Of a DNA stretch of 64,000 nt, positions 1 through 64,000 are shown piece after piece; position 1 is the stretch's first letter; every line of letters begins with the position of its first letter. The notes below the pieces were generated by a model. The model did not search any database and was not told where the DNA came from. It saw nothing but the letters and a program-made list of their open reading frames with translations. The position numbers and the translations under genes were made by a program. This DNA is from Phycisphaerales bacterium (GTDB lineage Bacteria > Planctomycetota > Phycisphaerae > Phycisphaerales > UBA5793), in contig JADZAS010000016.1 of assembly GCA_020852515.1 (NCBI GenBank), forward strand, positions 122,155 to 186,154. The letters run 5' to 3'.

Positions 1-60
1 GTTGACCGCCTGTCCGGACGAGCCGATCAGAATATCCATCACATCCTGGGGCATACGCAT
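1..60 (-). CDS. N-terminus of an unidentified protein (partial)
   Basis: An ATG on the reverse strand at 60 opens 20 codons that run off the left edge without a stop, beginning MRMPQDVMDILIG. An AGTGGAGACC sequence just upstream of the ATG looks like a ribosome binding site. Too little is present to name a family. It would be divergent from the carbonic-anhydrase-like gene at 229, the two sharing a short intergenic region. Confidence 0.35.
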   Translation of the reverse strand, partial: MRMPQDVMDILIGSSGQAVN

Positions 61-213
61 GGTCTCCACTTGGGGCTTGGCGCCTGCCAGGGCCGCACGG
101 CTGCGGCGTGGCGGCAGCGCTCACGACACCAATCATAGCGCGGCAGCCGCATCCGGTGAATACCCGAATCGTTCCACGGCCGACACAGGCCTGCGACGCC
201 AGCCCCGCGGCTC

Positions 214-219
214 TATACT
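214..219 (+). promoter_or_regulatory. Candidate -10 element very close to a start codon
   Basis: TATACT lies only nine bases before the ATG at 229, and no purine-rich ribosome binding site is visible between them. If used, transcription would begin at or just before the start codon, giving a leaderless message. No good -35 hexamer is visible 17 bases upstream. Confidence 0.3.
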
Positions 220-228
220 GGCCCCGTC

Positions 229-687
229 ATGCCTGAGCACAACTACGACAGCCGCATTCCCTACGAGCAGCACCGTATCCACGCCGCCGCCATCTACTGC
301 TCGGACGGCCGCGTGGGTGAGCACTTCGACGACTTTTTGCAGAACGGCCTGCAACTGCCGCGCTACGACCGGGTCGCGCTGCCCGGCGGGCCGGCGTGCC
401 TCGCCGGCCACCCGCAGGCGATGTTTGAGGAGAAGAGCGTCATCGACGAATTGCAGTTCCTGGTGGATGTGCACGGCCTTAAGCGCGTAATCCTCATCGC
501 CCACCAGGGGTGCGCGTTTTACTCCACGCGTCTGCAACTGCAAGACCGCCGCCTCGAACTCGTGCAGAAGGCCGATCTCGTCCGCGCCACGGCGATGGTG
601 CAGAGCGTCACGAAGGTGAACCACATCGACGCCTACTTCGCCCGGCTCATCGACAACTGCATTCGCTTCGAGCCGGTCGAGGTGTGA
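229..687 (+). CDS. Beta-carbonic-anhydrase-like protein
   Basis: The 152-residue product carries the two signatures of beta-class carbonic anhydrases. CSDGR places C24, D26 and R28 as first zinc ligand plus the Asp-Arg dyad, and AHQGC places H92 and C95 as the remaining ligands. Such enzymes hydrate CO2 to bicarbonate in the cytoplasm. It is shorter than typical beta enzymes (about 200 residues), so it may be a reduced paralogue or a related zinc protein with another substrate. It has no signal peptide. The start lacks a Shine-Dalgarno sequence and sits right behind a -10-like TATACT. The next gene is convergent, so it is probably transcribed alone. Confidence 0.72.
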   Translation: MPEHNYDSRIPYEQHRIHAAAIYCSDGRVGEHFDDFLQNGLQLPRYDRVALPGGPACLAGHPQAMFEEKSVIDELQFLVDVHGLKRVILIAHQGCAFYSTRLQLQDRRLELVQKADLVRATAMVQSVTKVNHIDAYFARLIDNCIRFEPVEV

Positions 688-693
688 GATCGC

Positions 694-3600
694 TCACGGT
701 CTTGATTGGAGTTTGCTGCGAAACCGCGCCGCATCTTCGGGCCGATTCAGCGCTTCGTAGCAATCGACGAGTCGGGCGATGGCCTCCTGCGTCGGGGCTT
801 TGTCGACGCCGATGGTGTTTTCGAGTCCCGTGCTGGCCAGCAGCAGTTCCGCCTCGGCGCGCTGCGTCTGACCCATGCTCAGCAGGCACATGCCGTAGCG
901 GCCGTGGATGAACCACCGCCTCCAGAGGTCTTCGGGCAGGACGCGGTCCGCCGCCAACACCACCTGCGCGTAGATCGGCTCGGCCTCTGCGTAGCGCTGG
1001 CGGCTGCGGAAGAATGCGGCCAGGTTGTTGCCGGCAAAGATCGTCTCGGGATCATCCTCCCCCAGGGACGCTTTCGTGGCGGCGGCGACATCGGAGTACA
1101 TGGCCAGCGCCTCTTCGTCCTTGCCCGCATCATCCAGGATGAATGCCAGTTCCCCCTTCACGCGCAGCGTGCGCGCATCGTCCGCACCATACACGGCGAT
1201 TCGATCGGCCAGCAGCCGCTTGAACTCCTCCTCCGCCTCCTCGGGCCGCCCGCTCTGGTTGAGCAGATCGGCGTAGGTGAAGCGCGCATCCTGCACGGCC
1301 GGGTAATCGCCGCCGAGATGGTTCTGCGCATCATCGAGCACCCGCCCAAGCAGCGCCTCGGCCTGCTCGAACTCGCGCAGATCGACCATTGCCCGGGCCA
1401 GAGTGGCCGAGAACATCACCGTGTCCGCCTGGTACGGGCCAAGCACCTCGCGCACCGTCTCGAGCAGCGGGCCGAGCAGCGCCGCTGCCTGCTCGGGCTG
1501 GCGCTGAGCGACGAGCCAGGCGCCGAGGTTGTTTGCGGCCGACAAGGTGATGATCGACTTCCCACCCCACTGCGCCGCGGCGCGTTCGTAGGCCTGCCGC
1601 AACTCCGCTTCGGCTTGCGCCACCGCGCCTGACGCCGCGAGCGCCGCGGCGTAGTTGGCGGTGACAATCACCGTCTCCGAGCCGAATCCGCCCTCGATTT
1701 CCTCGTGCGCGGCAATGGTCTCCTTGAAGAGTGCGAACGCCTCGTCAAAGCGCCGCTGCAGGGTGCGCAGCTGCGCGAGGGCGTTGGCGAACTCGAGCGT
1801 GTACTGATCCGTGGCGCCGTACTCGCGTTTGTGGCGCTCGAAGGATTGCGTAAGCGGCGCGTCTGCTCCGTCGAGGTCATGCTGATCGAGGCGGATGAGG
1901 CCCAGTCCGTTCATGGCCTGAAGCGTCAGTCGCGCATCGGGGCCGTTGATCCGGCTGGACTCTTCAAAGGCGCGCGTCAGCAATTTCTCGGCTTCGTCGT
2001 GAAGCCCGGTGTAGCGGTACAGGCTTCCGAGGGCGAACTGCATCGTCGCCGCCACGTCCGCGTCGCGGCCCAGTTCCGCGTCGAGCGCGGCGACGGCGGG
2101 ATCGAGCACCTGCACGATGCGCGCGTTGCGCCCGAGTTCGTTGATGCGCGCGCTCTTAAACATGTCCTGCAAGTAGGCGACTACGCGCTGGCTCTTGGCG
2201 GCCTCGTTCTGCGCCGTGCGCCGAAGATCGCGCTCGCGCAGGAAGCCCACGCCCAGTATCGCCAGCAGCACCGCCAGAACAACGAGCGCCGCGACGGACA
2301 GCCGCACAAGCCTCTGGCGGCGGGCCGCCTGCTCGAGACGCTGCAACTCCTGCGCCCGCTCGCGCCGCCGCTGGGGCAACGTTTCGAGCCGCTCGGCGAG
2401 TTCTGCAGCCGTCCGGAATCGCCGGTCCGGGTCGCCTTCGACGCACCTGGCGATGTCTTCGCGCAGCAGCGGATCATCAACATCGCGCTCCCACCCCACC
2501 GCGAGCGGTCGCTCAAGATCGCCGACGACCATCTGATAGAGCAGCACACCCAGGGCGTAGATGTCGCCCTGCACGGTAAAAGCCTTGCCCACGAGCATCT
2601 CGGGCGGAGCGTAGAGGCGCGTGCCGGTGCGGCTGGATTCGTTTTCGGTCAGCAGGCCGGTGAAGCCCGAAATCGTGATCTGGCGCGCCTCGAGTTCGGT
2701 GCGGTCGGCGAGCATGCCGATGCCGAAGTCGGACAGGCGCGGCCGGGGCTGCCCCCCCTTGATCTGGTGAATCAGAATGTTCGACGGCTTGATGTCCTTG
2801 TGCAGCACGCCGACGGAGTGCGCCGCCGCCACGGCGCGGGCCGTTCGCGCCACGAGGTCCAGGCGCGTCTCGATGGGTACTTTGTCGATGCCGCCCTGCG
2901 CCTTGGCCCAGTTGTTCAGATCGCCCGCCTCGGTGAATTCCACTTCGAGGAAGTACGGCGCTTCGTCGAGCTGCACCTCGTACAGGCGCGCGATGTCGTC
3001 CCGGTCACCGAGCACTTCGCGCAGCACGCGAAAGAGCGTGAGTTCGCGCTTGAGCGAGCGCAGCCGATCCTGATCGAAGCAGAACTTAAAAGCGCGGTGC
3101 ACGCGGGTCTTCTCGTGTACGCCGAGCCAGACTTCGCCAAAGCCTCCCTCGCCGATGCGCCGCTCGAGTTTCCACCCGCCGCGCGTCGGCACCTCAAGGC
3201 CGCTGGCCGGACGCCAGCCGAGCGTCTCATCCTCGCCGGGCGCGAGCGCGCGGTGCGCTTTCTCCGAATCGCGCGGCGCGTGCAACGGCGACTGCCCCTC
3301 CGCGCCGACTTCGAAGACCTCCAGCGGTTCATCCGTGCCCTTGAACTTGTACGGCCCATGCGCCATCCAGCGGATGGTCAGCGCCGGCCCGTTCTCGATG
3401 GGCGGGTGCTGGCGCACGTACTGCCGGGCGCTGTCGAAGAGCGCCCGCGTGAGGAGGATCTGGCCGCCTTCGGCCAGGCCCATGACACGCGCGGTGAGGT
3501 CGATGGCCAGGCCCGAGAGTTTCGCGCCGCCTTCGGGATCGGGATCGAGTTCGGAGACTTCGCCAAGGTGCAGGCCAACGCGAACCCGCAGCGGCGAACC

Positions 3601-3873
3601 GGGCCAGCCTTCGCGCCGCATGGCATCCTGAAAGAGCAGGGAAAAGTTGACGGCGCTGCTGACGGTATTGAACCGGGCGAGAAAGCCGTCGCCCGTGTCC
3701 TTGAGGATCTCGCCGTCCCCGGCATGCTCGAACACCCGCCTGAAGATCGCATCGTGCCGACCGATGATGCGGGCCGCCTCTGCATCGCCAAGCCGGCTCT
3801 TGAGCTGCACCGATCCGACGATGTCGGAAAAGAGCAGGACGACCAGTCGAGTTGGCGAGGGCGTGGCGGGCAT
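694..3873 (-). CDS. Class III cyclase-homology / Ser-Thr protein kinase / TPR receptor
   Basis: This 1059-residue protein joins an N-terminal nucleotide-cyclase homology domain (about 8-195), a protein kinase domain (about 235-505), one transmembrane helix (about 522-545) and a long TPR region to the C-terminus. In the cyclase part, metal-ligand aspartates D17 (FSDIVGS) and D62 (GDGF) and the substrate lysine K58 are visible; the usual Asn of the catalytic N-x3-R pair is D125, while R129 is kept. The kinase has IGEGGFGEV, K263, HKDIKPSN with D360, and DFG at 382-384, so it looks active. The TPR part would lie outside the membrane and the kinase inside. An upstream in-frame TTG at 3930 exists, but ATG 3873 fits the start of the cyclase domain better. 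No partner gene is adjacent. Confidence 0.85.
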   Translation of the reverse strand: MPATPSPTRLVVLLFSDIVGSVQLKSRLGDAEAARIIGRHDAIFRRVFEHAGDGEILKDTGDGFLARFNTVSSAVNFSLLFQDAMRREGWPGSPLRVRVGLHLGEVSELDPDPEGGAKLSGLAIDLTARVMGLAEGGQILLTRALFDSARQYVRQHPPIENGPALTIRWMAHGPYKFKGTDEPLEVFEVGAEGQSPLHAPRDSEKAHRALAPGEDETLGWRPASGLEVPTRGGWKLERRIGEGGFGEVWLGVHEKTRVHRAFKFCFDQDRLRSLKRELTLFRVLREVLGDRDDIARLYEVQLDEAPYFLEVEFTEAGDLNNWAKAQGGIDKVPIETRLDLVARTARAVAAAHSVGVLHKDIKPSNILIHQIKGGQPRPRLSDFGIGMLADRTELEARQITISGFTGLLTENESSRTGTRLYAPPEMLVGKAFTVQGDIYALGVLLYQMVVGDLERPLAVGWERDVDDPLLREDIARCVEGDPDRRFRTAAELAERLETLPQRRRERAQELQRLEQAARRQRLVRLSVAALVVLAVLLAILGVGFLRERDLRRTAQNEAAKSQRVVAYLQDMFKSARINELGRNARIVQVLDPAVAALDAELGRDADVAATMQFALGSLYRYTGLHDEAEKLLTRAFEESSRINGPDARLTLQAMNGLGLIRLDQHDLDGADAPLTQSFERHKREYGATDQYTLEFANALAQLRTLQRRFDEAFALFKETIAAHEEIEGGFGSETVIVTANYAAALAASGAVAQAEAELRQAYERAAAQWGGKSIITLSAANNLGAWLVAQRQPEQAAALLGPLLETVREVLGPYQADTVMFSATLARAMVDLREFEQAEALLGRVLDDAQNHLGGDYPAVQDARFTYADLLNQSGRPEEAEEEFKRLLADRIAVYGADDARTLRVKGELAFILDDAGKDEEALAMYSDVAAATKASLGEDDPETIFAGNNLAAFFRSRQRYAEAEPIYAQVVLAADRVLPEDLWRRWFIHGRYGMCLLSMGQTQRAEAELLLASTGLENTIGVDKAPTQEAIARLVDCYEALNRPEDAARFRSKLQSRP

Positions 3874-4007
3874 GGGAACAGGGCTCTCGGACCTTCCGGG
3901 ACAGAAGCAGGATGAGCGTACCGGGCACAACTCCCCGCAGCAAGGCCGCCGAAATGGCCGCTTTGCCGCCCATACAGCGGTTTAAATGGCCCTTGGCCGG
4001 AATTTGC

Positions 4008-4036
4008 TTGCGTTTTCCGGCAATTGCAGGCATACT
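4008..4036 (+). promoter_or_regulatory. Candidate sigma-70-type promoter
   Basis: TTGCGT at 4008 and CATACT at 4031 are separated by 17 bases and lie about 70 bases before the secreted-protein gene at 4109. The -10 has the same form as the better promoter at 31475-31503, which drives a related secreted protein. The -35 is weak. Confidence 0.35.
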
Positions 4037-4108
4037 GATGTCGGTTTTTGCGAGGTCTGCGTGCAGTCAGTGATCGCAGCCCGTCCTGTCGACTGAAGGG
4101 AGCGAGAC

Positions 4109-6013
4109 ATGCCACGAGCCCGTTTCTCCGCCACGCCGCTGCTGCTTGCGGCGTCGGCTGCCCTGCTGTTTGCGCCGACCGCATGGGGCCAGATCTCCAT
4201 CGCTTCGCTTTCGGGCGCTGAGCACGTCGAGCCTGTCGCCATTGCGCAGATTTTCAGCGACGGTTCCGTCGGACAGTGGCATCCGTACATCATCAGCGAT
4301 CTCAAACGCGAGATTCAGGCGTCCGATCTCACCTTCGGCTCGGCCGAAACGACCAAGCTGCGCGGACCGGGGCCCGAGTTCGTGCCCACCGACGGCATCG
4401 AGTGCGGCGGCTTTGATCCCGTCTGCACCCAACTCTGCGCCCAGACCCGCCGCATCCTCCAGTCGTGCGCCTTCACCTACGGCGGCATGCGCATCTCCGC
4501 CACGTCGTCCATCAACAGCCGCGGCGAACGCGGCAACGTCAGCCAGGTCTTTCTCGCCTGGACGAACAAGCGCAGCGCGGGCCAACTTGACGATTTCGTC
4601 CCGCCGCGCATCATCGGCGACACCGTCATCGAGGTGCTCCTCTACGATGCGCCCTTCTCATCCAACTGCGAACCATTCGAACCCAATCTTGTGGGCGGCG
4701 TGCTCGTCAACTTCGGTCCGCTCGACGGCAAGTGCGGCTCGGATACCTACTACTACTCGACGCTCAACCTGCGCGAGTTCGCCGATGTGTGCATGACCAT
4801 TCCCGGCCCCGCCGTGCAGTTCGGCTACGAAGTCGCCTTCTGGTACGACGATCAGCGCAGCGCCCGCGCCGCCAACAACCAGGCCGTGCTCTGGGGCGCC
4901 AAAGACCGGCTCGAACAGGGCTCAACGGACGCGCTCGGCTACATCGACCTCGACTACGACGGCGCCTTCACCCCGCCGGGCGAGTGCATCTCGCTTGAGA
5001 GCGGCTGCCCGTCGTCCCTCGCCGCTGCCGTGGACTTCTGGGGCGGCTCGGAGCAGGGCATCATCAACCTCTGGGACAACGGCACGTTCGTCACGCAATT
5101 CATCGCAGGGTGCAATGGCGGAGACATCAGCACGCTCGAATCGCCCGGCGTCGTGCTCGGCTTCGACGCCTCGCGCGCCATCGCGCGCCAGGCCGACGAC
5201 TTCACCGTGCCCACCGGCCAGACGTGGCGACTCGACAACATGCAGTGGTATCTCTATCAGCCCGCGTCTCCGCCCAACGAGCCGATCAACGCCGGCTTCG
5301 CCCGGCTGTGGGACGGTCCGCCCGGCGCCGGCGGGCAGGTCATTGCGGGCGACCTGACGACCAATCGCCTCGTCGGCTCCGAGTTCATGGACATCTACCG
5401 CGTCACCAGCAGCAACCCGGCTGATTGCAGCCGCGCCGTGAAGCGCATCACTCTGGATATGTCGTGGGCGCCGGATCTCTCCGGCGGGACATACTGGGTC
5501 GAGCTGACAACGCAAGGCACCCCCAACTTCACCGGGCCCTTCGCGCCGCCCACCGTGCCGCGCTCGCTCAATACCGACAACTCGCGCCGCTTCCTCGTCT
5601 CGAACCAGACGTGGGCGCCCAACATGGATTCGGGCCTGCCGGTCGATTTCCCCTTCGAACTCGAAGGCTCGATCATCTCCGGCAGCGGTTGCGATGTCTC
5701 TCAGTACACGCTCTCGGTCACGGGCACGTGCCCGGGCCAGGTGGTCGTGGCGTGGGAGAATGCAGCGCCCAGCAGCCAGCAAGGCCTGGTCTTCGGGATG
5801 AACCTGGGCAACACGATCATCCCGCCCGGCTCGGCGTGCGAAGGAACGAGCCTTGGCATTAGCGGCGGCATCCGGCTTGTTCGCGTCGTGTCCACGGGCG
5901 CCAACGGCAGCGGTACACTCACCGGCAACACAAGCAGCGGCGCCTGCGGCGCCTACCTCCAACTCATCGAAGCCAACTCCTGTCGAACCAGCAACATCGC
6001 GCAGTTGCCGTAG
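4109..6013 (+). CDS. Secreted protein with shared Cys-rich C-terminal module
   Basis: The 634-residue product begins with a clear signal peptide (about 1-28, ending at AWGQ), preceded by an AGGGAG ribosome binding site. The middle is rich in Gly, Asp and aromatic residues and in paired cysteines, as in extracellular beta-rich proteins; I do not recognise a catalytic motif. The last roughly 100 residues, from YTLSVTGTCPG to TSNIAQLP, match the end of the protein at 30352-31374 closely. All four cysteines are conserved (in TCPG, ACEG, GACG and SCRT). That points to a separate disulfide-bonded domain, perhaps for surface attachment or sorting. It is monocistronic and ends at a strong hairpin. 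Function unknown. Confidence 0.8.
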   Translation: MPRARFSATPLLLAASAALLFAPTAWGQISIASLSGAEHVEPVAIAQIFSDGSVGQWHPYIISDLKREIQASDLTFGSAETTKLRGPGPEFVPTDGIECGGFDPVCTQLCAQTRRILQSCAFTYGGMRISATSSINSRGERGNVSQVFLAWTNKRSAGQLDDFVPPRIIGDTVIEVLLYDAPFSSNCEPFEPNLVGGVLVNFGPLDGKCGSDTYYYSTLNLREFADVCMTIPGPAVQFGYEVAFWYDDQRSARAANNQAVLWGAKDRLEQGSTDALGYIDLDYDGAFTPPGECISLESGCPSSLAAAVDFWGGSEQGIINLWDNGTFVTQFIAGCNGGDISTLESPGVVLGFDASRAIARQADDFTVPTGQTWRLDNMQWYLYQPASPPNEPINAGFARLWDGPPGAGGQVIAGDLTTNRLVGSEFMDIYRVTSSNPADCSRAVKRITLDMSWAPDLSGGTYWVELTTQGTPNFTGPFAPPTVPRSLNTDNSRRFLVSNQTWAPNMDSGLPVDFPFELEGSIISGSGCDVSQYTLSVTGTCPGQVVVAWENAAPSSQQGLVFGMNLGNTIIPPGSACEGTSLGISGGIRLVRVVSTGANGSGTLTGNTSSGACGAYLQLIEANSCRTSNIAQLP

Positions 6014-6116
6014 CCTGGTTGATATCTGCCGCGCTTCCTGAGCGTCGCGGGACCCCGGCGCCGCGCCTCGGCTGATCGACGGAACCCTTCACCACCGACG
6101 CATCCAGAAAACGAAC

Positions 6117-6142
6117 GGGAGCGAGGCGGCTGCCTCGCTCCC
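6117..6142. terminator. Bidirectional intrinsic terminator hairpin
   Basis: A perfect 11-bp stem (GGGAGCGAGGC with its complement) around a GGCT loop lies between the convergent genes ending at 6013 and 6199. A short T-containing tail follows on the plus strand, and a TTTT tract follows at a distance on the minus strand. Confidence 0.65.
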
Positions 6143-6198
6143 TTGATCACCTACTTTGCCAGCGACTCTTGCGCCGCGACTGGCGTCATTGACTTTCC

Positions 6199-7653
6199 TC
6201 AGTTCACCAGCCTCGTCGCAATGGTGGACACGCGGCCGGCTTCGATGGCCTGGAGTGTCAGCGTGGCGCCGCGGGCCATCTGCGGGATGACGCGGGTCAT
6301 GCTGACGTTGCCGTTGCCGTCGGCCACGGCTGAGCCGCCGAGCTTGGGATTGAGAATGCCCAGCGTCACGCCCATGTTGGGCAGCAGCGTCTCTCCCTGG
6401 CCCTGCACGCTGTAGAGGAAGTAGACCGTCTGCCCCGCCGATGCCTGCGACGCCTGGAACGTGGCCTGCTGGCCAGCGAAGAGCGAGGGGGCCGTCAGCG
6501 TGAATGGAGCGCACACGCCGCGCGGGTTGGCCAGCGCGTTCTGCCAGCCGGTATGGTTGATGCCCGTGCCCTGGTTGGAACTGTTCGAGCTGCTGTCGCA
6601 GCCGGCGTGGGTATGCACGCCGATGGCCAATCCGGTATCTTCGTCAAGCACGCACGAGCCGGAGTTGCCCCCGGTCGTGTCCACGCGATAGCGGATTGTC
6701 GTCCCGCTGAACTGCCAGAACGGGCCGGTGTGGACCTTCTGCACCTGGTTCCACTCGCGCGGCACGCCACTGCCCGTCGTCCCGTAGCCGGTGATGTTGA
6801 TCGTCTGTCCGTTGACCTGCGGCGGGGTTGACGCCAGAACATGGAACTCGCCCTGCGCCTGATAGGCCGAAAGGCCCGTCTCGGTGTTGCGGAACACGCC
6901 GAAGTAGCCCCAGTCCTGCCCGATGCTGCCGCTCTGGCTCTGCTTGGAGGCGATGTCAACGGAATATTGGTCTTCGGGAGCGGGGTTGCGCGGCGTGCCG
7001 TTGCCGTCTGACAAGGGCACGTTGAACTGAATCACCTGCAGGCTACTGGATGCGCAGTGCCCGGCGGTGATGAACTGGTGATTGGGATCGTTGATGATCC
7101 ACGCCGAGCAGCCGATGGGCATGGCCCGGCCCGAGCGAGCGTCGGTGGAGAGCACGCGGTCGTCAGTCGTGCCGCAGATGGAGGCGGGTTCGACCGTTTC
7201 ATCGACGATCCCCACGTCGACGCGGTCGAGCACGACGCGGTTGTTCCTGCTGCCGGGGCGGGCGATCAATTCCACGGAGAGCATCTCGCCGTTGAAGTAG
7301 GCGGTGCTGTTGTACCACTCTTTGATGGTCCACGCGTTGAGGTGCTGCGTGCCGCCGTCCTCAAGCGACATGATGCGGATAATGGAACTCTCGGCGGTGG
7401 CGTAGTCCGGGTCGAGATCGACGGACTCGAAGTACAGCCGCAGCCACCCGGCGCCGCGGGCTTCGATGATCTCCGACCAGACGACGCGCGGCTCGTCGCC
7501 GCCGTTGCTCAGCAGGCCCGAATCGGAGTTGAGGTCCACGGGCTTGCTCGGGACCGGCTGAGCCTGACCCAAGGCCGCAGCCGGCAGCGCCAGTATGGCG
7601 GAAAGGAAGAGACCACGGGTGAGGCCGGTCCGGCCGAGATGATGTCCGTTCAT
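6199..7653 (-). CDS. Secreted trypsin-like serine protease
   Basis: The 484-residue product has a signal peptide (about 1-30, ending ALGQA) and a chymotrypsin-fold domain in its middle. The catalytic triad can be read as His in ITAGHC, Asp in QDWGYFG and Ser in TTGGNSGSC. It is therefore likely an active extracellular endopeptidase. The last 100 residues, starting at FTLTAPSLFAG, form a module with the same layout as the end of the neighbouring sugar dehydrogenase but without cysteines. The start at 7653 is preceded by GGAG. It lies 22 bases after the dehydrogenase stop, so the two are probably one operon. Confidence 0.85.
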   Translation of the reverse strand: MNGHHLGRTGLTRGLFLSAILALPAAALGQAQPVPSKPVDLNSDSGLLSNGGDEPRVVWSEIIEARGAGWLRLYFESVDLDPDYATAESSIIRIMSLEDGGTQHLNAWTIKEWYNSTAYFNGEMLSVELIARPGSRNNRVVLDRVDVGIVDETVEPASICGTTDDRVLSTDARSGRAMPIGCSAWIINDPNHQFITAGHCASSSLQVIQFNVPLSDGNGTPRNPAPEDQYSVDIASKQSQSGSIGQDWGYFGVFRNTETGLSAYQAQGEFHVLASTPPQVNGQTINITGYGTTGSGVPREWNQVQKVHTGPFWQFSGTTIRYRVDTTGGNSGSCVLDEDTGLAIGVHTHAGCDSSSNSSNQGTGINHTGWQNALANPRGVCAPFTLTAPSLFAGQQATFQASQASAGQTVYFLYSVQGQGETLLPNMGVTLGILNPKLGGSAVADGNGNVSMTRVIPQMARGATLTLQAIEAGRVSTIATRLVN

Positions 7654-7675
7654 GTTCGCTCCACGTTTGAGAAAG

Positions 7676-9151
7676 TTACTGGATGACCGTAGTGATCACG
7701 TTGGTCGTTTCGCCCTGCTCGCCGGCCTGCAGCCAGACCCGCTGGCCGGAGGTGCCGCTGGGCACCGTGCGGCTGAGAATCGCCACGCCCGAGCCGTTGG
7801 CCTGCACGCGGCCGGCCAGCACCGGGCTCTGCAGCGCGACGGTGATGTTGAGCGGCGGGATGGGCGTCTGCCCGGTTCCGGCAAGGCTGTAGGCGAAGTA
7901 GACGTTGCCGTTGGGAGTGGCGTTGGTGACGCGAAGCGTCGCGCGCTGCCCGGCGATGAGGTCGGTCGCCTCGAGCTTCATCTTCGTCACGATCTTGTTG
8001 ATCGTGCCGCCGAGGCTGAGGATGTAGAGTTCGCCGTTGGCGTCCTCACCGAACGATGCGATGGAGCTGATCGAGCCGCCGCCGAGTTCGGAGGTGCGGT
8101 CGGTAAAGTTGGTCACCTGCTGGCCGTCATAGTTGAACGAGTAGATGTTGCGACTGCAGTAGTCGGCGAAGAAGTAGGTGTTGTCGAGCAGCGGGATGGA
8201 CTGCCCGCGGTAGTTGTAACCGCCGGTGATCGAACAGCGGCCGCCGGAGTGCAGGTATTCGTAGATGGGCAGCGTGAGAGTGGGCGCGTTGCAGGTGCAG
8301 CCGCTCAAGCCGGTGCAGCGCGTGCCTTCCATGCAGCGCCAGCCGTAGTTCTGGCCCCCGTCGCCGGCAAGCTCGAAATCGACTTCCTCGTTGGAGCCCT
8401 GTCCCACGTCGCCGAGGTACATGTCGCCGGTGATGCGGTCGAAACTGAACCGCCACGGATTGCGCATCCCGATGGCCCAGATCTCATCGCGGACCGCCGG
8501 GTCGTTCACGAACGGGTTGTCGGCGGGAATCGTGTAGGGGAGTTGATCGACGTTGATGCGAAGGATCTTGCCCAGCAGTTCCTGGCCGTTCTGGGCGCGG
8601 TTACCCGGGTCGTTGGCGCTGCCGCCATCACCCATGCCGATGTAGAGGTATCCATCCATCGGCGAGAACTGCAGACACCCGCCGTTGTGGTTCGAGTACG
8701 GCTGGGTGACGGTCAAAACGATCGCCTCGGAGTTGAAGTCCGCCACATCGGGATCGCCCGTGACTTCGTAACGGGCGACGACCGTGTTGCCCGAAGTGTT
8801 CGTGTAGTTGATGAAGAAGTAGCCGTTGCTGTCGTAGTCGGGATGAAACGCCAAACCCAGCAGACCGCGCTCGCCGCCGGTGCTGATGCGGGTGCGCACG
8901 TCGAGGAAGGGCGTGGTCAGCACGTTGCCGTCTTTGATGATGCGAATCTGCCCGGTGTTCTGCTGGAGAACGAACAGGCGATGCGTGTCGCCCGGGGGCG
9001 AGGTGAGGTACAGGGCGCCTGACAGGCCGCTGGCGACCTGCTCGACCGCGAGCGTCTGGGCCTGGGCTTGGGAACCGGTGAGCAAAGCAGCGGTGACGCC
9101 AAGACACGCGACGGCAGACGCCATCGCGCGGTGAATGGACTTGCGGTACAT
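7676..9151 (-). CDS. Secreted PQQ-dependent sugar dehydrogenase-like protein (glucose/sorbosone dehydrogenase family)
   Basis: The 491-residue product has a signal peptide (about 1-31) and a six-bladed propeller of the soluble aldose/sorbosone dehydrogenase family. Family motifs seen are GERGLLGLAFHPDY, NHNGGCLQF (the His expected to be the catalytic base), GKILRINVD, RNPWRFSFD and SITGGYNYRG. It would oxidise sugars or other alcohols in the periplasm or outside the cell using PQQ and calcium. The last 100 residues are a module related to that of the downstream protease. ATG 9151, behind GGGAGAG, is chosen because the signal peptide follows at once. It is the first gene of a two-gene operon. 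Confidence 0.87.
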   Translation of the reverse strand: MYRKSIHRAMASAVACLGVTAALLTGSQAQAQTLAVEQVASGLSGALYLTSPPGDTHRLFVLQQNTGQIRIIKDGNVLTTPFLDVRTRISTGGERGLLGLAFHPDYDSNGYFFINYTNTSGNTVVARYEVTGDPDVADFNSEAIVLTVTQPYSNHNGGCLQFSPMDGYLYIGMGDGGSANDPGNRAQNGQELLGKILRINVDQLPYTIPADNPFVNDPAVRDEIWAIGMRNPWRFSFDRITGDMYLGDVGQGSNEEVDFELAGDGGQNYGWRCMEGTRCTGLSGCTCNAPTLTLPIYEYLHSGGRCSITGGYNYRGQSIPLLDNTYFFADYCSRNIYSFNYDGQQVTNFTDRTSELGGGSISSIASFGEDANGELYILSLGGTINKIVTKMKLEATDLIAGQRATLRVTNATPNGNVYFAYSLAGTGQTPIPPLNITVALQSPVLAGRVQANGSGVAILSRTVPSGTSGQRVWLQAGEQGETTNVITTVIQ

Positions 9152-9433
9152 GATCTCTCCCTTCGAGGTCAGTTCGATGCAATTCGGCGACAACACAACC
9201 GCACACGCCCGGAATTTGTTCCGATTCACGTGGATAGCGCCCCGCCGCCGGGTGAAACGCGAGGCCCTTTGAAGAGCCCGCTCCGATCTGTTACCTTCCA
9301 AGATACCGCCGGATCCGCTGCTCTGCAAGCGGCAAAGCCCGGATAACGCAGCAAGTTACCGTTTTTCGGTGTCTGATCGGCGGCTTTTGCCTCGCAACTA
9401 TCCGCCATCTCGCATGAGGGGGTCCCGCGGCGA

Positions 9434-10012
9434 TCAAGCTTGTCCGAGCGGGCGCGCCTCACGGAACGGACGCGTTGTGACTGTGTTGAACGCAAAAGCG
9501 AGAATTGTCACGAGCAGGCCGGCCGCCCAGGCGGTCCGGCGCGGCCAGATGTCGAATTCTGGGCGCGAGGTGTGTCCCATCTTCTCGGACAGGACTTCCG
9601 TGTTGGCGTCATGCAGGGTGGGTGGAACAAGTTCGCTCGGCTTGCTCTTGGGCAAAGGCACCAGCCCGGACTTCACTGCCTGCTCCTGGGCCTGCACGTC
9701 TTTTTCGTAGGCCTCAAGCCGCTTGGCGTAGACTTCGTCGGCGCCGCGGACGATGAACATCTCCGCCAATTGCGAGTCGTCAGGCGGGTACATCCGGCCG
9801 ACGGCGGTTGGACCGGGCAGGAACCACATCGGCGCCACAACCGCCAGGGGCATGAGGACGGCGCCAACAAGCGCGTAGCCCAGCCGCAGCCCGGCACCCA
9901 TGCCGAGCCAGAAGATGACCAGCATGATCGGGATCATGTTCGGTATCTGGAAAGCGCCCGCAAAGAAGCCGACCGTCACACCGCACGCGAGAAAAGAGAT
10001 GAGTCTTCCCAT
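9434..10012 (-). CDS. Hypothetical small membrane protein
   Basis: The 192-residue product has three hydrophobic segments in its first 70 residues and a fourth near 163-180. Between them is a hydrophilic, Lys/Glu/Pro-rich stretch of about 90 residues, probably periplasmic. I do not recognise a family. It is not clearly in an operon: the flanking gene at 10074-10985 is on the same strand 61 bases upstream, so co-transcription with that lipoprotein is possible. No strong ribosome binding site precedes the ATG. Confidence 0.6.
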   Translation of the reverse strand: MGRLISFLACGVTVGFFAGAFQIPNMIPIMLVIFWLGMGAGLRLGYALVGAVLMPLAVVAPMWFLPGPTAVGRMYPPDDSQLAEMFIVRGADEVYAKRLEAYEKDVQAQEQAVKSGLVPLPKSKPSELVPPTLHDANTEVLSEKMGHTSRPEFDIWPRRTAWAAGLLVTILAFAFNTVTTRPFREARPLGQA

Positions 10013-10073
10013 ATGGCGGCAATGCTAGCGGCACATCCGCGAGGGACAACAACGCTCCGCCGCAAACGCCGCC

Positions 10074-10985
10074 TCATCGGCGCGGCTGGTCGGCCGGAGT
10101 CTCTTCGATCGTGACGCTGACGCCGCCGTTGGATGTCTCGATGCTGGATTCCGAACCGGGACCCGAGAGGCGGATGGTCCGCCGGGTCTTGCTGCCCTCT
10201 ACGGCAGCGCTCGGCCCGTGGACGGTCACGCTTCCATTGGAGGTCGAGGCGGTGATGACCCCGCCGAGGCCGGCCGGGACGGTCAGTGATACCGAACCGT
10301 TGGAAGTCTTGATGCGGATGGGCCCGGCGGCGCTGCCTGCGGCGCGACAGGTGACGCGCCCGTTGGATGTTTCGACGGTCGCCGCATCTGCCATTCCGGC
10401 GATCTCGACCGAGCCGTTGGAACTGCGCGCGTCAATGGCACCCGCGGCGTCGATGACTTCGATGCGGCCGTTTGATGTGCGAATGCGCGCGCTGCCGCCC
10501 TGGTCGCGCACGCGTACGCTGCCGTTGCTCGTGTGCACGTCGGCATCGCCGCCCAGACCCGTAAGCGTCACGCCGCCGTTAGAAGTCTCGACCGTAACAC
10601 CGTTCAGATCGGGCAGGCTGATCTCAAGAGCGCAGGAATCGCTCGGTCGGCGCCCGCCGGGGAAGACCGAGCGAACCGAAAGCACGCCGTCAGGCAGGCG
10701 CTCGGCGACGATTTCGACGCCCGCAAGGCGCTCGTCGGCCTCTTCCTGCGTGTCTCCCATCGCGGTGATGGAGGCGATGACGGTGACCTGTCCGGCGGCT
10801 TCATCAGCGTTTACGCTGACCGAGCCGTTTTCATTGGCGACGTGCAGCGCGGCGTCAGGAACGTGCCTCGCGGTGATGGTCTGCTGACCCTTTGATCGAA
10901 AGCCCGCCAGTTCAACGCACCCGGACATGCACAGGGCGGCCGTCATCGCCGCGGCCACAACAGCGCGCGAGGGAATGGACAACAT
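10074..10985 (-). CDS. Lipoprotein of DUF4097-like SNG repeats
   Basis: The 303-residue product starts at ATG 10985 behind GAAGGAGACG and opens with a lipoprotein signal ending in the lipobox-like CMSGC. From about residue 115 it is built of eight or more short units, each carrying (T/S)SNG(G/S/R)(V/I), about 20 residues apart. This is typical of DUF4097/DUF4098 proteins predicted to form a right-handed beta-helix. Members often sit at the envelope next to regulators, but their biochemical role is unclear. It is divergent from the secreted-protein gene at 11193. The regular spacing suggests a continuous ladder of Asn-Gly turns. Confidence 0.75.
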   Translation of the reverse strand: MLSIPSRAVVAAAMTAALCMSGCVELAGFRSKGQQTITARHVPDAALHVANENGSVSVNADEAAGQVTVIASITAMGDTQEEADERLAGVEIVAERLPDGVLSVRSVFPGGRRPSDSCALEISLPDLNGVTVETSNGGVTLTGLGGDADVHTSNGSVRVRDQGGSARIRTSNGRIEVIDAAGAIDARSSNGSVEIAGMADAATVETSNGRVTCRAAGSAAGPIRIKTSNGSVSLTVPAGLGGVITASTSNGSVTVHGPSAAVEGSKTRRTIRLSGPGSESSIETSNGGVSVTIEETPADQPRR

Positions 10986-11192
10986 GGATTCGTCTCCTTC
11001 AGATTGGCCGGCGTGAGCAACCGCCCGCGGACCCCGGCTGATATCATTGCCATGTTCTTGGGAGTCGGCGGGCCGCACTGTTGTTTTCCGTCGGATTTTC
11101 GCCTGATGCGCCGGGCTCGTGCGTCCCGGTGGTCTGGCGCCGGCTTTCCTGCCGCATTGCGCCCGCCCGTCCCCCCCGAATGGAGAGTCCCC

Positions 11193-12686
11193 ATGCGTAC
11201 GTTCAACTCGTTTGCACACATGGTGTTAGGTTCGGCTGCCGGTGCTCTCGTGCTGGCAGGGGCGTTTGCCGTCGCCTGCCCCGCTCCCGCGAGCGCCCAG
11301 GTCATGCGGTTCACCACGAGTTCCCGGGTTGACAACTCCGCCGGCGGCATCAACGAGGTCGATGTCCGCTCGCTCGTCGAGACGCTCAATTTGGACGGCG
11401 ATCAGGAGGCGTTGGTCAAAGCGCTCTACGACGGCCACCGCGCCGCGTGGAACGATGCCACCACAGCCCACAAGGAGCGCGTGCAGGCGGCGTTCGAAGC
11501 CAGCCGCGCTTCCAATGACTGGACCGGCATGGGCAAGAAGACGCAGCAGCTCCAGAAGCAATGGGAAGCCGAGAGCGTGCGACTGGAGACCGACTTCTTC
11601 GCCAGCGTCAAGGGTCTGGTGTCCGACGATCAGATGGCCGCGTGGCCGCGCTTCGAGCGCGATCGCCGCCGCCGCACGCTGCTGGCGTCCCAGTCGCAGC
11701 TGAGCGGAGAAGGCGTTGATCTGATTGACGTGGCGGAAGCGATAGAGATTCCACATGAATCGCTCGCTCAGATTCAGCCTGTTTCTTCGCTCTATGCCGA
11801 GGAAATGGATTCGGCGCTCACCGAGCGGTCGCGAGCGATCGAATCCCTGGAGAAGGCTTCGGCCCCCAAGACCGAAGGCGACTTCGGCTCCATCGACTTT
11901 GAAGCGGTTAAAGAGCAGCAGACCCGCGTGCATGAGCGGCGCATCGCGGTGCGCGACCTCAACGGGCGATACGTGGCGCTGTTCTGCGGCCGGATGAGCG
12001 GCGATGAAGCGCAACAGTTCATGACGCTCTACAAGCAGCGCTGTTTCCCCCGCGTCTACCGCCCCACTGCGGCCGATCGATATATCAAAACCGTCGAGTC
12101 TCTGGAGACGCTGACCGGAGAGCAGTCGCAGGCGCTGGCGAACATCAAGTCCGACTACACCCGGCAGGTGAGTGGGATCAACGACCAGTTGGCCGCGGTC
12201 ATCCGCCAGAGTGAAGAAGAGAGCGAAGATCAGGGCTTCTTCTTCGGCGGCGACCTCGCGATGCTTCCGCCTCCTCCTCCGCCTCCGCCGGCAGCCTCTG
12301 GAGTTTCCGGCGAAGAAGAGCACGCCGTGGCAATGTTCGTGATCGCGGGAGACGGCGGTGCCGTCGAAGGAGGCGCGGTTCATCTCGCGCCGGAGCAGAC
12401 GGCCTTCTCGTTTGGCCCTTCCGAACCGGAAGATGACACGCCGCGCGGCAAGCTGAACAAGTCCAAGCGCGAACTCGTGGCCCGCACGATCGACGCCGTG
12501 GCGGCCCTGCTCACGCCTGAACAGCTGGCGCTCGCGCCGAAGCCCGATCAAGGGCAGCAACTTGCGCCCGAGGAGCGGATGCGCCGGCAGGTTGAAAAGG
12601 CGTTGGAGAATGCCGTCATCGAGGCGACGGGCGAGGGCGGCGAGTCGATCACCATCACGCTGAGTCCATCTTCCGACGACAATTGA
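11193..12686 (+). CDS. Secreted helical protein, tandem paralogue A
   Basis: The 497-residue product begins at ATG 11193 behind TGGAGAG and has a signal peptide (about 1-35, ending ASAQ). The mature part is charged and mostly helical, with LTPEQ-like motifs near the C-terminus and a proline run (about eight residues) near position 360. It aligns along most of its length with the next gene: ALYDGHRAAW against ALYDGFRDAY, and YKQRCFPRVYRPTAADRYI against YRQRCFRRIYSPTQADRYI. The LTxxQ motifs recall Spy/CpxP-type periplasmic proteins, but the similarity is too weak for a confident assignment. Confidence 0.7.
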   Translation: MRTFNSFAHMVLGSAAGALVLAGAFAVACPAPASAQVMRFTTSSRVDNSAGGINEVDVRSLVETLNLDGDQEALVKALYDGHRAAWNDATTAHKERVQAAFEASRASNDWTGMGKKTQQLQKQWEAESVRLETDFFASVKGLVSDDQMAAWPRFERDRRRRTLLASQSQLSGEGVDLIDVAEAIEIPHESLAQIQPVSSLYAEEMDSALTERSRAIESLEKASAPKTEGDFGSIDFEAVKEQQTRVHERRIAVRDLNGRYVALFCGRMSGDEAQQFMTLYKQRCFPRVYRPTAADRYIKTVESLETLTGEQSQALANIKSDYTRQVSGINDQLAAVIRQSEEESEDQGFFFGGDLAMLPPPPPPPPAASGVSGEEEHAVAMFVIAGDGGAVEGGAVHLAPEQTAFSFGPSEPEDDTPRGKLNKSKRELVARTIDAVAALLTPEQLALAPKPDQGQQLAPEERMRRQVEKALENAVIEATGEGGESITITLSPSSDDN

Positions 12687-12868
12687 TTGCCCGCCGGGAT
12701 TGCGAACCCGGCGAGAGAGAACCAGTTCCCGGATCCTGCCGTGTAGTTGGGCAATAGCGCCAACCGCTGTTCGTTGCACCGGTACAACCTGCGGGCACTC
12801 AACCCCGGGTGCGGCGGCCGGCTGTTGCCGCGTCGCCGATCGTGGTCTGGCCAGCGAAAGGAAGGCAG

Positions 12869-14230
12869 ATGAGACGCTCTTCATGGACATCACGGCTTGG
12901 CGGATGGGGTCGCGCGGGCATCGCCGCGCTGGCGATCGCGGTGGCCACGAGCGCGGCTCGGGCTCAGTTCGGCGGTCGCGGCGGAGCCGACTTCCGCACG
13001 GCAATCAACGACGGCGAGATTGATCGCATGGTCGCGACGTTCCAACTGGATGACAGCCAGATCTCCCTTGTCGATGCTCTCTACGACGGCTTCCGCGACG
13101 CGTATGAAGCTGCGTCCGACGAGTCGCGCCAGCGCGTGCGCGATGCGTTCCAGGAGATGCGCGATTCGGGTGACTGGCAGTCCGCCGCTTCCACCGGCAT
13201 TACGTTCGCCCGCGAGTGGCAGGCGCAGGGTAAGGCTCTTGAACAGTCGTTCTTTGGCGACGTCAAGGCGGTCCTCACGGAAGATCAACTCAAGCTGTGG
13301 CCCGGCTACGAACGCGACTGGCGCCGGCGCAGTTCGCTGCGGGGTGGTGGCCAGGTCGGCGCGCTCGCCGGCGAGAACATCGATCTGTTCGAACTCGTCG
13401 AAGAGTTGGAACTGGACGAAACCGCGCAGACCAACCTCAGCCCGATCCTCGACGCCTACGCCATCGAACTCGATCCGGCGCTGACCAACCGCGATCGGGC
13501 AGTCTCTGACATGACGGACCTCACCTCTTCGGTTCTCGAGGGCAAGACCGACATCGAGCAGCTCGATTCGAAGTTCAAGAACCTGCAGCGCCTCCGGGCG
13601 CAGGTGCGGGACGTCAATGACCGGTACGTTCAGGTGCTCGCGTCGAGCCTCGATCCGGACAAGGCCCGCGCGCTCGAACTCGAGTATCGACAGCGCTGTT
13701 TCCGCCGCATCTACTCGCCGACGCAGGCGGACCGCTACATTGAGACGGTGCGCGAGTCCGGCGCACTCAACGAATCGCAGCTTGGCGCCGTCGAGGCCAT
13801 TGCAAGCGACTTCCAGGCGCAGTCGGAAGTGATCAATCGGCAGTTGGCCGATCTCCAGAAGAAGCAGGAACTGGAAGACCAGCAGCGGATGTACGAGCGG
13901 ATCAAGATGATGGCTCAGGGCGGGTTTAACCGCGGCGGGTTCGCGCAAGGCGGCCAGGATCCGCGCGGGCGAGGCGGCTTTGGCGGCCCGGGAGGCGCCG
14001 GCGGCGAGGGTCAGGCCGATCCGCGGGTCGAACTCATGCAGCAAAAGAGCGATCTCGTGTCGCGAACGCTCGACTCGATCGCGGCCTTGCTTTCCCCCGA
14101 ACAGCTGGCCGCCGCTCCCAAGCCCGAAGCGAACCCCAGTCGCGAGCGCGGCGAATTCGGCGGCCGCATGACCGACGAACAGCGCCGTGAAATGCGGGAA
14201 CGCTTCCAGAGGGAGCGAGACGGCAACTGA
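12869..14230 (+). CDS. Secreted helical protein, tandem paralogue B
   Basis: The 453-residue product starts at ATG 12869 behind GAAAGGAAGG and has a signal peptide (about 1-31, ending ARAQ). It is charged, helical and rich in Arg, Gln and Glu, with LTEDQ and LSPEQ motifs and a Gly-rich stretch at about 353-390. It is a clear paralogue of the preceding gene, 182 bases upstream, so the pair arose by tandem duplication. The single conserved Cys in the QRCF motif is kept in both copies. No enzyme motif is visible; a periplasmic chaperone or scaffold role is possible. Confidence 0.7.
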   Translation: MRRSSWTSRLGGWGRAGIAALAIAVATSAARAQFGGRGGADFRTAINDGEIDRMVATFQLDDSQISLVDALYDGFRDAYEAASDESRQRVRDAFQEMRDSGDWQSAASTGITFAREWQAQGKALEQSFFGDVKAVLTEDQLKLWPGYERDWRRRSSLRGGGQVGALAGENIDLFELVEELELDETAQTNLSPILDAYAIELDPALTNRDRAVSDMTDLTSSVLEGKTDIEQLDSKFKNLQRLRAQVRDVNDRYVQVLASSLDPDKARALELEYRQRCFRRIYSPTQADRYIETVRESGALNESQLGAVEAIASDFQAQSEVINRQLADLQKKQELEDQQRMYERIKMMAQGGFNRGGFAQGGQDPRGRGGFGGPGGAGGEGQADPRVELMQQKSDLVSRTLDSIAALLSPEQLAAAPKPEANPSRERGEFGGRMTDEQRREMRERFQRERDGN

Positions 14231-14242
14231 CAGCCGAGCGAG

Positions 14243-14297
14243 CAAGGACATCTCTCAATCCCGCGGGGCCTTGGGCGGATCCCAAGGCCCTGTCCTT
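14243..14297. terminator. Bidirectional terminator, nested hairpin
   Basis: GGGCCTTGGG (14266-14275) pairs perfectly with CCCAAGGCCC (14281-14290) around a five-base loop. An outer AAGGACA/TGTCCTT pair extends the structure. It separates the convergent paralogue B gene and the RNase III gene. Confidence 0.6.
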
Positions 14298-14327
14298 TGC
14301 GACGGGGAGGGGTTCGCCCCGCGGAAT

Positions 14328-15092
14328 TCAGGTAGCCGCCGGGCCCGAAAGGCGATCGGCAGTCTCCTCTTCGGCCACCAGGTACGGCTCCTCGGTCTCC
14401 TCGTCGATACGAGCCACACCCATCTCCAGCAGCGCGTTGAGCGCCGCTCGCTGTTCGGCCTGCTTCTTGCTCGGGCACCAGCAGGACGGGAAGCGGCGGC
14501 CATCGATCTCGACGCAGACCTCAAAGCACTTGGCGTGATCGGGCCCCTTCTCGTCGAGGAGGACGTAGGTGGCCGAGTGGCCGTAGCGCCGCTGCGCATG
14601 CTGCTGAAGCACCGATTTAAAATTCTCGTGGTGCCCGCTGTTCGCGGCGGATTCGATAGGTTCGCTCAGGTGCCGCAGGATGAAGTCTCGCGCCGGCTCC
14701 AGTCCCCCATCGAGGTAGATCGCGGCGACGAGCGTCTCGAGCACCGCCGCCGAGAGCGAGCGAGGCAGATCGCACGGCCCGCCCATGCCCTTGCCGGTGA
14801 CGAGCAGCGCATCGAGCCCCAGCGCCCGCGCTACGTTGGCACAACTGCGCCGCGACACCGCCGCGGACTTGATCTTCGTCAGGTCGCCTTCCAAGTAGTC
14901 GGGGTAGCGGTGGTAGAGATACTCGCACACCACCATGCCGAGCACCGAATCGCCGAAAAACTCCATGCGTTCGTTGCTCGCCAGGCGGCAGTCGGCGACC
15001 GATGCATGGGTCAGAGCCGATTCGAGAATCGACGGGTCCTTGAAGCGATATTCGAGTATGGCCTCAGCCTGCTCGCGCACCTGCTCGTCCAT
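14328..15092 (-). CDS. rnc: Ribonuclease III
   Basis: The 254-residue product has the RNase III catalytic domain (about 5-145), with the signature NERMEFFGDSVLG (usually NERLEFLGDS) and the second acidic site around AAVLETLVAAIYLD. A C-terminal double-stranded-RNA-binding domain follows (about 155-230, from NFKSVLQQ to AALNALLEM). It cleaves double-stranded RNA in rRNA maturation and mRNA decay. ATG 15092 is chosen because GGGAAG precedes it and family similarity starts directly after. A hairpin lies in the likely 5' leader at 15248-15276. Confidence 0.93.
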   Translation of the reverse strand: MDEQVREQAEAILEYRFKDPSILESALTHASVADCRLASNERMEFFGDSVLGMVVCEYLYHRYPDYLEGDLTKIKSAAVSRRSCANVARALGLDALLVTGKGMGGPCDLPRSLSAAVLETLVAAIYLDGGLEPARDFILRHLSEPIESAANSGHHENFKSVLQQHAQRRYGHSATYVLLDEKGPDHAKCFEVCVEIDGRRFPSCWCPSKKQAEQRAALNALLEMGVARIDEETEEPYLVAEEETADRLSGPAAT

Positions 15093-15413
15093 GGAACTTC
15101 CCTCGGGCGGCCGCCAAGGGCGGTCGCCGGGCACCGGTTGAAACCGCCGAAGCGGCCTGGACGACCGGGCAGGTGATCGTGCCAGCCTCATAGACGTGGC
15201 AGGCTGGCATGAGCAGATGCCCCGATCGGACCAGAAAGGCTAGCCCTGTGGGGCCGGGCAGTCCCGCTGCCCCCACGGCACGCTCTAAAATGCATCGGCT
15301 GGCCTGCGGCGAGGATTGAATCTATACTGCCAGTCCCCCCGGCCGCGCCGGGTGCAGGTGGAATCGAACACTTCCGGCCCCGAGCGGGGTCGGTGCCAAG
15401 GCAGGTCGCAACG
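15093..15413. other. 321-bp divergent intergenic region between rnc and rpmH
   Basis: No gene is visible here. It contains a two-part hairpin at 15248-15276 (GGGCAG/CTGCCC inside GTGG/CCAC) without a T-tail, and a TATACT at 15323-15328 oriented towards rpmH. The hairpin would be in the leader of rnc if that transcript starts far upstream. Confidence 0.5.
15323..15328 (+). promoter_or_regulatory. Candidate -10 element for rpmH
   Basis: TATACT followed by G lies 86 bases before the rpmH start and matches the -10 form seen before other genes here. The corresponding -35 is weak. Confidence 0.35.
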
Positions 15414-15548
15414 ATGCATTACCCCCACAAGACAAGCCGGATTAAGAAGCTGCGCAAGGTCGGATTTCGCGCACGGATGAAGACCAGCGCCGGTCGCCGC
15501 ATCATCAATTCCAAGCGCCGCAACGGCCGCTGCATCAACACCTATTGA
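15414..15548 (+). CDS. rpmH: 50S ribosomal protein L34
   Basis: This 44-residue gene starts with MHYPHKTSRIKKLRKVGFRA, and its central GFRARMKTSAGRR is the L34 signature. It is a small basic protein of the large ribosomal subunit. In most bacteria rnpA follows rpmH in the same direction. Here the next gene is on the opposite strand and its stop lies inside the rpmH 3' end (14-bp tail-to-tail overlap at 15535-15548). There is no strong Shine-Dalgarno, though GGCAGG occurs about ten bases upstream of the ATG. Confidence 0.93.
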   Translation: MHYPHKTSRIKKLRKVGFRARMKTSAGRRIINSKRRNGRCINTY

Positions 15549-15984
15549 CGCGCGACTCGCGCTCTTTGAGCGCCTCCAGTCGCAGGGCCCCGATTTCCTT
15601 CGGCGACCAGACGAGGCGGTGCACGCGCCCTTGCTGCAGCGTCGGGAAACCGAGAGCAAACGATCTCACATCGAGCAGTTGGGCTCCCGTCAACTCGACG
15701 TCGTCGAGAGCGCGGTCGAAGCGCGCGATGGCGCGGTCCTGTTGAGCCCCGAGCTGGGCGATGTGCTCGGCAAACACAGCGCAGCGAAGCAGCCGGTGGC
15801 ATTCCATCGCGGCCTGAAACGCGCCGTGCATTTCCTCGACGACCGGGCGCAGAAAGACCAGAGCCGCCAGCGCCTCATCGTGGCTGAACCAGCGGCGCGG
15901 CTCGAAGGCGGCGGAGACCTGCCTCGCACGAACCAGTTCCGCGCCCCAAGGCGCGCGGTGACGTCTTGTCGATCTGCGCCCCAT
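15535..15984 (-). CDS. DUF2203-like protein
   Basis: The 149-residue product contains a helical part (about 25-95) and a C-terminal segment FALGFPTLQQGRVHRLVW, which resembles the GLvDFpalrdGr-vyLcW signature of DUF2203 proteins. The function of that family is unknown. ATG 15984 is preferred over the ATG eight codons upstream because GAGAGAGG lies just before it. Its 3' end overlaps the end of rpmH on the other strand by 14 bases. The family call rests on one motif by eye. Confidence 0.55.
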   Translation of the reverse strand: MGRRSTRRHRAPWGAELVRARQVSAAFEPRRWFSHDEALAALVFLRPVVEEMHGAFQAAMECHRLLRCAVFAEHIAQLGAQQDRAIARFDRALDDVELTGAQLLDVRSFALGFPTLQQGRVHRLVWSPKEIGALRLEALKERESRVNRC

Positions 15985-16110
15985 GCCAACCTCTCTCCCG
16001 CGCGACATTATGCCGCAAGACAGCCCAGCGCGTCAATGGCAAAGGCTCGAATCGCTTGCTTTTTCGCGCGTTTGCCGCAGATTCCAATCTGGGCAAGATC
16101 GAAGGTCTGG

Positions 16111-17208
16111 CTAAACGTTGAAGAGGAAGTGGCACACGTCGCCATCGCGCATGATGTATGACTTGCCTTCCGAGCGCATCTTGCCGGCTGCGCGAATCGC
16201 CTGCTCCGATTCGTACTTCACGAGGTCGTCGATGCTGTAGGTCTCCGAGCGGATGAAGCCCCGCTGGATGTCGCTGTGCACGGCGCCGGCAGCTTCGGGC
16301 GCCGTCTCGCCCTTGCGGATGGTCCAGGCCCTGATTTCCGGCTCGCCGGCGGTGTAAAAGCTCTGAAGCCCGAGCAGGTCGTAGAGCGCCCGCGCCAGGA
16401 CCGCCAGCGCCGGCTCGGTCAGACCCAGGCCCTCGAGCATCTCCTGTCTCTCACCGGCATCCAGTTCGGCGATCTCCGCTTCCAGTTTCGCGCAGATGAG
16501 CACCATCCGCGTCTGCCCGCCCTGCCGCGCATCGACCCACTTGCGCAACGCGGCCACCGCTTCGCTCTCGCCTCTCAGATCGTCTTCGCCCACGTTGGCC
16601 ACGTACAGCACCGGCCGCAACGTGATCATGCCCAGCGAGCGCAGATCAGTGAGCTCTTCCGCGGACCACTCAGCGGTACGCAGCGGCCGCTCGTCTTCGA
16701 GCACCTTGACCGCCTTGGCGGCGATCTCCACGCGCCTCTTTCCAGCCGCATCGCCGGTCCGCGCCCGCCGCTGGGCCTTGTCCATTGCGCCTTCGAGCAC
16801 CTGCAGATCGGCCAGGAGCAGTTCGGTCTCGACCGCCTGGACGTCGCGCACCGGATCGAGCGTGTCAAAGACGTGCGAGACATCGGGGTCGTCAAAGCAC
16901 CGCACGACGTGGGCGAGCGCATCGACCTGGCGCACGTTTTCCAGGAACGCGTTGCCCATGCCCTCGCCCTGTGCCGAGCCCGCGACGATGGCCGGGATGT
17001 CCACGAGATCGATCGTCGCGGGAACGAACTTGCGCGTCTTGATGTACCGGCCGATGAGCGCCAGGCGCGGATCAGGCACGGGCGCTGTGCCGTGGACGGC
17101 CTTGGTCGTTGTGAACGGATAGTTGGCCACTTCGACGTGCATGCCCGTCATGGCCTTGAACAGGGCGCTCTTGCCGACATTGGGCAGTCCCACGATCCCG
17201 ATTTCCAT
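16111..17208 (-). CDS. ychF: Redox-regulated ATPase YchF (OLA1 family)
   Basis: The 365-residue product has the length and order of YchF/OLA1: P-loop GLPNVGKS at 7-14, NYPFTT (switch I), DIPAIVAGSAQGEGMGNAF (switch II region), and ANVGEDD in place of the NKxD of true GTPases, which explains ATP preference in this family. The C-terminal TGS-like domain starts around FYTAGEPEIRAW. YchF binds ribosomes and takes part in stress and translation control. ATG 17208 is chosen because the P-loop follows at the usual distance. It lies 98 bases downstream of the anti-sigma gene on the same strand. Confidence 0.95.
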   Translation of the reverse strand: MEIGIVGLPNVGKSALFKAMTGMHVEVANYPFTTTKAVHGTAPVPDPRLALIGRYIKTRKFVPATIDLVDIPAIVAGSAQGEGMGNAFLENVRQVDALAHVVRCFDDPDVSHVFDTLDPVRDVQAVETELLLADLQVLEGAMDKAQRRARTGDAAGKRRVEIAAKAVKVLEDERPLRTAEWSAEELTDLRSLGMITLRPVLYVANVGEDDLRGESEAVAALRKWVDARQGGQTRMVLICAKLEAEIAELDAGERQEMLEGLGLTEPALAVLARALYDLLGLQSFYTAGEPEIRAWTIRKGETAPEAAGAVHSDIQRGFIRSETYSIDDLVKYESEQAIRAAGKMRSEGKSYIMRDGDVCHFLFNV

Positions 17209-17306
17209 GGCGAAGCGCGCTCCCCGCTGCTCAAGAGTTGTAAAGCGGCAATCGTAGGCGTCCGGGCAAGGACGCCCCGCAAGGGCGATCGCCGGATTCA
17301 CCTGAT

Positions 17307-18509
17307 TCAGCGGCGCTCGGAGGCGATGAGGCGCACGGGAATGCGGATGTACGGCTCGGTCGCCGAGCGGGCTACGGCAGCACGCGCCTCGTCGAATCGA
17401 TTCGCAGGATCGAGCCACCAGAACATGACGTGATCCCACTGCGTCTCGCCGGGCAGGTTCGGCGCGACGAGATCGACCAGCAGCCTGCCGGCGCCTCGGC
17501 GCGACCAGGAAATGCGCAGCGAGCGGTCGGCACCGAGTTCGCGCAGAACGTTGAGGATGTCAGTGGGCGTGCCCAGGAGGGTGAACTGGTAGCCGCGCGC
17601 CGCATACTGCGACTGCTCTTCGATCGGCACGCGATCATCAGGCACGGCGACCACGCCGGCGCTGGGCGGCAGCGGCACGAGGATATTCCCGGCCGGCCCG
17701 ACCCCGGTCGGGGCGGCGGGATCGCGACCAGCGAATTGATCAGGGCCGCGCCCCGAACCGAACGAGCCGGGAATGTTCAAGGTCGCGTTGACAATCAGAT
17801 CGCCACCGCGCTCGCGCAGCCGCGAGGCAAGAGTTTCCAGCGCAGCGGAGGGATCGGCAGTCACCACGTCGGCCGCGAGGTCAATGTCAGTCGGCCAATC
17901 GCGCGCCATGGCGGCGATCACGGCAGGCTCGGCTGCGGCGGCCAGCGCCTGCTCAAACTCCACGGCAGACGACTCGATCGCGTGCGAGTCCGCTTGGGCA
18001 TCCGGCGCGGCCGCGAGCAACTCCTCACCATCGGTAGAGCCGCCAGGCGCCGTCGTCGATTCCGCCGGAATGGGCAGGTCATCCGGATCATCCATGACCA
18101 GAGGGGCCGGCGCGAAATCGTTGTCTCTTGAGTTGAACTGCAGCGTGTTGAAGAGCATGAACCCGCCGCCGCTCAGCAGAAGAACGAAGCCCGCCGCCGC
18201 GGCATAGCGCTGCCAGTGCGAAGCGCGGTATCGGCGCATGTCGACTGGCGGTGCGATGAGATCGGTTTCGATCAGCATCGAGCGCTCGACCCCGGCGAGG
18301 ACGTCGGCGACCAGCGACTCCGGCGACTGCTCCTCTGGCAGAGAGCGCAGTCCCTGGCAATCCGCCTGCATCAGCCGAAGCGAGGCGAGCAGCCGCGTGT
18401 CAGACGCCAGCTCCGCTTCGAACTCCGCTCGCTGCTCAGGCGGCATGGTCTGCTCGACGTAGGCGAGCAGCGTGGCTTCATCGAATTGTCCGGCGCTGGG
18501 ACGTTGCAT
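17307..18509 (-). CDS. Membrane anti-sigma-factor-like protein
   Basis: The 400-residue product has an N-terminal helical domain of the kind found in anti-sigma factors (LLAYVEQTMPPEQRAEFEAE, without the zinc-ligand His/Cys). One transmembrane helix follows at about 98-118, then a large periplasmic part. It directly follows the ECF sigma gene with essentially no gap, so it is most likely the regulator holding that sigma factor inactive. A GTG at 18518 is an alternative start three codons upstream. The periplasmic part has a Gly/Pro-rich linker and a C-terminal domain I cannot place; it may be the stress-sensing part. Confidence 0.75.
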   Translation of the reverse strand: MQRPSAGQFDEATLLAYVEQTMPPEQRAEFEAELASDTRLLASLRLMQADCQGLRSLPEEQSPESLVADVLAGVERSMLIETDLIAPPVDMRRYRASHWQRYAAAAGFVLLLSGGGFMLFNTLQFNSRDNDFAPAPLVMDDPDDLPIPAESTTAPGGSTDGEELLAAAPDAQADSHAIESSAVEFEQALAAAAEPAVIAAMARDWPTDIDLAADVVTADPSAALETLASRLRERGGDLIVNATLNIPGSFGSGRGPDQFAGRDPAAPTGVGPAGNILVPLPPSAGVVAVPDDRVPIEEQSQYAARGYQFTLLGTPTDILNVLRELGADRSLRISWSRRGAGRLLVDLVAPNLPGETQWDHVMFWWLDPANRFDEARAAVARSATEPYIRIPVRLIASERR

Positions 18510-18519
18510 TTTGGGCACT

Positions 18520-19161
18520 TCAGTTCGCGGCGGATCTCACGGCGGGCTTCTCCAGTTCGTGCAGGGCCTTGCGCAGCGCCACGCGGGCGCGAAACAGTCG
18601 ACTCTTCACCGTGCCGATCCGCAGATCGAGCACGTCGGCGATGGTCTCGTAGTCGAGACCCCGGCCGTCTCGCAGCACGAGCAGGGCGCGGGCTTCGTCG
18701 CCCAAGTTCTGCAGGGCTTCGACGAGCAGTCGCCGCTGCTCATTGGTTTGGACGCTCTGATCGGCCCTTGGTTCCAGGTCGACGGGAGATTTGGGCCAGG
18801 CATCGCCGGAATCGGGGGAATCCAGCCCGCCCTGCACGACGGAGCCGCCGCCGGCGCGGGCGGTTCGGCGCTTGCGCAGGTGCGAGATGCTCGTGTTCAT
18901 CGCCAGGCGGTAGATCCAGGTGGAGAGCGACGAGCGGCCGTCGAACCCGCTCAGGCCGGTAATGACCTTGGTCAGCACTTCCTGGGTCAGGTCGGCTGCG
19001 TCTTCGCGATGATTCACCATGCGGCTGCACAGGCTGAAGACCCGCTGCTGGTACGACTCGAGAAGCCGACCCATGGCTGCGGCGTCGCCGGCGCGTGCGC
19101 GCTCGACCAGGCGGGCTTCATCTGCTTCGGGATCGGGTTGGGCCTTGTTCTCCGGACTCAC
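18520..19161 (-). CDS. ECF-family RNA polymerase sigma factor
   Basis: The 213-residue product contains sigma region 2 (about 35-100: HREDAADLTQEVLTKV, STWIYRLAMNTSISHLRKRR) and region 4 (about 150-200: DYETIADVLDLRIGTVKSRL, a helix-turn-helix). A linker of about 50 residues rich in Gly, Ser and Pro separates them. It directs RNA polymerase to a dedicated promoter set. It is the first gene of an operon with its presumed anti-sigma factor, and divergent from purB. A -35/-10 for autoregulation should lie between 19162 and 19239, but I cannot define it. Confidence 0.92.
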   Translation of the reverse strand: MSPENKAQPDPEADEARLVERARAGDAAAMGRLLESYQQRVFSLCSRMVNHREDAADLTQEVLTKVITGLSGFDGRSSLSTWIYRLAMNTSISHLRKRRTARAGGGSVVQGGLDSPDSGDAWPKSPVDLEPRADQSVQTNEQRRLLVEALQNLGDEARALLVLRDGRGLDYETIADVLDLRIGTVKSRLFRARVALRKALHELEKPAVRSAAN

Positions 19162-19239
19162 CTGTCTCCCGCCGACGCCCTACCATGGCCTGACCGATCG
19201 CGAACGGTCTCTGACTCACCGCAGGTGCTGAATCGATTC

Positions 19240-20691
19240 ATGAACTCACCCTCAAGCGAATCATACACGACCTACGTCTCGCCGCTTGGTTCACGCAATG
19301 CCTCGGCGGAAATGCAGGCGATCTGGAGCCCTCAGCGCAAACATTCCACCTGGCGGCGGCTCTGGCTCGCCCTGGCCGAAGCCCAGCAGCAACTCGGCCT
19401 GCCGATCACCGACGAGCAGGTTTCGGAGTTGCGGGCCCACCTCAATGACATCGACTTCGCCCGGGCGGCCGAACACGAAGCCAGGCTGCGGCACGACGTC
19501 ATGGCCCACATCCACACCCTGGGGGAGGTCGCGCCCACGGCGCGGCCGATCATCCACCTCGGCGCCACGAGCCAGTTCGTCAACTGCAACACCGAGATCA
19601 TTCTCCTGCGCGATGCGCTGCGACTGACCGCCGGGAAGATCGCGTGCATCATCGACGCGCTGGGGAGCTTCGCGCTGCGCTACCGCGCGCTGCCGACGCT
19701 GGGTTTTACCCACTACCAGCCGGCGCAGCCGACCACTGTCGGCAAGCGCGCCACGCTGTGGGCCAACGACCTGGCCCTGGCACTGGATGAGATCGAAGTG
19801 CGCATCGACCGGCTGCGCCTTCGAGGCGCCAAAGGCGCCACGGGAACCCAGGCGTCATTTCTGTCGCTCTTCGATGGTGATGCCGGAAAAGTCGAAGAGC
19901 TTGATCGGCTCGTGATCAGCAAGATGGGATTCGCCGACAAGGGAGCGTATGCCGTCACGGGCCAGACCTATCCGCGCCTGGTGGATGCGCAGGTGCTCAA
20001 CGCCGCAGCCGTGGTCGCCGCGGCGCTGCACAAGATCGCCACCGACCTGCGGCTGCTGGCCAACCGCAAGGAACTCGAAGAACCATTCGGCGCTTCGCAG
20101 GTGGGGTCGAGCGCCATGCCCTACAAGCGCAATCCGATGCGCTGCGAACGCATCTGCGCCTTGTCGCGCTTCGTCATGTCGATGCCCGCCAACGCCCTGC
20201 AGACGGCCGCGACGCAGTGGATGGAGCGCACGCTCGATGATTCTGCCAATCGGCGGCTGACATTGCCCGAGACCTTTCTCGCCCTCGATGGCGCGCTCGA
20301 TCTCATGCACAACGTTGCCGCGGGGCTGGTCGTGCACGAACCGGTGATCGCGGCAAACCTGCTGGCCGAACTGCCCTTCATGGCGACTGAGAACCTGCTC
20401 ATGGCCGCGGTCCGCAACGGCGCCGACCGGCAGGAAGTGCACGAACTCATTCGAACCCATAGCCAGGCCGCCGGGCAGCGGGTCAAGGCTGAGGGCAAGG
20501 CCAACGACCTGATCGACCGCCTTCGGGCCGAGCCGGCGTTTGCGGGGGTGGATTTCGACCGCGTCATGCAGCCGGGGCAGTACGTCGGCCTGGCCCCGCA
20601 GCAAACGGATCGGTTCATCGAGCAGGTGGTGGAGCCGATCCGCCGGCGATACGCCGACAGCCTGCACGGGCCGGCCGAGCCTCGCGTCTGA
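19240..20691 (+). CDS. purB: Adenylosuccinate lyase
   Basis: The 483-residue product carries the fumarase/aspartase superfamily signature GSSAMPYKRNP, the GATSQFVNCNT substrate loop and TLGFTHYQPAQPTT with the catalytic His region. It cleaves SAICAR and adenylosuccinate in purine synthesis. The ATG at 19240 is chosen because similarity starts at SYTTYVSPLGSR. The same frame is open much further upstream, but that part lies antisense to the sigma factor gene and is not coding. It is monocistronic in this window. Confidence 0.95.
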   Translation: MNSPSSESYTTYVSPLGSRNASAEMQAIWSPQRKHSTWRRLWLALAEAQQQLGLPITDEQVSELRAHLNDIDFARAAEHEARLRHDVMAHIHTLGEVAPTARPIIHLGATSQFVNCNTEIILLRDALRLTAGKIACIIDALGSFALRYRALPTLGFTHYQPAQPTTVGKRATLWANDLALALDEIEVRIDRLRLRGAKGATGTQASFLSLFDGDAGKVEELDRLVISKMGFADKGAYAVTGQTYPRLVDAQVLNAAAVVAAALHKIATDLRLLANRKELEEPFGASQVGSSAMPYKRNPMRCERICALSRFVMSMPANALQTAATQWMERTLDDSANRRLTLPETFLALDGALDLMHNVAAGLVVHEPVIAANLLAELPFMATENLLMAAVRNGADRQEVHELIRTHSQAAGQRVKAEGKANDLIDRLRAEPAFAGVDFDRVMQPGQYVGLAPQQTDRFIEQVVEPIRRRYADSLHGPAEPRV

Positions 20692-20846
20692 CCGGATTTC
20701 AGGCCACTCCCATCGTTCGATAACCGTCGTTCACCAGATCGGGTGCTTTGACGCCCGGTGCGGTCAAGTCGGGCGGCGGTGGTGCCGATATCGCAGGGTG
20801 TACGAATCCTGAACGTCAGAGTGAGGCCCAAGCCAGGGAGGGCGTG

Positions 20847-21722
20847 ATGTCGATCATCACCCAGGAGAGTCGCGAAGCCGTCGTCAACAAGGCCGTCACG
20901 GAAATCAGCCACATCGCGACGCTGCCGGAAGTCACGCTCCGCATCATCGACCTCGTGGAAGACCCGAGTTCGACGGCGCAGGACCTCAACAAACTGATCA
21001 CGAACGATCCGGCGCTGTGCAGCCGTATCCTCAAGGTCGTGAACTCGGCGTTCTACGGCCTGCCGGGGCAGATCGGCTCGATCAATCGGGCCGTCGTGCT
21101 CCTGGGCCTTAACGCCGTCAAGAACATCGCCATCGCCACGAGCCTGGCAAAGTTGTTCCGAGGCGGAGAACTCTGTCCGACCTTCTCGGCTCGCGATCTG
21201 TGGATTCACTCCACCGCCGTTGCCGCGGCGTCGAAACTGCTCGCGGACACCGCCTCGATCGGCCTGTCCGACGAGGCTTTCCTCGCCGGCCTGCTGCACG
21301 ACGTGGGCATCATGGTCGAGATGCAGGCGGGCCGCCACAAACTCATCGAGGTTTTCGAGCGCATGGGGCAGGCCAACGCGCCGTTCATCGGCCTCGAAGA
21401 CGAAGTGCTCGGCGCCAACCATCAGGACTTCGGCCGCGCGCTGTGCGAGCGTTGGAAGTTCCCCAAGAGTTTTTCCTACGTCACCGGCTATCACCACCGC
21501 CCGCTCGAACTCGACCCGTCTTCGCGCACGCTCACCAACGTGGTTTACGTCGCGGACTGGCTGGCCAAGAAGTCGCAGGTCGGCTTCACCGCCGACGTGA
21601 CGACCGAGCAGGTGGAAGCGGCGATCCTCGACGAACTGCGCCTGACTGAATCCGAACTCGAGAACGTCGAAGAGCAACTGCCCGACGCGATCGACCAGGT
21701 CAACGCGTTCCTCGGCGGGTGA
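20847..21722 (+). CDS. HDOD-domain signalling protein
   Basis: The 291-residue product is an HDOD protein: ISHIATLPEVTLRIIDLVED opens the domain, NDPALCSRILKVVNSAFYG is the typical central segment, and LLHDVGIMVEMQ keeps an HD pair. HDOD proteins lack most metal ligands of true HD phosphohydrolases and act in signalling, often linked to c-di-GMP, motility or stress. It starts at ATG 20847 behind GGGAGGGC. It has no partner gene alongside and converges on the lolD-like gene. Confidence 0.9.
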   Translation: MSIITQESREAVVNKAVTEISHIATLPEVTLRIIDLVEDPSSTAQDLNKLITNDPALCSRILKVVNSAFYGLPGQIGSINRAVVLLGLNAVKNIAIATSLAKLFRGGELCPTFSARDLWIHSTAVAAASKLLADTASIGLSDEAFLAGLLHDVGIMVEMQAGRHKLIEVFERMGQANAPFIGLEDEVLGANHQDFGRALCERWKFPKSFSYVTGYHHRPLELDPSSRTLTNVVYVADWLAKKSQVGFTADVTTEQVEAAILDELRLTESELENVEEQLPDAIDQVNAFLGG

Positions 21723-21761
21723 TCGGAAGCCGGACCCTCGCCGGGCCGGATTGACGGCGAT

Positions 21762-22460
<699 letters not shown>

Positions 22461-22470
22461 GGAACGGATC

Positions 22471-24105
22471 TCACTCGTAGCGGAGCGCGGAAACAGGATC
22501 GATCATCGCAGCGCGCACCGAAGGCAGCAGCCCGCCCAGGACTGCAAACAGCACGCCCGCGGCCATGATCATCGCAGCGAAGACGGGATTCACGTCGTTG
22601 GGCACCTCGTCGAACATGTAGACCTTCGGATCCCAGATGACGATGCCGAACTGCTCGCCGAGGAAGTGATGAATGGGGTTGATGTTGTGCACGATCAGCA
22701 CCGCGAGCCCGCAGCCGATCGCGGCGCCGAGAATGCCGAGGATGAGGGCATAGAGCAGAAAGAGCCACGTGATTCCCAGGCGCGAAGCGCCCACGGCCCG
22801 GAGGATGCCGATGTCGCGCGTCTTCTGCTGCACTACCGTCCAGAAGATCGAGAGCACAAGAATCACCGCCACCAGGCTGATGATTGAAAACAGCGTCATC
22901 ACCAGCGCCGTCTCGTTCTTGACCGCGCCGATGAACAGCGCGATCTGCTCTTCCCACGTGCGGATGACCATCTGCGAGGGCGGCGGCATCTCGCCGACGT
23001 GTCGCTCGAAAACCCTCGCGTACACCTCCTGCACCTGCTCGCGCAGTTGCACCGGCGCCACGCCGGGTTTGGCCCTGACGACGATGCGCGTCACGCGACC
23101 GGGCGTCATGCGGCCGGTGGGCAGCGGGTCGCCGAATTCGTCGAACTCGGTCGTGCTCGTTTCCCGAACCGGCTGCATGCCGAGCATCTTCTGCACGACA
23201 TCAACCGGAGCGAAGACGTAGGCCGAATCCACATCGTATCTCTCGACGGCAAATTCGTTCACGATGGGAAAGACGCGGCTCTCGGGGTTGCGCACGCCGC
23301 CCTCATCCGTCAGCGGCAGGACCGTCAGCGTCACCTCGCGCGTGGGCATGAACCACGTGCCCCTGAAGTCGTACGATCGGCCGGCGACGCGCTCGTTGAC
23401 GACGCTGACTCGAATGCCCGGCACAAGTCCGGGCGATCCCGCCGGCGTCTTGAGGCTCCGTCCCGCCTGTTGCAGGCGTTTGAGCAGCGCCTCGTTGGCG
23501 CCTTGCGGATTCTGCCACTCGGCGGTGTGGTTGCGCAGCCCTTCGGGGCCGATGGGTCCGAGGCTCTCGAATTCAGGGTTGAGCAGCGAGCCGTGCAGAA
23601 TCCGCCGCCATTCGAGGAGCGAATCCGCCGGCTCCCACTGCTCTTGGCGGATGTCGGTGACGGGCAGCCGCTTCTGCTCCGCTTCGGTCAGCGGCCGCCA
23701 GTAGAGCGTCGAGGCGTAGCCGGTGACGGCGTCGTAGGACTCGGGATCGATGCCGACGACCTGGACCTGGGCGATCTGGTTGTAGGGCATCTTGAGCAGG
23801 CCGTAGGTCTCGATCATCGGCGAGGCGGCCTCGACGGACTTCAGCCGCCGCAGTTCGTCGAGGACTTCTTCGTACCACGCAAACCCGGTGACGGGGCCGT
23901 CGATGGCCACGTCGCCGATGAGTTTGCGGCCGGCCTGGGTAACCAGATCCAGAAAGCCGTTCATCACCGAAAAGACGATGATGACCATGGCGGTGCACAG
24001 CGCCACGGAGAGCATCGCCAGAAGGGGGATGATCTTGCGCAGCAGGTAGCGGCTTGTGAGCGAGGCCTGATACAAGGCGGCGGAGACTCCCGGGACAGGC
24101 CCCAT
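22471..24105 (-). CDS. FtsX-domain ABC permease, LolC/LolE-like
   Basis: The 544-residue product has one transmembrane helix near the N-terminus (about 25-50), a large periplasmic domain and three helices in the last 170 residues. The C-terminal FtsX domain reads IISLVAVILVLSIFWTVV, then TRDIGILRAVGAS. This topology is that of LolC/LolE, which extract lipoproteins from the inner membrane. Its ATPase follows directly. ATG 24105 is used because the longer frame begins with TTG and lacks a ribosome binding site. Only one permease gene is present, so it would act as a homodimer. Confidence 0.87.
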   Translation of the reverse strand: MGPVPGVSAALYQASLTSRYLLRKIIPLLAMLSVALCTAMVIIVFSVMNGFLDLVTQAGRKLIGDVAIDGPVTGFAWYEEVLDELRRLKSVEAASPMIETYGLLKMPYNQIAQVQVVGIDPESYDAVTGYASTLYWRPLTEAEQKRLPVTDIRQEQWEPADSLLEWRRILHGSLLNPEFESLGPIGPEGLRNHTAEWQNPQGANEALLKRLQQAGRSLKTPAGSPGLVPGIRVSVVNERVAGRSYDFRGTWFMPTREVTLTVLPLTDEGGVRNPESRVFPIVNEFAVERYDVDSAYVFAPVDVVQKMLGMQPVRETSTTEFDEFGDPLPTGRMTPGRVTRIVVRAKPGVAPVQLREQVQEVYARVFERHVGEMPPPSQMVIRTWEEQIALFIGAVKNETALVMTLFSIISLVAVILVLSIFWTVVQQKTRDIGILRAVGASRLGITWLFLLYALILGILGAAIGCGLAVLIVHNINPIHHFLGEQFGIVIWDPKVYMFDEVPNDVNPVFAAMIMAAGVLFAVLGGLLPSVRAAMIDPVSALRYE

Positions 24106-24319
24106 AAACGCGTCTGACCGGTCCGAACGCAATCCTACGGCAGGCGGGGGTAGCGATCCTCATCCGGCACGCGCGGGGCGTCGATGACGGTATCGGGCCG
24201 CGCCGCCAGTCGGCTACACTGGGAGTCGCATCCCCCCTACTGTTTCGGATTCATTCCACAATCTGCTGCCGGAAGCACTTGGCCGGCCGCGTCATAGCGA
24301 GTTGACGGAGGAACAGGAA

Positions 24320-25687
24320 TTGATCACCAACACTACCCGATGTGGACGTTTTGCCGCGCCCCTGCTGGCAGCGGTCCTGTGCGCGACCGCGGCGCCGGCG
24401 CTCGCCCAGCCGCAAGGTCGCGACGCCTACCAGATCGACATGAAGGGCTTCATCCCGCCGGTCATGACCATGCACCGGCCCCAGGATGAGGTGGACCTTG
24501 GCGGCGGCCTCAAGTACGTCGTGCTTCGACCCGGCAACGGAACCGACGTCATCGACGGCACCGACATCGCCTTCGAACTCAACTGCTTCACGACCAAGGG
24601 CGAACTGCTCTACTCGTCGCGCGAGCCGGGCAACAAGCCCGCCGGGGTGAAAATCCCGGGCACGCAGATGTGGCCGGCGCTCGAAAAGGCGATGATGGGG
24701 ATGAAGCGCAGCGAGTTTCGCAAGATCCTCATGCCCAAGGAACTCATGCCCGAAGGCGGGATGGGTCCGCTGCCCGGCGACAAGGACATCGTCCTCGAGG
24801 TCGGCCTGTTTGCCGTCGCCCCTCCGGTCGATCCGATCATCGCCAAGCGCGGCAAAGATGGCAGCACGTGGATGGATCTCAAACTCGGCGAAGGGGAAGC
24901 CTTTGATGAAAACGGGTTTGCCACCTGCCACATCAACGTCTTCAACCACCTCGGCGAACTGATGGGTTCGACCTCCATCACCCGCGTGCCGCTCCAGGTC
25001 GCCGGCGACGCGGACCGCTACTGGGTGCGCTACGCCCACGGCATGCAGCCCGGCGGCACGCGCATCATCGAATTCGACGAGCCCGAGGCGTATCGCAAGA
25101 TGCGGCTGCAGAACGCCGGCCTCGACGCCGTTGACGTGAACAGGAAACACCGCTGGCGGATGATGGTGGACTGCCTCATCGTCACGCCGCCCATCAAGAT
25201 GACCGAGCACGATCCTACCAAGGAAGTGGATATCGGCGACGGCATCAGGATCGTCGATCTCGTGATCGGCGACGGCGAGGTCTATCCTCCCGCCACGCCG
25301 CCCGGCGAGGAGAAGAAGTCGTGGACGCCGCGGCTGAACTTTGCCTCGTGGAACGCCGACGACGGCACGCTCTTTGACAGCAGCCTGAAACCCGGCGGCC
25401 AGCCCATCGACTATTCGCCCGGCCTCTATCCCAGCGTCTGGCAGCGCGGCCTGGTGGGTATGCGCAAGGGTGGCAAGCGCAAGATGATCGTCCCCCCCAA
25501 CATCGACAAGGGCCAGGACTTCCGCCAGATTCCCGACGATCGCGGCTTCATCTACGAACTCGAACTGCTCGACTGGACGCCGTCGCTCTTTGATTTCACA
25601 AACGAAGAGGGCGTGCTCGACATCGGCACGGAGCAGCCTGCGGATATTGGAGGCGGCACGGCCGCCGATCAGGGTGGCGGGAAATAA
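24320..25687 (+). CDS. Secreted FKBP-type peptidyl-prolyl isomerase with repeated domains
   Basis: The start is a TTG at 24320, eight bases after GGAGGAA, giving a 455-residue protein with a clean signal peptide (ITNTTRCGRF... ending PALAQ). The first FKBP domain (about 45-165) has GGGLKYVVLRPGNG and LEKAMMGMKRSEFRKI; the last (about 300-425) has GDGIRIVDLVIGDG, GTLFDSSL and LVGMRKGGKRKMIVPP. The middle region (about 180-290) has the same order of elements but poor conservation and looks like a third, degenerate FKBP domain. It would assist proline isomerisation in protein folding outside the inner membrane. Active-site residues are only partly kept in the first domain. Confidence 0.82.
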   Translation: MITNTTRCGRFAAPLLAAVLCATAAPALAQPQGRDAYQIDMKGFIPPVMTMHRPQDEVDLGGGLKYVVLRPGNGTDVIDGTDIAFELNCFTTKGELLYSSREPGNKPAGVKIPGTQMWPALEKAMMGMKRSEFRKILMPKELMPEGGMGPLPGDKDIVLEVGLFAVAPPVDPIIAKRGKDGSTWMDLKLGEGEAFDENGFATCHINVFNHLGELMGSTSITRVPLQVAGDADRYWVRYAHGMQPGGTRIIEFDEPEAYRKMRLQNAGLDAVDVNRKHRWRMMVDCLIVTPPIKMTEHDPTKEVDIGDGIRIVDLVIGDGEVYPPATPPGEEKKSWTPRLNFASWNADDGTLFDSSLKPGGQPIDYSPGLYPSVWQRGLVGMRKGGKRKMIVPPNIDKGQDFRQIPDDRGFIYELELLDWTPSLFDFTNEEGVLDIGTEQPADIGGGTAADQGGGK

Positions 25688-25719
25688 GCCCGCGTTCGGT
25701 CTCAATCAACAGTCAATTC

Positions 25720-25748
25720 AAAGCCCCGCACCGTCGTGCCGGGCTTTT
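25720..25748 (+). terminator. Intrinsic terminator after the FKBP gene
   Basis: AAAGCCC and GCAC pair with GTGC and GGGCTTT around a CGTC loop, and the right arm runs into a TTTT tract. The arms can be extended with an AT-rich flank (CAATT/AATTG). It sits 33 bases after the stop at 25687. Confidence 0.75.
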
Positions 25749-25860
25749 CAATTGGGGGATTCCACCGCGATTGGCTTCACCTCTCCGGACCAGGCCCGCT
25801 CCCGCGGATACGCTGTAGAGTTCAGACGTCGTCGGCTCGAGGCACGCGAGGGCAAGGCCG

Positions 25861-28800
25861 TTGACCGAACGCGACATCAGCGATGAACTGCGCCGGCTGT
25901 CGGAGCGGCTCGACCGCCTTGAGCGCCTGCTCGACCTTGACCCGATTGAGGTAGAGCGAAAGGCCGACATCGCAGCGCCAAACGAGCCGCTGCGTCCTGC
26001 GCCGGCGCCGCCGGCGATCGTCGCTCCCGCCCCGCCATCTCCCAAGCCCCCACCACCGCCGCCGACGCGGCCGGCGGTGACGTTCGAGCCCGTGGCGACG
26101 GCAAGCCTGGGCGCCCCTCCGCAGCGTACGGCGACCAACAAGCCGGCCGCGTACGCCGCCAAGGTCCAGCAGCGGCCGCATCGCGAGCCGACCAACAAGC
26201 GGGGCTCACTCGAAGTGGCGATCGGCGCAAAAGGGGCGGCGTGGATCGGCGCCCTGGTCATCGTGGTAGCCTGCGCGCTGTTCATCAAGGTCGCCTACGA
26301 CGCAGGATGGTTCACCGCCGTCAGCATCGCGACGCGTTGCGCCATCTCAGCGCTGTTCGGCGCCATCCTACTCGGCTGCGGCGAGTTCGCGCTGCGCAAG
26401 ATCGGTCGCGCCGCGTCCGTCGGCCTCTTCGGCGCAGGGCTCGGCACGCTCTACGTGACCACGCTTGTCGCGTTTCGCCTCGAAGTGCTCGGCTCGGCGG
26501 GGCTGACGCTCGTGCTGCTGGCCATGGTGGCGGCCATCGGGATCGGCACCGCGCTCCGCGCGCAAATGCTCAGCATCGGCGTGATCGCCATGATTGCCGG
26601 CTACGCAGCGCCGCTGCTCGTTCCCGGCGCGGGAGAGTTCCGCGCGGCTCTGCCCGGCTATCTCACGATGATGCTGCTCATCGGTTTGGGCTTGTCGGCG
26701 CTTCGACCGCGGCCGTTCCGTCCGCTGCGCATCGTGACCGTCGCCGCGCACGGCGCGCTGGCCACGCTCTGGCTCTTCAACGCGGGCTGGACCGGCGCCA
26801 TTCTCGAACTCTCGTTCATCACGGGCTGGTGGATGATGATCACCGGCGAGGCGGTCTGGGCCGCCATCCGCCGACAGTCGTCGCTGGGCAATCCCATCAT
26901 CAGCCTGTTCACCACGGCGTGGTACGCGATCTTCGGCTGCGTTCTTCTCACGACGACCACGACGCTGCCGGCTGGACTCACGGGCGCGTTCGCGGCAGGG
27001 GTGGGCGTGCTGGCCGCGGCCATCGCCATGCAGTTCGGACCAGGGATCGAGACGCTGCGCCGCCGGCCCGAGATTGCCATCGAAAAACTTGCCGCATCGC
27101 TGTGGGTCCAGGCAGGCAGCCTGCTGGTCGTCGCTGCGGCCCTGCAGTTCCGCGACTTCGGCATGACGATCGCCTGGCTGGTCATGGGCCTGGCGGCGAT
27201 CGAAGTCGGCCGGCACGTTCGGTCCGTCGCGCTGGATCGCTTCGGCCTGATCGTGGGCGCGCTGGGCGTGCTGCGCCTCATGTCCATCGACCTCTTTCGC
27301 GGCGCGGGCGTCCTGGCGTTCAACCTGGGCCCGATCGACGTTTCTCAATGGGGCCTGCTGGTGCTCGGCGCGCTGGCCGCGCTTCACCTCGCGGCGTGGC
27401 GGCTGCGGGAGACCGGAAGCCCGATGCGCCGGTGGACGTCGGGGGCACTGGTCGTCATCTCGGCCACGGTTTGGGTGCTGGCCATGCAGATCGATTATTT
27501 TGACGACGGCCTGATCGCGGCGGGCGCGTGGCTGCTCGGCGCCGCGGCACTCATCGCAGCCGGCGCTGCGGTGATTCGCCTGCCCTATCTCAGCACGGGC
27601 GTGTGCCTGGCTCTGCTGACGGTGCTGCGGCTGACGGCGGTGGACCTGCTGCAGAGCGGCAGCGGTGACAGCGCCTTCTCCGTGGGCAGCTTTGCCGTTT
27701 CGCAGTGGTCGGTTGTGGCGCTGTGCGCCATCGTCGTGCTCAACTTCGCCGCCTGGCTCGTGGAGCGGCGCGGCACGGTGCTGCCCTTTGCGGCGCCGAC
27801 GGTGCTCATTGCCATTGCCGCAGCGCTCTGGTTCATGGCCACCCAACTCGATCTGCGCGATTACGGCGTGCTCGTCACAGCAGCCTGGCTGGCCGGGGCG
27901 GTGGCGCTGCTTTGCGCTGGAGCCGCCGTCACGCGCTTGCCCTATCTCCAGGTGGGCGGCGTGATGGTCGCGGGCGCAGCGCTGCACTGGCTCGGCGTCG
28001 ATCTCATCGACCGCCGCTCGGAGTCGCTCGAAGACTGGATCGCCGTGTGGCCGGTGCTCAACGCCACCGCGGGAGTGGGCGTTCTCATCATGGCGGCCGG
28101 CGGCCTGCTCGCGTGGATCGATCGGCGCCGCCCGGGCGGCGCGCCCGGCGGCGGCCGCGGAATCTCGGAGCCGGTCCTGTATGGGATCGGTCTGATGCTG
28201 ATGATCCTGCTCAGTTTCGAGATTGACCGCGCCGTGGCCATCTATGAGCACGGCCAAGGGGAAGCGATGCGTGAGCGATGGGCGCCCGGGCAGTTGCTCG
28301 CACTGTGGCTGACGCTGCTTTGGGGTTTGACGGGAGTGTTCACGGCGGTATTCGGCGCGCGCAGCCGGCGGGCGGGCGTGATGTGGACCGGCGCCTGGGC
28401 GGCGGCGCTGTGCTGCGCGGCGTGGCTCGTGGTGGACACTCTCTACTTCCGCTTTGCCGTTGGCGGGGGGCGCGCGGCCGTCGTGTTCAACCTGCAGTTC
28501 TTCGTGGGCCTGCTGCTGGCGATCAGCCTTGGCGTCGGCGTGCGCCTCATGGGCTACCGCCGCGGCGAGGGCCGATTCAGCAATGCCATCGATGCGCGCG
28601 GTGATTTTCTCAACGTGGCGCTGGCGCTCATTGCCGCGATCGGCTTGTGGCTGGGCTCGCTGGAGATTGACCGCTTCTTCAATCCAGAGACCTCGGCTCT
28701 GGCCAATGCCGCCATGGCGCGGCTGACCGGACTGAGCATCTACTGGGGCGTGTATGGCATCGCACTCGTCGTGAACGGCTTTGCCTGGCGCATCGCCGAG

Positions 28801-29010
28801 AGTCGATACGCCGGCCTGGCGCTGCTGGTCATCACGCTCATCAAGGTCGTGGCGGTTGACATGAGCGACGTGCAGTACATCTACCGCGTCGCGTCGTTCA
28901 TGAGCATTGGCGTGCTTTTCGTGCTCACTTCGATCGCCTATGCCAAGATGTCCCCCCGCCTGCTCGGGAACGCGGCAGGCGACGCCAAGCCGGACCCGGA
29001 AGCGCCGTGA
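25861..29010 (+). CDS. DUF2339 polytopic membrane protein
   Basis: The 1049-residue product begins with a cytoplasmic coiled coil (RDISDELRRLSERLDRLERLL) and a Pro/Ala-rich linker. From about residue 120 it is almost entirely hydrophobic, with roughly 25 predicted transmembrane segments. This is the layout of DUF2339 predicted membrane proteins, whose function is unknown. Repeated segments (SQWGLLVLGALAALHLAAW and SQWSVVALCAIVVLNFAAW) indicate internal duplication. It starts with TTG; AGGG lies just upstream and no better in-frame start is visible. Confidence 0.82.
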   Translation: MTERDISDELRRLSERLDRLERLLDLDPIEVERKADIAAPNEPLRPAPAPPAIVAPAPPSPKPPPPPPTRPAVTFEPVATASLGAPPQRTATNKPAAYAAKVQQRPHREPTNKRGSLEVAIGAKGAAWIGALVIVVACALFIKVAYDAGWFTAVSIATRCAISALFGAILLGCGEFALRKIGRAASVGLFGAGLGTLYVTTLVAFRLEVLGSAGLTLVLLAMVAAIGIGTALRAQMLSIGVIAMIAGYAAPLLVPGAGEFRAALPGYLTMMLLIGLGLSALRPRPFRPLRIVTVAAHGALATLWLFNAGWTGAILELSFITGWWMMITGEAVWAAIRRQSSLGNPIISLFTTAWYAIFGCVLLTTTTTLPAGLTGAFAAGVGVLAAAIAMQFGPGIETLRRRPEIAIEKLAASLWVQAGSLLVVAAALQFRDFGMTIAWLVMGLAAIEVGRHVRSVALDRFGLIVGALGVLRLMSIDLFRGAGVLAFNLGPIDVSQWGLLVLGALAALHLAAWRLRETGSPMRRWTSGALVVISATVWVLAMQIDYFDDGLIAAGAWLLGAAALIAAGAAVIRLPYLSTGVCLALLTVLRLTAVDLLQSGSGDSAFSVGSFAVSQWSVVALCAIVVLNFAAWLVERRGTVLPFAAPTVLIAIAAALWFMATQLDLRDYGVLVTAAWLAGAVALLCAGAAVTRLPYLQVGGVMVAGAALHWLGVDLIDRRSESLEDWIAVWPVLNATAGVGVLIMAAGGLLAWIDRRRPGGAPGGGRGISEPVLYGIGLMLMILLSFEIDRAVAIYEHGQGEAMRERWAPGQLLALWLTLLWGLTGVFTAVFGARSRRAGVMWTGAWAAALCCAAWLVVDTLYFRFAVGGGRAAVVFNLQFFVGLLLAISLGVGVRLMGYRRGEGRFSNAIDARGDFLNVALALIAAIGLWLGSLEIDRFFNPETSALANAAMARLTGLSIYWGVYGIALVVNGFAWRIAESRYAGLALLVITLIKVVAVDMSDVQYIYRVASFMSIGVLFVLTSIAYAKMSPRLLGNAAGDAKPDPEAP

Positions 29011-29105
29011 ACCGTTCCATCCGGGACGGATTCTCCGATCCTTTGTGCCGCAAAGTGTCGAAGTAAGCGGGGCTGGGGAGATTCTGCTCGCGTGGAGAGC
29101 GATCG

Positions 29106-30272
29106 TTGTCCCCTTGCCCGCGTACCCACTTTCGCTTCAGACGCATCGGCCAGCTGCTGGTGGCGGCGATGCTGCCCTTGCCGATGCGCGCGGGCCTCGG
29201 TCAGTCGCTTGAACTCGGAAGCGACATCCCCTCGTCATTGAAGGGCCAAGTCAGCATCGAGCACCCGCAGGGCGAGCCGTCTCGACTGCACGTCAACGCG
29301 CGCCTGCGCGGCTCGGCGCCGCATGGCGTGGCGTCGTTGCCGTTCGAGTGGCGCGACGGGCGCATCGTGTTGACGAATGTGACTGTTCTGGAGCCGACAG
29401 CGCCCGGCGCCGAGCACTCCCTCGATTTGCTGCTCGACACGACCGCCCAGGGCTCGCTGCTGCTGTCCGAAGGCAACGCCGCCGCGTGCCGGGCGTGGAT
29501 GTCGGCCGAGATCGGGCTGCAGCGCACCTGCAGTGTGCTGGGGCCCGCCGAGTTCCTCTCCGGCGCGCTTGGGGGGCTGCGTCTGGGTGGAGTGTCGATG
29601 GAGCCGGTGCCGATCCGCGCCGTCACGGGTGAGACCATGCCGCGACTGGGCATCGACGCGATCGCGGCGTTCGAAGGCATGATCATCGACTGGCCGCGCC
29701 GCCGGTTGCTGCTGGTGGTCCGCCGCACACTCTACTCGGCTGATTCACCGCCTTCGCGGGCCGCGATCGATACGCTGGCGGCGAGTGCGCACTGGACGAG
29801 CACGCCGCTGCGCCTGGGCGCCACTGCGGATTCGATCGAGAGTCTGCGGCACGTGTTCATCATCTCGCGCGGCATGTGGCCGCGCATCACTATCCGAGTT
29901 GGCGACCGGGAGTACTCCGCTCTGGTGAGCACGGGCTACGCCGGCGACGTGTGGCTGAGCCAAGGCGTGCAGTGGCCGCTTGTCGGCGGCGAAGCACTGA
30001 CGTCACCGCCGGAAAGCGCAGAGCCGACACCGCTGCAAAGGCGGAAGCTCGCAGCGCCTCTCGCCATCGGTGATCGATCATTCCACGATGTGCAAGTCGA
30101 GATGAACTGGCAGCCGCCTGTTGAGATGGCCGATGTGCGCGTGGATGCGATCATTGGCGTGGGGCTGCTCAGCCGCGCGCCGGTCTGGCTCGACTTCGAC
30201 GCCGAAGTGCTGCGGGTATGGACCGGCGGAGAAACGGTGGCGGCCTTCGCCGGCGCTCGCCCCTCAGAATGA
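29106..30272 (+). CDS. Secreted two-lobed pepsin/retropepsin-like protein
   Basis: The 388-residue product starts with TTG behind GGAGAG and has a signal peptide (about 1-32). Two aspartic-protease-like lobes can be read. The first has LLLDTTAQGSLLL followed later by LGIDAIAAFEGMIIDW; the second has ALVSTGYAGDVWL followed by DAIIGVGLLSRAPVWLDF. The usual catalytic D-T-G is D-T-T in lobe one and S-T-G in lobe two. One catalytic Asp thus seems to be lost, so the protein may bind peptides without cleaving them, or act by dimerisation. The family call is by motif only. Confidence 0.6.
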   Translation: MSPCPRTHFRFRRIGQLLVAAMLPLPMRAGLGQSLELGSDIPSSLKGQVSIEHPQGEPSRLHVNARLRGSAPHGVASLPFEWRDGRIVLTNVTVLEPTAPGAEHSLDLLLDTTAQGSLLLSEGNAAACRAWMSAEIGLQRTCSVLGPAEFLSGALGGLRLGGVSMEPVPIRAVTGETMPRLGIDAIAAFEGMIIDWPRRRLLLVVRRTLYSADSPPSRAAIDTLAASAHWTSTPLRLGATADSIESLRHVFIISRGMWPRITIRVGDREYSALVSTGYAGDVWLSQGVQWPLVGGEALTSPPESAEPTPLQRRKLAAPLAIGDRSFHDVQVEMNWQPPVEMADVRVDAIIGVGLLSRAPVWLDFDAEVLRVWTGGETVAAFAGARPSE

Positions 30273-30288
30273 TCGGCTGGAAGAAAGA

Positions 30289-30317
30289 GCGGCCCCGCAT
30301 CGAACGTGCGGGGCCGC
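30289..30317. terminator. Bidirectional terminator hairpin
   Basis: GCGGCCCCGCA (30289-30299) pairs perfectly with TGCGGGGCCGC (30307-30317) around a seven-base loop, between the convergent genes ending at 30272 and 30352. On the minus strand a CTTTCTTCC tract follows. Confidence 0.65.
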
Positions 30318-30351
30318 GACTGTTGGAACGAGATGGAACCGACTCGATGCG

Positions 30352-31374
30352 TTACGGGATCTGCGCGACGTTGCTCGTGTTGCAGGATCCCGCTTCAACC
30401 AGTTGCAGGTAGTGGCCGCAGGCGGCCGTTCCGGCGCGTCCGTTGACGGAGCCCGACCCGCTGCCTGTGCCGACGGTGTTGACGAGTTGCACGCTGCCCT
30501 GCACGCCCAGCATCGTGCCCGCGCACGGCCCGCCGGGGATGATGGTGCTGCCTTGGTTCTGTCCGAAGACGATACCCTGCTGCACGCTGGGCGTTGCGTT
30601 GTTCCAGGAGAGGGTCAGGGTGCCGGGGCAGGCCCCGGAAATGCGGAGCGTGTAGCGACCCGCGCCGCCGGTGACGGCTGCGAGGCCGTCGTGCGCGCCC
30701 AGGCCCGAAAGGCGGAGCGTGCGCGCGTAGCCGTTGTTGGGATCGATGCTGTAGAGGTTGCCGCTCCAGTCGATGAGCCAGTACAGGCCGGTGTCATCGT
30801 CGTAGGCCATTCCGCAGTTGTTGAAGAAGGCGCCGTCGTGGAGCAGCGTGGTGCTTGCGTTGCTCGGGTTGACGGAATAGAGATCCCCGGGGCCAGCGAA
30901 CGCGGCGACGATCAACTGCTGATTCGGGTCGTACGTCATCGCGTCCATGCCGATGCTGGTGGGCCCGATGACCGAGAGTTGAGCCGTGCTGAGGTTGATC
31001 TCGCAGAATCGGAAGTTGCGAGTGGATTCGCCGCAGTACATCTTGCCGCCATTGGGGTCGTAGACGAGGCTGAACATGTCGGGCGAGCCGTGCGTGCCGA
31101 CGAACGCGGCGCTGCCGTTGTTGAGATCGACCGTGTACAGCCCGGTGCCGGCGAAGCCCTGCACCATGTACATCTTGCCCGAATTCGGGTCGTAGCCGAG
31201 ATCGCCGAAGTCGAACGCCACGCCCAGCGGACCGATGTCCGTGAACGTCAGCGACTGCGTGTCGAGCGCGCGAAGCATGTCATCGCCGGTGCGGATCGTG
31301 TACAGCGTGCCGGCCTGCGCGATGCCGGCTGCGAGCCCGAGACAAGCCGAAGCCAATCCCATTCTGAGTTTCAT
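30352..31374 (-). CDS. Secreted beta-propeller-like protein with shared Cys-rich C-terminal module
   Basis: The 340-residue product starts at ATG 31374 behind GGAGGAAG and has a signal peptide (about 1-20, ending AQAG). Residues about 25-235 consist of repeated units such as YDPNSGKMYMVQG, YDPNGGKMYCGES and YDPNQQLIVAAF, as in YVTN-type or DUF4394-like propellers. The last 100 residues match the end of the 4109-6013 protein closely, with all four cysteines conserved and ending TSNVAQIP. It has a well-formed promoter of its own. No catalytic residue is apparent; a binding or surface-structural role is likely. Confidence 0.78.
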   Translation of the reverse strand: MKLRMGLASACLGLAAGIAQAGTLYTIRTGDDMLRALDTQSLTFTDIGPLGVAFDFGDLGYDPNSGKMYMVQGFAGTGLYTVDLNNGSAAFVGTHGSPDMFSLVYDPNGGKMYCGESTRNFRFCEINLSTAQLSVIGPTSIGMDAMTYDPNQQLIVAAFAGPGDLYSVNPSNASTTLLHDGAFFNNCGMAYDDDTGLYWLIDWSGNLYSIDPNNGYARTLRLSGLGAHDGLAAVTGGAGRYTLRISGACPGTLTLSWNNATPSVQQGIVFGQNQGSTIIPGGPCAGTMLGVQGSVQLVNTVGTGSGSGSVNGRAGTAACGHYLQLVEAGSCNTSNVAQIP

Positions 31375-31474
31375 GTCTTCCTCCACTTCGTTGAATGATG
31401 CGACCGCACGGCCTGTGACGCCACAGTGGCCGTGCGCCAGGTTCAGCGGGCCGCGCCCGATGGCCAGGTTCAGC

Positions 31475-31503
31475 AGTATGACGCGCCGGGGCGGACTTGT
31501 CAA
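31475..31503 (-). promoter_or_regulatory. Sigma-70-type promoter for the 31374 gene
   Basis: Read on the minus strand, a perfect TTGACA (31503-31498) is followed after exactly 17 bases by CATACT (31480-31475). The start codon lies about 100 bases downstream. This is the best promoter in the window and shows that housekeeping promoters here can use CATACT/TATACT as -10. Confidence 0.65.
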
Positions 31504-31539
31504 TGGCTCAACCACCCTGAATCGACCTGAATGCGGATA

Positions 31540-33201
31540 TCAGCCGGTCGGCATGAGCGGCTGGGGCTTGTCTACCTCCAGCCGCAGCGGCAGCAGCAAG
31601 CTGAACGTCGAGCCCGCGCCCAGTTCGCTGGCGACCGACACCGAGCCGCCCAGCAGCGCCGCCAGCTCGCGGCAGATGGCTAGTCCCAGCCCCGTGCCCG
31701 CATGACGGCGGGTGTGGCTCGCGTCCACCTGGCGGAATTTCTCGAAGATGATCTGCTGATCCTCCGGGCTGATGCCCGGTCCGGTGTCGCTCACCGACAC
31801 CCGCACCTGGTCGCCGGCTTCGGCGGTGCGCAGCCGCTCGGCGCTCAGCGTGATGCGCCCGCCGGGTGGCGTGAACTTCACCGCGTTGGAAAGAAAGTTG
31901 AAGATGATCTGCTGGAACCGGCCGGGGTCGGTTTCAACCGGCGGAAGCAGCGCGCTGACCTGCACGACGAGTTCGATGCCCTTGCGCTCCGCTTGCGGCC
32001 GCACGAGCGTCATCAGCCCTTCGCAGACGTCGGCTACGCTGGTCTGCTCAACCGCGACTTCGAGCCGGCCGGCTTCGATCTTGGCCAGGTCAAGCAGGTC
32101 GTTGATGAGTTCGAGCAGGCTGCGCCCGGAGGTCATGATGTTGTGCACGTAGCGCAGGCGCTTCTCGCGCCGCGGCGCCTCATCGGGCTGCTCAGACTCG
32201 TCGTCGAGTTCCTTGATCACCTCGGCAAAGCCGAGGATCGAACTGAGCGGCGTGCGCAACTCGTGCGAGACGTTGGCGAGGAACTCCGACTTGAGGCGGT
32301 TGGACTGCTCAAGGAAGACGTTGGACGCGGCCAGTTCGTTGAGTTTGAGATCCAGGCTCTTGTTGATCTGGCGCAACTGGTCCTGGCTGCTCTTGAGATT
32401 GGCGAGCATCAGGTTGAACGTCTCGGAGAGTTCCTCGAATTCGTCGCCGGTGCGGATGTCCGAGCGGATGTTGAGTTCGCCCTTGGAAACGCGCTCGGCC
32501 GTCTCGCGCAGTACGCGTACGGGCGAGAGGATGATGCGCGTCGTGATGAGGTAGAACACGCCAAAGGCCAGCGCGCCGGCCATCACGCCCGAGCCGAGGA
32601 TGTAGGCGCGGTTAACGAACACTTCGCGCACCGCCGAGTGGGCATCGCGATCGATGACCAGCAGCCCGACGGGCGGGTTGGGCTCTGGCGCGGCGGCGAC
32701 CGTTTGCGCCACGGCCGATGTGGCCGCTTCAGGCAGCGCGACATTCTGCACATCCTCGGCGCGCAGCACTCGCGCGTATCGATAGCGGATCGGGCCGTCG
32801 CTCTGCCGGTCCACGCGCTTGTACTCATCTGATTCGGCAGCGGCTGCGGCCGCATTGGCCAGGAACGCGTCGCCCTGCACGGCTCCCGTCTCGATGTCAC
32901 CCAGCGGCACGAAGCGGATGCTCAGCGCCGCGTCGGGCGGCTCGCTGGCCTGCCCGGCAGTTTGCGGCGGCAGCAGCGGCGCATCCAGCGGCGGTGCGAC
33001 CACTTCAGCCAGTTGCAAGAGGCCGTCGCTCCAGCCGTCGGCGAGTTGGCTGGCCACTTCGAACTGCCCCTCATCCACCATCTCCTGCATGCGGATCCAC
33101 GGCACGCTCAGCGCCGCGGTGAGAATGAGCACCACCGCCAGGCCGAAGAGCAGTTGGCACTTGTTCGCAAGCGAGAGTCCGGAGGATCGGAAGGTGGCCA
33201 T
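31540..33201 (-). CDS. Membrane sensor histidine kinase with HAMP domain
   Basis: The 553-residue product has two transmembrane helices (about 17-36 and 200-222) around a periplasmic sensor region. A HAMP domain (about 223-275) follows, then a coiled coil, the HisKA domain with phosphorylation site VSHELRTPL (His313), and a HATPase domain with N-box FLSNAVKF, VSDTGPGIS and GTGLGLAI. It should be active. No response regulator gene is adjacent, so the partner is elsewhere. ATG 33201 lies seven bases after the rsfS stop, so the two genes form an operon. The sensor part is rich in Ala and Pro and has no recognisable ligand-binding fold. Confidence 0.92.
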   Translation of the reverse strand: MATFRSSGLSLANKCQLLFGLAVVLILTAALSVPWIRMQEMVDEGQFEVASQLADGWSDGLLQLAEVVAPPLDAPLLPPQTAGQASEPPDAALSIRFVPLGDIETGAVQGDAFLANAAAAAAESDEYKRVDRQSDGPIRYRYARVLRAEDVQNVALPEAATSAVAQTVAAAPEPNPPVGLLVIDRDAHSAVREVFVNRAYILGSGVMAGALAFGVFYLITTRIILSPVRVLRETAERVSKGELNIRSDIRTGDEFEELSETFNLMLANLKSSQDQLRQINKSLDLKLNELAASNVFLEQSNRLKSEFLANVSHELRTPLSSILGFAEVIKELDDESEQPDEAPRREKRLRYVHNIMTSGRSLLELINDLLDLAKIEAGRLEVAVEQTSVADVCEGLMTLVRPQAERKGIELVVQVSALLPPVETDPGRFQQIIFNFLSNAVKFTPPGGRITLSAERLRTAEAGDQVRVSVSDTGPGISPEDQQIIFEKFRQVDASHTRRHAGTGLGLAICRELAALLGGSVSVASELGAGSTFSLLLPLRLEVDKPQPLMPTG

Positions 33202-33208
33202 CAGTAGT

Positions 33209-33613
33209 TCAGCCCGAATCGCCTCCGGCCGGGGCCTTGCCATTGCGCTTCCACGGCACAGCCTGGGCGTCCATCCAGAGGTGATCGAGATCGTAGAACG
33301 CCCGGGCGTTGGGCTCGAAGAGATGGATTGTCACATCTACGAAATCCACCACCGTCCAGGTGGACGACCGCTCCCGATTCATGCGAAAGAGCGGGTGGCC
33401 CGAGGATTCGCCCAGTTCGACGACATCTTCGCTGACGGACGCCATCTGCCGGTCAGAGGTGCCGGTGGCGATGACCACGAAACTCGTCACCTGACTCAGA
33501 CCCCGCACATCCAGGGCCACGACATCTTCGCACTTCGTGTCTGCGAGCAGCCGGGCCGCCTCGATGGCAAAGTGGCGGGCGTCGGTGGCTGCTGCGTTGG
33601 TTGGACTACTCAT
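33209..33613 (-). CDS. rsfS: Ribosomal silencing factor RsfS
   Basis: The 134-residue product matches the RsfS/Iojap family (DUF143): EDVVALDVRGLSQVTSFVV, ATGTSDRQ and the C-terminal VVDFVDVTIHLFEPNARAFYDL, where the family usually ends with a DLE-W element. It binds ribosomal protein L14 and prevents subunit joining when nutrients are short. ATG 33613 is taken as start because the family similarity begins about ten residues later. It is the first gene of an operon with the histidine kinase, and divergent from the BtuF-like gene. Confidence 0.92.
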   Translation of the reverse strand: MSSPTNAAATDARHFAIEAARLLADTKCEDVVALDVRGLSQVTSFVVIATGTSDRQMASVSEDVVELGESSGHPLFRMNRERSSTWTVVDFVDVTIHLFEPNARAFYDLDHLWMDAQAVPWKRNGKAPAGGDSG

Positions 33614-33623
33614 TCGGCTCTCA

Positions 33624-34718
33624 TTGCTCCCAGATTCTCCTCTCCGCATCAGCGGCAATCAGCAAACGATACCACCATTTGCCGGATGGGGCAGCACTTC
33701 ATTACCGATTCCCCGGCGAGATTCTTGCCCGCAGGCCGCGAGCGTACGATCCATCGCCATTTTTGCCGCCAATGCACGCCATCCTGTCTCACGGGAACAT
33801 CGGCTCAGGACCGCCGCGGGCTGGATCATCGCCATCCTCGCGGGCCTGGCCGGCTGCTCGCGCTCCAATCCGCCTGCCCCGACTCCCCGGCAGATGTGCA
33901 TCGTCTGTCTCAGCCCGGCGGTGACGGACCTGCTGCTGGCTCTGGATCTGGGCGACCGCATCGTGGGCCGAGATTCGTGGGAGGAGCAGTTGCCCGATTC
34001 GGTGCCGCGCGTCGGCGATCTGACGAGCATCGATCTCGAGGCCCTGATTGAGTTGCAGCCGACCGACGTGGTGCTGCAGGCGGCGCGCCAGGGCGCACCG
34101 GCGCGAATCGAGGAGATCGCCCGGCAGCGCGGCTGGAATCTCATCAACCTCCAGATTGACGGCGTGGCCGATATCGAGCACGCCGTTCGCGACCTCGCGG
34201 CCGGACTCTCGTTCACCGCTGAGCGCGACTCGCGCGCGGCCGTCGCCGCGCGCGGCGAGGCGCTCATTGCGGAGATGCGCGCAGCGCTCGAGCCCATGCC
34301 GCGCGAGGTGGCCGACCGCCTCGGGCCGATCATGGTGCTCTACTTCACGGATCCGCCGTCCGCGTACGGGCCGGGGAGCTACATCGGCGACATTCTCGAA
34401 TCGCTCGGCGCGCAAAACGCGCTGTCGGGCGGCGCCTGGCAGGAAATCGATCTCGAGCGCGTCGTCGCGGCTCAGCCCTGGGCGCTGATCATTGCCAAGC
34501 CGGGCGCGGACGATTGGACAGCCGCCCATCCGGAGAGTGCGCTGGGTTCGGTCGCTCGACTGAATCTCGATTGCGTTCGCGCAGGTCGCCTGGCGGTGCT
34601 GCGCCATCCGCACTCGCAGTTGCCGGGGGCATCGGTCATCGGAGTGGCCGGCGAAATGCGCGGCATTCTTACGCGCCTCGCGGGACACCCGGACCAGCCG
34701 GAGCCGCCCGAGCCATGA
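33624..34718 (+). CDS. BtuF-like periplasmic substrate-binding lipoprotein
   Basis: The recognisable part has a lipoprotein signal (AAGWIIAILAGLAGCSRS) followed by the TroA/BtuF-type fold: IVCLSPAVTDLLLALDLGDRIVG near the front and DLEALIELQPTDVVL. It should capture a metal chelate such as cobalamin, haem or a siderophore for the two genes downstream. The start is uncertain. No ATG, GTG or TTG lies in frame just before the signal peptide; the nearest upstream options are TTG 33624 (used here) and ATG 33564, both leaving a long odd N-terminus, and the next ATG (33894) would remove the signal. A non-standard start or a sequencing error is possible. Its stop overlaps the permease start. Confidence 0.75.
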   Translation: MLPDSPLRISGNQQTIPPFAGWGSTSLPIPRRDSCPQAASVRSIAIFAANARHPVSREHRLRTAAGWIIAILAGLAGCSRSNPPAPTPRQMCIVCLSPAVTDLLLALDLGDRIVGRDSWEEQLPDSVPRVGDLTSIDLEALIELQPTDVVLQAARQGAPARIEEIARQRGWNLINLQIDGVADIEHAVRDLAAGLSFTAERDSRAAVAARGEALIAEMRAALEPMPREVADRLGPIMVLYFTDPPSAYGPGSYIGDILESLGAQNALSGGAWQEIDLERVVAAQPWALIIAKPGADDWTAAHPESALGSVARLNLDCVRAGRLAVLRHPHSQLPGASVIGVAGEMRGILTRLAGHPDQPEPPEP

Positions 34719-35701
34719 GCAGGCGAGCGGCGAGTCGAATCGTTATTCTCGCGGCCCTGCTTGCGGCCCTGGCGCTGCTGCGCGTGCTCGTGGGTCGCAC
34801 GCTCGGCTGGCCAGCGGACAGTCTCATCCGCGAACTGCGTTTCGTCAGCGTCGCCAGTGCCATTGCCGTGGGCATCTGCCTCTCGGTGAGCGGCGTGATG
34901 CTGCAGTCGCTGCTGCGCAACGCGCTGGCGAGCCCGTACATTCTCGGCCTGGCTGCGGGCGCGTCGCTGGGGGTGGGCATGGTCGAACTCGATCTCGTAC
35001 CCGACGTCGCGGGCGCGTGGCTGAGCGCGCCGATCGCGGCGGTGCTCGGCTCGTGTGCGGCGCTGCTGCTGGTCTACCGACTGAGTCTGCGGCGAGGCGT
35101 GATCGACCCGATGTCGATGCTGCTGGTGGGCGTGATGATCAGCGTAATCGCCTCGGCGCTGCTCATGCTCGTGCAGTTCATGCTCGGCCGCGATGCCGAT
35201 CTGCTGCTGCGCTGGATGATGGGACGCATCGCGCCCGAGTCGCCGCCGGCGATGGCCGTCGGCGGCGTGGTCGTGGCGCTCATGGGACTCGCGGCCGGCC
35301 TGCTGTGGGCCAGGGCGCTTGACGCCGCGGCGCTGAGCGACGACGAAGCGGCGAGCGTCGGCGTCAATCTCCGCAGGCTGCGCCTGGGGATGTTCGCGGT
35401 CGCCGGGGTGCTCACAGCCATGTCGGTGCTCCTGGCCGGACCGATTGGTTTCGTCGGCCTCATTGCCCCGCATCTGGCGCGGCTGCTCGTCGGGCCGCGA
35501 CATGCGGCGCTGCTGGCGGGCGCGGCGATCATCGGCGCCTCCCTGCTGCTCGCCGCCGACACCGCCGTCCAGCTCATCCCGCATGCAAAGTGGCTGCCGC
35601 AGCCGCGCGGCCTGCTGCCCATCGGCATCCTTACGAGCGCCATCGGCGGACCGGTGTTCATCTACCTCCTCCGCCGACGCCAGTCGGACTGGATTCAGTG
35701 A
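34715..35701 (+). CDS. FecCD/BtuC-type ABC permease
   Basis: The 328-residue product has about nine to ten transmembrane helices and FecCD/BtuC signatures: SGVMLQSLLRNALASPYILGLAAGASLG, the GRDADLLLRWMMGRI segment, and GPIGFVGLIAPHLARLLVG, the loop that touches the ATPase. It imports a chelated metal compound handed over by the lipoprotein. The start ATG overlaps the previous stop (ATGA) and the stop overlaps the next ATG (TGATG), so the three genes are translationally coupled. Confidence 0.92.
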   Translation: MSRRAASRIVILAALLAALALLRVLVGRTLGWPADSLIRELRFVSVASAIAVGICLSVSGVMLQSLLRNALASPYILGLAAGASLGVGMVELDLVPDVAGAWLSAPIAAVLGSCAALLLVYRLSLRRGVIDPMSMLLVGVMISVIASALLMLVQFMLGRDADLLLRWMMGRIAPESPPAMAVGGVVVALMGLAAGLLWARALDAAALSDDEAASVGVNLRRLRLGMFAVAGVLTAMSVLLAGPIGFVGLIAPHLARLLVGPRHAALLAGAAIIGASLLLAADTAVQLIPHAKWLPQPRGLLPIGILTSAIGGPVFIYLLRRRQSDWIQ

Positions 35702-36462
35702 TGCTCAAAGTTGAACACGTCTCGTTCGCCTACGAGCCGCACCGGCCGCCCGCTGTTGACGACTGCACGGCAGAGGCCCCGCGCGGTCGCGTTACTGCGA
35801 TCATTGGACCGAACTCGGCAGGCAAATCCACGCTGCTGCGCCTCATGGCCGGCGTGCTGGCGCCAGCGCGCGGCGGTGTCTCGCTCAACGGGGAGAGCCT
35901 TTCCGCCATGCCGGCGCGGCAGCGGGCGTCGCGCCTGGCGTACGTCCCCCAGCGGCCGCGCGTCGATGCGCCGTTCACCGTGCGCGAGGTCGTGCAACTT
36001 GGCCGTTTCGCGCTTCCGCACTCGGACCGGGCGATCAGCGAAGCACTGCAACGCTGCGAACTGGCGAGCGAGGCGGATCGCCTCTTCAACGCGCTGAGCG
36101 TCGGCCAGCAGCAGCGGGCGTCGCTGGCGAGGGCCCTGGCGCAGGTGCACGGCGGCGCTGCGGCCGCCGTGCTGCTCGACGAGCCCACCGCGGCGCTGGA
36201 CCCGCGCCACGTGCAGCAGACGAGCCGGATCCTGCGCGACCTCGCGGACGCCGGCCGAACGGTGGTCGTGATCGTGCACGACCTCGTCCTGGCCCGGCGG
36301 CTCAGCGACGATCTCTGGGTCATGCACGAAGGCCGCATCGTCGCGGCCGGCCCCACGGCGGACGTACTCGAGCCGGCACTGCTCGAACGCGTGTACGGGG
36401 TCGGCTTCGAAGCGGCGCACGACGTGCTGCTGCCTTCGGTGAAGTCGGCCGATGAGAGGTGA
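35701..36462 (+). CDS. BtuD/FepC-type ABC ATP-binding protein
   Basis: The 253-residue product has Walker A GPNSAGKST, a signature LSVGQQQRASLARAL (with SVGQQ instead of SGGQQ), Walker B AVLLDEPTAALD and the switch His in VIVHDLVLA. Order and coupling with the BtuF- and BtuC-like genes define a type II importer for cobalamin, haem or ferric siderophore. The substrate cannot be decided from sequence. No TonB-dependent receptor or cobalamin riboswitch was seen nearby. Confidence 0.92.
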   Translation: MLKVEHVSFAYEPHRPPAVDDCTAEAPRGRVTAIIGPNSAGKSTLLRLMAGVLAPARGGVSLNGESLSAMPARQRASRLAYVPQRPRVDAPFTVREVVQLGRFALPHSDRAISEALQRCELASEADRLFNALSVGQQQRASLARALAQVHGGAAAAVLLDEPTAALDPRHVQQTSRILRDLADAGRTVVVIVHDLVLARRLSDDLWVMHEGRIVAAGPTADVLEPALLERVYGVGFEAAHDVLLPSVKSADER

Positions 36463-36472
36463 GCCGACTCGC

Positions 36473-36478
36473 TATACT
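36473..36478 (+). promoter_or_regulatory. Candidate -10 element
   Basis: TATACT lies 31 bases before the start codon of the next gene, in the short gap after the ABC operon. No -35 match is visible at 17 bases. Confidence 0.3.
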
Positions 36479-36509
36479 TGAAGAGCAACTCAGACCTTCA
36501 GGATGATCC

Positions 36510-37268
36510 ATGCCTAACTGGCTGCAGAACAATCTTGCCACGCTGATCTACGTCCTCGCGGTGCTCATTCCTGCCGTCGCGCAAGGGCTCAAAGTCCTCG
36601 CGGAGAAGAAGCGCGAAGCGGATGCGAAGCGCCTCCGCGAGTCGGCCGGCCAGTCGCATTCGGCGCCGGGCCAGCCGGTGATGGTCAGCGGCGCAGAGAG
36701 CACGGCCGGTCCGTCGGCCGCCAGCCGTCAGGATCAACTCGCCGCCCAGCGCCAGGCGCAGATCGAGATGTGGAAAGCCCGCGAGGCGGCGATGCGCCGC
36801 ACCAACCAGCCTGCGGAGTCGGTGCGTTCGGCGGAGGATGAGCTTGCTCGACGACGGCGCGTGGCGATGGAGGAACTTCGCCGCCGGCAGGTTGAAGCCG
36901 ATCGTGCGCGAGCCTCGCAGAGCCAGTCGCGCAGCCGTCAGGCGCCGCAGCAGGCGACTTCGCGCCGCCAGCAGGCGGCGGTGGAACTTGAGAGGCGGCG
37001 GCAGGCGAGTCAGCGCTCCTCCCGTTCCGCCCGCCAGCAGCAGGCCGCGCCGGTCGTCGAGCAGATCGTGGCGTCCCTGGCGCCTCCGCGGGCCGCGGAA
37101 TCGATAGCTCGCCGGGCGCCGGCGCAACGTGGCATAGGGCCGGCGCCGCTGGTGCTCGACGCCAAGTCGCTCCGCCAGGCATTCATCATGAAGGAACTGC
37201 TCGATCCGCCGGTGGGCCTGCGCGACGGCACGGCCGGCTCTTCGTCCGGCTATCATCTGCCCTTCTGA
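36510..37268 (+). CDS. Membrane-anchored Arg/Gln-rich coiled-coil protein
   Basis: The 252-residue product has one N-terminal transmembrane helix (about 8-26, IYVLAVLIPAVAQGLKVL). A long, very Arg-, Gln- and Ala-rich region follows, predicted to be helical and partly coiled coil, with runs such as ELRRRQVEADRARASQSQS. A short conserved-looking tail, SLRQAFIMKELLDPPVGLR, ends it. I do not recognise a named family. The anchor and basic cytoplasmic or periplasmic extension suggest a structural or scaffold role. It lies just before pgk in the same direction, but a separate promoter is likely. Confidence 0.6.
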   Translation: MPNWLQNNLATLIYVLAVLIPAVAQGLKVLAEKKREADAKRLRESAGQSHSAPGQPVMVSGAESTAGPSAASRQDQLAAQRQAQIEMWKAREAAMRRTNQPAESVRSAEDELARRRRVAMEELRRRQVEADRARASQSQSRSRQAPQQATSRRQQAAVELERRRQASQRSSRSARQQQAAPVVEQIVASLAPPRAAESIARRAPAQRGIGPAPLVLDAKSLRQAFIMKELLDPPVGLRDGTAGSSSGYHLPF

Positions 37269-37319
37269 TTTCCGCCCCATTCACACGATTCTGACCCGCT
37301 GACGGAGCCTTCTTCCGCC

Positions 37320-38525
37320 ATGAGCAAGTTGAGCATCGAAGACGTCGATGTTGCCGGCCGCCGCGTGCTGACCCGCGTTGATTTCAACGTCCCGCTGGAT
37401 GACAGCGGCCGCATCACCGACGATCGCCGCATCCGCGCTGCCCTTCCCACCATTCAGTCGATCATCACGCGGCGCGGCAAAGTCGTGCTCATGTCGCACC
37501 TCGGCCGGCCCGCCGAAAATGGATTCGAGGCGAAGTACTCGCTCGAGCCCGCGGCGGAAGCGCTCAGCCGCATGCTCGGCCAGCCGGTCGGCTTCCCCAG
37601 CCAGGATTGCGTCGATGCAGCGGCGGCGGCGGCAGTAGAGTCGCTGGGCGAGGGGCAGGTGCTGCTGCTTGAGAACCTGCGGTTTCACGCCGGCGAGACG
37701 GAGAATGACGCGGCGTTTGCAGCCGAACTGGCCAAGTACGGGCAGGTGTACTGCAACGACGCATTCGGCACGGCTCACCGGGCGCACGCCTCCATCGTGG
37801 CCGTGCCGCGCGCCATGGGGGGCGCCAGGCGCGCCGCCGGGCTGCTGCTGCTGGCCGAGGTCAAGTACCTTGGAGACATTCTCGACAACCCGCAGCGCCC
37901 GTTCGTCGCCGTGCTGGGCGGAGCCAAGGTGAGCGATAAACTCGGCGCCATCCGGCGGCTGCTCGACGTCGTCGACGATGTGCTCGTCGGCGGCGCGATG
38001 GCCTACACGTTCCTCGAAGTGCTCGGCCGGCGCATGGGAAAGAGCCGCGTCGAACACGACCGCCTCGACGACGCGAAAGAGATCATCGAACTGGCGGCGG
38101 AGAAGAAGGCGGATCTTTTCTTCCCCAATGATCACGTCTGCGGTAAGGAGATCTCGGACGGGACGCCGATTCAGGTCTTCGAGGATCACATCGAAGACGG
38201 GTGGATCGGGCTGGACATCGGTCCGCAGACGCAGCATCGCTACGCCGAGCGAATCAGCAAGGCCCGGACGATCATCTGGAACGGCCCGATGGGCGTGTTC
38301 GAGGTCGGCCCGTTCAGCGTCGGAACCAAGGCGATCGCCGACGCGATGGCGGCGGCGACGAGCAAAGGCGCCACGACCGTGATCGGCGGCGGGGATTCGG
38401 CCGCGGCCGTCGAGGCCCTGGGCATGGACGACGAGTTTTCACACGTCTCCACGGGCGGCGGTGCGAGTCTGCGGCTGCTGGAGGGGCGTGACATGCCCGG
38501 CCTGGACGCCTTAGACGACGCCTGA
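37320..38525 (+). CDS. pgk: Phosphoglycerate kinase
   Basis: The 401-residue product has the Pgk landmarks: RVDFNVPL near the N-terminus, LMSHLGRP (substrate-binding His and Arg), ENLRF, GGAKVSDKL at the hinge, NGPMGVFE and the C-terminal STGGGAS nucleotide loop. It transfers phosphate from 1,3-bisphosphoglycerate to ADP in glycolysis. Length and motifs are complete. No other glycolysis gene (gapA, tpiA) is next to it, which differs from many bacteria. Confidence 0.96.
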   Translation: MSKLSIEDVDVAGRRVLTRVDFNVPLDDSGRITDDRRIRAALPTIQSIITRRGKVVLMSHLGRPAENGFEAKYSLEPAAEALSRMLGQPVGFPSQDCVDAAAAAAVESLGEGQVLLLENLRFHAGETENDAAFAAELAKYGQVYCNDAFGTAHRAHASIVAVPRAMGGARRAAGLLLLAEVKYLGDILDNPQRPFVAVLGGAKVSDKLGAIRRLLDVVDDVLVGGAMAYTFLEVLGRRMGKSRVEHDRLDDAKEIIELAAEKKADLFFPNDHVCGKEISDGTPIQVFEDHIEDGWIGLDIGPQTQHRYAERISKARTIIWNGPMGVFEVGPFSVGTKAIADAMAAATSKGATTVIGGGDSAAAVEALGMDDEFSHVSTGGGASLRLLEGRDMPGLDALDDA

Positions 38526-38595
38526 GCGAACCGCGGAAACCACCCTCAATTGATCCGCCCGCCCTCGCGGAGGTGGTCTGCCGGCCCGCGCGCTG

Positions 38596-38601
38596 TATGA
38601 T
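38596..38601 (+). promoter_or_regulatory. Candidate -10 element for pilT
   Basis: TATGAT preceded by TG lies 39 bases before the pilT start. No convincing -35 is seen, as allowed for extended -10 promoters. Confidence 0.3.
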
Positions 38602-38640
38602 GCTCCAGCCACGCGAAGCGCGTTCGCGCAGGGAGGTGAC

Positions 38641-39762
38641 ATGTTCACCGGTCCACTGTCGATCCAGCGTCTGCTCTTGGGCATGAAGCAACATGATGCG
38701 TCGGACCTGCACGTGAAGGTCGGCTTGCCGCCCACCTATCGCGTCGGCGGGCTGCTGCGCACCATCGACTGCCCGCCCTTGTCTGCCGAGGAGGCTGACC
38801 ACCTGCTCGACCCGATCGTGCCCGAGCGGCTGCGGCCGCGCTACGAGCAGTCGGGCGATCTCGACTTCGCGACGTTCAACGAGATCGGGGACCGGTTTCG
38901 CGTGAACATGTTTCGCGCGGGCGGACACGCGAGCGCAGCCATCCGCCGCGTCAAGGGAGAGATCCCGACGTACAAGTCGCTGCATCTCCCCCAGGTCTAC
39001 GAGCGCCTCATCACCGAGACCAACGAGGGCCTGATCCTCGTCGTCGGCGTGACAGGCAGCGGCAAATCGAGCACGCTGGCGGCGATGATCGAGCACATCA
39101 ACCACATCCGCGCCGAGCACATCATCACGATCGAAGACCCGGTCGAGTACCAGTTCAAGCCGAAACTCTCGATCATCTCGCAGCGCGAATTGGGCATCGA
39201 CGTGCCCGATTACAAGAGCGCGCTGCGCTACCTCGTGCGCCAGGATCCGGATGTCGTGTTCATCGGCGAGATGCGCGACCATGACACGGTGCTGGCGGCG
39301 ATCCAGGCGGCCGAGACCGGGCACCTCGTGTTCGGCTCCATGCACACCGCCGATACGATGCAGTCGATGAGCCGCGTCCTCGAGTTCTTCCCGCAGGCGG
39401 AGCACGGCTTCATCCGCAGCGCGCTGGCGAACACACTCAAAGCGATCTGCGCCCAGCGCCTGCTGCCGGCGATGGAGGGCTTTGAGACCTCCTCCGTGCC
39501 CGCGACTGAAGTGCTGCTCACGTCGTCGATCGTCAAGGAGAAGATCCGCGAGGGCGAAGAAGAAGACCTGCCGGCCATCATCGCGCAGAACACCGAAGAT
39601 GGCATGCGCAGTTTTACCTACTCGCTCACCGAACTTGTCGAGAAAGAGTGGGTCCGCAAGAGCGTCGCCATGGAGTATGCACCGAACCGCAACGCGCTCG
39701 AGAGTTCGCTCAAGGGCGTCGAAGTCAAAACCCAGACGCTGGTTAACCGCATTCGCGGATAG
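38641..39762 (+). CDS. pilT: PilT-type twitching motility ATPase
   Basis: The 373-residue product is a type IV pilus retraction ATPase. It shows SDLHVKVGLPPTYRVGG near the N-terminus, Walker A GVTGSGKSST, the Asp box IEDPVEYQF, Walker B DPDVVFIGEMRD and the His box GHLVFGSMHT. It powers pilus disassembly at the inner membrane face. AGGGAGGTGAC gives it the best ribosome binding site in the window. No other pilus gene is adjacent, so the pilus machine is encoded elsewhere. PilU, its close relative, cannot be excluded. Confidence 0.9.
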   Translation: MFTGPLSIQRLLLGMKQHDASDLHVKVGLPPTYRVGGLLRTIDCPPLSAEEADHLLDPIVPERLRPRYEQSGDLDFATFNEIGDRFRVNMFRAGGHASAAIRRVKGEIPTYKSLHLPQVYERLITETNEGLILVVGVTGSGKSSTLAAMIEHINHIRAEHIITIEDPVEYQFKPKLSIISQRELGIDVPDYKSALRYLVRQDPDVVFIGEMRDHDTVLAAIQAAETGHLVFGSMHTADTMQSMSRVLEFFPQAEHGFIRSALANTLKAICAQRLLPAMEGFETSSVPATEVLLTSSIVKEKIREGEEEDLPAIIAQNTEDGMRSFTYSLTELVEKEWVRKSVAMEYAPNRNALESSLKGVEVKTQTLVNRIRG

Positions 39763-39790
39763 CGATAGAAGCCCGATCAACGTTACAGCA

Positions 39791-39846
39791 GCGAGGGCGC
39801 ACGACCGGGAACTGTTGTTCCTGGTGATGCGCCCTCGCTTTGTTTG
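39791..39846. terminator. Large bidirectional terminator
   Basis: GCGAGGGCGCA (39791-39801) pairs perfectly with TGCGCCCTCGC (39828-39838). Inside, ACCGGGAAC pairs with GTTCCTGGT around a TGTT loop, giving a long two-part stem. TTTGTTTG follows on the plus strand. It separates the convergent pilT and cytochrome genes. Confidence 0.8.
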
Positions 39847-39868
39847 AACGTCGACTCGTTCGCGGGCG

Positions 39869-42800
39869 TCAGCGCTTGAAGGTCGCGTCGGCGCGGGCGG
39901 CCTGCCCCGCTTCGATCGTGATGTTCTGCACCTGCTCGCCGAGTTCCGGATGATGGAAAACCAGTTCGTACTGGCCCGGCGGGAGACCGGCGATCTTGAA
40001 CGTGCCGCGCTCGCCCGTCGTGGCGTGGTACGGGTGGCTAAAGGCATAGATGTACGCCTGCATCCAGGCATGAACACTGCAGCCCAGGTGCATCTGCATC
40101 TCCGGATTGGCGAACTCCACGTCCTTGACCATCCCGGCAACCGGCTGGCCCTCATTGAACTGGCCGTTGTTCTGGCTCGTGAACTTGAGATTGTGAGCCG
40201 TGTTGTCCGTGTTCTTCATGCTCAGCGTCTTGCCCGTCGTCACGGTGACCACATGAGGCGTGTAGACGCAGCCGATCTGGTCGATCTCCTTGTCGCCGTC
40301 GAGCGGATTACCCGCGCCCGCGGGCGCGTTGCGGATGAACACGACGACGTCGCGCAGCGAGCCGTTGCCGTTGCGGACGATGTCTTCCTTGTACACCGGA
40401 GTGCCGCGGTTGGCCTGCGCACAGAAGGCGTCCGCGTTGACGTTGATGCGACTGGGGCGCGGCAGTGGACCCTCAACGAGCGCGATGCCGGCCACGGCGC
40501 CCGTCGCTGCGTCGGGGCTCGAGAGCACCTCGGTCACCGCCGCTTCGCGGTCCGCCGTCTGCTCCTCGGGAGTGAGACGTTTGGTCTCGATCTTCTTCGG
40601 CTCAGGCTCGGCTTTGGGTTCCTCAGGCGCGCCGACCTCGCCCCCTTCGCCGGGCGCCGCAACTTCGCCGTTACCCGCCGCGGCCGGCTCGGCTTCGCCG
40701 GCGGCTACGGCGGCCTCGCGCCGCTGCCGGAGCACTTCATCAAGATCCACGGCCGGCGCGGCGGTTGAATCGCCGCTCAGCGCGCTCTCCCCCACTGTGT
40801 AGTGCCGGCTGCCGGCGACCATGATCCACTTCGTGATCAGGTCGATCTGCTCTTCAGCCGTAGCGCCATAGAGCAGTTCCATTCGCTCGCGGCTCATCGG
40901 TCCGGTGTCTGGATAGCCCGCAAACGCGCTGGTGCGCCCATCAGCGCCGAAGAGGCTGGGCATCTTCGTGCCGGGCATGATCGCCTGTGGCTTGCGCAGC
41001 CACTGCTTGATGTAGTCTTCCTGCAGCCGCTCATAGGAGATGCCAAGGTTCGGTGCGCTGATCTGGTCGTAGATGGTCGGTTTTTTCTCAACGGGCGCTT
41101 CGCTCGAGCCGTACGGGTCCTGCTCGTCGCCTCCGTAGGCATCCTCTTCGCCGCCGTATGGGTCCTGCTCCTCGGCCCCGCCGTACGGATCTTCTTCCGC
41201 GCCGCCATATGGATCTTCCTCGGCATATGGGTCCGCTTCATCGGCGCCGCCGAAGTCGCCCATCATCTCAGCCTGCTGGAGGTCGAAGATCTTCTCGAGT
41301 TTCGTCCAGTCGCCAAGCCGATGGCAGGCGAAGCAGCCCAGGTCGGTCACGATGCCTTCGCCCAGTGCAAACTCTTCGGGCGCCATGTCATCCACAGGCG
41401 GGGCCTGGAACGGATAGTCCACGCCGTTGTATGTGTCGCGCAGGAAACGCAGGTCGTACCAGATGCGACCGGCTTTGGCGGCGAACTCGTCGGCCGGATC
41501 ATGGCGAGTGGGATAGGCGCTTTCGGAATAGAGCCCGAATTCGCGTGCGGTCTGGATCAACTGCTCGCGCGTTTTGTCGAACTGCTCGGGCATGAGCATG
41601 CGCCCGACGGCCTTGGACGCCGCGTCCTTGGCGATCTCACCCGCCTTGGCGCCGTTGTTGCCGGCCTGCCGCGCTGCCTCGAAGGCCGCGTTGTACTGCT
41701 TCTCGAACTCGTCGAAAAGCGCCGCGTCGACCGGTTTGAGATGGCTGGCGATCATCCGCGCATCCATCGTCGTCTGCCCCGCGAAGTACTCGACGAGCCA
41801 CTGCGTTTCCTGCGGCTGGAGATCGAAGCTGGGCATGCGGATCTTCAGCCAGGGCCGCAGCATTTCCACGTTGTTGAGGAAGGAGTAGAACCAGTCGTGC
41901 TGGGCCTTGGCGCCGTTGCCGACGATCCGCGGCGGCGCGTTGGGCAGGTTTTCCTGGGTTTGCTGGAAATCGATGCTGCCATCTCTGCGACGGACCTCGT
42001 AATACTGCCGGATGTTGGGCACGTTGTTGTGCACGTCGTGGCAGCCGACGCAGTTGAGCGATTCGGCCATGAGCCGCCCCTTGGCGCGCATCATGCCCAT
42101 GTCGTCGGTGGTCTTCTGCAGGTTGCCGCGCACCAGCGGCGTCTTGAGGCTGGTGACGTAGGTTACCAGTGCCGTGATGTCCGAATCGCGCAGGAAGAAT
42201 CGCGGCATGCGCAACTTGAGGTAGGGTTCGCCCACGGAGCGGATCTCAACCTCGTCGGCGCTCAGGCCGGAATCCTCGCGCGTCTCGACTTCGAGGTACC
42301 GGCCATCGACTTCGATCAGCCGCAGCGAGCGATCGTTCCTGCTCGTATAGACGATCTCGCCGGACTCGGTCATCTCGCCTTCGATGGTGAGCTTGTCGCG
42401 ATCGAAGATGCGGCTGTTGTGCAGTTTGGCGTAGAGGTAGCCGCGGCGATCGTTTTCGACGTGCTCCCACTCCAGCACTCGCTCGCTGAGCAGCGGGTCG
42501 TCCGGATCGCCGTGAACCTTGACGGCGTCCTCGGTCAGCCCTTCGCGCTCCACGAACCAGACGTCCACGGTGGAGGGCCGCTGGTGGTCGAAGATATGCT
42601 CGAAGTAGCCGAAGTCGAGTTTGTGCGGGTCCTTGCGCCCGTAAGCGGAGAGGTTCGCCGACACGGCCAGCGACGAGTCGAAGCCGGGAATCTGGTGGCA
42701 GCCGAAGCAGCCGTAGTGCTGGATCATGCGGTTGCCCAGGTCGAACTGCTTTTCTTCGAGGCTCATCGCGGCGACTTTTTCGCGCGCGGCGCCTTCGGAA

Positions 42801-45799
42801 ATCGCGTTCTTCTGCAGATTGACCAGCAGCGCGTCGACCATCGTCTCATCGACGTCAAAGTGCTGGGGCTCATAGGTCGGGTGCTTTTGCGAGAGCAGAT
42901 ACGCCGCGAGGTCGATCGCTTCCTGTTCGGTCAGGCGCAGACTGGGCATGCGCGTGTAGTCGGAGTAGTGCGACGGGTTGCGGACCCAGTCGTAGAGCCA
43001 GGCTCGCGCCTCGTCGGGCGTGCGGTCGTGGAGCAGTTTGGTCGCCACTCCCGAGAGTTCCGGAGCAAAGTTCGAATAGCGATCCGGCTGGTAGTGCATG
43101 AGGTACCAGTGCAGCCGGGTGTACTGTTCGGGCTTGATGCGCGGCGTCGGATTGCCCGAGCCATCGAGCGCGAAGAAGCCGACGTTGTCTTCGGAGGTCT
43201 CGACTCCGCTGTGGCCCTCGTTCGCCTGCGAATCTTCAGCGATGCGCTGGAGGGCGTCGTCGCGATCAAGTCCAAACCGCTCCTGCAGGTCGATGGCGAC
43301 CCATTCGAGACCAGTCTCATTCACGTTGCTGTGGCACGCAAGGCAGCCGACTTCCTTGAACAGCGTACGGCCGGCTTCGACGTCGCCGGCGATGTTGATG
43401 CCCTCGGCGTCGGCCGGCGGGAGGGCTTCTGGCTGATAGGCCGACTTGCCTGGGTCAGGAGGGGCGACGACGAGGTACTTCGCCATCGCCGCTACTTCGG
43501 CGCGCGTGCGGCGGATATCCAGCGGCGACGAATTGTTCTCCGTCATGAAGAAGTGCGGCATGCGCGTGTTGGGGCGAAACGCCTTGGGCGCCCACGTCCA
43601 CGACGCGATCATGTCTTCGCTCAGTTTGTCCTTCACGTGCACCAGACTCGGGCCCACCTGGCGCACGTCGGGCATGCCCGGCTGGTTCGGCAACGGGCTG
43701 CCCAGTGAATCGACGGCGTGGCAATTGACGCAACCCATTTCCGAGAACAGCAGGCGGCCGCTTGCCAGCACTGGCGCGGTGTCGGCAATCTCCATCTCCT
43801 GCGCGTGGCAGCGATTGCACGACGACTCGATGTAGCGCAGCGCGTGCATCGGCCGTTCCCAGTAGTGAAACGCAACCGGCTCCCAGCCATAGCGATCTTC
43901 CCAGAGGCGCTGCTGCTTGACGGCCCGCGACAGTTCACCCGTGCGCGGGTTGAGATACGCGGCAGATGTCACGTCATGCGCTTCGCTCGGGAAGCCGAAC
44001 GCATCGTCGTACTTCTCGTTGTCAGCGTACCAGTGATCGTCGTGGAACATCTCGGCGTGGGCATCGCCGGCCGCGTCGGAACCGTGTTCGGTTGACCCGT
44101 GCTCAGGAGCCGCGCCCTGCTCGCCCTCGGGGCTGAAGCCGGCGAGCACGACCTGCGGCTGGTCGTCGGCCGGCGCCGCCTGCACCGAGCGGCTCGCCGC
44201 AGATGACTCGCGGATGAGTTTCATGATCTCGCTGTCGGTGCCCTCTTCGCGCACGAGGAAATCGGCCACGAGCATACCGGTGCGCGCATCGACCCAGCGA
44301 TCTTCAGGAGTGTGGGCGGTGTGCACGAACTGCGTTTCTTCACCCGAGCCCTCGTGGCAACTCGTGCAGCCCATTGTGGCGATCGGATGCTTCGAATCCG
44401 GATCGGCAAAGAGATCCAGGCGCGGGTGGGCGAGGATGAGCCGGCTGGCGCTCAGGCGGTGGCGCCCGCGGGACGCGGCGCCCTCGTTGTACTGGTCCAC
44501 GAGCGCGTGGCGGTATTCGTCGAGGAAAGCGCGGCGATCCGGCTTGGACAGCGTCTGGTTGACGATGTCACCCAGCGCCAGGCGATACTCGATGAGCGGC
44601 GCGTACCACGTCTGCCAGTCAGCCGGCCACGCCGCAAGCAGCACCTTGCGAATCGCGCGCACATCGGCCATGCTGGTGACGCCGGTCTGGCCCGAGGGCG
44701 GCGTCCAGCCCGTGCGGATCGGACCCTGCGGCTCAGCCGCGTCGTAGAGCCCGGCAAAGACGGCGACGAGCGCTTCCTGCGCCGCGGCGAGGCGCTCCTG
44801 CGGCTCGCCGCTCTGCGACGGCAGATTCGCCACGGCCTGCTCCCAGAAGCCCAGCACCGCGGCGGGCTCGAGGTCGTACCGGACCAGATCGAGCGTGCGG
44901 CTTTCCTTGCCGCCGGGGAACTCCTCGCCAAGCGCCTGGAACTCGAGGAAGCGCAGGACGGCGTCCTCAGCGTACAGCGGATTGTCAATGGTCACATGGC
45001 AGGACATGCAGCGATCGAGCGTTGGCACCTGCGCGAGATTGACGTCGGTGAGGACGTTCTCGACCTTCTGCTGTCTGATCTTGATCGACGGGTTGAACGC
45101 GTCCAGAATCGGTTTGTCGCGCAGCCAGCCGCCGAGTGCTCCGGCGAGTCCGGGTTCAAGTTCTTCGAGATGGTCAGTGGCCTTCTCGAGATCCGCTCGG
45201 CGGTTCTTGATCTCGAGTTGAAGCGAAGTGATCTCGGTTTCCATCTCGCGGCGCCGGGCCTTCAGATCCTCGATCTGAGCAGTTGCGGCCTGCACCTCAT
45301 TTTCACCGCTGCGCTTCTCGGCCAGCAGCGCCTCGAGCTTCTCGCGCTCGCGCTCGAGCTGTGCGGCGTGTTCAGGCGTTCCGTGGTTCACCTGCACCAG
45401 CGTCTTGAGGCGCTCCACGAGTTGCTGCTGCGGCGCGATGTTGCCGTCGGTGAACAGCTGCAGCTGCTTGATGCGCTTGTCGCGGTCGTACTGGATGCGG
45501 TCGATCTCCTGACCGATGCGCTGGTACTCCGGGTCGGCCTCGAGTGCGCTCTTTGCGGCGCTGAGTTGCGATTCGAGGGCATCCACGTTGGCCATCTGCA
45601 CGCGCAGGTCCGCCACGGACTTGGTCCACCGCGTCATCTCGGTGTCCCAGCGGACCACTTCGACCTGCGGGGCGCGGTACTCGTTGGCCCAGTCCTGAAG
45701 CACCGCCGCGATGAAGCAGATCGCCAGCAGCAGCGACGAGACGGCAAAGATGACGTGGAGTTTGTTCTGGTCGCGGAACGTCTTGGTGGTCACAGGCAC
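39869..45799 (-). CDS. Giant membrane-anchored octahaem cytochrome c with C-terminal cupredoxin-like domain
   Basis: The 1976-residue product has one N-terminal transmembrane helix (about 15-34), a coiled coil (about 45-215) and then eight CxxCH haem c sites at residues 264, 478, 661, 690, 819, 1031, 1250 and 1489. After several haems come Met-ligand-like motifs of class I cytochrome c (NTRMPHF, YTRMPSL, LRMPRFF, IRMPSF, GTKMPSL). An acidic run of six DPYGG-like units lies at about 1523-1566 and an Ala/Pro/Glu-rich linker at about 1690-1770. The end (about 1790-1976) looks like a type 1 copper domain, with H1869 (AHNL), C1907, H1910 and M1913 (CSVHAWM), then a GLPPGQYEL carboxypeptidase-regulatory-like sandwich. 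It should be a periplasmic multi-centre electron carrier. It starts at GTG 45799 behind AGAGGAG. No oxidase or reductase subunit is adjacent. Confidence 0.88.
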   Translation of the reverse strand: MPVTTKTFRDQNKLHVIFAVSSLLLAICFIAAVLQDWANEYRAPQVEVVRWDTEMTRWTKSVADLRVQMANVDALESQLSAAKSALEADPEYQRIGQEIDRIQYDRDKRIKQLQLFTDGNIAPQQQLVERLKTLVQVNHGTPEHAAQLEREREKLEALLAEKRSGENEVQAATAQIEDLKARRREMETEITSLQLEIKNRRADLEKATDHLEELEPGLAGALGGWLRDKPILDAFNPSIKIRQQKVENVLTDVNLAQVPTLDRCMSCHVTIDNPLYAEDAVLRFLEFQALGEEFPGGKESRTLDLVRYDLEPAAVLGFWEQAVANLPSQSGEPQERLAAAQEALVAVFAGLYDAAEPQGPIRTGWTPPSGQTGVTSMADVRAIRKVLLAAWPADWQTWYAPLIEYRLALGDIVNQTLSKPDRRAFLDEYRHALVDQYNEGAASRGRHRLSASRLILAHPRLDLFADPDSKHPIATMGCTSCHEGSGEETQFVHTAHTPEDRWVDARTGMLVADFLVREEGTDSEIMKLIRESSAASRSVQAAPADDQPQVVLAGFSPEGEQGAAPEHGSTEHGSDAAGDAHAEMFHDDHWYADNEKYDDAFGFPSEAHDVTSAAYLNPRTGELSRAVKQQRLWEDRYGWEPVAFHYWERPMHALRYIESSCNRCHAQEMEIADTAPVLASGRLLFSEMGCVNCHAVDSLGSPLPNQPGMPDVRQVGPSLVHVKDKLSEDMIASWTWAPKAFRPNTRMPHFFMTENNSSPLDIRRTRAEVAAMAKYLVVAPPDPGKSAYQPEALPPADAEGINIAGDVEAGRTLFKEVGCLACHSNVNETGLEWVAIDLQERFGLDRDDALQRIAEDSQANEGHSGVETSEDNVGFFALDGSGNPTPRIKPEQYTRLHWYLMHYQPDRYSNFAPELSGVATKLLHDRTPDEARAWLYDWVRNPSHYSDYTRMPSLRLTEQEAIDLAAYLLSQKHPTYEPQHFDVDETMVDALLVNLQKNAISEGAAREKVAAMSLEEKQFDLGNRMIQHYGCFGCHQIPGFDSSLAVSANLSAYGRKDPHKLDFGYFEHIFDHQRPSTVDVWFVEREGLTEDAVKVHGDPDDPLLSERVLEWEHVENDRRGYLYAKLHNSRIFDRDKLTIEGEMTESGEIVYTSRNDRSLRLIEVDGRYLEVETREDSGLSADEVEIRSVGEPYLKLRMPRFFLRDSDITALVTYVTSLKTPLVRGNLQKTTDDMGMMRAKGRLMAESLNCVGCHDVHNNVPNIRQYYEVRRRDGSIDFQQTQENLPNAPPRIVGNGAKAQHDWFYSFLNNVEMLRPWLKIRMPSFDLQPQETQWLVEYFAGQTTMDARMIASHLKPVDAALFDEFEKQYNAAFEAARQAGNNGAKAGEIAKDAASKAVGRMLMPEQFDKTREQLIQTAREFGLYSESAYPTRHDPADEFAAKAGRIWYDLRFLRDTYNGVDYPFQAPPVDDMAPEEFALGEGIVTDLGCFACHRLGDWTKLEKIFDLQQAEMMGDFGGADEADPYAEEDPYGGAEEDPYGGAEEQDPYGGEEDAYGGDEQDPYGSSEAPVEKKPTIYDQISAPNLGISYERLQEDYIKQWLRKPQAIMPGTKMPSLFGADGRTSAFAGYPDTGPMSRERMELLYGATAEEQIDLITKWIMVAGSRHYTVGESALSGDSTAAPAVDLDEVLRQRREAAVAAGEAEPAAAGNGEVAAPGEGGEVGAPEEPKAEPEPKKIETKRLTPEEQTADREAAVTEVLSSPDAATGAVAGIALVEGPLPRPSRINVNADAFCAQANRGTPVYKEDIVRNGNGSLRDVVVFIRNAPAGAGNPLDGDKEIDQIGCVYTPHVVTVTTGKTLSMKNTDNTAHNLKFTSQNNGQFNEGQPVAGMVKDVEFANPEMQMHLGCSVHAWMQAYIYAFSHPYHATTGERGTFKIAGLPPGQYELVFHHPELGEQVQNITIEAGQAARADATFKR

Positions 45800-45913
45800 G
45801 AGGCGGCTCCTCTGGCGCTTCGCTTCAACTCATCAACCCGTAAGCCGCGCTGAGGGAATCCCACCCTGTTTTTGGAGCGAGCCCTGCCTGCGCGGACCGG
45901 AAGCCCGGCGGCA

Positions 45914-45942
45914 AGTATATTGAGTGGCTGGAATCGCTCCAA
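45914..45942 (-). promoter_or_regulatory. Candidate promoter for the octahaem cytochrome
   Basis: On the minus strand TTGGAG (45942-45937) is followed after 17 bases by TATACT (45919-45914), about 115 bases before the GTG start. The -10 matches the common form in this window. Confidence 0.4.
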
Positions 45943-46035
45943 AGAAGCGACCCGTGAAATCGTGAAAAAAAGTACGAATACGCGGCGCGTCGATTCCGGC
46001 CGCATCCGGACCCTTCCCCACCCCAGCGAGGCCTC

Positions 46036-46698
46036 ATGATCCAGACACCCCCGATGATCCTCTACCGCCCCTACGAGCCGCCCGGCGAGCCGCTCGCCGC
46101 CGCTCGCGCGTTTCTGGACACGATGAGCCGGCGGCGCTCCGTCCGCACTTTCAGTGATCGACCGGTGCCGCGGGAACTCGTCGAGACCCTCATCGCCGCG
46201 GCGGGAACGGCTCCCAGCGGCGCCAACAAGCAGCCCTGGCGCTTCGTCGCGGTGCAGGAGGCTTCGCTCAAACGGGAGATCCGCGTCGCCGCCGAGGCTG
46301 AGGAGCGCGAGTTCTACCAGCACCGGGCCAGCCGCCGCTGGCTGGAGGACCTGCACGCGCTGGGTACGGATGAACACAAGGAGTTCCTCGAGACGGCCCC
46401 TTGGCTCATCGCTGTCTTCAAACTGATGCACACCGATGAGGGCGGGCAGGTGTACTACGTCGATGAGTCCATCGGCATCGCGGTGGGCATGCTGCTCACA
46501 GCCGCACACCTGGCCGGGCTTTCCACGCTCACGCACACGCCCAGTCCGATGAAGTTTCTCAGCCGCATCCTCGGCCGGCCGGCGCATGAGCGACCATTCC
46601 TGCTCATCCCGCTCGGATACGCTGCGGAAGACTGCACTGTCCCCGATATTCAGCGCAAGCCGTTGTCAGCCATCATGGCGGTGGACCGGGTTCAGTAG
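46036..46698 (+). CDS. Nitroreductase-family flavoprotein
   Basis: The 220-residue product has the FMN-binding N-terminal motif SRRRSVRTFSDRPVP, then TAPSGANKQPWRFV, and the C-terminal PLGYAAEDCTVP. The family reduces nitro compounds, quinones or halogenated aromatics with NAD(P)H. The overall layout, including the insert around HKEFLETAPWLI, recalls the iodotyrosine-deiodinase-like subgroup, but substrate specificity cannot be decided. It is divergent from the cytochrome gene and is followed after about 110 bases by a glycosyltransferase with its own likely promoter. Confidence 0.85.
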   Translation: MIQTPPMILYRPYEPPGEPLAAARAFLDTMSRRRSVRTFSDRPVPRELVETLIAAAGTAPSGANKQPWRFVAVQEASLKREIRVAAEAEEREFYQHRASRRWLEDLHALGTDEHKEFLETAPWLIAVFKLMHTDEGGQVYYVDESIGIAVGMLLTAAHLAGLSTLTHTPSPMKFLSRILGRPAHERPFLLIPLGYAAEDCTVPDIQRKPLSAIMAVDRVQ

Positions 46699-46734
46699 TC
46701 CGCCGGACGCGTATCGCGCCGTAGTCCCAGCCGG

Positions 46735-46740
46735 TATGAT
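46735..46740 (+). promoter_or_regulatory. Candidate -10 element
   Basis: TATGAT lies about 70 bases before the GTG start of the glycosyltransferase at 46809. No -35 is evident. Confidence 0.25.
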
Positions 46741-46808
46741 GCTCTGCAGCGCGGCCGGCCGGTCGACTCACATGGCGCGCCCGGGCAACGGCGGCGAAGG
46801 GGGCGAGA

Positions 46809-48128
46809 GTGGCAGATCAGAACCTGCGGCTGAGCGAGCCCCGGCTGCGCGTCGGTTTCGTCTCACCGGTCGATCCATTCGATCCGGATGCCCTTTCGGG
46901 GATGCCGTTTCAGATGCGCCGGGCGCTCGAATGCCGCGGCCTGGAGGTCGTGTGCTGCAGCGCGCCGCCAGCGCGATCGAGAGCCCGCATGGTGCCCGCG
47001 CCGCTGGGGCAGCGCGCGCCGTGGGCGTTGCGGCTGGCGTGGCGCACCGCGCGCGGCCGCATCGACGGTGCTATGGAGCGGCTCCAATCACGCCGCCGCG
47101 AACGGGAGCGACTGCACGCCGCAGCGCATCGCGCCGCGCTGCTCTGCGAGCGCATCCGGGCCGTCGAGCCCGACGTGATCTTCGGCTGCTGCATCAGCAG
47201 CATGCTCTTCGGGCTCGAGACGGATGTGCCGATCGTGTACTTCAGCGACGCCACGGCTCGAATCATCAACGAGACCTATCCCGCATACATCCGGCGCGGC
47301 GCGGGCTACAAGCGAGTCTGCGATGCCTACGAACACGCCACGATGCAGCGCGTTCATCTGGCCGGCTTCGCCACGGAACTCGCGAGACAGTCTGCCATTC
47401 GCGACTACGGCCTCGACCACCGCCGGTCGCGCGTGGTTCCGATGGGCGCCAGCATCACGGCTGCACAGTTGCCTGCGTGGCGCCAAAATGACGCCCAGCC
47501 GCCGGTCCGCGGCGATCTGCAACTGTGCCTCGTCGCCTCCGATCCGGCGCGCAAGCGGGCCGACCTTGCGGTGGCGGTTGTGGAACGCCTGGCGCGTCGC
47601 GGCTGGAACGCGAGGCTCAATCACATCGGACAGATCAACGCGTCGCTGCGGCGCTCCCCGCTGGTCCGCTCCAGCGGGCCCCGGAGGCTGTCCTCGCCGC
47701 AGGACCGGGCGCGCATCGCCGAGACGATGGCGCGGAGTCACCTCATGATTCTGCCCTCGGTCGGCGAGGCGTTTGGAATCGCGCCGTGCGAAGCCTCGCA
47801 GTTTGGTCGGCCAAGCGTCGTCAGCGCGGCAGGCGGCCTGCGCGAGGTGGTTGTGGACGGTGAGACGGGGCTGGTGCTTCCGCTGAGCGCGGCGGCGGAG
47901 GAATACGCCGATGCCATCGAAGCCCTCGCGGACGATCCGCAGCGCTACCGCGCGATGTCGGCGGCCGCAATGTCACGGGCCCGCACACGGCTTAACTGGA
48001 GCGCCTGGGCCGCTGAGATGGCGCCGATGCTGGCTCACGCGGCGGCGGGCCGGGTGACCGGCCCCCGGGAGCGCAGGATCGCACCGGTCCTGGTGGAGCC
48101 TCGGAAGCCTGAACTGGCGCGATTCTAA
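46809..48128 (+). CDS. Glycosyltransferase, GT4 (GT-B fold)
   Basis: The 439-residue product is a GT-B glycosyltransferase. The C-terminal nucleotide-sugar site reads LPSVGEAFGIAPCEASQFG, then GGLREVVVDGETGLVLPL. The N-terminal half has the acceptor-side GMPFQMRRALECRGLEVV. It probably adds a sugar to a cell-surface glycan. It starts with GTG behind GAAGGGGGCGAG. It stands apart from the polysaccharide cluster at 56-60 kb and ends at its own terminator, so it is monocistronic. Confidence 0.85.
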   Translation: MADQNLRLSEPRLRVGFVSPVDPFDPDALSGMPFQMRRALECRGLEVVCCSAPPARSRARMVPAPLGQRAPWALRLAWRTARGRIDGAMERLQSRRRERERLHAAAHRAALLCERIRAVEPDVIFGCCISSMLFGLETDVPIVYFSDATARIINETYPAYIRRGAGYKRVCDAYEHATMQRVHLAGFATELARQSAIRDYGLDHRRSRVVPMGASITAAQLPAWRQNDAQPPVRGDLQLCLVASDPARKRADLAVAVVERLARRGWNARLNHIGQINASLRRSPLVRSSGPRRLSSPQDRARIAETMARSHLMILPSVGEAFGIAPCEASQFGRPSVVSAAGGLREVVVDGETGLVLPLSAAAEEYADAIEALADDPQRYRAMSAAAMSRARTRLNWSAWAAEMAPMLAHAAAGRVTGPRERRIAPVLVEPRKPELARF

Positions 48129-48587
48129 AAGTAATGACCCAAAAACGGAAGGAACCCGATCCGTGGCAAATCGGGCCCTCGTTCCGTACCGTCTTTATCC
48201 CCACCGCCCTGTTTGGCGATGCTCGTGGGTGACACCCCCAGACAGTGTCCCGTGCGGCGGGAACGGATTTTCGGCATCGGCACTGCGTGTGGCTGCCCTC
48301 AGGTGAAGGGGGATTACAGTGCCGGACTGCCGAAGACACATTCGCGGTCTCCCCCCCGCTGGTTCCCCACGGCTGACATTTTCTTTTGATTTCGCTTCCT
48401 ATCTGGCGCGGATTCTGCTTTGGACGCCCTCGGCGGGCCGATTCCGTGGTAAACTGGCGAGGACGGTTGGCCGGGCCAGCCGCGTCGGGGGTGACAATTC
48501 AACGGGCTTGACGGCTGGCCGCCCCCGGTCTCGGTCGCATTTAGCGACCGCGCAGCGCACCTCGCACTTCTCAGGAGGCTTCACTCC
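48129..48587. other. 459-bp gene-free stretch
   Basis: Apart from the terminator at 48145-48187, no gene is supported here. The region holds an AT-richer patch around 48375-48400 (CATTTTCTTTTGATTTCG), several short GC hairpins and a TAAACT at 48450. None of the small reading frames has a ribosome binding site. An unrecognised small RNA is possible, but no family signature was seen. Confidence 0.4.
48145..48187 (+). terminator. Terminator-like hairpin after the glycosyltransferase
   Basis: ACGGAA (48145-48150) and CCCGAT pair with ATCGGG and TTCCGT (48182-48187) with small internal bulges, 17 bases after the stop. A CTTTAT stretch follows. Confidence 0.5.
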
Positions 48588-49316
48588 ATGCGAGAGAAAC
48601 GCAATGCCCTGCTCGTCATTCTCATTTTTGCGTTCTTCGGGTGGGGCTTCTGGGCCTGGTTCATGGCCGCGCCAGAGACGCCGCAGCTCTTCTACCAGCG
48701 GGTCGCCTCGCTCGTGCTGTTCATCGCAACTGGAATGGCCCTCTTCTGGGCTCTGTGCTGTGAAGACAAACTCCCTGATGCGCTGGGCAAATACGCCGGC
48801 GGACTGTTTTACGAACAGGGTGGCCTGTGCTTCATACCCGTCATGCGTAAGGACGGCGAGCAGGCGTATATCCACATCTACTTTGCCAACCGCTATGAGA
48901 ACAACTGCAACGCCATCGTGCACCTGCGCCCGCCTCCCGATTCGATGCAGCACCGGCCCGACGCCTCCGACATCCACTTCTCGTTCTCCTGCCCGGGCGG
49001 CGGGGTGGGCGTGATTCAGCAGCCCGTGGCGGTTCACCCGCGGCTGCAGGGCTCGGTCGTCGACGTGCAACTCGCCGCGGCCGTGAACTACCCGCACAGC
49101 CAGGGCGACCGGCTGCGCTCGCAGAAGGGACTGCCCTGCGGCACGTTCCACGTGGACTGGGGTGAGAATTTCCGAACCGGTATGCACGAACTCTCGGGCG
49201 AGATCGAGTTACTGCATCCGGTCACGATTCACCTGCCGGTGCCGCGCAACGTGACCAACCGCATCCGACGGGGCCAGCAGTGGCGCCAGCAGATCTTTTC
49301 GAAGTACGAGAAGTAG
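48588..49316 (+). CDS. Hypothetical membrane protein
   Basis: The 242-residue product starts at ATG 48588 behind AGGAGG. It has two transmembrane helices at about 8-26 and 38-57, then a beta-rich soluble domain of about 180 residues with several prolines and scattered cysteines. The short loop between the helices suggests a hairpin with the soluble part on the cytoplasmic side, though the opposite orientation is possible. I do not recognise the family. The next gene is 61 bases downstream on the same strand, so they may be co-transcribed. Confidence 0.65.
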   Translation: MREKRNALLVILIFAFFGWGFWAWFMAAPETPQLFYQRVASLVLFIATGMALFWALCCEDKLPDALGKYAGGLFYEQGGLCFIPVMRKDGEQAYIHIYFANRYENNCNAIVHLRPPPDSMQHRPDASDIHFSFSCPGGGVGVIQQPVAVHPRLQGSVVDVQLAAAVNYPHSQGDRLRSQKGLPCGTFHVDWGENFRTGMHELSGEIELLHPVTIHLPVPRNVTNRIRRGQQWRQQIFSKYEK

Positions 49317-49377
49317 CCGCACTCGCCGCGCGGTCCGGCGACGAATCGGCGGGCCCGCACTTGCCAATCGCGCGCGG

Positions 49378-51177
49378 ATGGCCGACACTTTGCCCATGAA
49401 CAGGGATCACCGCTCCACGTGGCCCGGCCTGCGCCTGGCGCTTCTCTCGGCTGTGGCGATGATGGCTTCGTGCCGGCAATCTTCGCTGCCGCCGCTCGCC
49501 GACGACGCCGAGGTTGCGGAATCGACGCCGCAGCAGGGCGAGCCGCTGACGATCGCCGAACTCTCCCCACAGCGCGTGCCGAGCCGCACGATCGCGATCG
49601 ACGGCAAGTTCGACGACTGGGAGAATCTCAGCGCAGTGGCGGTGGGCAACTCGACCTACGAAGGAAGCCGGTACGTTCGGCTCGGGCGGATCTGGACCAC
49701 CTTCGATCGCCACTGGGTCTATTTCCGGATTGAACTGGGACGCGTCGTCAACGTGCAGGGACTCACCGGAACGCTCTCGCTGCAACTTGATGCAGACGGC
49801 AACCAGCTGACCGGCGACATCCGGACCGGAGGGAGCGGCGAAACGGGCATCGCGGGCATCGACTTTGAACTGAACTTCTCGCCGCGCGGCGTCAACGGAG
49901 ACTTCGGCGGCGTGGGAGCGGAAGTGATCGAAGCCGGTCTGCCCACGGCGCCGGTCAATCCCTACTGGCTCGGCGCTTCATTCGCGCCCACTTACGCCAG
50001 TGACGAAATCGAATTGCGATTGGCGCGCGGCGATCTGGTGCCCGGAGCCACAATTACGCCGCTGAGCGGATCGAGTTTCGCCGCCAGGCTGACGTTTACC
50101 GACGAAGTCGGGTCAATCGTCGATCGCACGCAGCCGTTCTCGATTGCGCTGCCGCCGCTTCCACGGGAGGAGTACGTGATCCCGGACGCCTCGCCCGATC
50201 AACCCGAGGCAAACCCGCCGGCGGGTGAGACGAGCGAACCCGCAGCGCCGGCCGAGCAGTTGGCTGCACCCGAAGCGGAGGCCAGCGCCGCCGCAGCCGA
50301 GCCGGAATCGGGCGAGGCGCTTGCTCCGGCTGCAGTCGGCCAGCATGTTGAGCCGCCGCCAGGGCGCATCGCCCGGAGCGCCCCAACGGATGTGCGGGCC
50401 CTGACCTGGAACGTGCTCAACGGCGCCATGTTCCGCAACCCCGAACCCTTCGTTCGCGTGGCGCGGGCCATCGATGCGGACATCATCTGCTTTCAGGAAC
50501 TCGGCGAGAACGCCGACGGCGGGCAACTCGAATCATGGCTGAATCAGCACCTGCCGACGAACTTTGGCTGGGAGGTGCGCGTTACGCCCGAGCAGGGCGT
50601 CGGAGTCGCCAGTCGGCTCAGCGCCGTGCCGGTTGACTCGCTCTCGGGCATGGCCGGGCCTGAGGCCCCGCACGTTCGAGCCGCGTCGCTGCTCGTCGCC
50701 GCTGCGGATCGGCGGGTGCTCGTCACGAGCGTACACCTGAAGTGCTGCGGCCGCGCGGGCGATTCGAGCGACCAGAAGCGCATCAGGGAAGCGGACGCGA
50801 TCCGTCGGCTGCTGCGCTCGGCGCAGTACGATCTGCAGCCGTCGGGGCTTCTGATCATGGGCGATCTCAACCTGGTCGGCTCCTACGAGCCGATGCAGAT
50901 CGTGACGTTCCAGAACGATCTGGACGCGACTGATCTGTTGATTGCCGAACCGTACGTGCGCGGCGACGCGACGAACACGACGTGGCGCGATCCGCAGCAG
51001 CCGTTCCTGCCTGCGCGTCTCGATTACGCGGTCATCTCCGATTCGGTCCTTCGCGTCACCCAGTCTTTTCTACTCGATACCGAGCGGCTCAGCGAAGTCG
51101 AACTGCAACGCCTCGGCCTGCACGCGGACGACTCGCGCGCTTCGGACCACCTGCCGCTCGTTGTTGATTTCCGCTGA
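49378..51177 (+). CDS. Lipoprotein with CBM9-like and endonuclease/exonuclease/phosphatase domains
   Basis: The 599-residue product has a lipoprotein signal ending SAVAMMASC. A beta-rich domain (about 65-255) opens with IAIDGKFDDWENL, the usual start of CBM9-like or DOMON-like domains. A Pro/Ala/Glu linker (about 265-330) leads to an endonuclease/exonuclease/phosphatase domain (about 338-599). The active-site motifs are LTWNVLNG, CFQELGE, SVHLKCC, MGDLNLVG and the final SDHLPLVVDF. It would cleave phosphodiesters, perhaps extracellular DNA, RNA or phospholipid head groups, at the cell surface. An ATG at 49396 is an alternative start; neither has a clear ribosome binding site. Confidence 0.82.
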   Translation: MADTLPMNRDHRSTWPGLRLALLSAVAMMASCRQSSLPPLADDAEVAESTPQQGEPLTIAELSPQRVPSRTIAIDGKFDDWENLSAVAVGNSTYEGSRYVRLGRIWTTFDRHWVYFRIELGRVVNVQGLTGTLSLQLDADGNQLTGDIRTGGSGETGIAGIDFELNFSPRGVNGDFGGVGAEVIEAGLPTAPVNPYWLGASFAPTYASDEIELRLARGDLVPGATITPLSGSSFAARLTFTDEVGSIVDRTQPFSIALPPLPREEYVIPDASPDQPEANPPAGETSEPAAPAEQLAAPEAEASAAAAEPESGEALAPAAVGQHVEPPPGRIARSAPTDVRALTWNVLNGAMFRNPEPFVRVARAIDADIICFQELGENADGGQLESWLNQHLPTNFGWEVRVTPEQGVGVASRLSAVPVDSLSGMAGPEAPHVRAASLLVAAADRRVLVTSVHLKCCGRAGDSSDQKRIREADAIRRLLRSAQYDLQPSGLLIMGDLNLVGSYEPMQIVTFQNDLDATDLLIAEPYVRGDATNTTWRDPQQPFLPARLDYAVISDSVLRVTQSFLLDTERLSEVELQRLGLHADDSRASDHLPLVVDFR

Positions 51178-51205
51178 ACGGCAGGCAATGCCGCGACGAA
51201 TGAAA

Positions 51206-51235
51206 AGACCGCCGGCCATTCACGGCCGGCGGTCT
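51206..51235. terminator. Bidirectional terminator, perfect 12-bp stem
   Basis: AGACCGCCGGCC (51206-51217) pairs perfectly with GGCCGGCGGTCT (51224-51235) around a six-base loop, between convergent genes. CTCCTTCTAT follows on the plus strand and TTTTCATT on the minus strand. Confidence 0.8.
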
Positions 51236-51261
51236 CTCCTTCTATCGACCTGCGTCGAAGA

Positions 51262-52311
51262 TCAGCGGTCGTTGACCTTCTTCATGAGCTCCGCGTCGGC
51301 CTCGTAGGCGGTGAGGATCGTCTGAGCCTCGGTCGCCGCCGCGGTGCCGGGGTATTTCTCGACGATGTTCTTGAGACGGAGGTAGGCCATGACCTTGTCG
51401 CCGTCCTCGGCCTGGGACTTGGCGCGACGGAGCATGTTGTCCGCCTGACGCTCAATCGCGTCACTGCGCTTGGCCTTGAGCACTTCGGGATCGCCGTCGA
51501 GCCGCTTGAGTTCGGCAGCGGCCTTGTCGGCGATGGGCAGGCCACGGTACTCGCTGGCGACCCGGCTGAGCGTCGCCAGTGCGTCGGCGTACTGCTTGTT
51601 CTTCACGTTGCTCATGGCGCGGTTGAAGTCTGCCTCGGCCATCGGAGTGATCCGATTGACGATGCCGTCGTAGCGGGCGCGATGGCCTTCGCGGGCGTCG
51701 AGCGACTTGCGATCGACACGGCGGAGCAGCGAGATGGCGCCGGGGTTGTCGCCCTTGAGCAGCGAGGCTTCGATGGAGGCAAAGAGTTTTTCGTTGTAGT
51801 CCGGGCCGCTGCCCAGCGGGCGCGCGTTGGGATATTTGCCCACCGCCTTCTCGAGCTGCGCATCCAGTTCCGCGGGATGGCCCTTCCATTCGGCGATGCC
51901 CTCAGGGTTGAACAGCACGGCGTGCGGGATCGCGCGAACGCCGAACACCTCGTCCATCTTCGAATCAGAAGCGACGAGATACTGCATGTTCTGCTGCTTG
52001 ACGAACGGCGCCACCAGCGACTCGGATTCATCGCTGATGCTCAGGATGAGCACGCCCTTTTCCTTGAACTTCTTGTTCAGCTCGTTGAGATGCGGAATCT
52101 GGGCGCGGCAGGGTCCGCACCAGGTGGCCCAGAACTCGACGACTACGATGTGGCCCTTCAAGTCGCTCACATCGATGTTGTGCTCGTTGTTGTAGAGCTG
52201 GCCGACTTTCATCTCCGGCATCTTGTCGCCGACGTTGACGTCGGCCTGAGTTGCGGGGGCGATCGCGGCCATCATGGCCAAGGCCGCAACACCTGACATC
52301 AGTCGCTTCAT
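51262..52311 (-). CDS. Secreted TlpA-like thiol-disulfide oxidoreductase
   Basis: The 349-residue product starts at ATG 52311 behind AAGGAG and has a signal peptide (about 1-23, ending TQAD). The thioredoxin-like domain (about 24-165) has the active site FWATWCGPCRAQIPHL and the cis-Pro motif VRAIPHAVLFN. A C-terminal helical region (about 180-349) has TPR-like spacing. It probably reduces or isomerises disulfides outside the inner membrane, for example in cytochrome c or secreted Cys-rich proteins, of which this window has several. Confidence 0.88.
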   Translation of the reverse strand: MKRLMSGVAALAMMAAIAPATQADVNVGDKMPEMKVGQLYNNEHNIDVSDLKGHIVVVEFWATWCGPCRAQIPHLNELNKKFKEKGVLILSISDESESLVAPFVKQQNMQYLVASDSKMDEVFGVRAIPHAVLFNPEGIAEWKGHPAELDAQLEKAVGKYPNARPLGSGPDYNEKLFASIEASLLKGDNPGAISLLRRVDRKSLDAREGHRARYDGIVNRITPMAEADFNRAMSNVKNKQYADALATLSRVASEYRGLPIADKAAAELKRLDGDPEVLKAKRSDAIERQADNMLRRAKSQAEDGDKVMAYLRLKNIVEKYPGTAAATEAQTILTAYEADAELMKKVNDR

Positions 52312-52387
52312 GTTGATCTCCTTGCTTCGGGGGGGGCTCTGGTTCGATTCGGACAAGCGGGCCGCCAACGCCCATATCATACCGGAG

Positions 52388-52393
52388 TATACT
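52388..52393 (+). promoter_or_regulatory. Candidate -10 element for the MlaF-like gene
   Basis: TATACT followed by G lies about 65 bases before ATG 52456, in the divergent gap after the thioredoxin gene. No -35 is evident at 16-18 bases. Confidence 0.3.
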
Positions 52394-52455
52394 GATGAGC
52401 GGCGCACCGGATTGGGTTGAATCCCGAAAGTCTTTGGCCGATTTGTGTAGGTAGC

Positions 52456-53352
52456 ATGACTCCAAGCGGCGCAGAACCCATCATCCGGGTCCAGAATCTC
52501 GTCAAGCGGTTCGAGGGCCGAACCGTGCTCGCGGGCATCAACCTCGATGTCCTGCCCGGCGAAATCGTGGTCATTATGGGCGGTTCAGGCAGCGGCAAGT
52601 CCACTCTGCTGCGCCACATGATCGGCTCGCTCCGACCCGACGAAGGCTCGGTAGCGCTTTTCGGGCAGGATCTCGCCTCGCTCGACGACGAGGGGCTCAA
52701 TAAAGTTCGGAAAAAGTTTGGAATTCTTTTCCAGTCCGGCGCCCTCTTCCAGTCGATGACGGTGGCCGAAAACGTGGCCCTGCCCCTGCAGGAGCACACC
52801 ACCCTCGACCAGAACATCATCAATATCCAGGTGAAGATCAAGCTCGAACTCGTCGGGCTGCGCGAGCACGCGGAGAAGTACCCGGCTCAGATCTCGGGCG
52901 GCATGAAGAAGCGGGCCGGGCTGGCCCGCGCCCTGGCGCTGGATCCGAAGATCCTCTTCTACGACGAGCCGTCGGCCGGACTCGACCCGGTAACGTCGGC
53001 GGGCATTGACCGGCTCATCATCGACCTGACGAAAAAACTGGGCGTGACAAGCGTGGTCGTCACCCATGAAATGGACTCGGCGTTCGCGATTGCAGATCGC
53101 ATGGCGATGCTCGACAAGGGCAAGATGATGGTCGTGGCCGACCGCGCGTGGTTCGAGGAGTTGCGCGGGCACGACGTGGGCGATCTCACGCCCGAGCAGG
53201 CGCTGGTGCGGCAGTTCATCCGCGGAGATGCGGAAGGGCCGATCACCCAGCGCCGCACCGCCACGAATTACGAAGAGGACCTCCTGGGCGCGCCGGATGT
53301 GCCTCGCATGGCGCCCGGCCCCAGCATCGAATCGACTCGCATCGTGAAGTGA
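52456..53352 (+). CDS. MlaF-type ABC ATP-binding protein
   Basis: The 298-residue product has Walker A GGSGSGKST, signature ISGGMKKRAGLARALAL and Walker B LFYDEPSAGLDP. The GGMKKR and SAGLDP forms are specific to the MlaF/Mkl group, which energises phospholipid transport with an MlaE permease and an MCE protein. The C-terminal 50 residues extend beyond the ABC domain. The MCE gene follows 24 bases downstream. No MlaE is next to it, which is unusual. Confidence 0.9.
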   Translation: MTPSGAEPIIRVQNLVKRFEGRTVLAGINLDVLPGEIVVIMGGSGSGKSTLLRHMIGSLRPDEGSVALFGQDLASLDDEGLNKVRKKFGILFQSGALFQSMTVAENVALPLQEHTTLDQNIINIQVKIKLELVGLREHAEKYPAQISGGMKKRAGLARALALDPKILFYDEPSAGLDPVTSAGIDRLIIDLTKKLGVTSVVVTHEMDSAFAIADRMAMLDKGKMMVVADRAWFEELRGHDVGDLTPEQALVRQFIRGDAEGPITQRRTATNYEEDLLGAPDVPRMAPGPSIESTRIVK

Positions 53353-53376
53353 CATGGATCAAACACGACCGGATGG

Positions 53377-54711
53377 ATGGGCAAGTCGAACATGAGCAGC
53401 AGCCACACGCGCCAGCGTAACAACACGATCGCCGGGTTCTTCGTCATCGCCGCGATCGTCGGATTCGTCGCGACGATCGTGACCCTTTCCGATCTGGACA
53501 ACTTCGCCAGCACGCAGCAGATCCGCATCGCCTTTCCGCTCGACGTCGGCGTGCCGGGCGTCAAGGTCGGCTCGGACGTCATGGTCGGCGGCATGAGCGT
53601 CGGCAAGGTGACGGACATGGCCGCGGAACTCAACCAGACCGAGAATCCGCGCTTCATCGTGACCGTGTCGATCCCCGAGGAATTCGAGATCCGCGAGGAT
53701 GCATTCGCAGGGATGGTCGTCCCGCTCATCGGCGGCGCCACGGCCATCGACATCGCCCCGCTGGGAGAGCACGGCCCGCCGCTCACCGAGGTTTTCTTCG
53801 AACAGGGCGGGACCATCCGGGGCGGCTACGCGCCGTCGGTGCTGCTCAAGACCGCCGGCATCGGCCCGGAAGACCTGGCGCGCGTCAAGCAGATCATTCA
53901 GCGGGTGGATGGCATCACCGCCGACGTGCAGGAGGTGTCGAGTTTCGCGAGCAGGACCGTCAAGGAAGAGGGGCCTGAAATCGTGGGCAACATCCGCTCT
54001 TCGACGCAGGACGTCCGGGCGCTCATCGCGTCGATCCAGGAGAAGTGGCCGCAGTGGAGCGAGCGCATCGCGCAGATTATCGAGGACATCCGCGCCACGA
54101 CCGAGCGCGGCCCGGGCCTGGCCGAAAAGGCCGACGCCATCTTCGCCAACGTGGATGAAGGTGTGAGCGACGTGCGCACGCTGGTGAACGACGTGTCGCC
54201 CAACGTCCGGGAAACGGCCGAGAACGTGAAGGAAGTGACGCGCTGGACGCGCGAGGAAGGCATCGCCCGCATCGAGCAGATGTTCGACCGGGCCGACAAG
54301 GGCCTGGCCGCGGCGACCGAGACGTTCACGATCCTCAACGAAAGCCTGACGACGGAGATGCCGCAGATCTCGCGCATTCTGGCGAACCTGCGGCTGAGTT
54401 CGGACAACCTGAAACTGGCGACGATCGAAGTCCGGTCGGAGCCGTGGCGACTCCTCTACACTCCCTCAAAGGAGGAGGCGAAACAGTCGCTGCTGCATGA
54501 CGCCGTGCGGACCTACGCATCGGCGGTGAGCGACCTGGAGGCGGCCGTGGCGAGTCTGCGATCGCTGCACGAGCGCTACGGCGAAAACCTCGATCCGGAG
54601 AGCGAGATCGTCCAGCAGGCACTAAGCGAGTTCGAGACGCGGTATGAAAAATACAAACAGGAAGACAAACGCTGGGGAGAAATTCTCTTTGGCGCCGGAC
54701 TCAAGCCCTGA
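53377..54711 (+). CDS. MlaD-like MCE-domain protein
   Basis: The 444-residue product has an N-terminal transmembrane helix (about 18-37), then an MCE domain (about 45-135: FPLDVGVPGVKVGSDVMVGGMSVGKVT). A long helical region (about 155-444) follows, with heptad-like repeats of Glu, Arg and Leu. MCE proteins form hexameric rings or tubes that carry lipids between membranes; the long helical tail fits a needle-like channel spanning the periplasm. ATG 53377 is used, with ATG 53392 as alternative. It is in an operon with the MlaF-like ATPase. Confidence 0.88.
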   Translation: MGKSNMSSSHTRQRNNTIAGFFVIAAIVGFVATIVTLSDLDNFASTQQIRIAFPLDVGVPGVKVGSDVMVGGMSVGKVTDMAAELNQTENPRFIVTVSIPEEFEIREDAFAGMVVPLIGGATAIDIAPLGEHGPPLTEVFFEQGGTIRGGYAPSVLLKTAGIGPEDLARVKQIIQRVDGITADVQEVSSFASRTVKEEGPEIVGNIRSSTQDVRALIASIQEKWPQWSERIAQIIEDIRATTERGPGLAEKADAIFANVDEGVSDVRTLVNDVSPNVRETAENVKEVTRWTREEGIARIEQMFDRADKGLAAATETFTILNESLTTEMPQISRILANLRLSSDNLKLATIEVRSEPWRLLYTPSKEEAKQSLLHDAVRTYASAVSDLEAAVASLRSLHERYGENLDPESEIVQQALSEFETRYEKYKQEDKRWGEILFGAGLKP

Positions 54712-56113
54712 TCGACGGTCGGCGTCGCGGTCACGGGTGCACCGACGGCGGGGCGGCCCGAAGTACTCTTGGCTCGCGCTGCTGTGGGCGCTCGCATCGG
54801 CCCTCGGCTTCACCGCGGCCCACGCCCGGCAGGCCGTCGAGGGCCCGCAGCCGCCCGAGACCGAGTGGCGCGTTTCCATTCCACTTCGCGACGGCGAACT
54901 CCAACTCGGGGAGGTCGTCGGCAAACTTGCAGATGAGGTCGGCATGGATGGCCAGGCCCTCCGCCGCATGTGCGACTACTCCGTCCCCGTGCGCACGCCC
55001 GTGGGATCGAGCACGATGCGGCTGATCAGTTCGATCACCGACGGCATCGTCAAATTTAACGTCAGCGGAGATGAAGTGGCGCTGACGATCGATCGCGTGC
55101 GCCTGCGCCGCGAACAGACGCAGTTCAATGGCTACCTGCGCGAACTGGTTGAGACGTTCTTTCCCGAGGCGGCTGCGGCTGCGAAGGCGAAGTTCGGCGT
55201 TTCGGTTCACCTCGCCGGCGGATCGACTCAGCCGCTTTCGGCTGAGAACGCACCCAGCGATGCCGTGGTGCTCATCCACGGCCTGGACGATCCGGGCCGG
55301 CTTTGGACGGCGCTGATTCCTGAGCTGCTCGCAGCCGGCTACGGCGTGTGCGAAGTCACCTACCCAAACGATCAAGCGATTTCCGAATCGTCCGCATTCG
55401 TCGCGTCGGTGCTCGAACAGATGCGCGCCAGCGGGGTGGAGCGCATCTCCATCGTCGCCCACTCGATGGGCTCACTCATCAGTCGCGACCTGCTCACCGG
55501 GCCGGAGTTCTATGCCGGTACGAGCGACGGGGGCGAGCGCTTCCCGCGGGTGCAGCGGCTGATCATGCTCGGCCCGCCGAACCACGGCTCGCGCATGGCG
55601 CTGCTACGCATCGGCTCGGAGGCGCGCGACCAGGTGGTGCGGGCCCTCAGCGGCGACGGCCTGCTCGTGGGCGGGTTCTTCGACGGCGCCGGCGAAGCCC
55701 AGGACGACCTCGTGCCGGGCAGCACTTTTCTGGCCAGCCTCAACGCCCGGCCCCTGCCGGCCGGGCTGGCCGTCACGATCATCGCCGGCTCAGCGAGCCC
55801 GATCAGCGCCGAAGAACTGCAGGCCATGGCCGAGCGCCTCGACACGCTGGGCACTTCCAAGTACGGCAAACTCTTTGACGGCAGCAACCTCCATGACGCC
55901 GCCGACGATCTCATCGACGGTCTCGGCGACGGCTGCGTATCGCTCGAATCGACTCGGCTGGACGGGGTGACGGATCACATCATCCTCCCGGCGAATCACC
56001 TCTCCATGATCCGCAACGTCACCTCGCACAGCCAGCGCGTGCCACCCGCCGTGCCCATCATTCTCGACCGCCTCAGGCAAGACCGCAGCGCGGAGGCCGA
56101 AGAAGGCGGCTAG
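54689..56113 (+). CDS. Secreted alpha/beta-hydrolase (lipase/esterase-like)
   Basis: The product has an Arg-rich N-terminus and a signal peptide ending AAHA. A beta-rich domain (about 45-150) precedes an alpha/beta hydrolase (about 180-440). The nucleophile elbow is VAHSMGS, the oxyanion region AVVLIHGLDD, and a likely catalytic His sits in ILPANHLSM. TTG 54689, eight bases after GGGGAGA, gives 474 residues. An in-frame ATG at 54644 would add 15 and overlap the MCE gene by 68 bases. Coupling to MlaFD suggests lipid or lipoprotein turnover at the envelope, which is inference. Confidence 0.75.
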   Translation: MAPDSSPDRRSASRSRVHRRRGGPKYSWLALLWALASALGFTAAHARQAVEGPQPPETEWRVSIPLRDGELQLGEVVGKLADEVGMDGQALRRMCDYSVPVRTPVGSSTMRLISSITDGIVKFNVSGDEVALTIDRVRLRREQTQFNGYLRELVETFFPEAAAAAKAKFGVSVHLAGGSTQPLSAENAPSDAVVLIHGLDDPGRLWTALIPELLAAGYGVCEVTYPNDQAISESSAFVASVLEQMRASGVERISIVAHSMGSLISRDLLTGPEFYAGTSDGGERFPRVQRLIMLGPPNHGSRMALLRIGSEARDQVVRALSGDGLLVGGFFDGAGEAQDDLVPGSTFLASLNARPLPAGLAVTIIAGSASPISAEELQAMAERLDTLGTSKYGKLFDGSNLHDAADDLIDGLGDGCVSLESTRLDGVTDHIILPANHLSMIRNVTSHSQRVPPAVPIILDRLRQDRSAEAEEGG

Positions 56114-56227
56114 CGTGGAGCGCCGGCCCCGGTGGGGGCCGCGTGGGGGAAGCGAGTGTTTCGGACTGAGTTCATTGCCGATGAAGACTGAGCGGCGCCC
56201 GGCAGCGCCGATGGAGTACGCGTCCAC

Positions 56228-57280
56228 ATGCGAGTTCTGGTTACCGGCAGCAGCGGCCTGATCGGATCGGAGGCGGTGACGTTCTTCGACCGGATGGGCT
56301 TTGACATCACCGGCGTTGACAACAACATGCGCGCCGACTTCTTCGGGCCCAAAGGCGATACGACCTGGAACCGCCAGCGGCTCGAATCAACCTGTCGGCG
56401 CTTCCGGCACCGCGAACTGGACATCCGCGACCGCGCCGGCGTCGAGGGGCTCTTCAAGGAGAACGCGTTTGATCTGGTGATTCACGCCGCAGCCCAGCCG
56501 AGTCACGATCTCGCCGCCTCGCGCCCGTTTGACGACTTCGACGTAAACGCGGTGGGAACGTTGAACCTGCTCGAGGCGTGCCGGCGGCATCGCCCGGAGG
56601 CGGTGTTCATTCACATGAGCACGAACAAGGTGTACGGCGACGGGCCGAACCATGTGCCGCTCAAGGAACTCGACACGCGCTGGGACTACGCCGACCCGGC
56701 GTACGAGCACGGCATCGCCGAGGACTTCTCGATCGACCAAACGCTGCACTCGCTCTTTGGTGCTTCCAAAGTGGCCGGCGACGTGCTGGCGCAGGAGTAC
56801 GGGCGGTACTTCGGGCTCAAGACCGGCATCTTCCGCGGCGGCTGCCTGACGGGGCCGCAGCACAGCGGCGTGGAACTGCACGGCTTTCTCAACTATCTCG
56901 TGCTCGTCGCCCTGCGCCAGGGGCCGTACACGATTTTCGGCTACAAGGGAAAGCAGGTGCGCGACCAGATCCATTGCCACGACGTCATCAACGCCTTCTG
57001 GCACTTCGCGCAGCATCCGCGGCCGGGCGAGGTCTACAACCTCGGCGGCGGCAAGGGCAACGCGGCGAGCCTGCTCGAGTGCGTGGAGATGATTCGCCAG
57101 CGCACCGGCAAAAAGCCCGAACTGACCTACAGCGCCACCAACCGCATCGGCGATCACATCTGCTATTACAGCGATCTGCGCAAACTGCAGTCCCACTATC
57201 CGACCTGGCGCCTCACGTACAGCCTCGACCGGATCGTGGATGAGATGATCCAGGTCATCTCGGATCAGCGCCGCGCGTAA
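56228..57280 (+). CDS. NAD-dependent sugar epimerase/dehydratase, CDP-paratose 2-epimerase-like
   Basis: The 350-residue product is an extended short-chain dehydrogenase: GSSGLIG (7-13) binds NAD, STNKVYG is present and [19 protein letters not shown] follows. Together with [22 protein letters not shown], this resembles CDP-tyvelose/paratose epimerases. The position expected for the catalytic Tyr of YxxxK is Phe (FGASK). It would interconvert nucleotide-activated sugars for surface polysaccharide. It opens the four-gene sugar cluster with a gap of only 32 bases to the next gene. Confidence 0.8.
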
Positions 57281-57312
57281 CCTCGGGCATGGCTGCTTTG
57301 GAGCGACGGTCG

Positions 57313-58650
57313 ATGCGTCTGACGATCATCAATCAGTTCTACAAGCCCGACATCAGCCCGACGGCTCAGCTCGCCGCTTCGCTGGCCGAACACCGGGTGA
57401 AACTCAAGGACGAAGTGCGCATCATCGCCAGCGCCGGCGGGTACGTGCCGCAGGAAGGCGCCCCCGAGCCGACGATGTTCGACAATCCTCGCATCCATCG
57501 CATCTGGTCGCCGAACCTGGGCAAGTCGAGCAAGATCCGCCGCTGCATCGACTACGGCGTGTTCTACCTTCTGGCGGCATGGAACACAGCCATCCTGCCG
57601 CGGCAGGACATCATCATCGCGCTGACGACTCCGCCCTTCATCGTCTGGGCTGCCTTGCTGCACAAGTTCCTGCACCCCTGGACTCGCGTCATCCTCTGGA
57701 ACATGGACTGCTACCCCGAGGCGGCCGAGCGCACGGGCGTCCTCCGCGAAGGCAGCCGGGCCAGCCGCATCATGCGCGGGATGAACCGCAAACTCTTTGG
57801 CAAGATCGATCATCTCATCGTGCTCGACTCGGCGATGCGCGACCTGCTGCTCACGCAGTACGCGCCGCCCCGACGGCCCGTGCCTTGCACCATCATTCCG
57901 AACTGGGAGCCGGCGGCCATGTTTCCGCTCGTGCGCGAAAAGCGCAAGTGGGCCCAGGCGGAGGGGCTCGGGCTGAGCGACCAGTTCGTCGTGCTCTACC
58001 TGGGCAACACCGGCTACGGCCACCAGTTCGAGACCGTGCTCGACGCCGCCGAGCAGTTGCGCGATGAGAAGGTGACATTCTTCTTCGTCGGCGGCGGCTC
58101 GCGGTGGGATGACATCAGGCGCGACGCCGAGAAGCGCGGCCTGAGCAACGTCCTCATGCACGACTACGTGCCCAAGGAAGAGACGCCGACCGTGATGGCG
58201 GGCGCAGACTGCGCTCTGATCACCCTGCGCGATATCGTTCTGGGCGTCATGAGCCCGAGCAAACTGCACGCCAATCTCGCGGCCGGCCTGCCGATTCTCT
58301 ACGTCGGCCCGCGCGGCAGCAACGTGGACGACGCGATTGCGCAATTCAACTGCGGGGCTGGTTTCCGCCATGGCGACGTGGATGGCGTCGTGAAGTTCGT
58401 GCGCGAACTCAAGGCCGATCGGGCCCGGCACCTGGCGCTGCGGCAGGCGGCGCGGGCGGCGTTTGATGCGGCCTACTGCGACACGCACACGCTTCCGGCG
58501 TTCGACCGCGTGATCGACGAGGTCCTGCGCCGCCGCAGCGAGCCGCCGACCGCGAGGCATGAGCCATCGCAGAGGGGAGAGGTCGGCCCGATGCGCGTGA
58601 CGCCGGATGCGACCGCCCCTTCCGGCCGCGCAGCGAGTGACGTCGCGTGA
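57313..58650 (+). CDS. Glycosyltransferase family 4 (WbuB-like)
   Basis: The 445-residue product is a GT-B glycosyltransferase of the WbuB-like branch: INQFYKPDISPTAQLAASLAEH at the N-terminus, LILWNMDCYPE-like acceptor region, and a C-terminal donor domain with VVLYLGNTGYGHQFETVLDA, HDYVPKEE and MSPSKLHANLAAGLPILYVG. It adds a sugar to a lipid-linked glycan. ATG 57313 is preferred to ATG 57289 because GGAG lies eight bases upstream of it. Its stop overlaps the GTG start of the next gene. Confidence 0.87.
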   Translation: MRLTIINQFYKPDISPTAQLAASLAEHRVKLKDEVRIIASAGGYVPQEGAPEPTMFDNPRIHRIWSPNLGKSSKIRRCIDYGVFYLLAAWNTAILPRQDIIIALTTPPFIVWAALLHKFLHPWTRVILWNMDCYPEAAERTGVLREGSRASRIMRGMNRKLFGKIDHLIVLDSAMRDLLLTQYAPPRRPVPCTIIPNWEPAAMFPLVREKRKWAQAEGLGLSDQFVVLYLGNTGYGHQFETVLDAAEQLRDEKVTFFFVGGGSRWDDIRRDAEKRGLSNVLMHDYVPKEETPTVMAGADCALITLRDIVLGVMSPSKLHANLAAGLPILYVGPRGSNVDDAIAQFNCGAGFRHGDVDGVVKFVRELKADRARHLALRQAARAAFDAAYCDTHTLPAFDRVIDEVLRRRSEPPTARHEPSQRGEVGPMRVTPDATAPSGRAASDVA

Positions 58651-59675
58651 GCGCCGTCTCCCCCACCGTTGCGCCGGCTTCCGAGGCGGCCCCGCCGCGC
58701 CCCATGCCGCGCGACCCGCGCGCCGATGAACTGGCGGTCCAACTCCACCCCGATCGTTATCCGCCCGGCCGCTGGCCGGCGGTGGGCAGCGTTCCAGTAA
58801 GCGTGCTCATTCCCGTGCGCAACGAGCAGCGCAACATCGTCGAGTGCATCCGGCACGTCCGCTGGGCGCAGCACATCGCCGTGATCGACTCGCAGTCCAG
58901 CGACGACACCATCGCGCTGGCGCAGGCGATGGGCGCGGAGGTGTACCAGTTTCACTATTCCAAGGCCGGCTGGCCGAAGAAGAAGAACTGGGCGCTCGAG
59001 CACGTGCCCTGGCCGACGCCGTGGGTGCTTATCATGGACGCCGACGAGCACATGACGCCCGAACTCACCGAAGAAGTGCGCCAGGTGGTGACGGGGCAGT
59101 ATCCGCAGGGCAACGGCTGCGGCGACGGCTACTGGCTCAACCGCCGGTTCATCTTCATGAACCGCTGGATCAGGCACTGCGGCTACTACCCGTCGTGGAA
59201 CATCCGGCTCTTCAAGCACGCGCGGGGCCGCTACGAGCGCATCGGCGCTCTTGGCGACACCGGCTCGGGCGACAACGAGGTGCACGAGCACATCGTTCTC
59301 TCCACCGGCCAGGCCGGCTATCTCAAGAACGACTTCCTGCACTACGCCTATCCCGACATCGCCACCTGGGTCGAAAAGCATAACCGCTACTCGACGTGGG
59401 AAGCGCATGCGATGGACGCCGGCGACGCAGGCGAAGTGGAGCCGTCGCTGCTGGGCGGGCCGATCGCGCGGCGGCGGTGGATCAAGTCGCGCTCGCGCCA
59501 TCTGCCCTTGCGACCGGCGCTGCGGTTTCTCTACTCGTACATTCTCAAGGGCGGCATTCTCGACGGCTATGCGGGGTTCGTCTTCTGCCGCCTGCTGGCG
59601 TTTTACGAGTTTCTCTCGGTCGCCAAGTACCGGGAGATGCAGGTGCACCGGCGCGAGGACCCGACGCGGCGATGA
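58647..59675 (+). CDS. Glycosyltransferase family 2 (WaaE-like)
   Basis: The 342-residue product is a GT-A enzyme: VSVLIPVRNEQRNIVECI starts the nucleotide-sugar fold, IDSQSSDDT follows, and the metal-binding DxD is MDADEHM. The SKAGWPKKKNWAL and YPSWNIRLFKHARGRYE segments resemble WaaE/KdtX-type transferases. It should act on a glycan precursor at the cytoplasmic membrane. GTG 58647 overlaps the upstream stop (GTGA) and its own stop overlaps the next ATG, so the genes are translationally coupled. Confidence 0.88.
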   Translation: MSAVSPTVAPASEAAPPRPMPRDPRADELAVQLHPDRYPPGRWPAVGSVPVSVLIPVRNEQRNIVECIRHVRWAQHIAVIDSQSSDDTIALAQAMGAEVYQFHYSKAGWPKKKNWALEHVPWPTPWVLIMDADEHMTPELTEEVRQVVTGQYPQGNGCGDGYWLNRRFIFMNRWIRHCGYYPSWNIRLFKHARGRYERIGALGDTGSGDNEVHEHIVLSTGQAGYLKNDFLHYAYPDIATWVEKHNRYSTWEAHAMDAGDAGEVEPSLLGGPIARRRWIKSRSRHLPLRPALRFLYSYILKGGILDGYAGFVFCRLLAFYEFLSVAKYREMQVHRREDPTRR

Positions 59676-60253
59676 CCACGGCGACCAATGAAACTTCCGC
59701 ATCACCTCCCGCCGAGCACCGTCACGTGAGCACGTGGACGACGCGCGAGAAGATCGGCCGCACGCTGTGGTACTGGGTGCAGGCGACGCTGTTTCGCCTG
59801 AGTCCCCGGCCGATGTACCGCTGGCGGGGCTGGCTGCTGCGCCTGTTCGGCGCGGACATCCACTCCACGGCGCGCATCCGTCCGACGGTGCGCATCGAAG
59901 TACCGTGGCATCTGAGCATCGGCGCAAGTTCATCTGTCGGCGACTTTGCGATCCTGTACTGCCTCGGGACCATCCGCATCGGGCGCAACGTGACCGTCAG
60001 CCAGTATGCGCATCTGTGCGCGGGAACGCACGATTTCACACGGCGCGACATGCCGCTGCTGCGGCCGCCGATCGCCATCGAAGACGAGGCGTGGATCGCC
60101 GCCGATGTCTTCGTCGGGCCGGAAGTGACCATCGGCGCCGGGTGCGTGGTGGGCGCTCGCTCAAGCGTGTTTGCGGACCTGCCGGCGTGGAGCATCTGCG
60201 TGGGCAACCCGGCGCGGCGCGTCAGAGAGCGGCCGCGCTTCGCGGGCGACTGA
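59672..60253 (+). CDS. Hexapeptide-repeat O-acetyltransferase (WcaF-like)
   Basis: The 193-residue product starts at ATG 59672 (ATGA overlap). After an amphipathic N-terminus (TLFRLSPRPMYRWRGWLLRLFG) it shows the left-handed beta-helix of hexapeptide acyltransferases: IHSTARIRPTVRIEVP, IGRNVTVSQYAHLCAGTHDF, IEDEAWIAADVFVGPEVTIG, and the closing VGNPARRVRERP. It probably acetylates a sugar of the polysaccharide made by this cluster. It is the last gene of that operon. Confidence 0.9.
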   Translation: MTTATNETSASPPAEHRHVSTWTTREKIGRTLWYWVQATLFRLSPRPMYRWRGWLLRLFGADIHSTARIRPTVRIEVPWHLSIGASSSVGDFAILYCLGTIRIGRNVTVSQYAHLCAGTHDFTRRDMPLLRPPIAIEDEAWIAADVFVGPEVTIGAGCVVGARSSVFADLPAWSICVGNPARRVRERPRFAGD

Positions 60254-60281
60254 CCCGCCCCCGCGGCTATGCTTGAGTGGC

Positions 60282-60866
60282 ATGGCTCAGCGGCGATTCC
60301 ACTACGAGCAGGCCTTCGAGCACTACCTCCGCGCCAATCGCGTGCCCTACGTCGCCGTGGACGAAGCGCGCAAGGCCCTTACGCAACCCCACATGCATCC
60401 GTCTGCCGTGAGCGGCGACGCGCTCAAGTCGTTCGACTTCGTGGTGTACAGCCCGTCTGGCAACCTGCTGCTCGACGTCAAGGGCCGCAAATGCGCCCTG
60501 CGCGGCTCGCCCGCGTCCGGGCGCACGGTCGGCCGGCTCGAGTCTTGGGTGACCGACGATGACGTCGAGTCGCTCGCGGCCTGGCAGCATCTTTTCGGCG
60601 ATGCTTTTCGGGCCGTGTTCGTTTTTCTCTACTGGTGCGAGGCCCAGCCGCCCGATTCACTTTTTCAGGAGGTCTTCACCTTCCACGACCGCTGGTACGT
60701 GCTCCGCTGCGTCGATCTCGCCGATTTCAGGGAGCACATGGTGCGTCGAAGCGAGCGCTGGCGAACGTGGGCGGTGCCGACGGAGGCGTTCCGGCGAATC
60801 AGCAGGCCCTTCGAGGTGCACCGGCTCATCAATGACCGCGCTCTGGCCGCGGCAGGTTCGATCTAG
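60282..60866 (+). CDS. HYExAFE-family protein, PD-(D/E)XK nuclease-like
   Basis: The 194-residue product begins MAQRRFHYEQAFEHYLRAN, the signature that names the HYExAFE family. A core follows that resembles PD-(D/E)XK nucleases: SFDFVVYS (the Asp) and NLLLDVKGRK (D-x-K). A C-terminal WYVLRCVDLADFREHM segment follows. Function is not known; a DNA-cleaving or DNA-binding role is inferred from the fold. It lies 28 bases after the acyltransferase, but a TATGCT eight bases before its ATG may be its own -10 element. Confidence 0.78.
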   Translation: MAQRRFHYEQAFEHYLRANRVPYVAVDEARKALTQPHMHPSAVSGDALKSFDFVVYSPSGNLLLDVKGRKCALRGSPASGRTVGRLESWVTDDDVESLAAWQHLFGDAFRAVFVFLYWCEAQPPDSLFQEVFTFHDRWYVLRCVDLADFREHMVRRSERWRTWAVPTEAFRRISRPFEVHRLINDRALAAAGSI

Positions 60867-60932
60867 AATTCGATGACAGAAACCTGACCGGAAGGGCCGT
60901 TTGCGGCATCCGGAAAACCAAGGAGGCTCCAC

Positions 60933-61226
60933 ATGAAGAAGCGGAATCCGATCAGCGGCCTGATCGCGCTCAACATCGTCCTGCTGGCCGTGCTGGCGCT
61001 CATTCAGTTCGCGCCAGCGGTCAGAGCGGAAGGCTCGAGCGTCGCGGGCGACTACGTGATCGTCGGCGGCAGCCTGAACGGCGCGACGAGCAACGCCGTC
61101 TACGTGCTCGACCAGCGCAGCGGTGCGCTGCTGAGTTTCCTCTACGACCGCTCGTCCAAGAGGCTCAACGGCATTGCCGTGCGCAGCGTCGTCAACGACG
61201 GCAAGCGGGCCGCGCCCTCGCGCTGA
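60933..61226 (+). CDS. Small secreted or membrane-anchored protein, paralogue 1
   Basis: The 97-residue product starts at ATG 60933 behind AAGGAGG. It has an N-terminal hydrophobic segment (about 9-30) that may be a signal peptide or anchor (ending VRAEG). A short beta-rich domain follows, GDYVIVGGSLNG...VYVLDQRSGALLSFLYD. The next gene encodes the same layout, GEYALVTTKGG...LYVLEKRTGRIFVYEA, so they are paralogues. The pattern resembles one blade of a propeller. Function unknown. Confidence 0.7.
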   Translation: MKKRNPISGLIALNIVLLAVLALIQFAPAVRAEGSSVAGDYVIVGGSLNGATSNAVYVLDQRSGALLSFLYDRSSKRLNGIAVRSVVNDGKRAAPSR

Positions 61227-61292
61227 GCGCCGCCCCACCGTCCAGTCGCATTCCCGAACACCTGAAGAACACCCGATCGGACAGAACACGCC

Positions 61293-61613
61293 ATGTCAGA
61301 CCAGTTGAACAAGAATGAAACGCGGACCGCGGTTGCCTCGCTCTGGGCCGCGGCGTTTATCGTCGGAGCCCTCATTCTCACCAGCGCGGGCCGGCTTGCA
61401 GGCAATACAGCCCGGGCGGAGATGGCCATCGATGGCGGCGAGTACGCCCTCGTCACCACCAAGGGCGGCAACCAGGAAATGCTCTACGTCCTCGAGAAGC
61501 GCACCGGGCGCATTTTCGTCTACGAGGCCCGGTCCGGCGGCGGAATGGACCTGCTCGACTTCCAGGACGTCGGCGAGTGGGTCAGCCGCATGACCAAACA
61601 GGACGACAACTGA
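61293..61613 (+). CDS. Small secreted or membrane-anchored protein, paralogue 2
   Basis: The 106-residue product has a hydrophilic start, a hydrophobic segment at about 15-35 and then the same single-blade domain as paralogue 1 (GEYALV, LYVLEKRTGRIFVYE). It ends in a short acidic tail. It lies 66 bases after paralogue 1 in the same direction and probably in the same transcript. No strong ribosome binding site is visible. A hairpin (GGCGCCC/GGGCGCC, 61706-61729) lies downstream, without a T-tract. Confidence 0.68.
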   Translation: MSDQLNKNETRTAVASLWAAAFIVGALILTSAGRLAGNTARAEMAIDGGEYALVTTKGGNQEMLYVLEKRTGRIFVYEARSGGGMDLLDFQDVGEWVSRMTKQDDN

Positions 61614-61656
61614 GCCGCGACGACCTCCACCTGACGCGCGGATCCCGCCAGCGCGC

Positions 61657-61662
61657 TATAGT
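61657..61662 (+). promoter_or_regulatory. Candidate -10 element for ricT
   Basis: TATAGT, with a CTGACG at a long 20-base spacing upstream, lies about 190 bases before the ricT start. The leader would contain the 61706-61729 hairpin. Confidence 0.25.
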
Positions 61663-61849
61663 CCGTACTTGTCGGCTCAGCCCGACAATGCCCGCGTCTA
61701 AAACCGGCGCCCCCGTCAGGGAGGGCGCCGCGTCTGATACCCTTCCCTGACGTCATTTCGATGATTTTCGACGCAAGAGACGGTGCGCGCCTGCCGGCGC
61801 GCCGCTGCGATCGTGATCACTTCCGAGACGCGCGGAAGGAATCGTGTTC

Positions 61850-63331
61850 ATGCCCATCGTTCCCCTCCCCCGCTTCGAGGCCGAAGCCGACCCCAAGGCG
61901 CGCGGCCTGAGCGATGAAGAAATCAGCGCCTACCAGCGCCTCGCGCCTCCCGACACCGTCGTCGTCAAGTACGGCCAGATGGGCTTCATTGGGGAGTTTC
62001 CCGCGCGGCTCGATCGCGTGCCCGGCTGCGGCACGAAGTTCGTCCTCAAGACGCCGCGCGGCACCGAGATCGGCGAGATGCTCACCACCACCTGCTCCAA
62101 CGGCGGGTGCGGCAAGAGTCTGACCCGCCGGGAGATGCTCGAGTACATCGAAAACTCCGGCGGTCGGCAGTATCCCTTCACGACCAGCGGTCGCGTGCTG
62201 CGCATCGCCGCCGTCGAAGATCTCCAGCACATGGAGCAGTTGCGCGACCTCAAGCGGCCGATGCTCAAGCGGGTCCGCGAGATTGTCGCCGAGTTTTCGC
62301 TGCCGATGAAGATCGTCGATATCGAACCGATCCTCGGCGAGGAAGTGCTCACCGTGTACTTCATGTCGGAGAACCGCATCGACTTTCGCGACCTCGTGCA
62401 CCGGCTCTCCGAAGAGTTTCACTCGCGGGTCGAAATGCGCCAGGTCGGCGCGCGCGAGGAGGCCCGCCTCACGGCCGACTACGAGCGCTGCGGCCAGCAC
62501 TGCTGCTGCCAGCAGTTCCTTAAGGTGCTCAAGCCGGTGTCGATGAAGTCGGCCAAGGTGCAGAAGGGCACGCTCGATCCGCTCAAGATCTCCGGGCGAT
62601 GCGGCCGGCTCATGTGCTGCCTGCGCTACGAAGACCAGACCTATGCTGAGCTGAAGAAGAACCTCCCCCACCGCAAGACGCGCGTGGGCACGCCCGACGG
62701 CCCGGGCATCGTGATGGATTCGCAGATCCTCACGCAACTCGTACTCGTGCAACTCGAGTCCGATGGCAGCCGCGTCGCGGTGCCGGTCGAACAACTCTGC
62801 GATCCAGATGCCATCCCCGTTCGCCCCCCCGAGCCGCGCGAGGCCGAGGTGCAGCGCCGCCCGCGCGGGCCGCGCGAGCGCACCGACTCGGCCGACGAGG
62901 CGTTGCGCGGCCTGGGCGCCGACGAGGTGGCCCGGCGGCTCTCGGCCGGGTCCGACGAGTCCGGCGGCGACCAGCCCCTGCCGCGCCAGCGCAAGCACCG
63001 GGCCCGCGACCAGCGTGGGCGAGGCGCGGAGCGGCCGCCGGCCAGCGCCGCCGATGCGCCGGCTCAGCCGGGCCAAACCCCGCCGCCGGGCGAGGTCTTC
63101 GGCGAGACGCCCGGCCGCCGCCGCAGACGCGGGAGACGGCGCTCCAGTCAGGGCGAGCCCGCCGCGCCCCAGGGTGCGGCGCCCGAAGGCGCACAACGCC
63201 CTGAAGGCTCCGCCGGCAACGATGCGGGCGACGCCGGCGGTCAAAAGAGAAAGCGGCGGCGGCGCGGCGGCCGCAAGCGCAAGCGCCGCGGCAGCGAGGG
63301 CGATGCGCCTCCGCCTGCCGATCCCGGCTGA
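61850..63331 (+). CDS. ricT: PSP1-domain protein RicT with basic C-terminal tail
   Basis: The 493-residue product contains the PSP1/RicT domain (about 35-285) with Cys-rich motifs known in the family to hold Fe-S clusters: YERCGQHCCCQQF and ISGRCGRLMCCLRYE. An additional CSNGGCG lies near residue 85. In Bacillus RicT works with RicA and RicF to promote RNase Y-dependent mRNA maturation; neither partner is present here. The last about 165 residues are low-complexity and very Arg-, Gly-, Pro- and Lys-rich, suggesting RNA binding. ATG 61850 lies eight bases after GGAAGGAA; GTG 61844 is an alternative. Confidence 0.87.
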   Translation: MPIVPLPRFEAEADPKARGLSDEEISAYQRLAPPDTVVVKYGQMGFIGEFPARLDRVPGCGTKFVLKTPRGTEIGEMLTTTCSNGGCGKSLTRREMLEYIENSGGRQYPFTTSGRVLRIAAVEDLQHMEQLRDLKRPMLKRVREIVAEFSLPMKIVDIEPILGEEVLTVYFMSENRIDFRDLVHRLSEEFHSRVEMRQVGAREEARLTADYERCGQHCCCQQFLKVLKPVSMKSAKVQKGTLDPLKISGRCGRLMCCLRYEDQTYAELKKNLPHRKTRVGTPDGPGIVMDSQILTQLVLVQLESDGSRVAVPVEQLCDPDAIPVRPPEPREAEVQRRPRGPRERTDSADEALRGLGADEVARRLSAGSDESGGDQPLPRQRKHRARDQRGRGAERPPASAADAPAQPGQTPPPGEVFGETPGRRRRRGRRRSSQGEPAAPQGAAPEGAQRPEGSAGNDAGDAGGQKRKRRRRGGRKRKRRGSEGDAPPPADPG

Positions 63332-63343
63332 AACAGCGCACAC

Positions 63344-64000
63344 TCAGTTCGCCGCTGAGTTGCCCTGGCGCGTAATCGTCCCCAGGTCGATCACCACGTC
63401 GCCTTCTGTGTAGAAGTCGGCGTTGAGTTGCCCTTCGCGCACGCTCGTGAAGACCAGCCCGTTGATGGCCATCGCCGCCGCGTACTCGCGATCGCCGCCG
63501 CCCGGACCGGCGTAGTCGGCGTTGCTCACTTCCTGCACGTGGAAGTGATAGTGAAACGGCGCGAAGTGCCCGGCCTGCACCATCGTGCCCGGCGCGTAGA
63601 ACTTCTTGTCGTGAGCCCGCTGGAGCGGCGGATAGAGAATCGGCCGCGGCCGGCCGTCAACGTAATCCACCAGCCCGCCAAACTCGGTGCTCGTGTCCTC
63701 GCGGTCGCGCTGCGCCTGCGGGAACAGTTCACTGGCCATCGCCGGGTCGAAGACCATGGCGTCGGCCAGGCGCACGCACAGCAGATCGGCCCACGTCAGT
63801 TTCGGCCCCCACTCGCTCAGGCTCTGGGGCCCGTCGTTCAACGACCGCCCCGACATGACCGCCTCGGGATGAACGTGCCCACGCCCCGCCCAGCGAGAGT
63901 CGAGGTCCGCCAGCAGCGCCGCCGGCGAAAGCGCGAGCCACTGCGGGTGATGCTCAGCGATGCGCTGGAGAACCGCCAAGTGGCGCAGCCGCAAGCCGCG
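63344..64000 (-). CDS. Unidentified protein (5' end beyond window)
   Basis: At least 218 residues are encoded, with the reading frame open to the right edge, so the true start lies outside. Visible features are an N-terminal helical part (HLAVLQRIAEHHPQWLAL) and a C-terminal beta-rich half. The latter includes FAPFHYHFHVQEV, a His-rich strand that could bind metal, and AAAMAINGLVFTSVREGQLNADFYTEGDVVIDLGTI. I do not recognise the family. It converges on ricT with 12 bases between the stops. Confidence 0.6.
   Translation of the reverse strand, partial: RGLRLRHLAVLQRIAEHHPQWLALSPAALLADLDSRWAGRGHVHPEAVMSGRSLNDGPQSLSEWGPKLTWADLLCVRLADAMVFDPAMASELFPQAQRDREDTSTEFGGLVDYVDGRPRPILYPPLQRAHDKKFYAPGTMVQAGHFAPFHYHFHVQEVSNADYAGPGGGDREYAAAMAINGLVFTSVREGQLNADFYTEGDVVIDLGTITRQGNSAAN

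Follow-up and report, generated by a model that had tools for sequence, protein, structure and literature searches.

A single gene encodes an octahaem cytochrome and a cupredoxin domain

In the window, by which we mean the whole stretch of 64,000 nucleotides analysed, a minus-strand frame without internal stops encodes a protein of 1976 residues. Its start codon is backed by homologues with near-identical N-terminal residues. Eight CxxCH motifs are spread over 1230 residues, from position 264 to position 1489; the composition of the protein predicts 0.006 such motifs, and 16 of its 20 cysteines lie within them. There is a single hydrophobic segment (19-residue windows starting at residues 12–20), followed by a coiled coil whose weak matches are SMC-like and Rad50-like. 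An acidic insert with six DPY/DAYGG-like units gives residues 1505–1575 a net charge of −21. An earlier note on this DNA had listed the eight haem motifs, the transmembrane anchor, the coiled coil and the six acidic units, and all of them were located in the sequence. It had also claimed at least five motifs resembling methionine ligands; five were counted, four of them RMP (746, 950, 1197 and 1321) and the fifth, at M1613, KMP and not RMP. The coordinates are collected in Table 1.

A Pfam search returned cytochrome c domains and a C-terminal CarboxypepD_reg match, and none of the protein's 23 matches (E up to 1) is to a multicopper oxidase or nitrite reductase family. Sequence searches of the PDB gave weak matches, both for the whole protein (best E 0.02) and for the last 213 residues (best E 0.011). 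The fused gene is not a product of chance, since 40 homologues were found, of which the closest shares 89% identity along the full length, and the same fused gene, flanked by the same neighbours, is present in both congeneric genomes that were found. The fused domain is present in 20 of the 40 homologues and absent in the other 20.

Table 1. Features of the fused gene and its product, with positions in the window
Feature	Position	Strand	Basis
Whole gene, octahaem cytochrome c subunit fused to cupredoxin domain	39869..45799	-	frame and full-length homologues
N-terminal transmembrane anchor, residues ~14-36	45692..45760	-	hydropathy
Coiled-coil region, residues ~40-215	45155..45682	-	weak SMC/Rad50-like matches
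Haem site 1, CMSCH 264-268	44996..45010	-	H268 in 28/28
H458, candidate distal haem ligand	44426..44428	-	invariant, 28/28
H471, candidate distal haem ligand	44387..44389	-	invariant, 28/28
Haem site 2, CTSCH 478-482	44354..44368	-	CxxCH motif
H496, candidate distal haem ligand	44312..44314	-	26/28
Haem site 3, CNRCH 661-665	43805..43819	-	CxxCH motif
Haem site 4, CVNCH 690-694	43718..43732	-	CxxCH motif; PF00034 over 679-776
M747, likely distal ligand of haem 4	43559..43561	-	28/28
Haem site 5, CLACH 819-823	43331..43345	-	CxxCH motif
M951, likely distal ligand of haem 5	42947..42949	-	28/28
Haem site 6, CFGCH 1031-1035	42695..42709	-	CxxCH motif
M1198, likely distal ligand of haem 6	42206..42208	-	28/28
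Haem site 7, CVGCH 1250-1254	42038..42052	-	CxxCH motif
M1322, likely distal ligand of haem 7	41834..41836	-	28/28
Haem site 8, CFACH 1489-1493	41321..41335	-	CxxCH motif
Acidic DPYGG repeat insert, residues ~1523-1565	41105..41233	-	sequence; residues 1514-1571 pLDDT <50
M1613, likely distal ligand of haem 8	40961..40963	-	28/28
Predicted disordered linker joining the haem part to the copper domain, residues 1703-1739	40583..40693	-	pLDDT <50
C-terminal unit 1756-1976, transthyretin-like domain with inserted cupredoxin	39872..40534	-	matches stand-alone cupredoxin gene family
Cupredoxin core, residues 1836-1920	40040..40294	-	
H1869, predicted type 1 Cu ligand	40193..40195	-	52/52; aligned to amicyanin His
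C1907, predicted type 1 Cu ligand	40079..40081	-	52/52; amicyanin alignment
H1910, predicted type 1 Cu ligand	40070..40072	-	52/52; amicyanin alignment
M1913, predicted axial Cu ligand	40061..40063	-	52/52 in alignment A2; amicyanin alignment
CarboxypepD_reg (PF13620), residues 1922-1973	39881..40036	-	35.3 bits, cut-off 32.3

Candidate haem ligands

Outside the CxxCH motifs, the only histidines conserved in at least 25 of the 28 aligned family members are H458, H471 and H496. Together with the five conserved methionines they would bring the number of sixth ligands to exactly eight, and from this pattern of conservation the protein probably contains three bis-histidine and five His/Met haems. 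Members of the homologue family share this eight-haem layout and likewise have a hydrophobic segment at the N-terminus. Eight CxxCH motifs are found in 40 of 41 proteins (the 40 homologues and the query), the exception being P0022 with seven. A scan of public genomes, from which the best 80 of 461 loci were retained, 79 of them with an octahaem gene, gave eight motifs in 72 of the 79; six of the remaining seven are truncated or split, and the last, L015, shows seven motifs in an uncut frame.

The cupredoxin domain and its copper site

The C-terminal domain is predicted to hold a type 1 copper-like site in a plastocyanin-like fold. H1869, C1907, H1910 and M1913 are present where the earlier note had placed them, and all four are conserved in the 52 aligned cupredoxin domains of alignment A2, with the C-x2-H-x2-M spacing of amicyanin in the ligand alignment. 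(In the 28 rows of alignment A1, the M1913 column contains M in 14, L in 1 and a gap in 13.) The predicted structure of the C-terminal unit matches plastocyanin and amicyanin over the part that bears the ligands. The earlier note named two findings that would refute its copper site, a placement of H1869 far from the other three residues and a lack of these residues in homologues; the homologues keep the ligands and the fold model agrees, so that the proposal survives as far as alignment and fold comparison reach.

The C-x2-H-x2 motif is present in 73 of 74 cupredoxin domains examined; the sole domain without it (L074, 13732–14568) belongs to a locus that contains two other cupredoxin genes. 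Beyond the copper site, two further residues are conserved, C1844 in all 52 domains and H1849 in 49 of 52 (window 40253–40270, minus strand). C1793, a possible disulphide partner of C1844, is kept in just 38 of 52.

The model of residues 1210–1976, which runs from haems 7 and 8 to the copper site, is poor (pLDDT 69.7, pTM 0.51) and does not fix the position of haem 8 relative to copper. Residues 1514–1571 and 1703–1739 are predicted to be disordered, which would suit a mobile arm. From the sequence, the passage of electrons between haem and copper within one chain is plausible. The net charge of the cupredoxin unit is −5 in the fused protein and −11 in the unfused protein. The idea that a basic cupredoxin docks by charge onto the acidic insert was dropped, as both units are net negative.

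Many relatives lie beside Rieske and cytochrome b genes

By their record labels, the best 80 of the 461 loci come from Planctomycetota, Acidobacteriota, Omnitrophota, Marinimicrobia, Methylomirabilota, Hydrogenedentota, Spirochaetes, Deltaproteobacteria and others. Some labels may be wrong. Among these is L012, labelled Vicinamibacteraceae, whose octahaem protein is 65% identical to that of the window; L045, L061 and L067 are metagenome-assembled loci labelled Kuenenia, with cupredoxin genes in L045 and L061 and cox genes in L045. Cultured relatives with the unfused arrangement are Singulisphaera sp. GP187 (L032), which has cupredoxin genes, and Paludisphaera soli JC670 (L035), in which none was seen.

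Of the 79 octahaem loci among the best 80, 62 extend at least 4 kb upstream of the octahaem gene. A cytochrome b gene of the same, b6-like type lies within 3.5 kb upstream in 54 of them, and a Rieske gene within 8 kb upstream in 55. On the other side, a cupredoxin gene is found within 2 kb downstream in 42 of the 65 unfused loci with downstream room and anywhere in the locus in 49, in a ranking whose query included the cupredoxin and so favours cupredoxin-bearing loci; a cox gene is found in 26 of the 65. In the stretches examined, a cupredoxin gene was not seen in 16 of these 65 loci, nor a cox gene in 39. The counts indicate a common gene order of Rieske, cytochrome b N part, cytochrome b C part, octahaem cytochrome, cupredoxin and, in part of the loci, coxB and coxA. 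The CuA motif is present in 37 of 38 coxB matches and a haem motif in none (three genomes are counted twice), indicating that the donor to CuA is an outside carrier. In one acidobacterial locus (L085, 8636–10687), a frame of 683 residues downstream of cox1 ends in a cupredoxin, perhaps a fusion with a different partner.

Probable partners are encoded elsewhere in the genome

The fused gene is solitary in the window, flanked by PilT-like and nitroreductase genes; in the genus its neighbours are PGK, PilT-like and nitroreductase genes. Neither in the window nor in the two congeneric genomes does a gene for cytochrome b, a Rieske protein or an oxidase adjoin it, and the octahaem gene was found once in this genome. 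The partners are at other sites: a split b6-like cytochrome b on contig C11 (~193640–195680), the cognate Rieske gene at C13:213966–215051 (G000; L096 1396–2484, minus strand), and two COX1 genes, both outside the window. About 120 kb from the fused gene, coxB and coxA are immediately preceded by an unfused cupredoxin gene (C16:291060–291710), whose product is 48% identical to the fused domain. A small monohaem cytochrome (148-residue frame, C22) is also available as a carrier. The remark in the earlier note that no neighbouring oxidase explains the protein is not supported, as a CuA oxidase is linked to it in some relatives and the partners are present elsewhere in this genome.

Co-occurrence was analysed in 22 genomes, seven with the octahaem gene and the first 15 of 20 genomes of the same order without a match. 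The cytochrome b C part was found in all seven and in none of the 15 without a detected octahaem gene. The full-length cognate Rieske protein (E <1e-100) was likewise found in 7/7 and 0/15, with one weak match (2.5e-13) among the 15; the class search scored at most two candidates per genome, so that absence of the octahaem gene from these control genomes is not certain.

Based on these observations, we consider the protein likely to be the octahaem c-subunit of a b6f-like Rieske/cytochrome b complex with a plastocyanin-like carrier tethered to it. Against this, none of the partners shares an operon with the octahaem gene in this genus, and the small monohaem cytochrome offers another carrier. 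The earlier note had proposed a free-standing electron wire across a thick periplasm. A wire of this kind, leading through the periplasm or outward, for example to extracellular or metal acceptors, and working outside complex III, would fit the missing neighbours in the window and the two congeneric genomes, as well as the large size of the protein and its acidic insert. We think it highly improbable: relatives encode the same protein together with Rieske and cytochrome b genes, these genes follow the octahaem gene from genome to genome, and the haem layout and N-terminal segment are family-wide.

Two further observations concern the same genome. A second Rieske/cytochrome b cluster (L009; G000:C13:228000–247000) encodes several proteins with 5 to 13 CxxCH motifs. 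An acidic motif of the DPYG type also ends a CcoO-like oxidase subunit (DPYAEEDPYGSSEEDY), and the C-terminus of coxB, EDEGYGY, shows a weaker likeness to the insert at window positions 41105–41233; these matches lie at L011 8500–9285 and L008 8919–9941 (minus).

The best PDB match of the cognate Rieske protein is 9rk3, Kustd1480 of Kuenenia (E 1.4e-32), followed by 9rk4, the other Kuenenia Rieske protein (1.4e-18), and b6f (4.4e-14). Ahead of its predicted anchor is a ferredoxin-like segment (C-x2-C-x2-C), which PF13370 matches at 23.6 bits, just below the cut-off of 24.5. The same spacing occurs in 10 of the 58 Rieske genes in the best 80 of 461 loci, and a stricter ferredoxin motif in 3. 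This N-terminus may therefore hold an iron-sulphur cluster at the opposite membrane face. Both the segment and the kinship with Kustd1480 would agree with bifurcation as proposed for the Kuenenia complexes, in which one electron would go towards NAD(P)H or ferredoxin on the inner side and the octahaem-copper arm would drain the other to a favourable acceptor. The linkage seen in some relatives is to an oxidase, however, and bifurcation seems to us very unlikely here.

Origin of the fusion

The fusion was verified in G000, G107, G172, G053 and G127, that is, in at least 5 of 298 genomes; this is a lower bound, because, of the 89 genomes that gave a match, the DNA of 15 was read. Shared open-frame length had suggested additional fusions in G220, G212, G266, G160, G130, G104, G083, G200 and G181, where the two are separate genes. 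Reading the DNA of G098 showed no cupredoxin on its short contig. G053, G104 and G083 are apparently the same records as L016, L018 and L021.

The best 80 of 461 loci include six fused ones. Cytochrome b adjoins none of the six, one of which is cut upstream; cox genes are present in four, and a second, unfused cupredoxin gene lies directly downstream in three. L018 has an unfused octahaem-cupredoxin pair away from cytochrome b and ahead of coxB/coxA. In a quick tree of 101 cupredoxin domains, 27 fused domains and 7 unfused domains from the same lineages form one set (support 99), and six of these seven unfused cupredoxins were seen beside coxB. The fused domain of G127 instead clusters with its own neighbouring cupredoxin and that of L018 (support 98). 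A single group of all 28 fused domains was rejected (AU p 0.017) in a test that used the cupredoxin part alone and a quick tree, with G127 added after the first tree had been seen. In the octahaem tree, calculated with FastTree (which gave long-branch warnings) and without G127, L015 and L017, the fused rows form one set (99) that includes the domain-less P0017 and P0022, and the L018 octahaem protein sits next to the main fused set. P0022 is labelled partial by its source. P0017 is nested in the fused set and ends without the domain, indicating that the domain can be lost.

Read from these sequences, the simplest history is apparently duplication of the cupredoxin followed by fusion of one copy, twice. 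The same pattern would result if fusion had occurred once, with later gene conversion in the G127 line and loss in L018.

The history also bears on what the domain does. If the octahaem protein is the c-subunit of complex III, the fused domain might handle copper, by delivery to CuA, storage or sensing, and carry no electrons. Unfused copies often adjoin coxB/coxA, the extra cysteine C1844 is invariant, and SCO1-like and haem O synthase-like genes, identified by sequence reading, lie in the cluster of this genome, so that copper insertion is possible. The ligand set and its amicyanin spacing, however, are those of an electron-transfer site, and a chaperone role does not predict fusion to an electron-transfer chain, apparently on two occasions. 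We regard copper handling as unlikely.

Proposed electron route

Mobile carriers between complex III and the oxidase are usually small diffusing proteins. In the tethered-carrier reading that we favour, quinol would be oxidized at the Rieske/cytochrome b part, and the electron would pass from the Rieske cluster to the membrane-anchored octahaem chain. It would leave through the type 1 copper domain on its flexible arm and reach the CuA centre of an aa3-type oxidase, either straight away or by way of the second cupredoxin, the unfused one whose gene adjoins coxB/coxA. That the protein is loaded with haem and copper and assembles with cytochrome b, that electrons flow in this direction and that the oxidase receives them is what we infer from these data.

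A fuller proposal, which we put forward tentatively and hold a little short of evenly balanced, is that of a complex III with its own plastocyanin. An eight-haem wire and a swinging type 1 copper arm to the CuA oxidase would replace the diffusing carrier; the link would have evolved, apparently twice, from a widespread Rieske-cytochrome b-octahaem-cupredoxin-oxidase cluster, as a non-photosynthetic parallel of the b6f-plastocyanin pair. With a plastocyanin-like end on the donor subunit, the route from b6f-like complex through octahaem and copper to CuA oxidase is open to direct test, and a candidate physiological acceptor emerges for octahaem Rieske/cytochrome b complexes.

Comparison with known systems

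Two Kuenenia complexes contain a b6-like cytochrome b, a subunit IV-like protein and a 'hexa- or octaheme' cytochrome, according to the available part of their description (PMC12954380). By our own reading, Kustd1485 is the octahaem one of the two cytochromes. It is the larger c subunit, and in an AlphaFold3 model its long helices wrap the complex (PMC12954380, available part), which fits the coiled coil of the fused protein. The system described here resembles Kustd1480–1485, as far as that partial account goes, in its b6-like cytochrome b, subunit IV-like protein, Kustd1480-like Rieske protein and membrane-anchored multihaem c subunit with long helices. It differs in that the c subunit ends in a cupredoxin and some relatives are linked to a CuA oxidase, whereas the feature of Kuenenia is its added NAD(P) reductase subunits. 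The same text, in the part available, states that nothing has been proposed as the favourable redox reaction of Kustd1480–1485, and the available main text contains no mention of cupredoxin (PMC12954380).

The bc-like operon of Nitrospina gracilis includes an octahaem cytochrome, and its structure is common to Kuenenia and Methylomirabilis oxyfera (PMC3578206, available part). Our gene set is like this operon in combining b/b6-type genes with an octahaem c cytochrome. An octahaem-cupredoxin fusion is not described for the operon in the available part of that paper, which does consider copper carriers toward the oxidase or bc complex for another cluster (PMC3578206). In a methylomirabilotal locus of our scan (L041), the order is cytochrome b, octahaem, cupredoxin and coxB, with octahaem and cupredoxin as separate genes.

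Haem c and cupredoxin on one chain have a precedent in the three-domain haem-copper nitrite reductase of the Ralstonia pickettii type (PMC6278305, available part). Unlike that enzyme, the fused protein lacks a copper nitrite reductase core in Pfam searches, has eight haems and would serve a different role. Its copper domain also departs from plastocyanin and amicyanin: it sits within a transthyretin-like domain and is joined to a membrane subunit with eight haem sites. The literature searched, mainly open-access, describes octahaem complexes and contained no octahaem-cupredoxin fusion. The octahaem part thus appears, from its sequence, to be of an already-known kind, and the copper end on the same chain would be the new element as far as this literature extends.

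Subunit II of caa3 oxidase consists of CuA and a fused cytochrome c. The protein described here is similar in that a carrier is fused to its respiratory partner and a diffusing step is removed. In caa3 the carrier is on the oxidase; here the copper carrier would be on the c-subunit of the donor complex, and the coxB proteins contain no haem motif.
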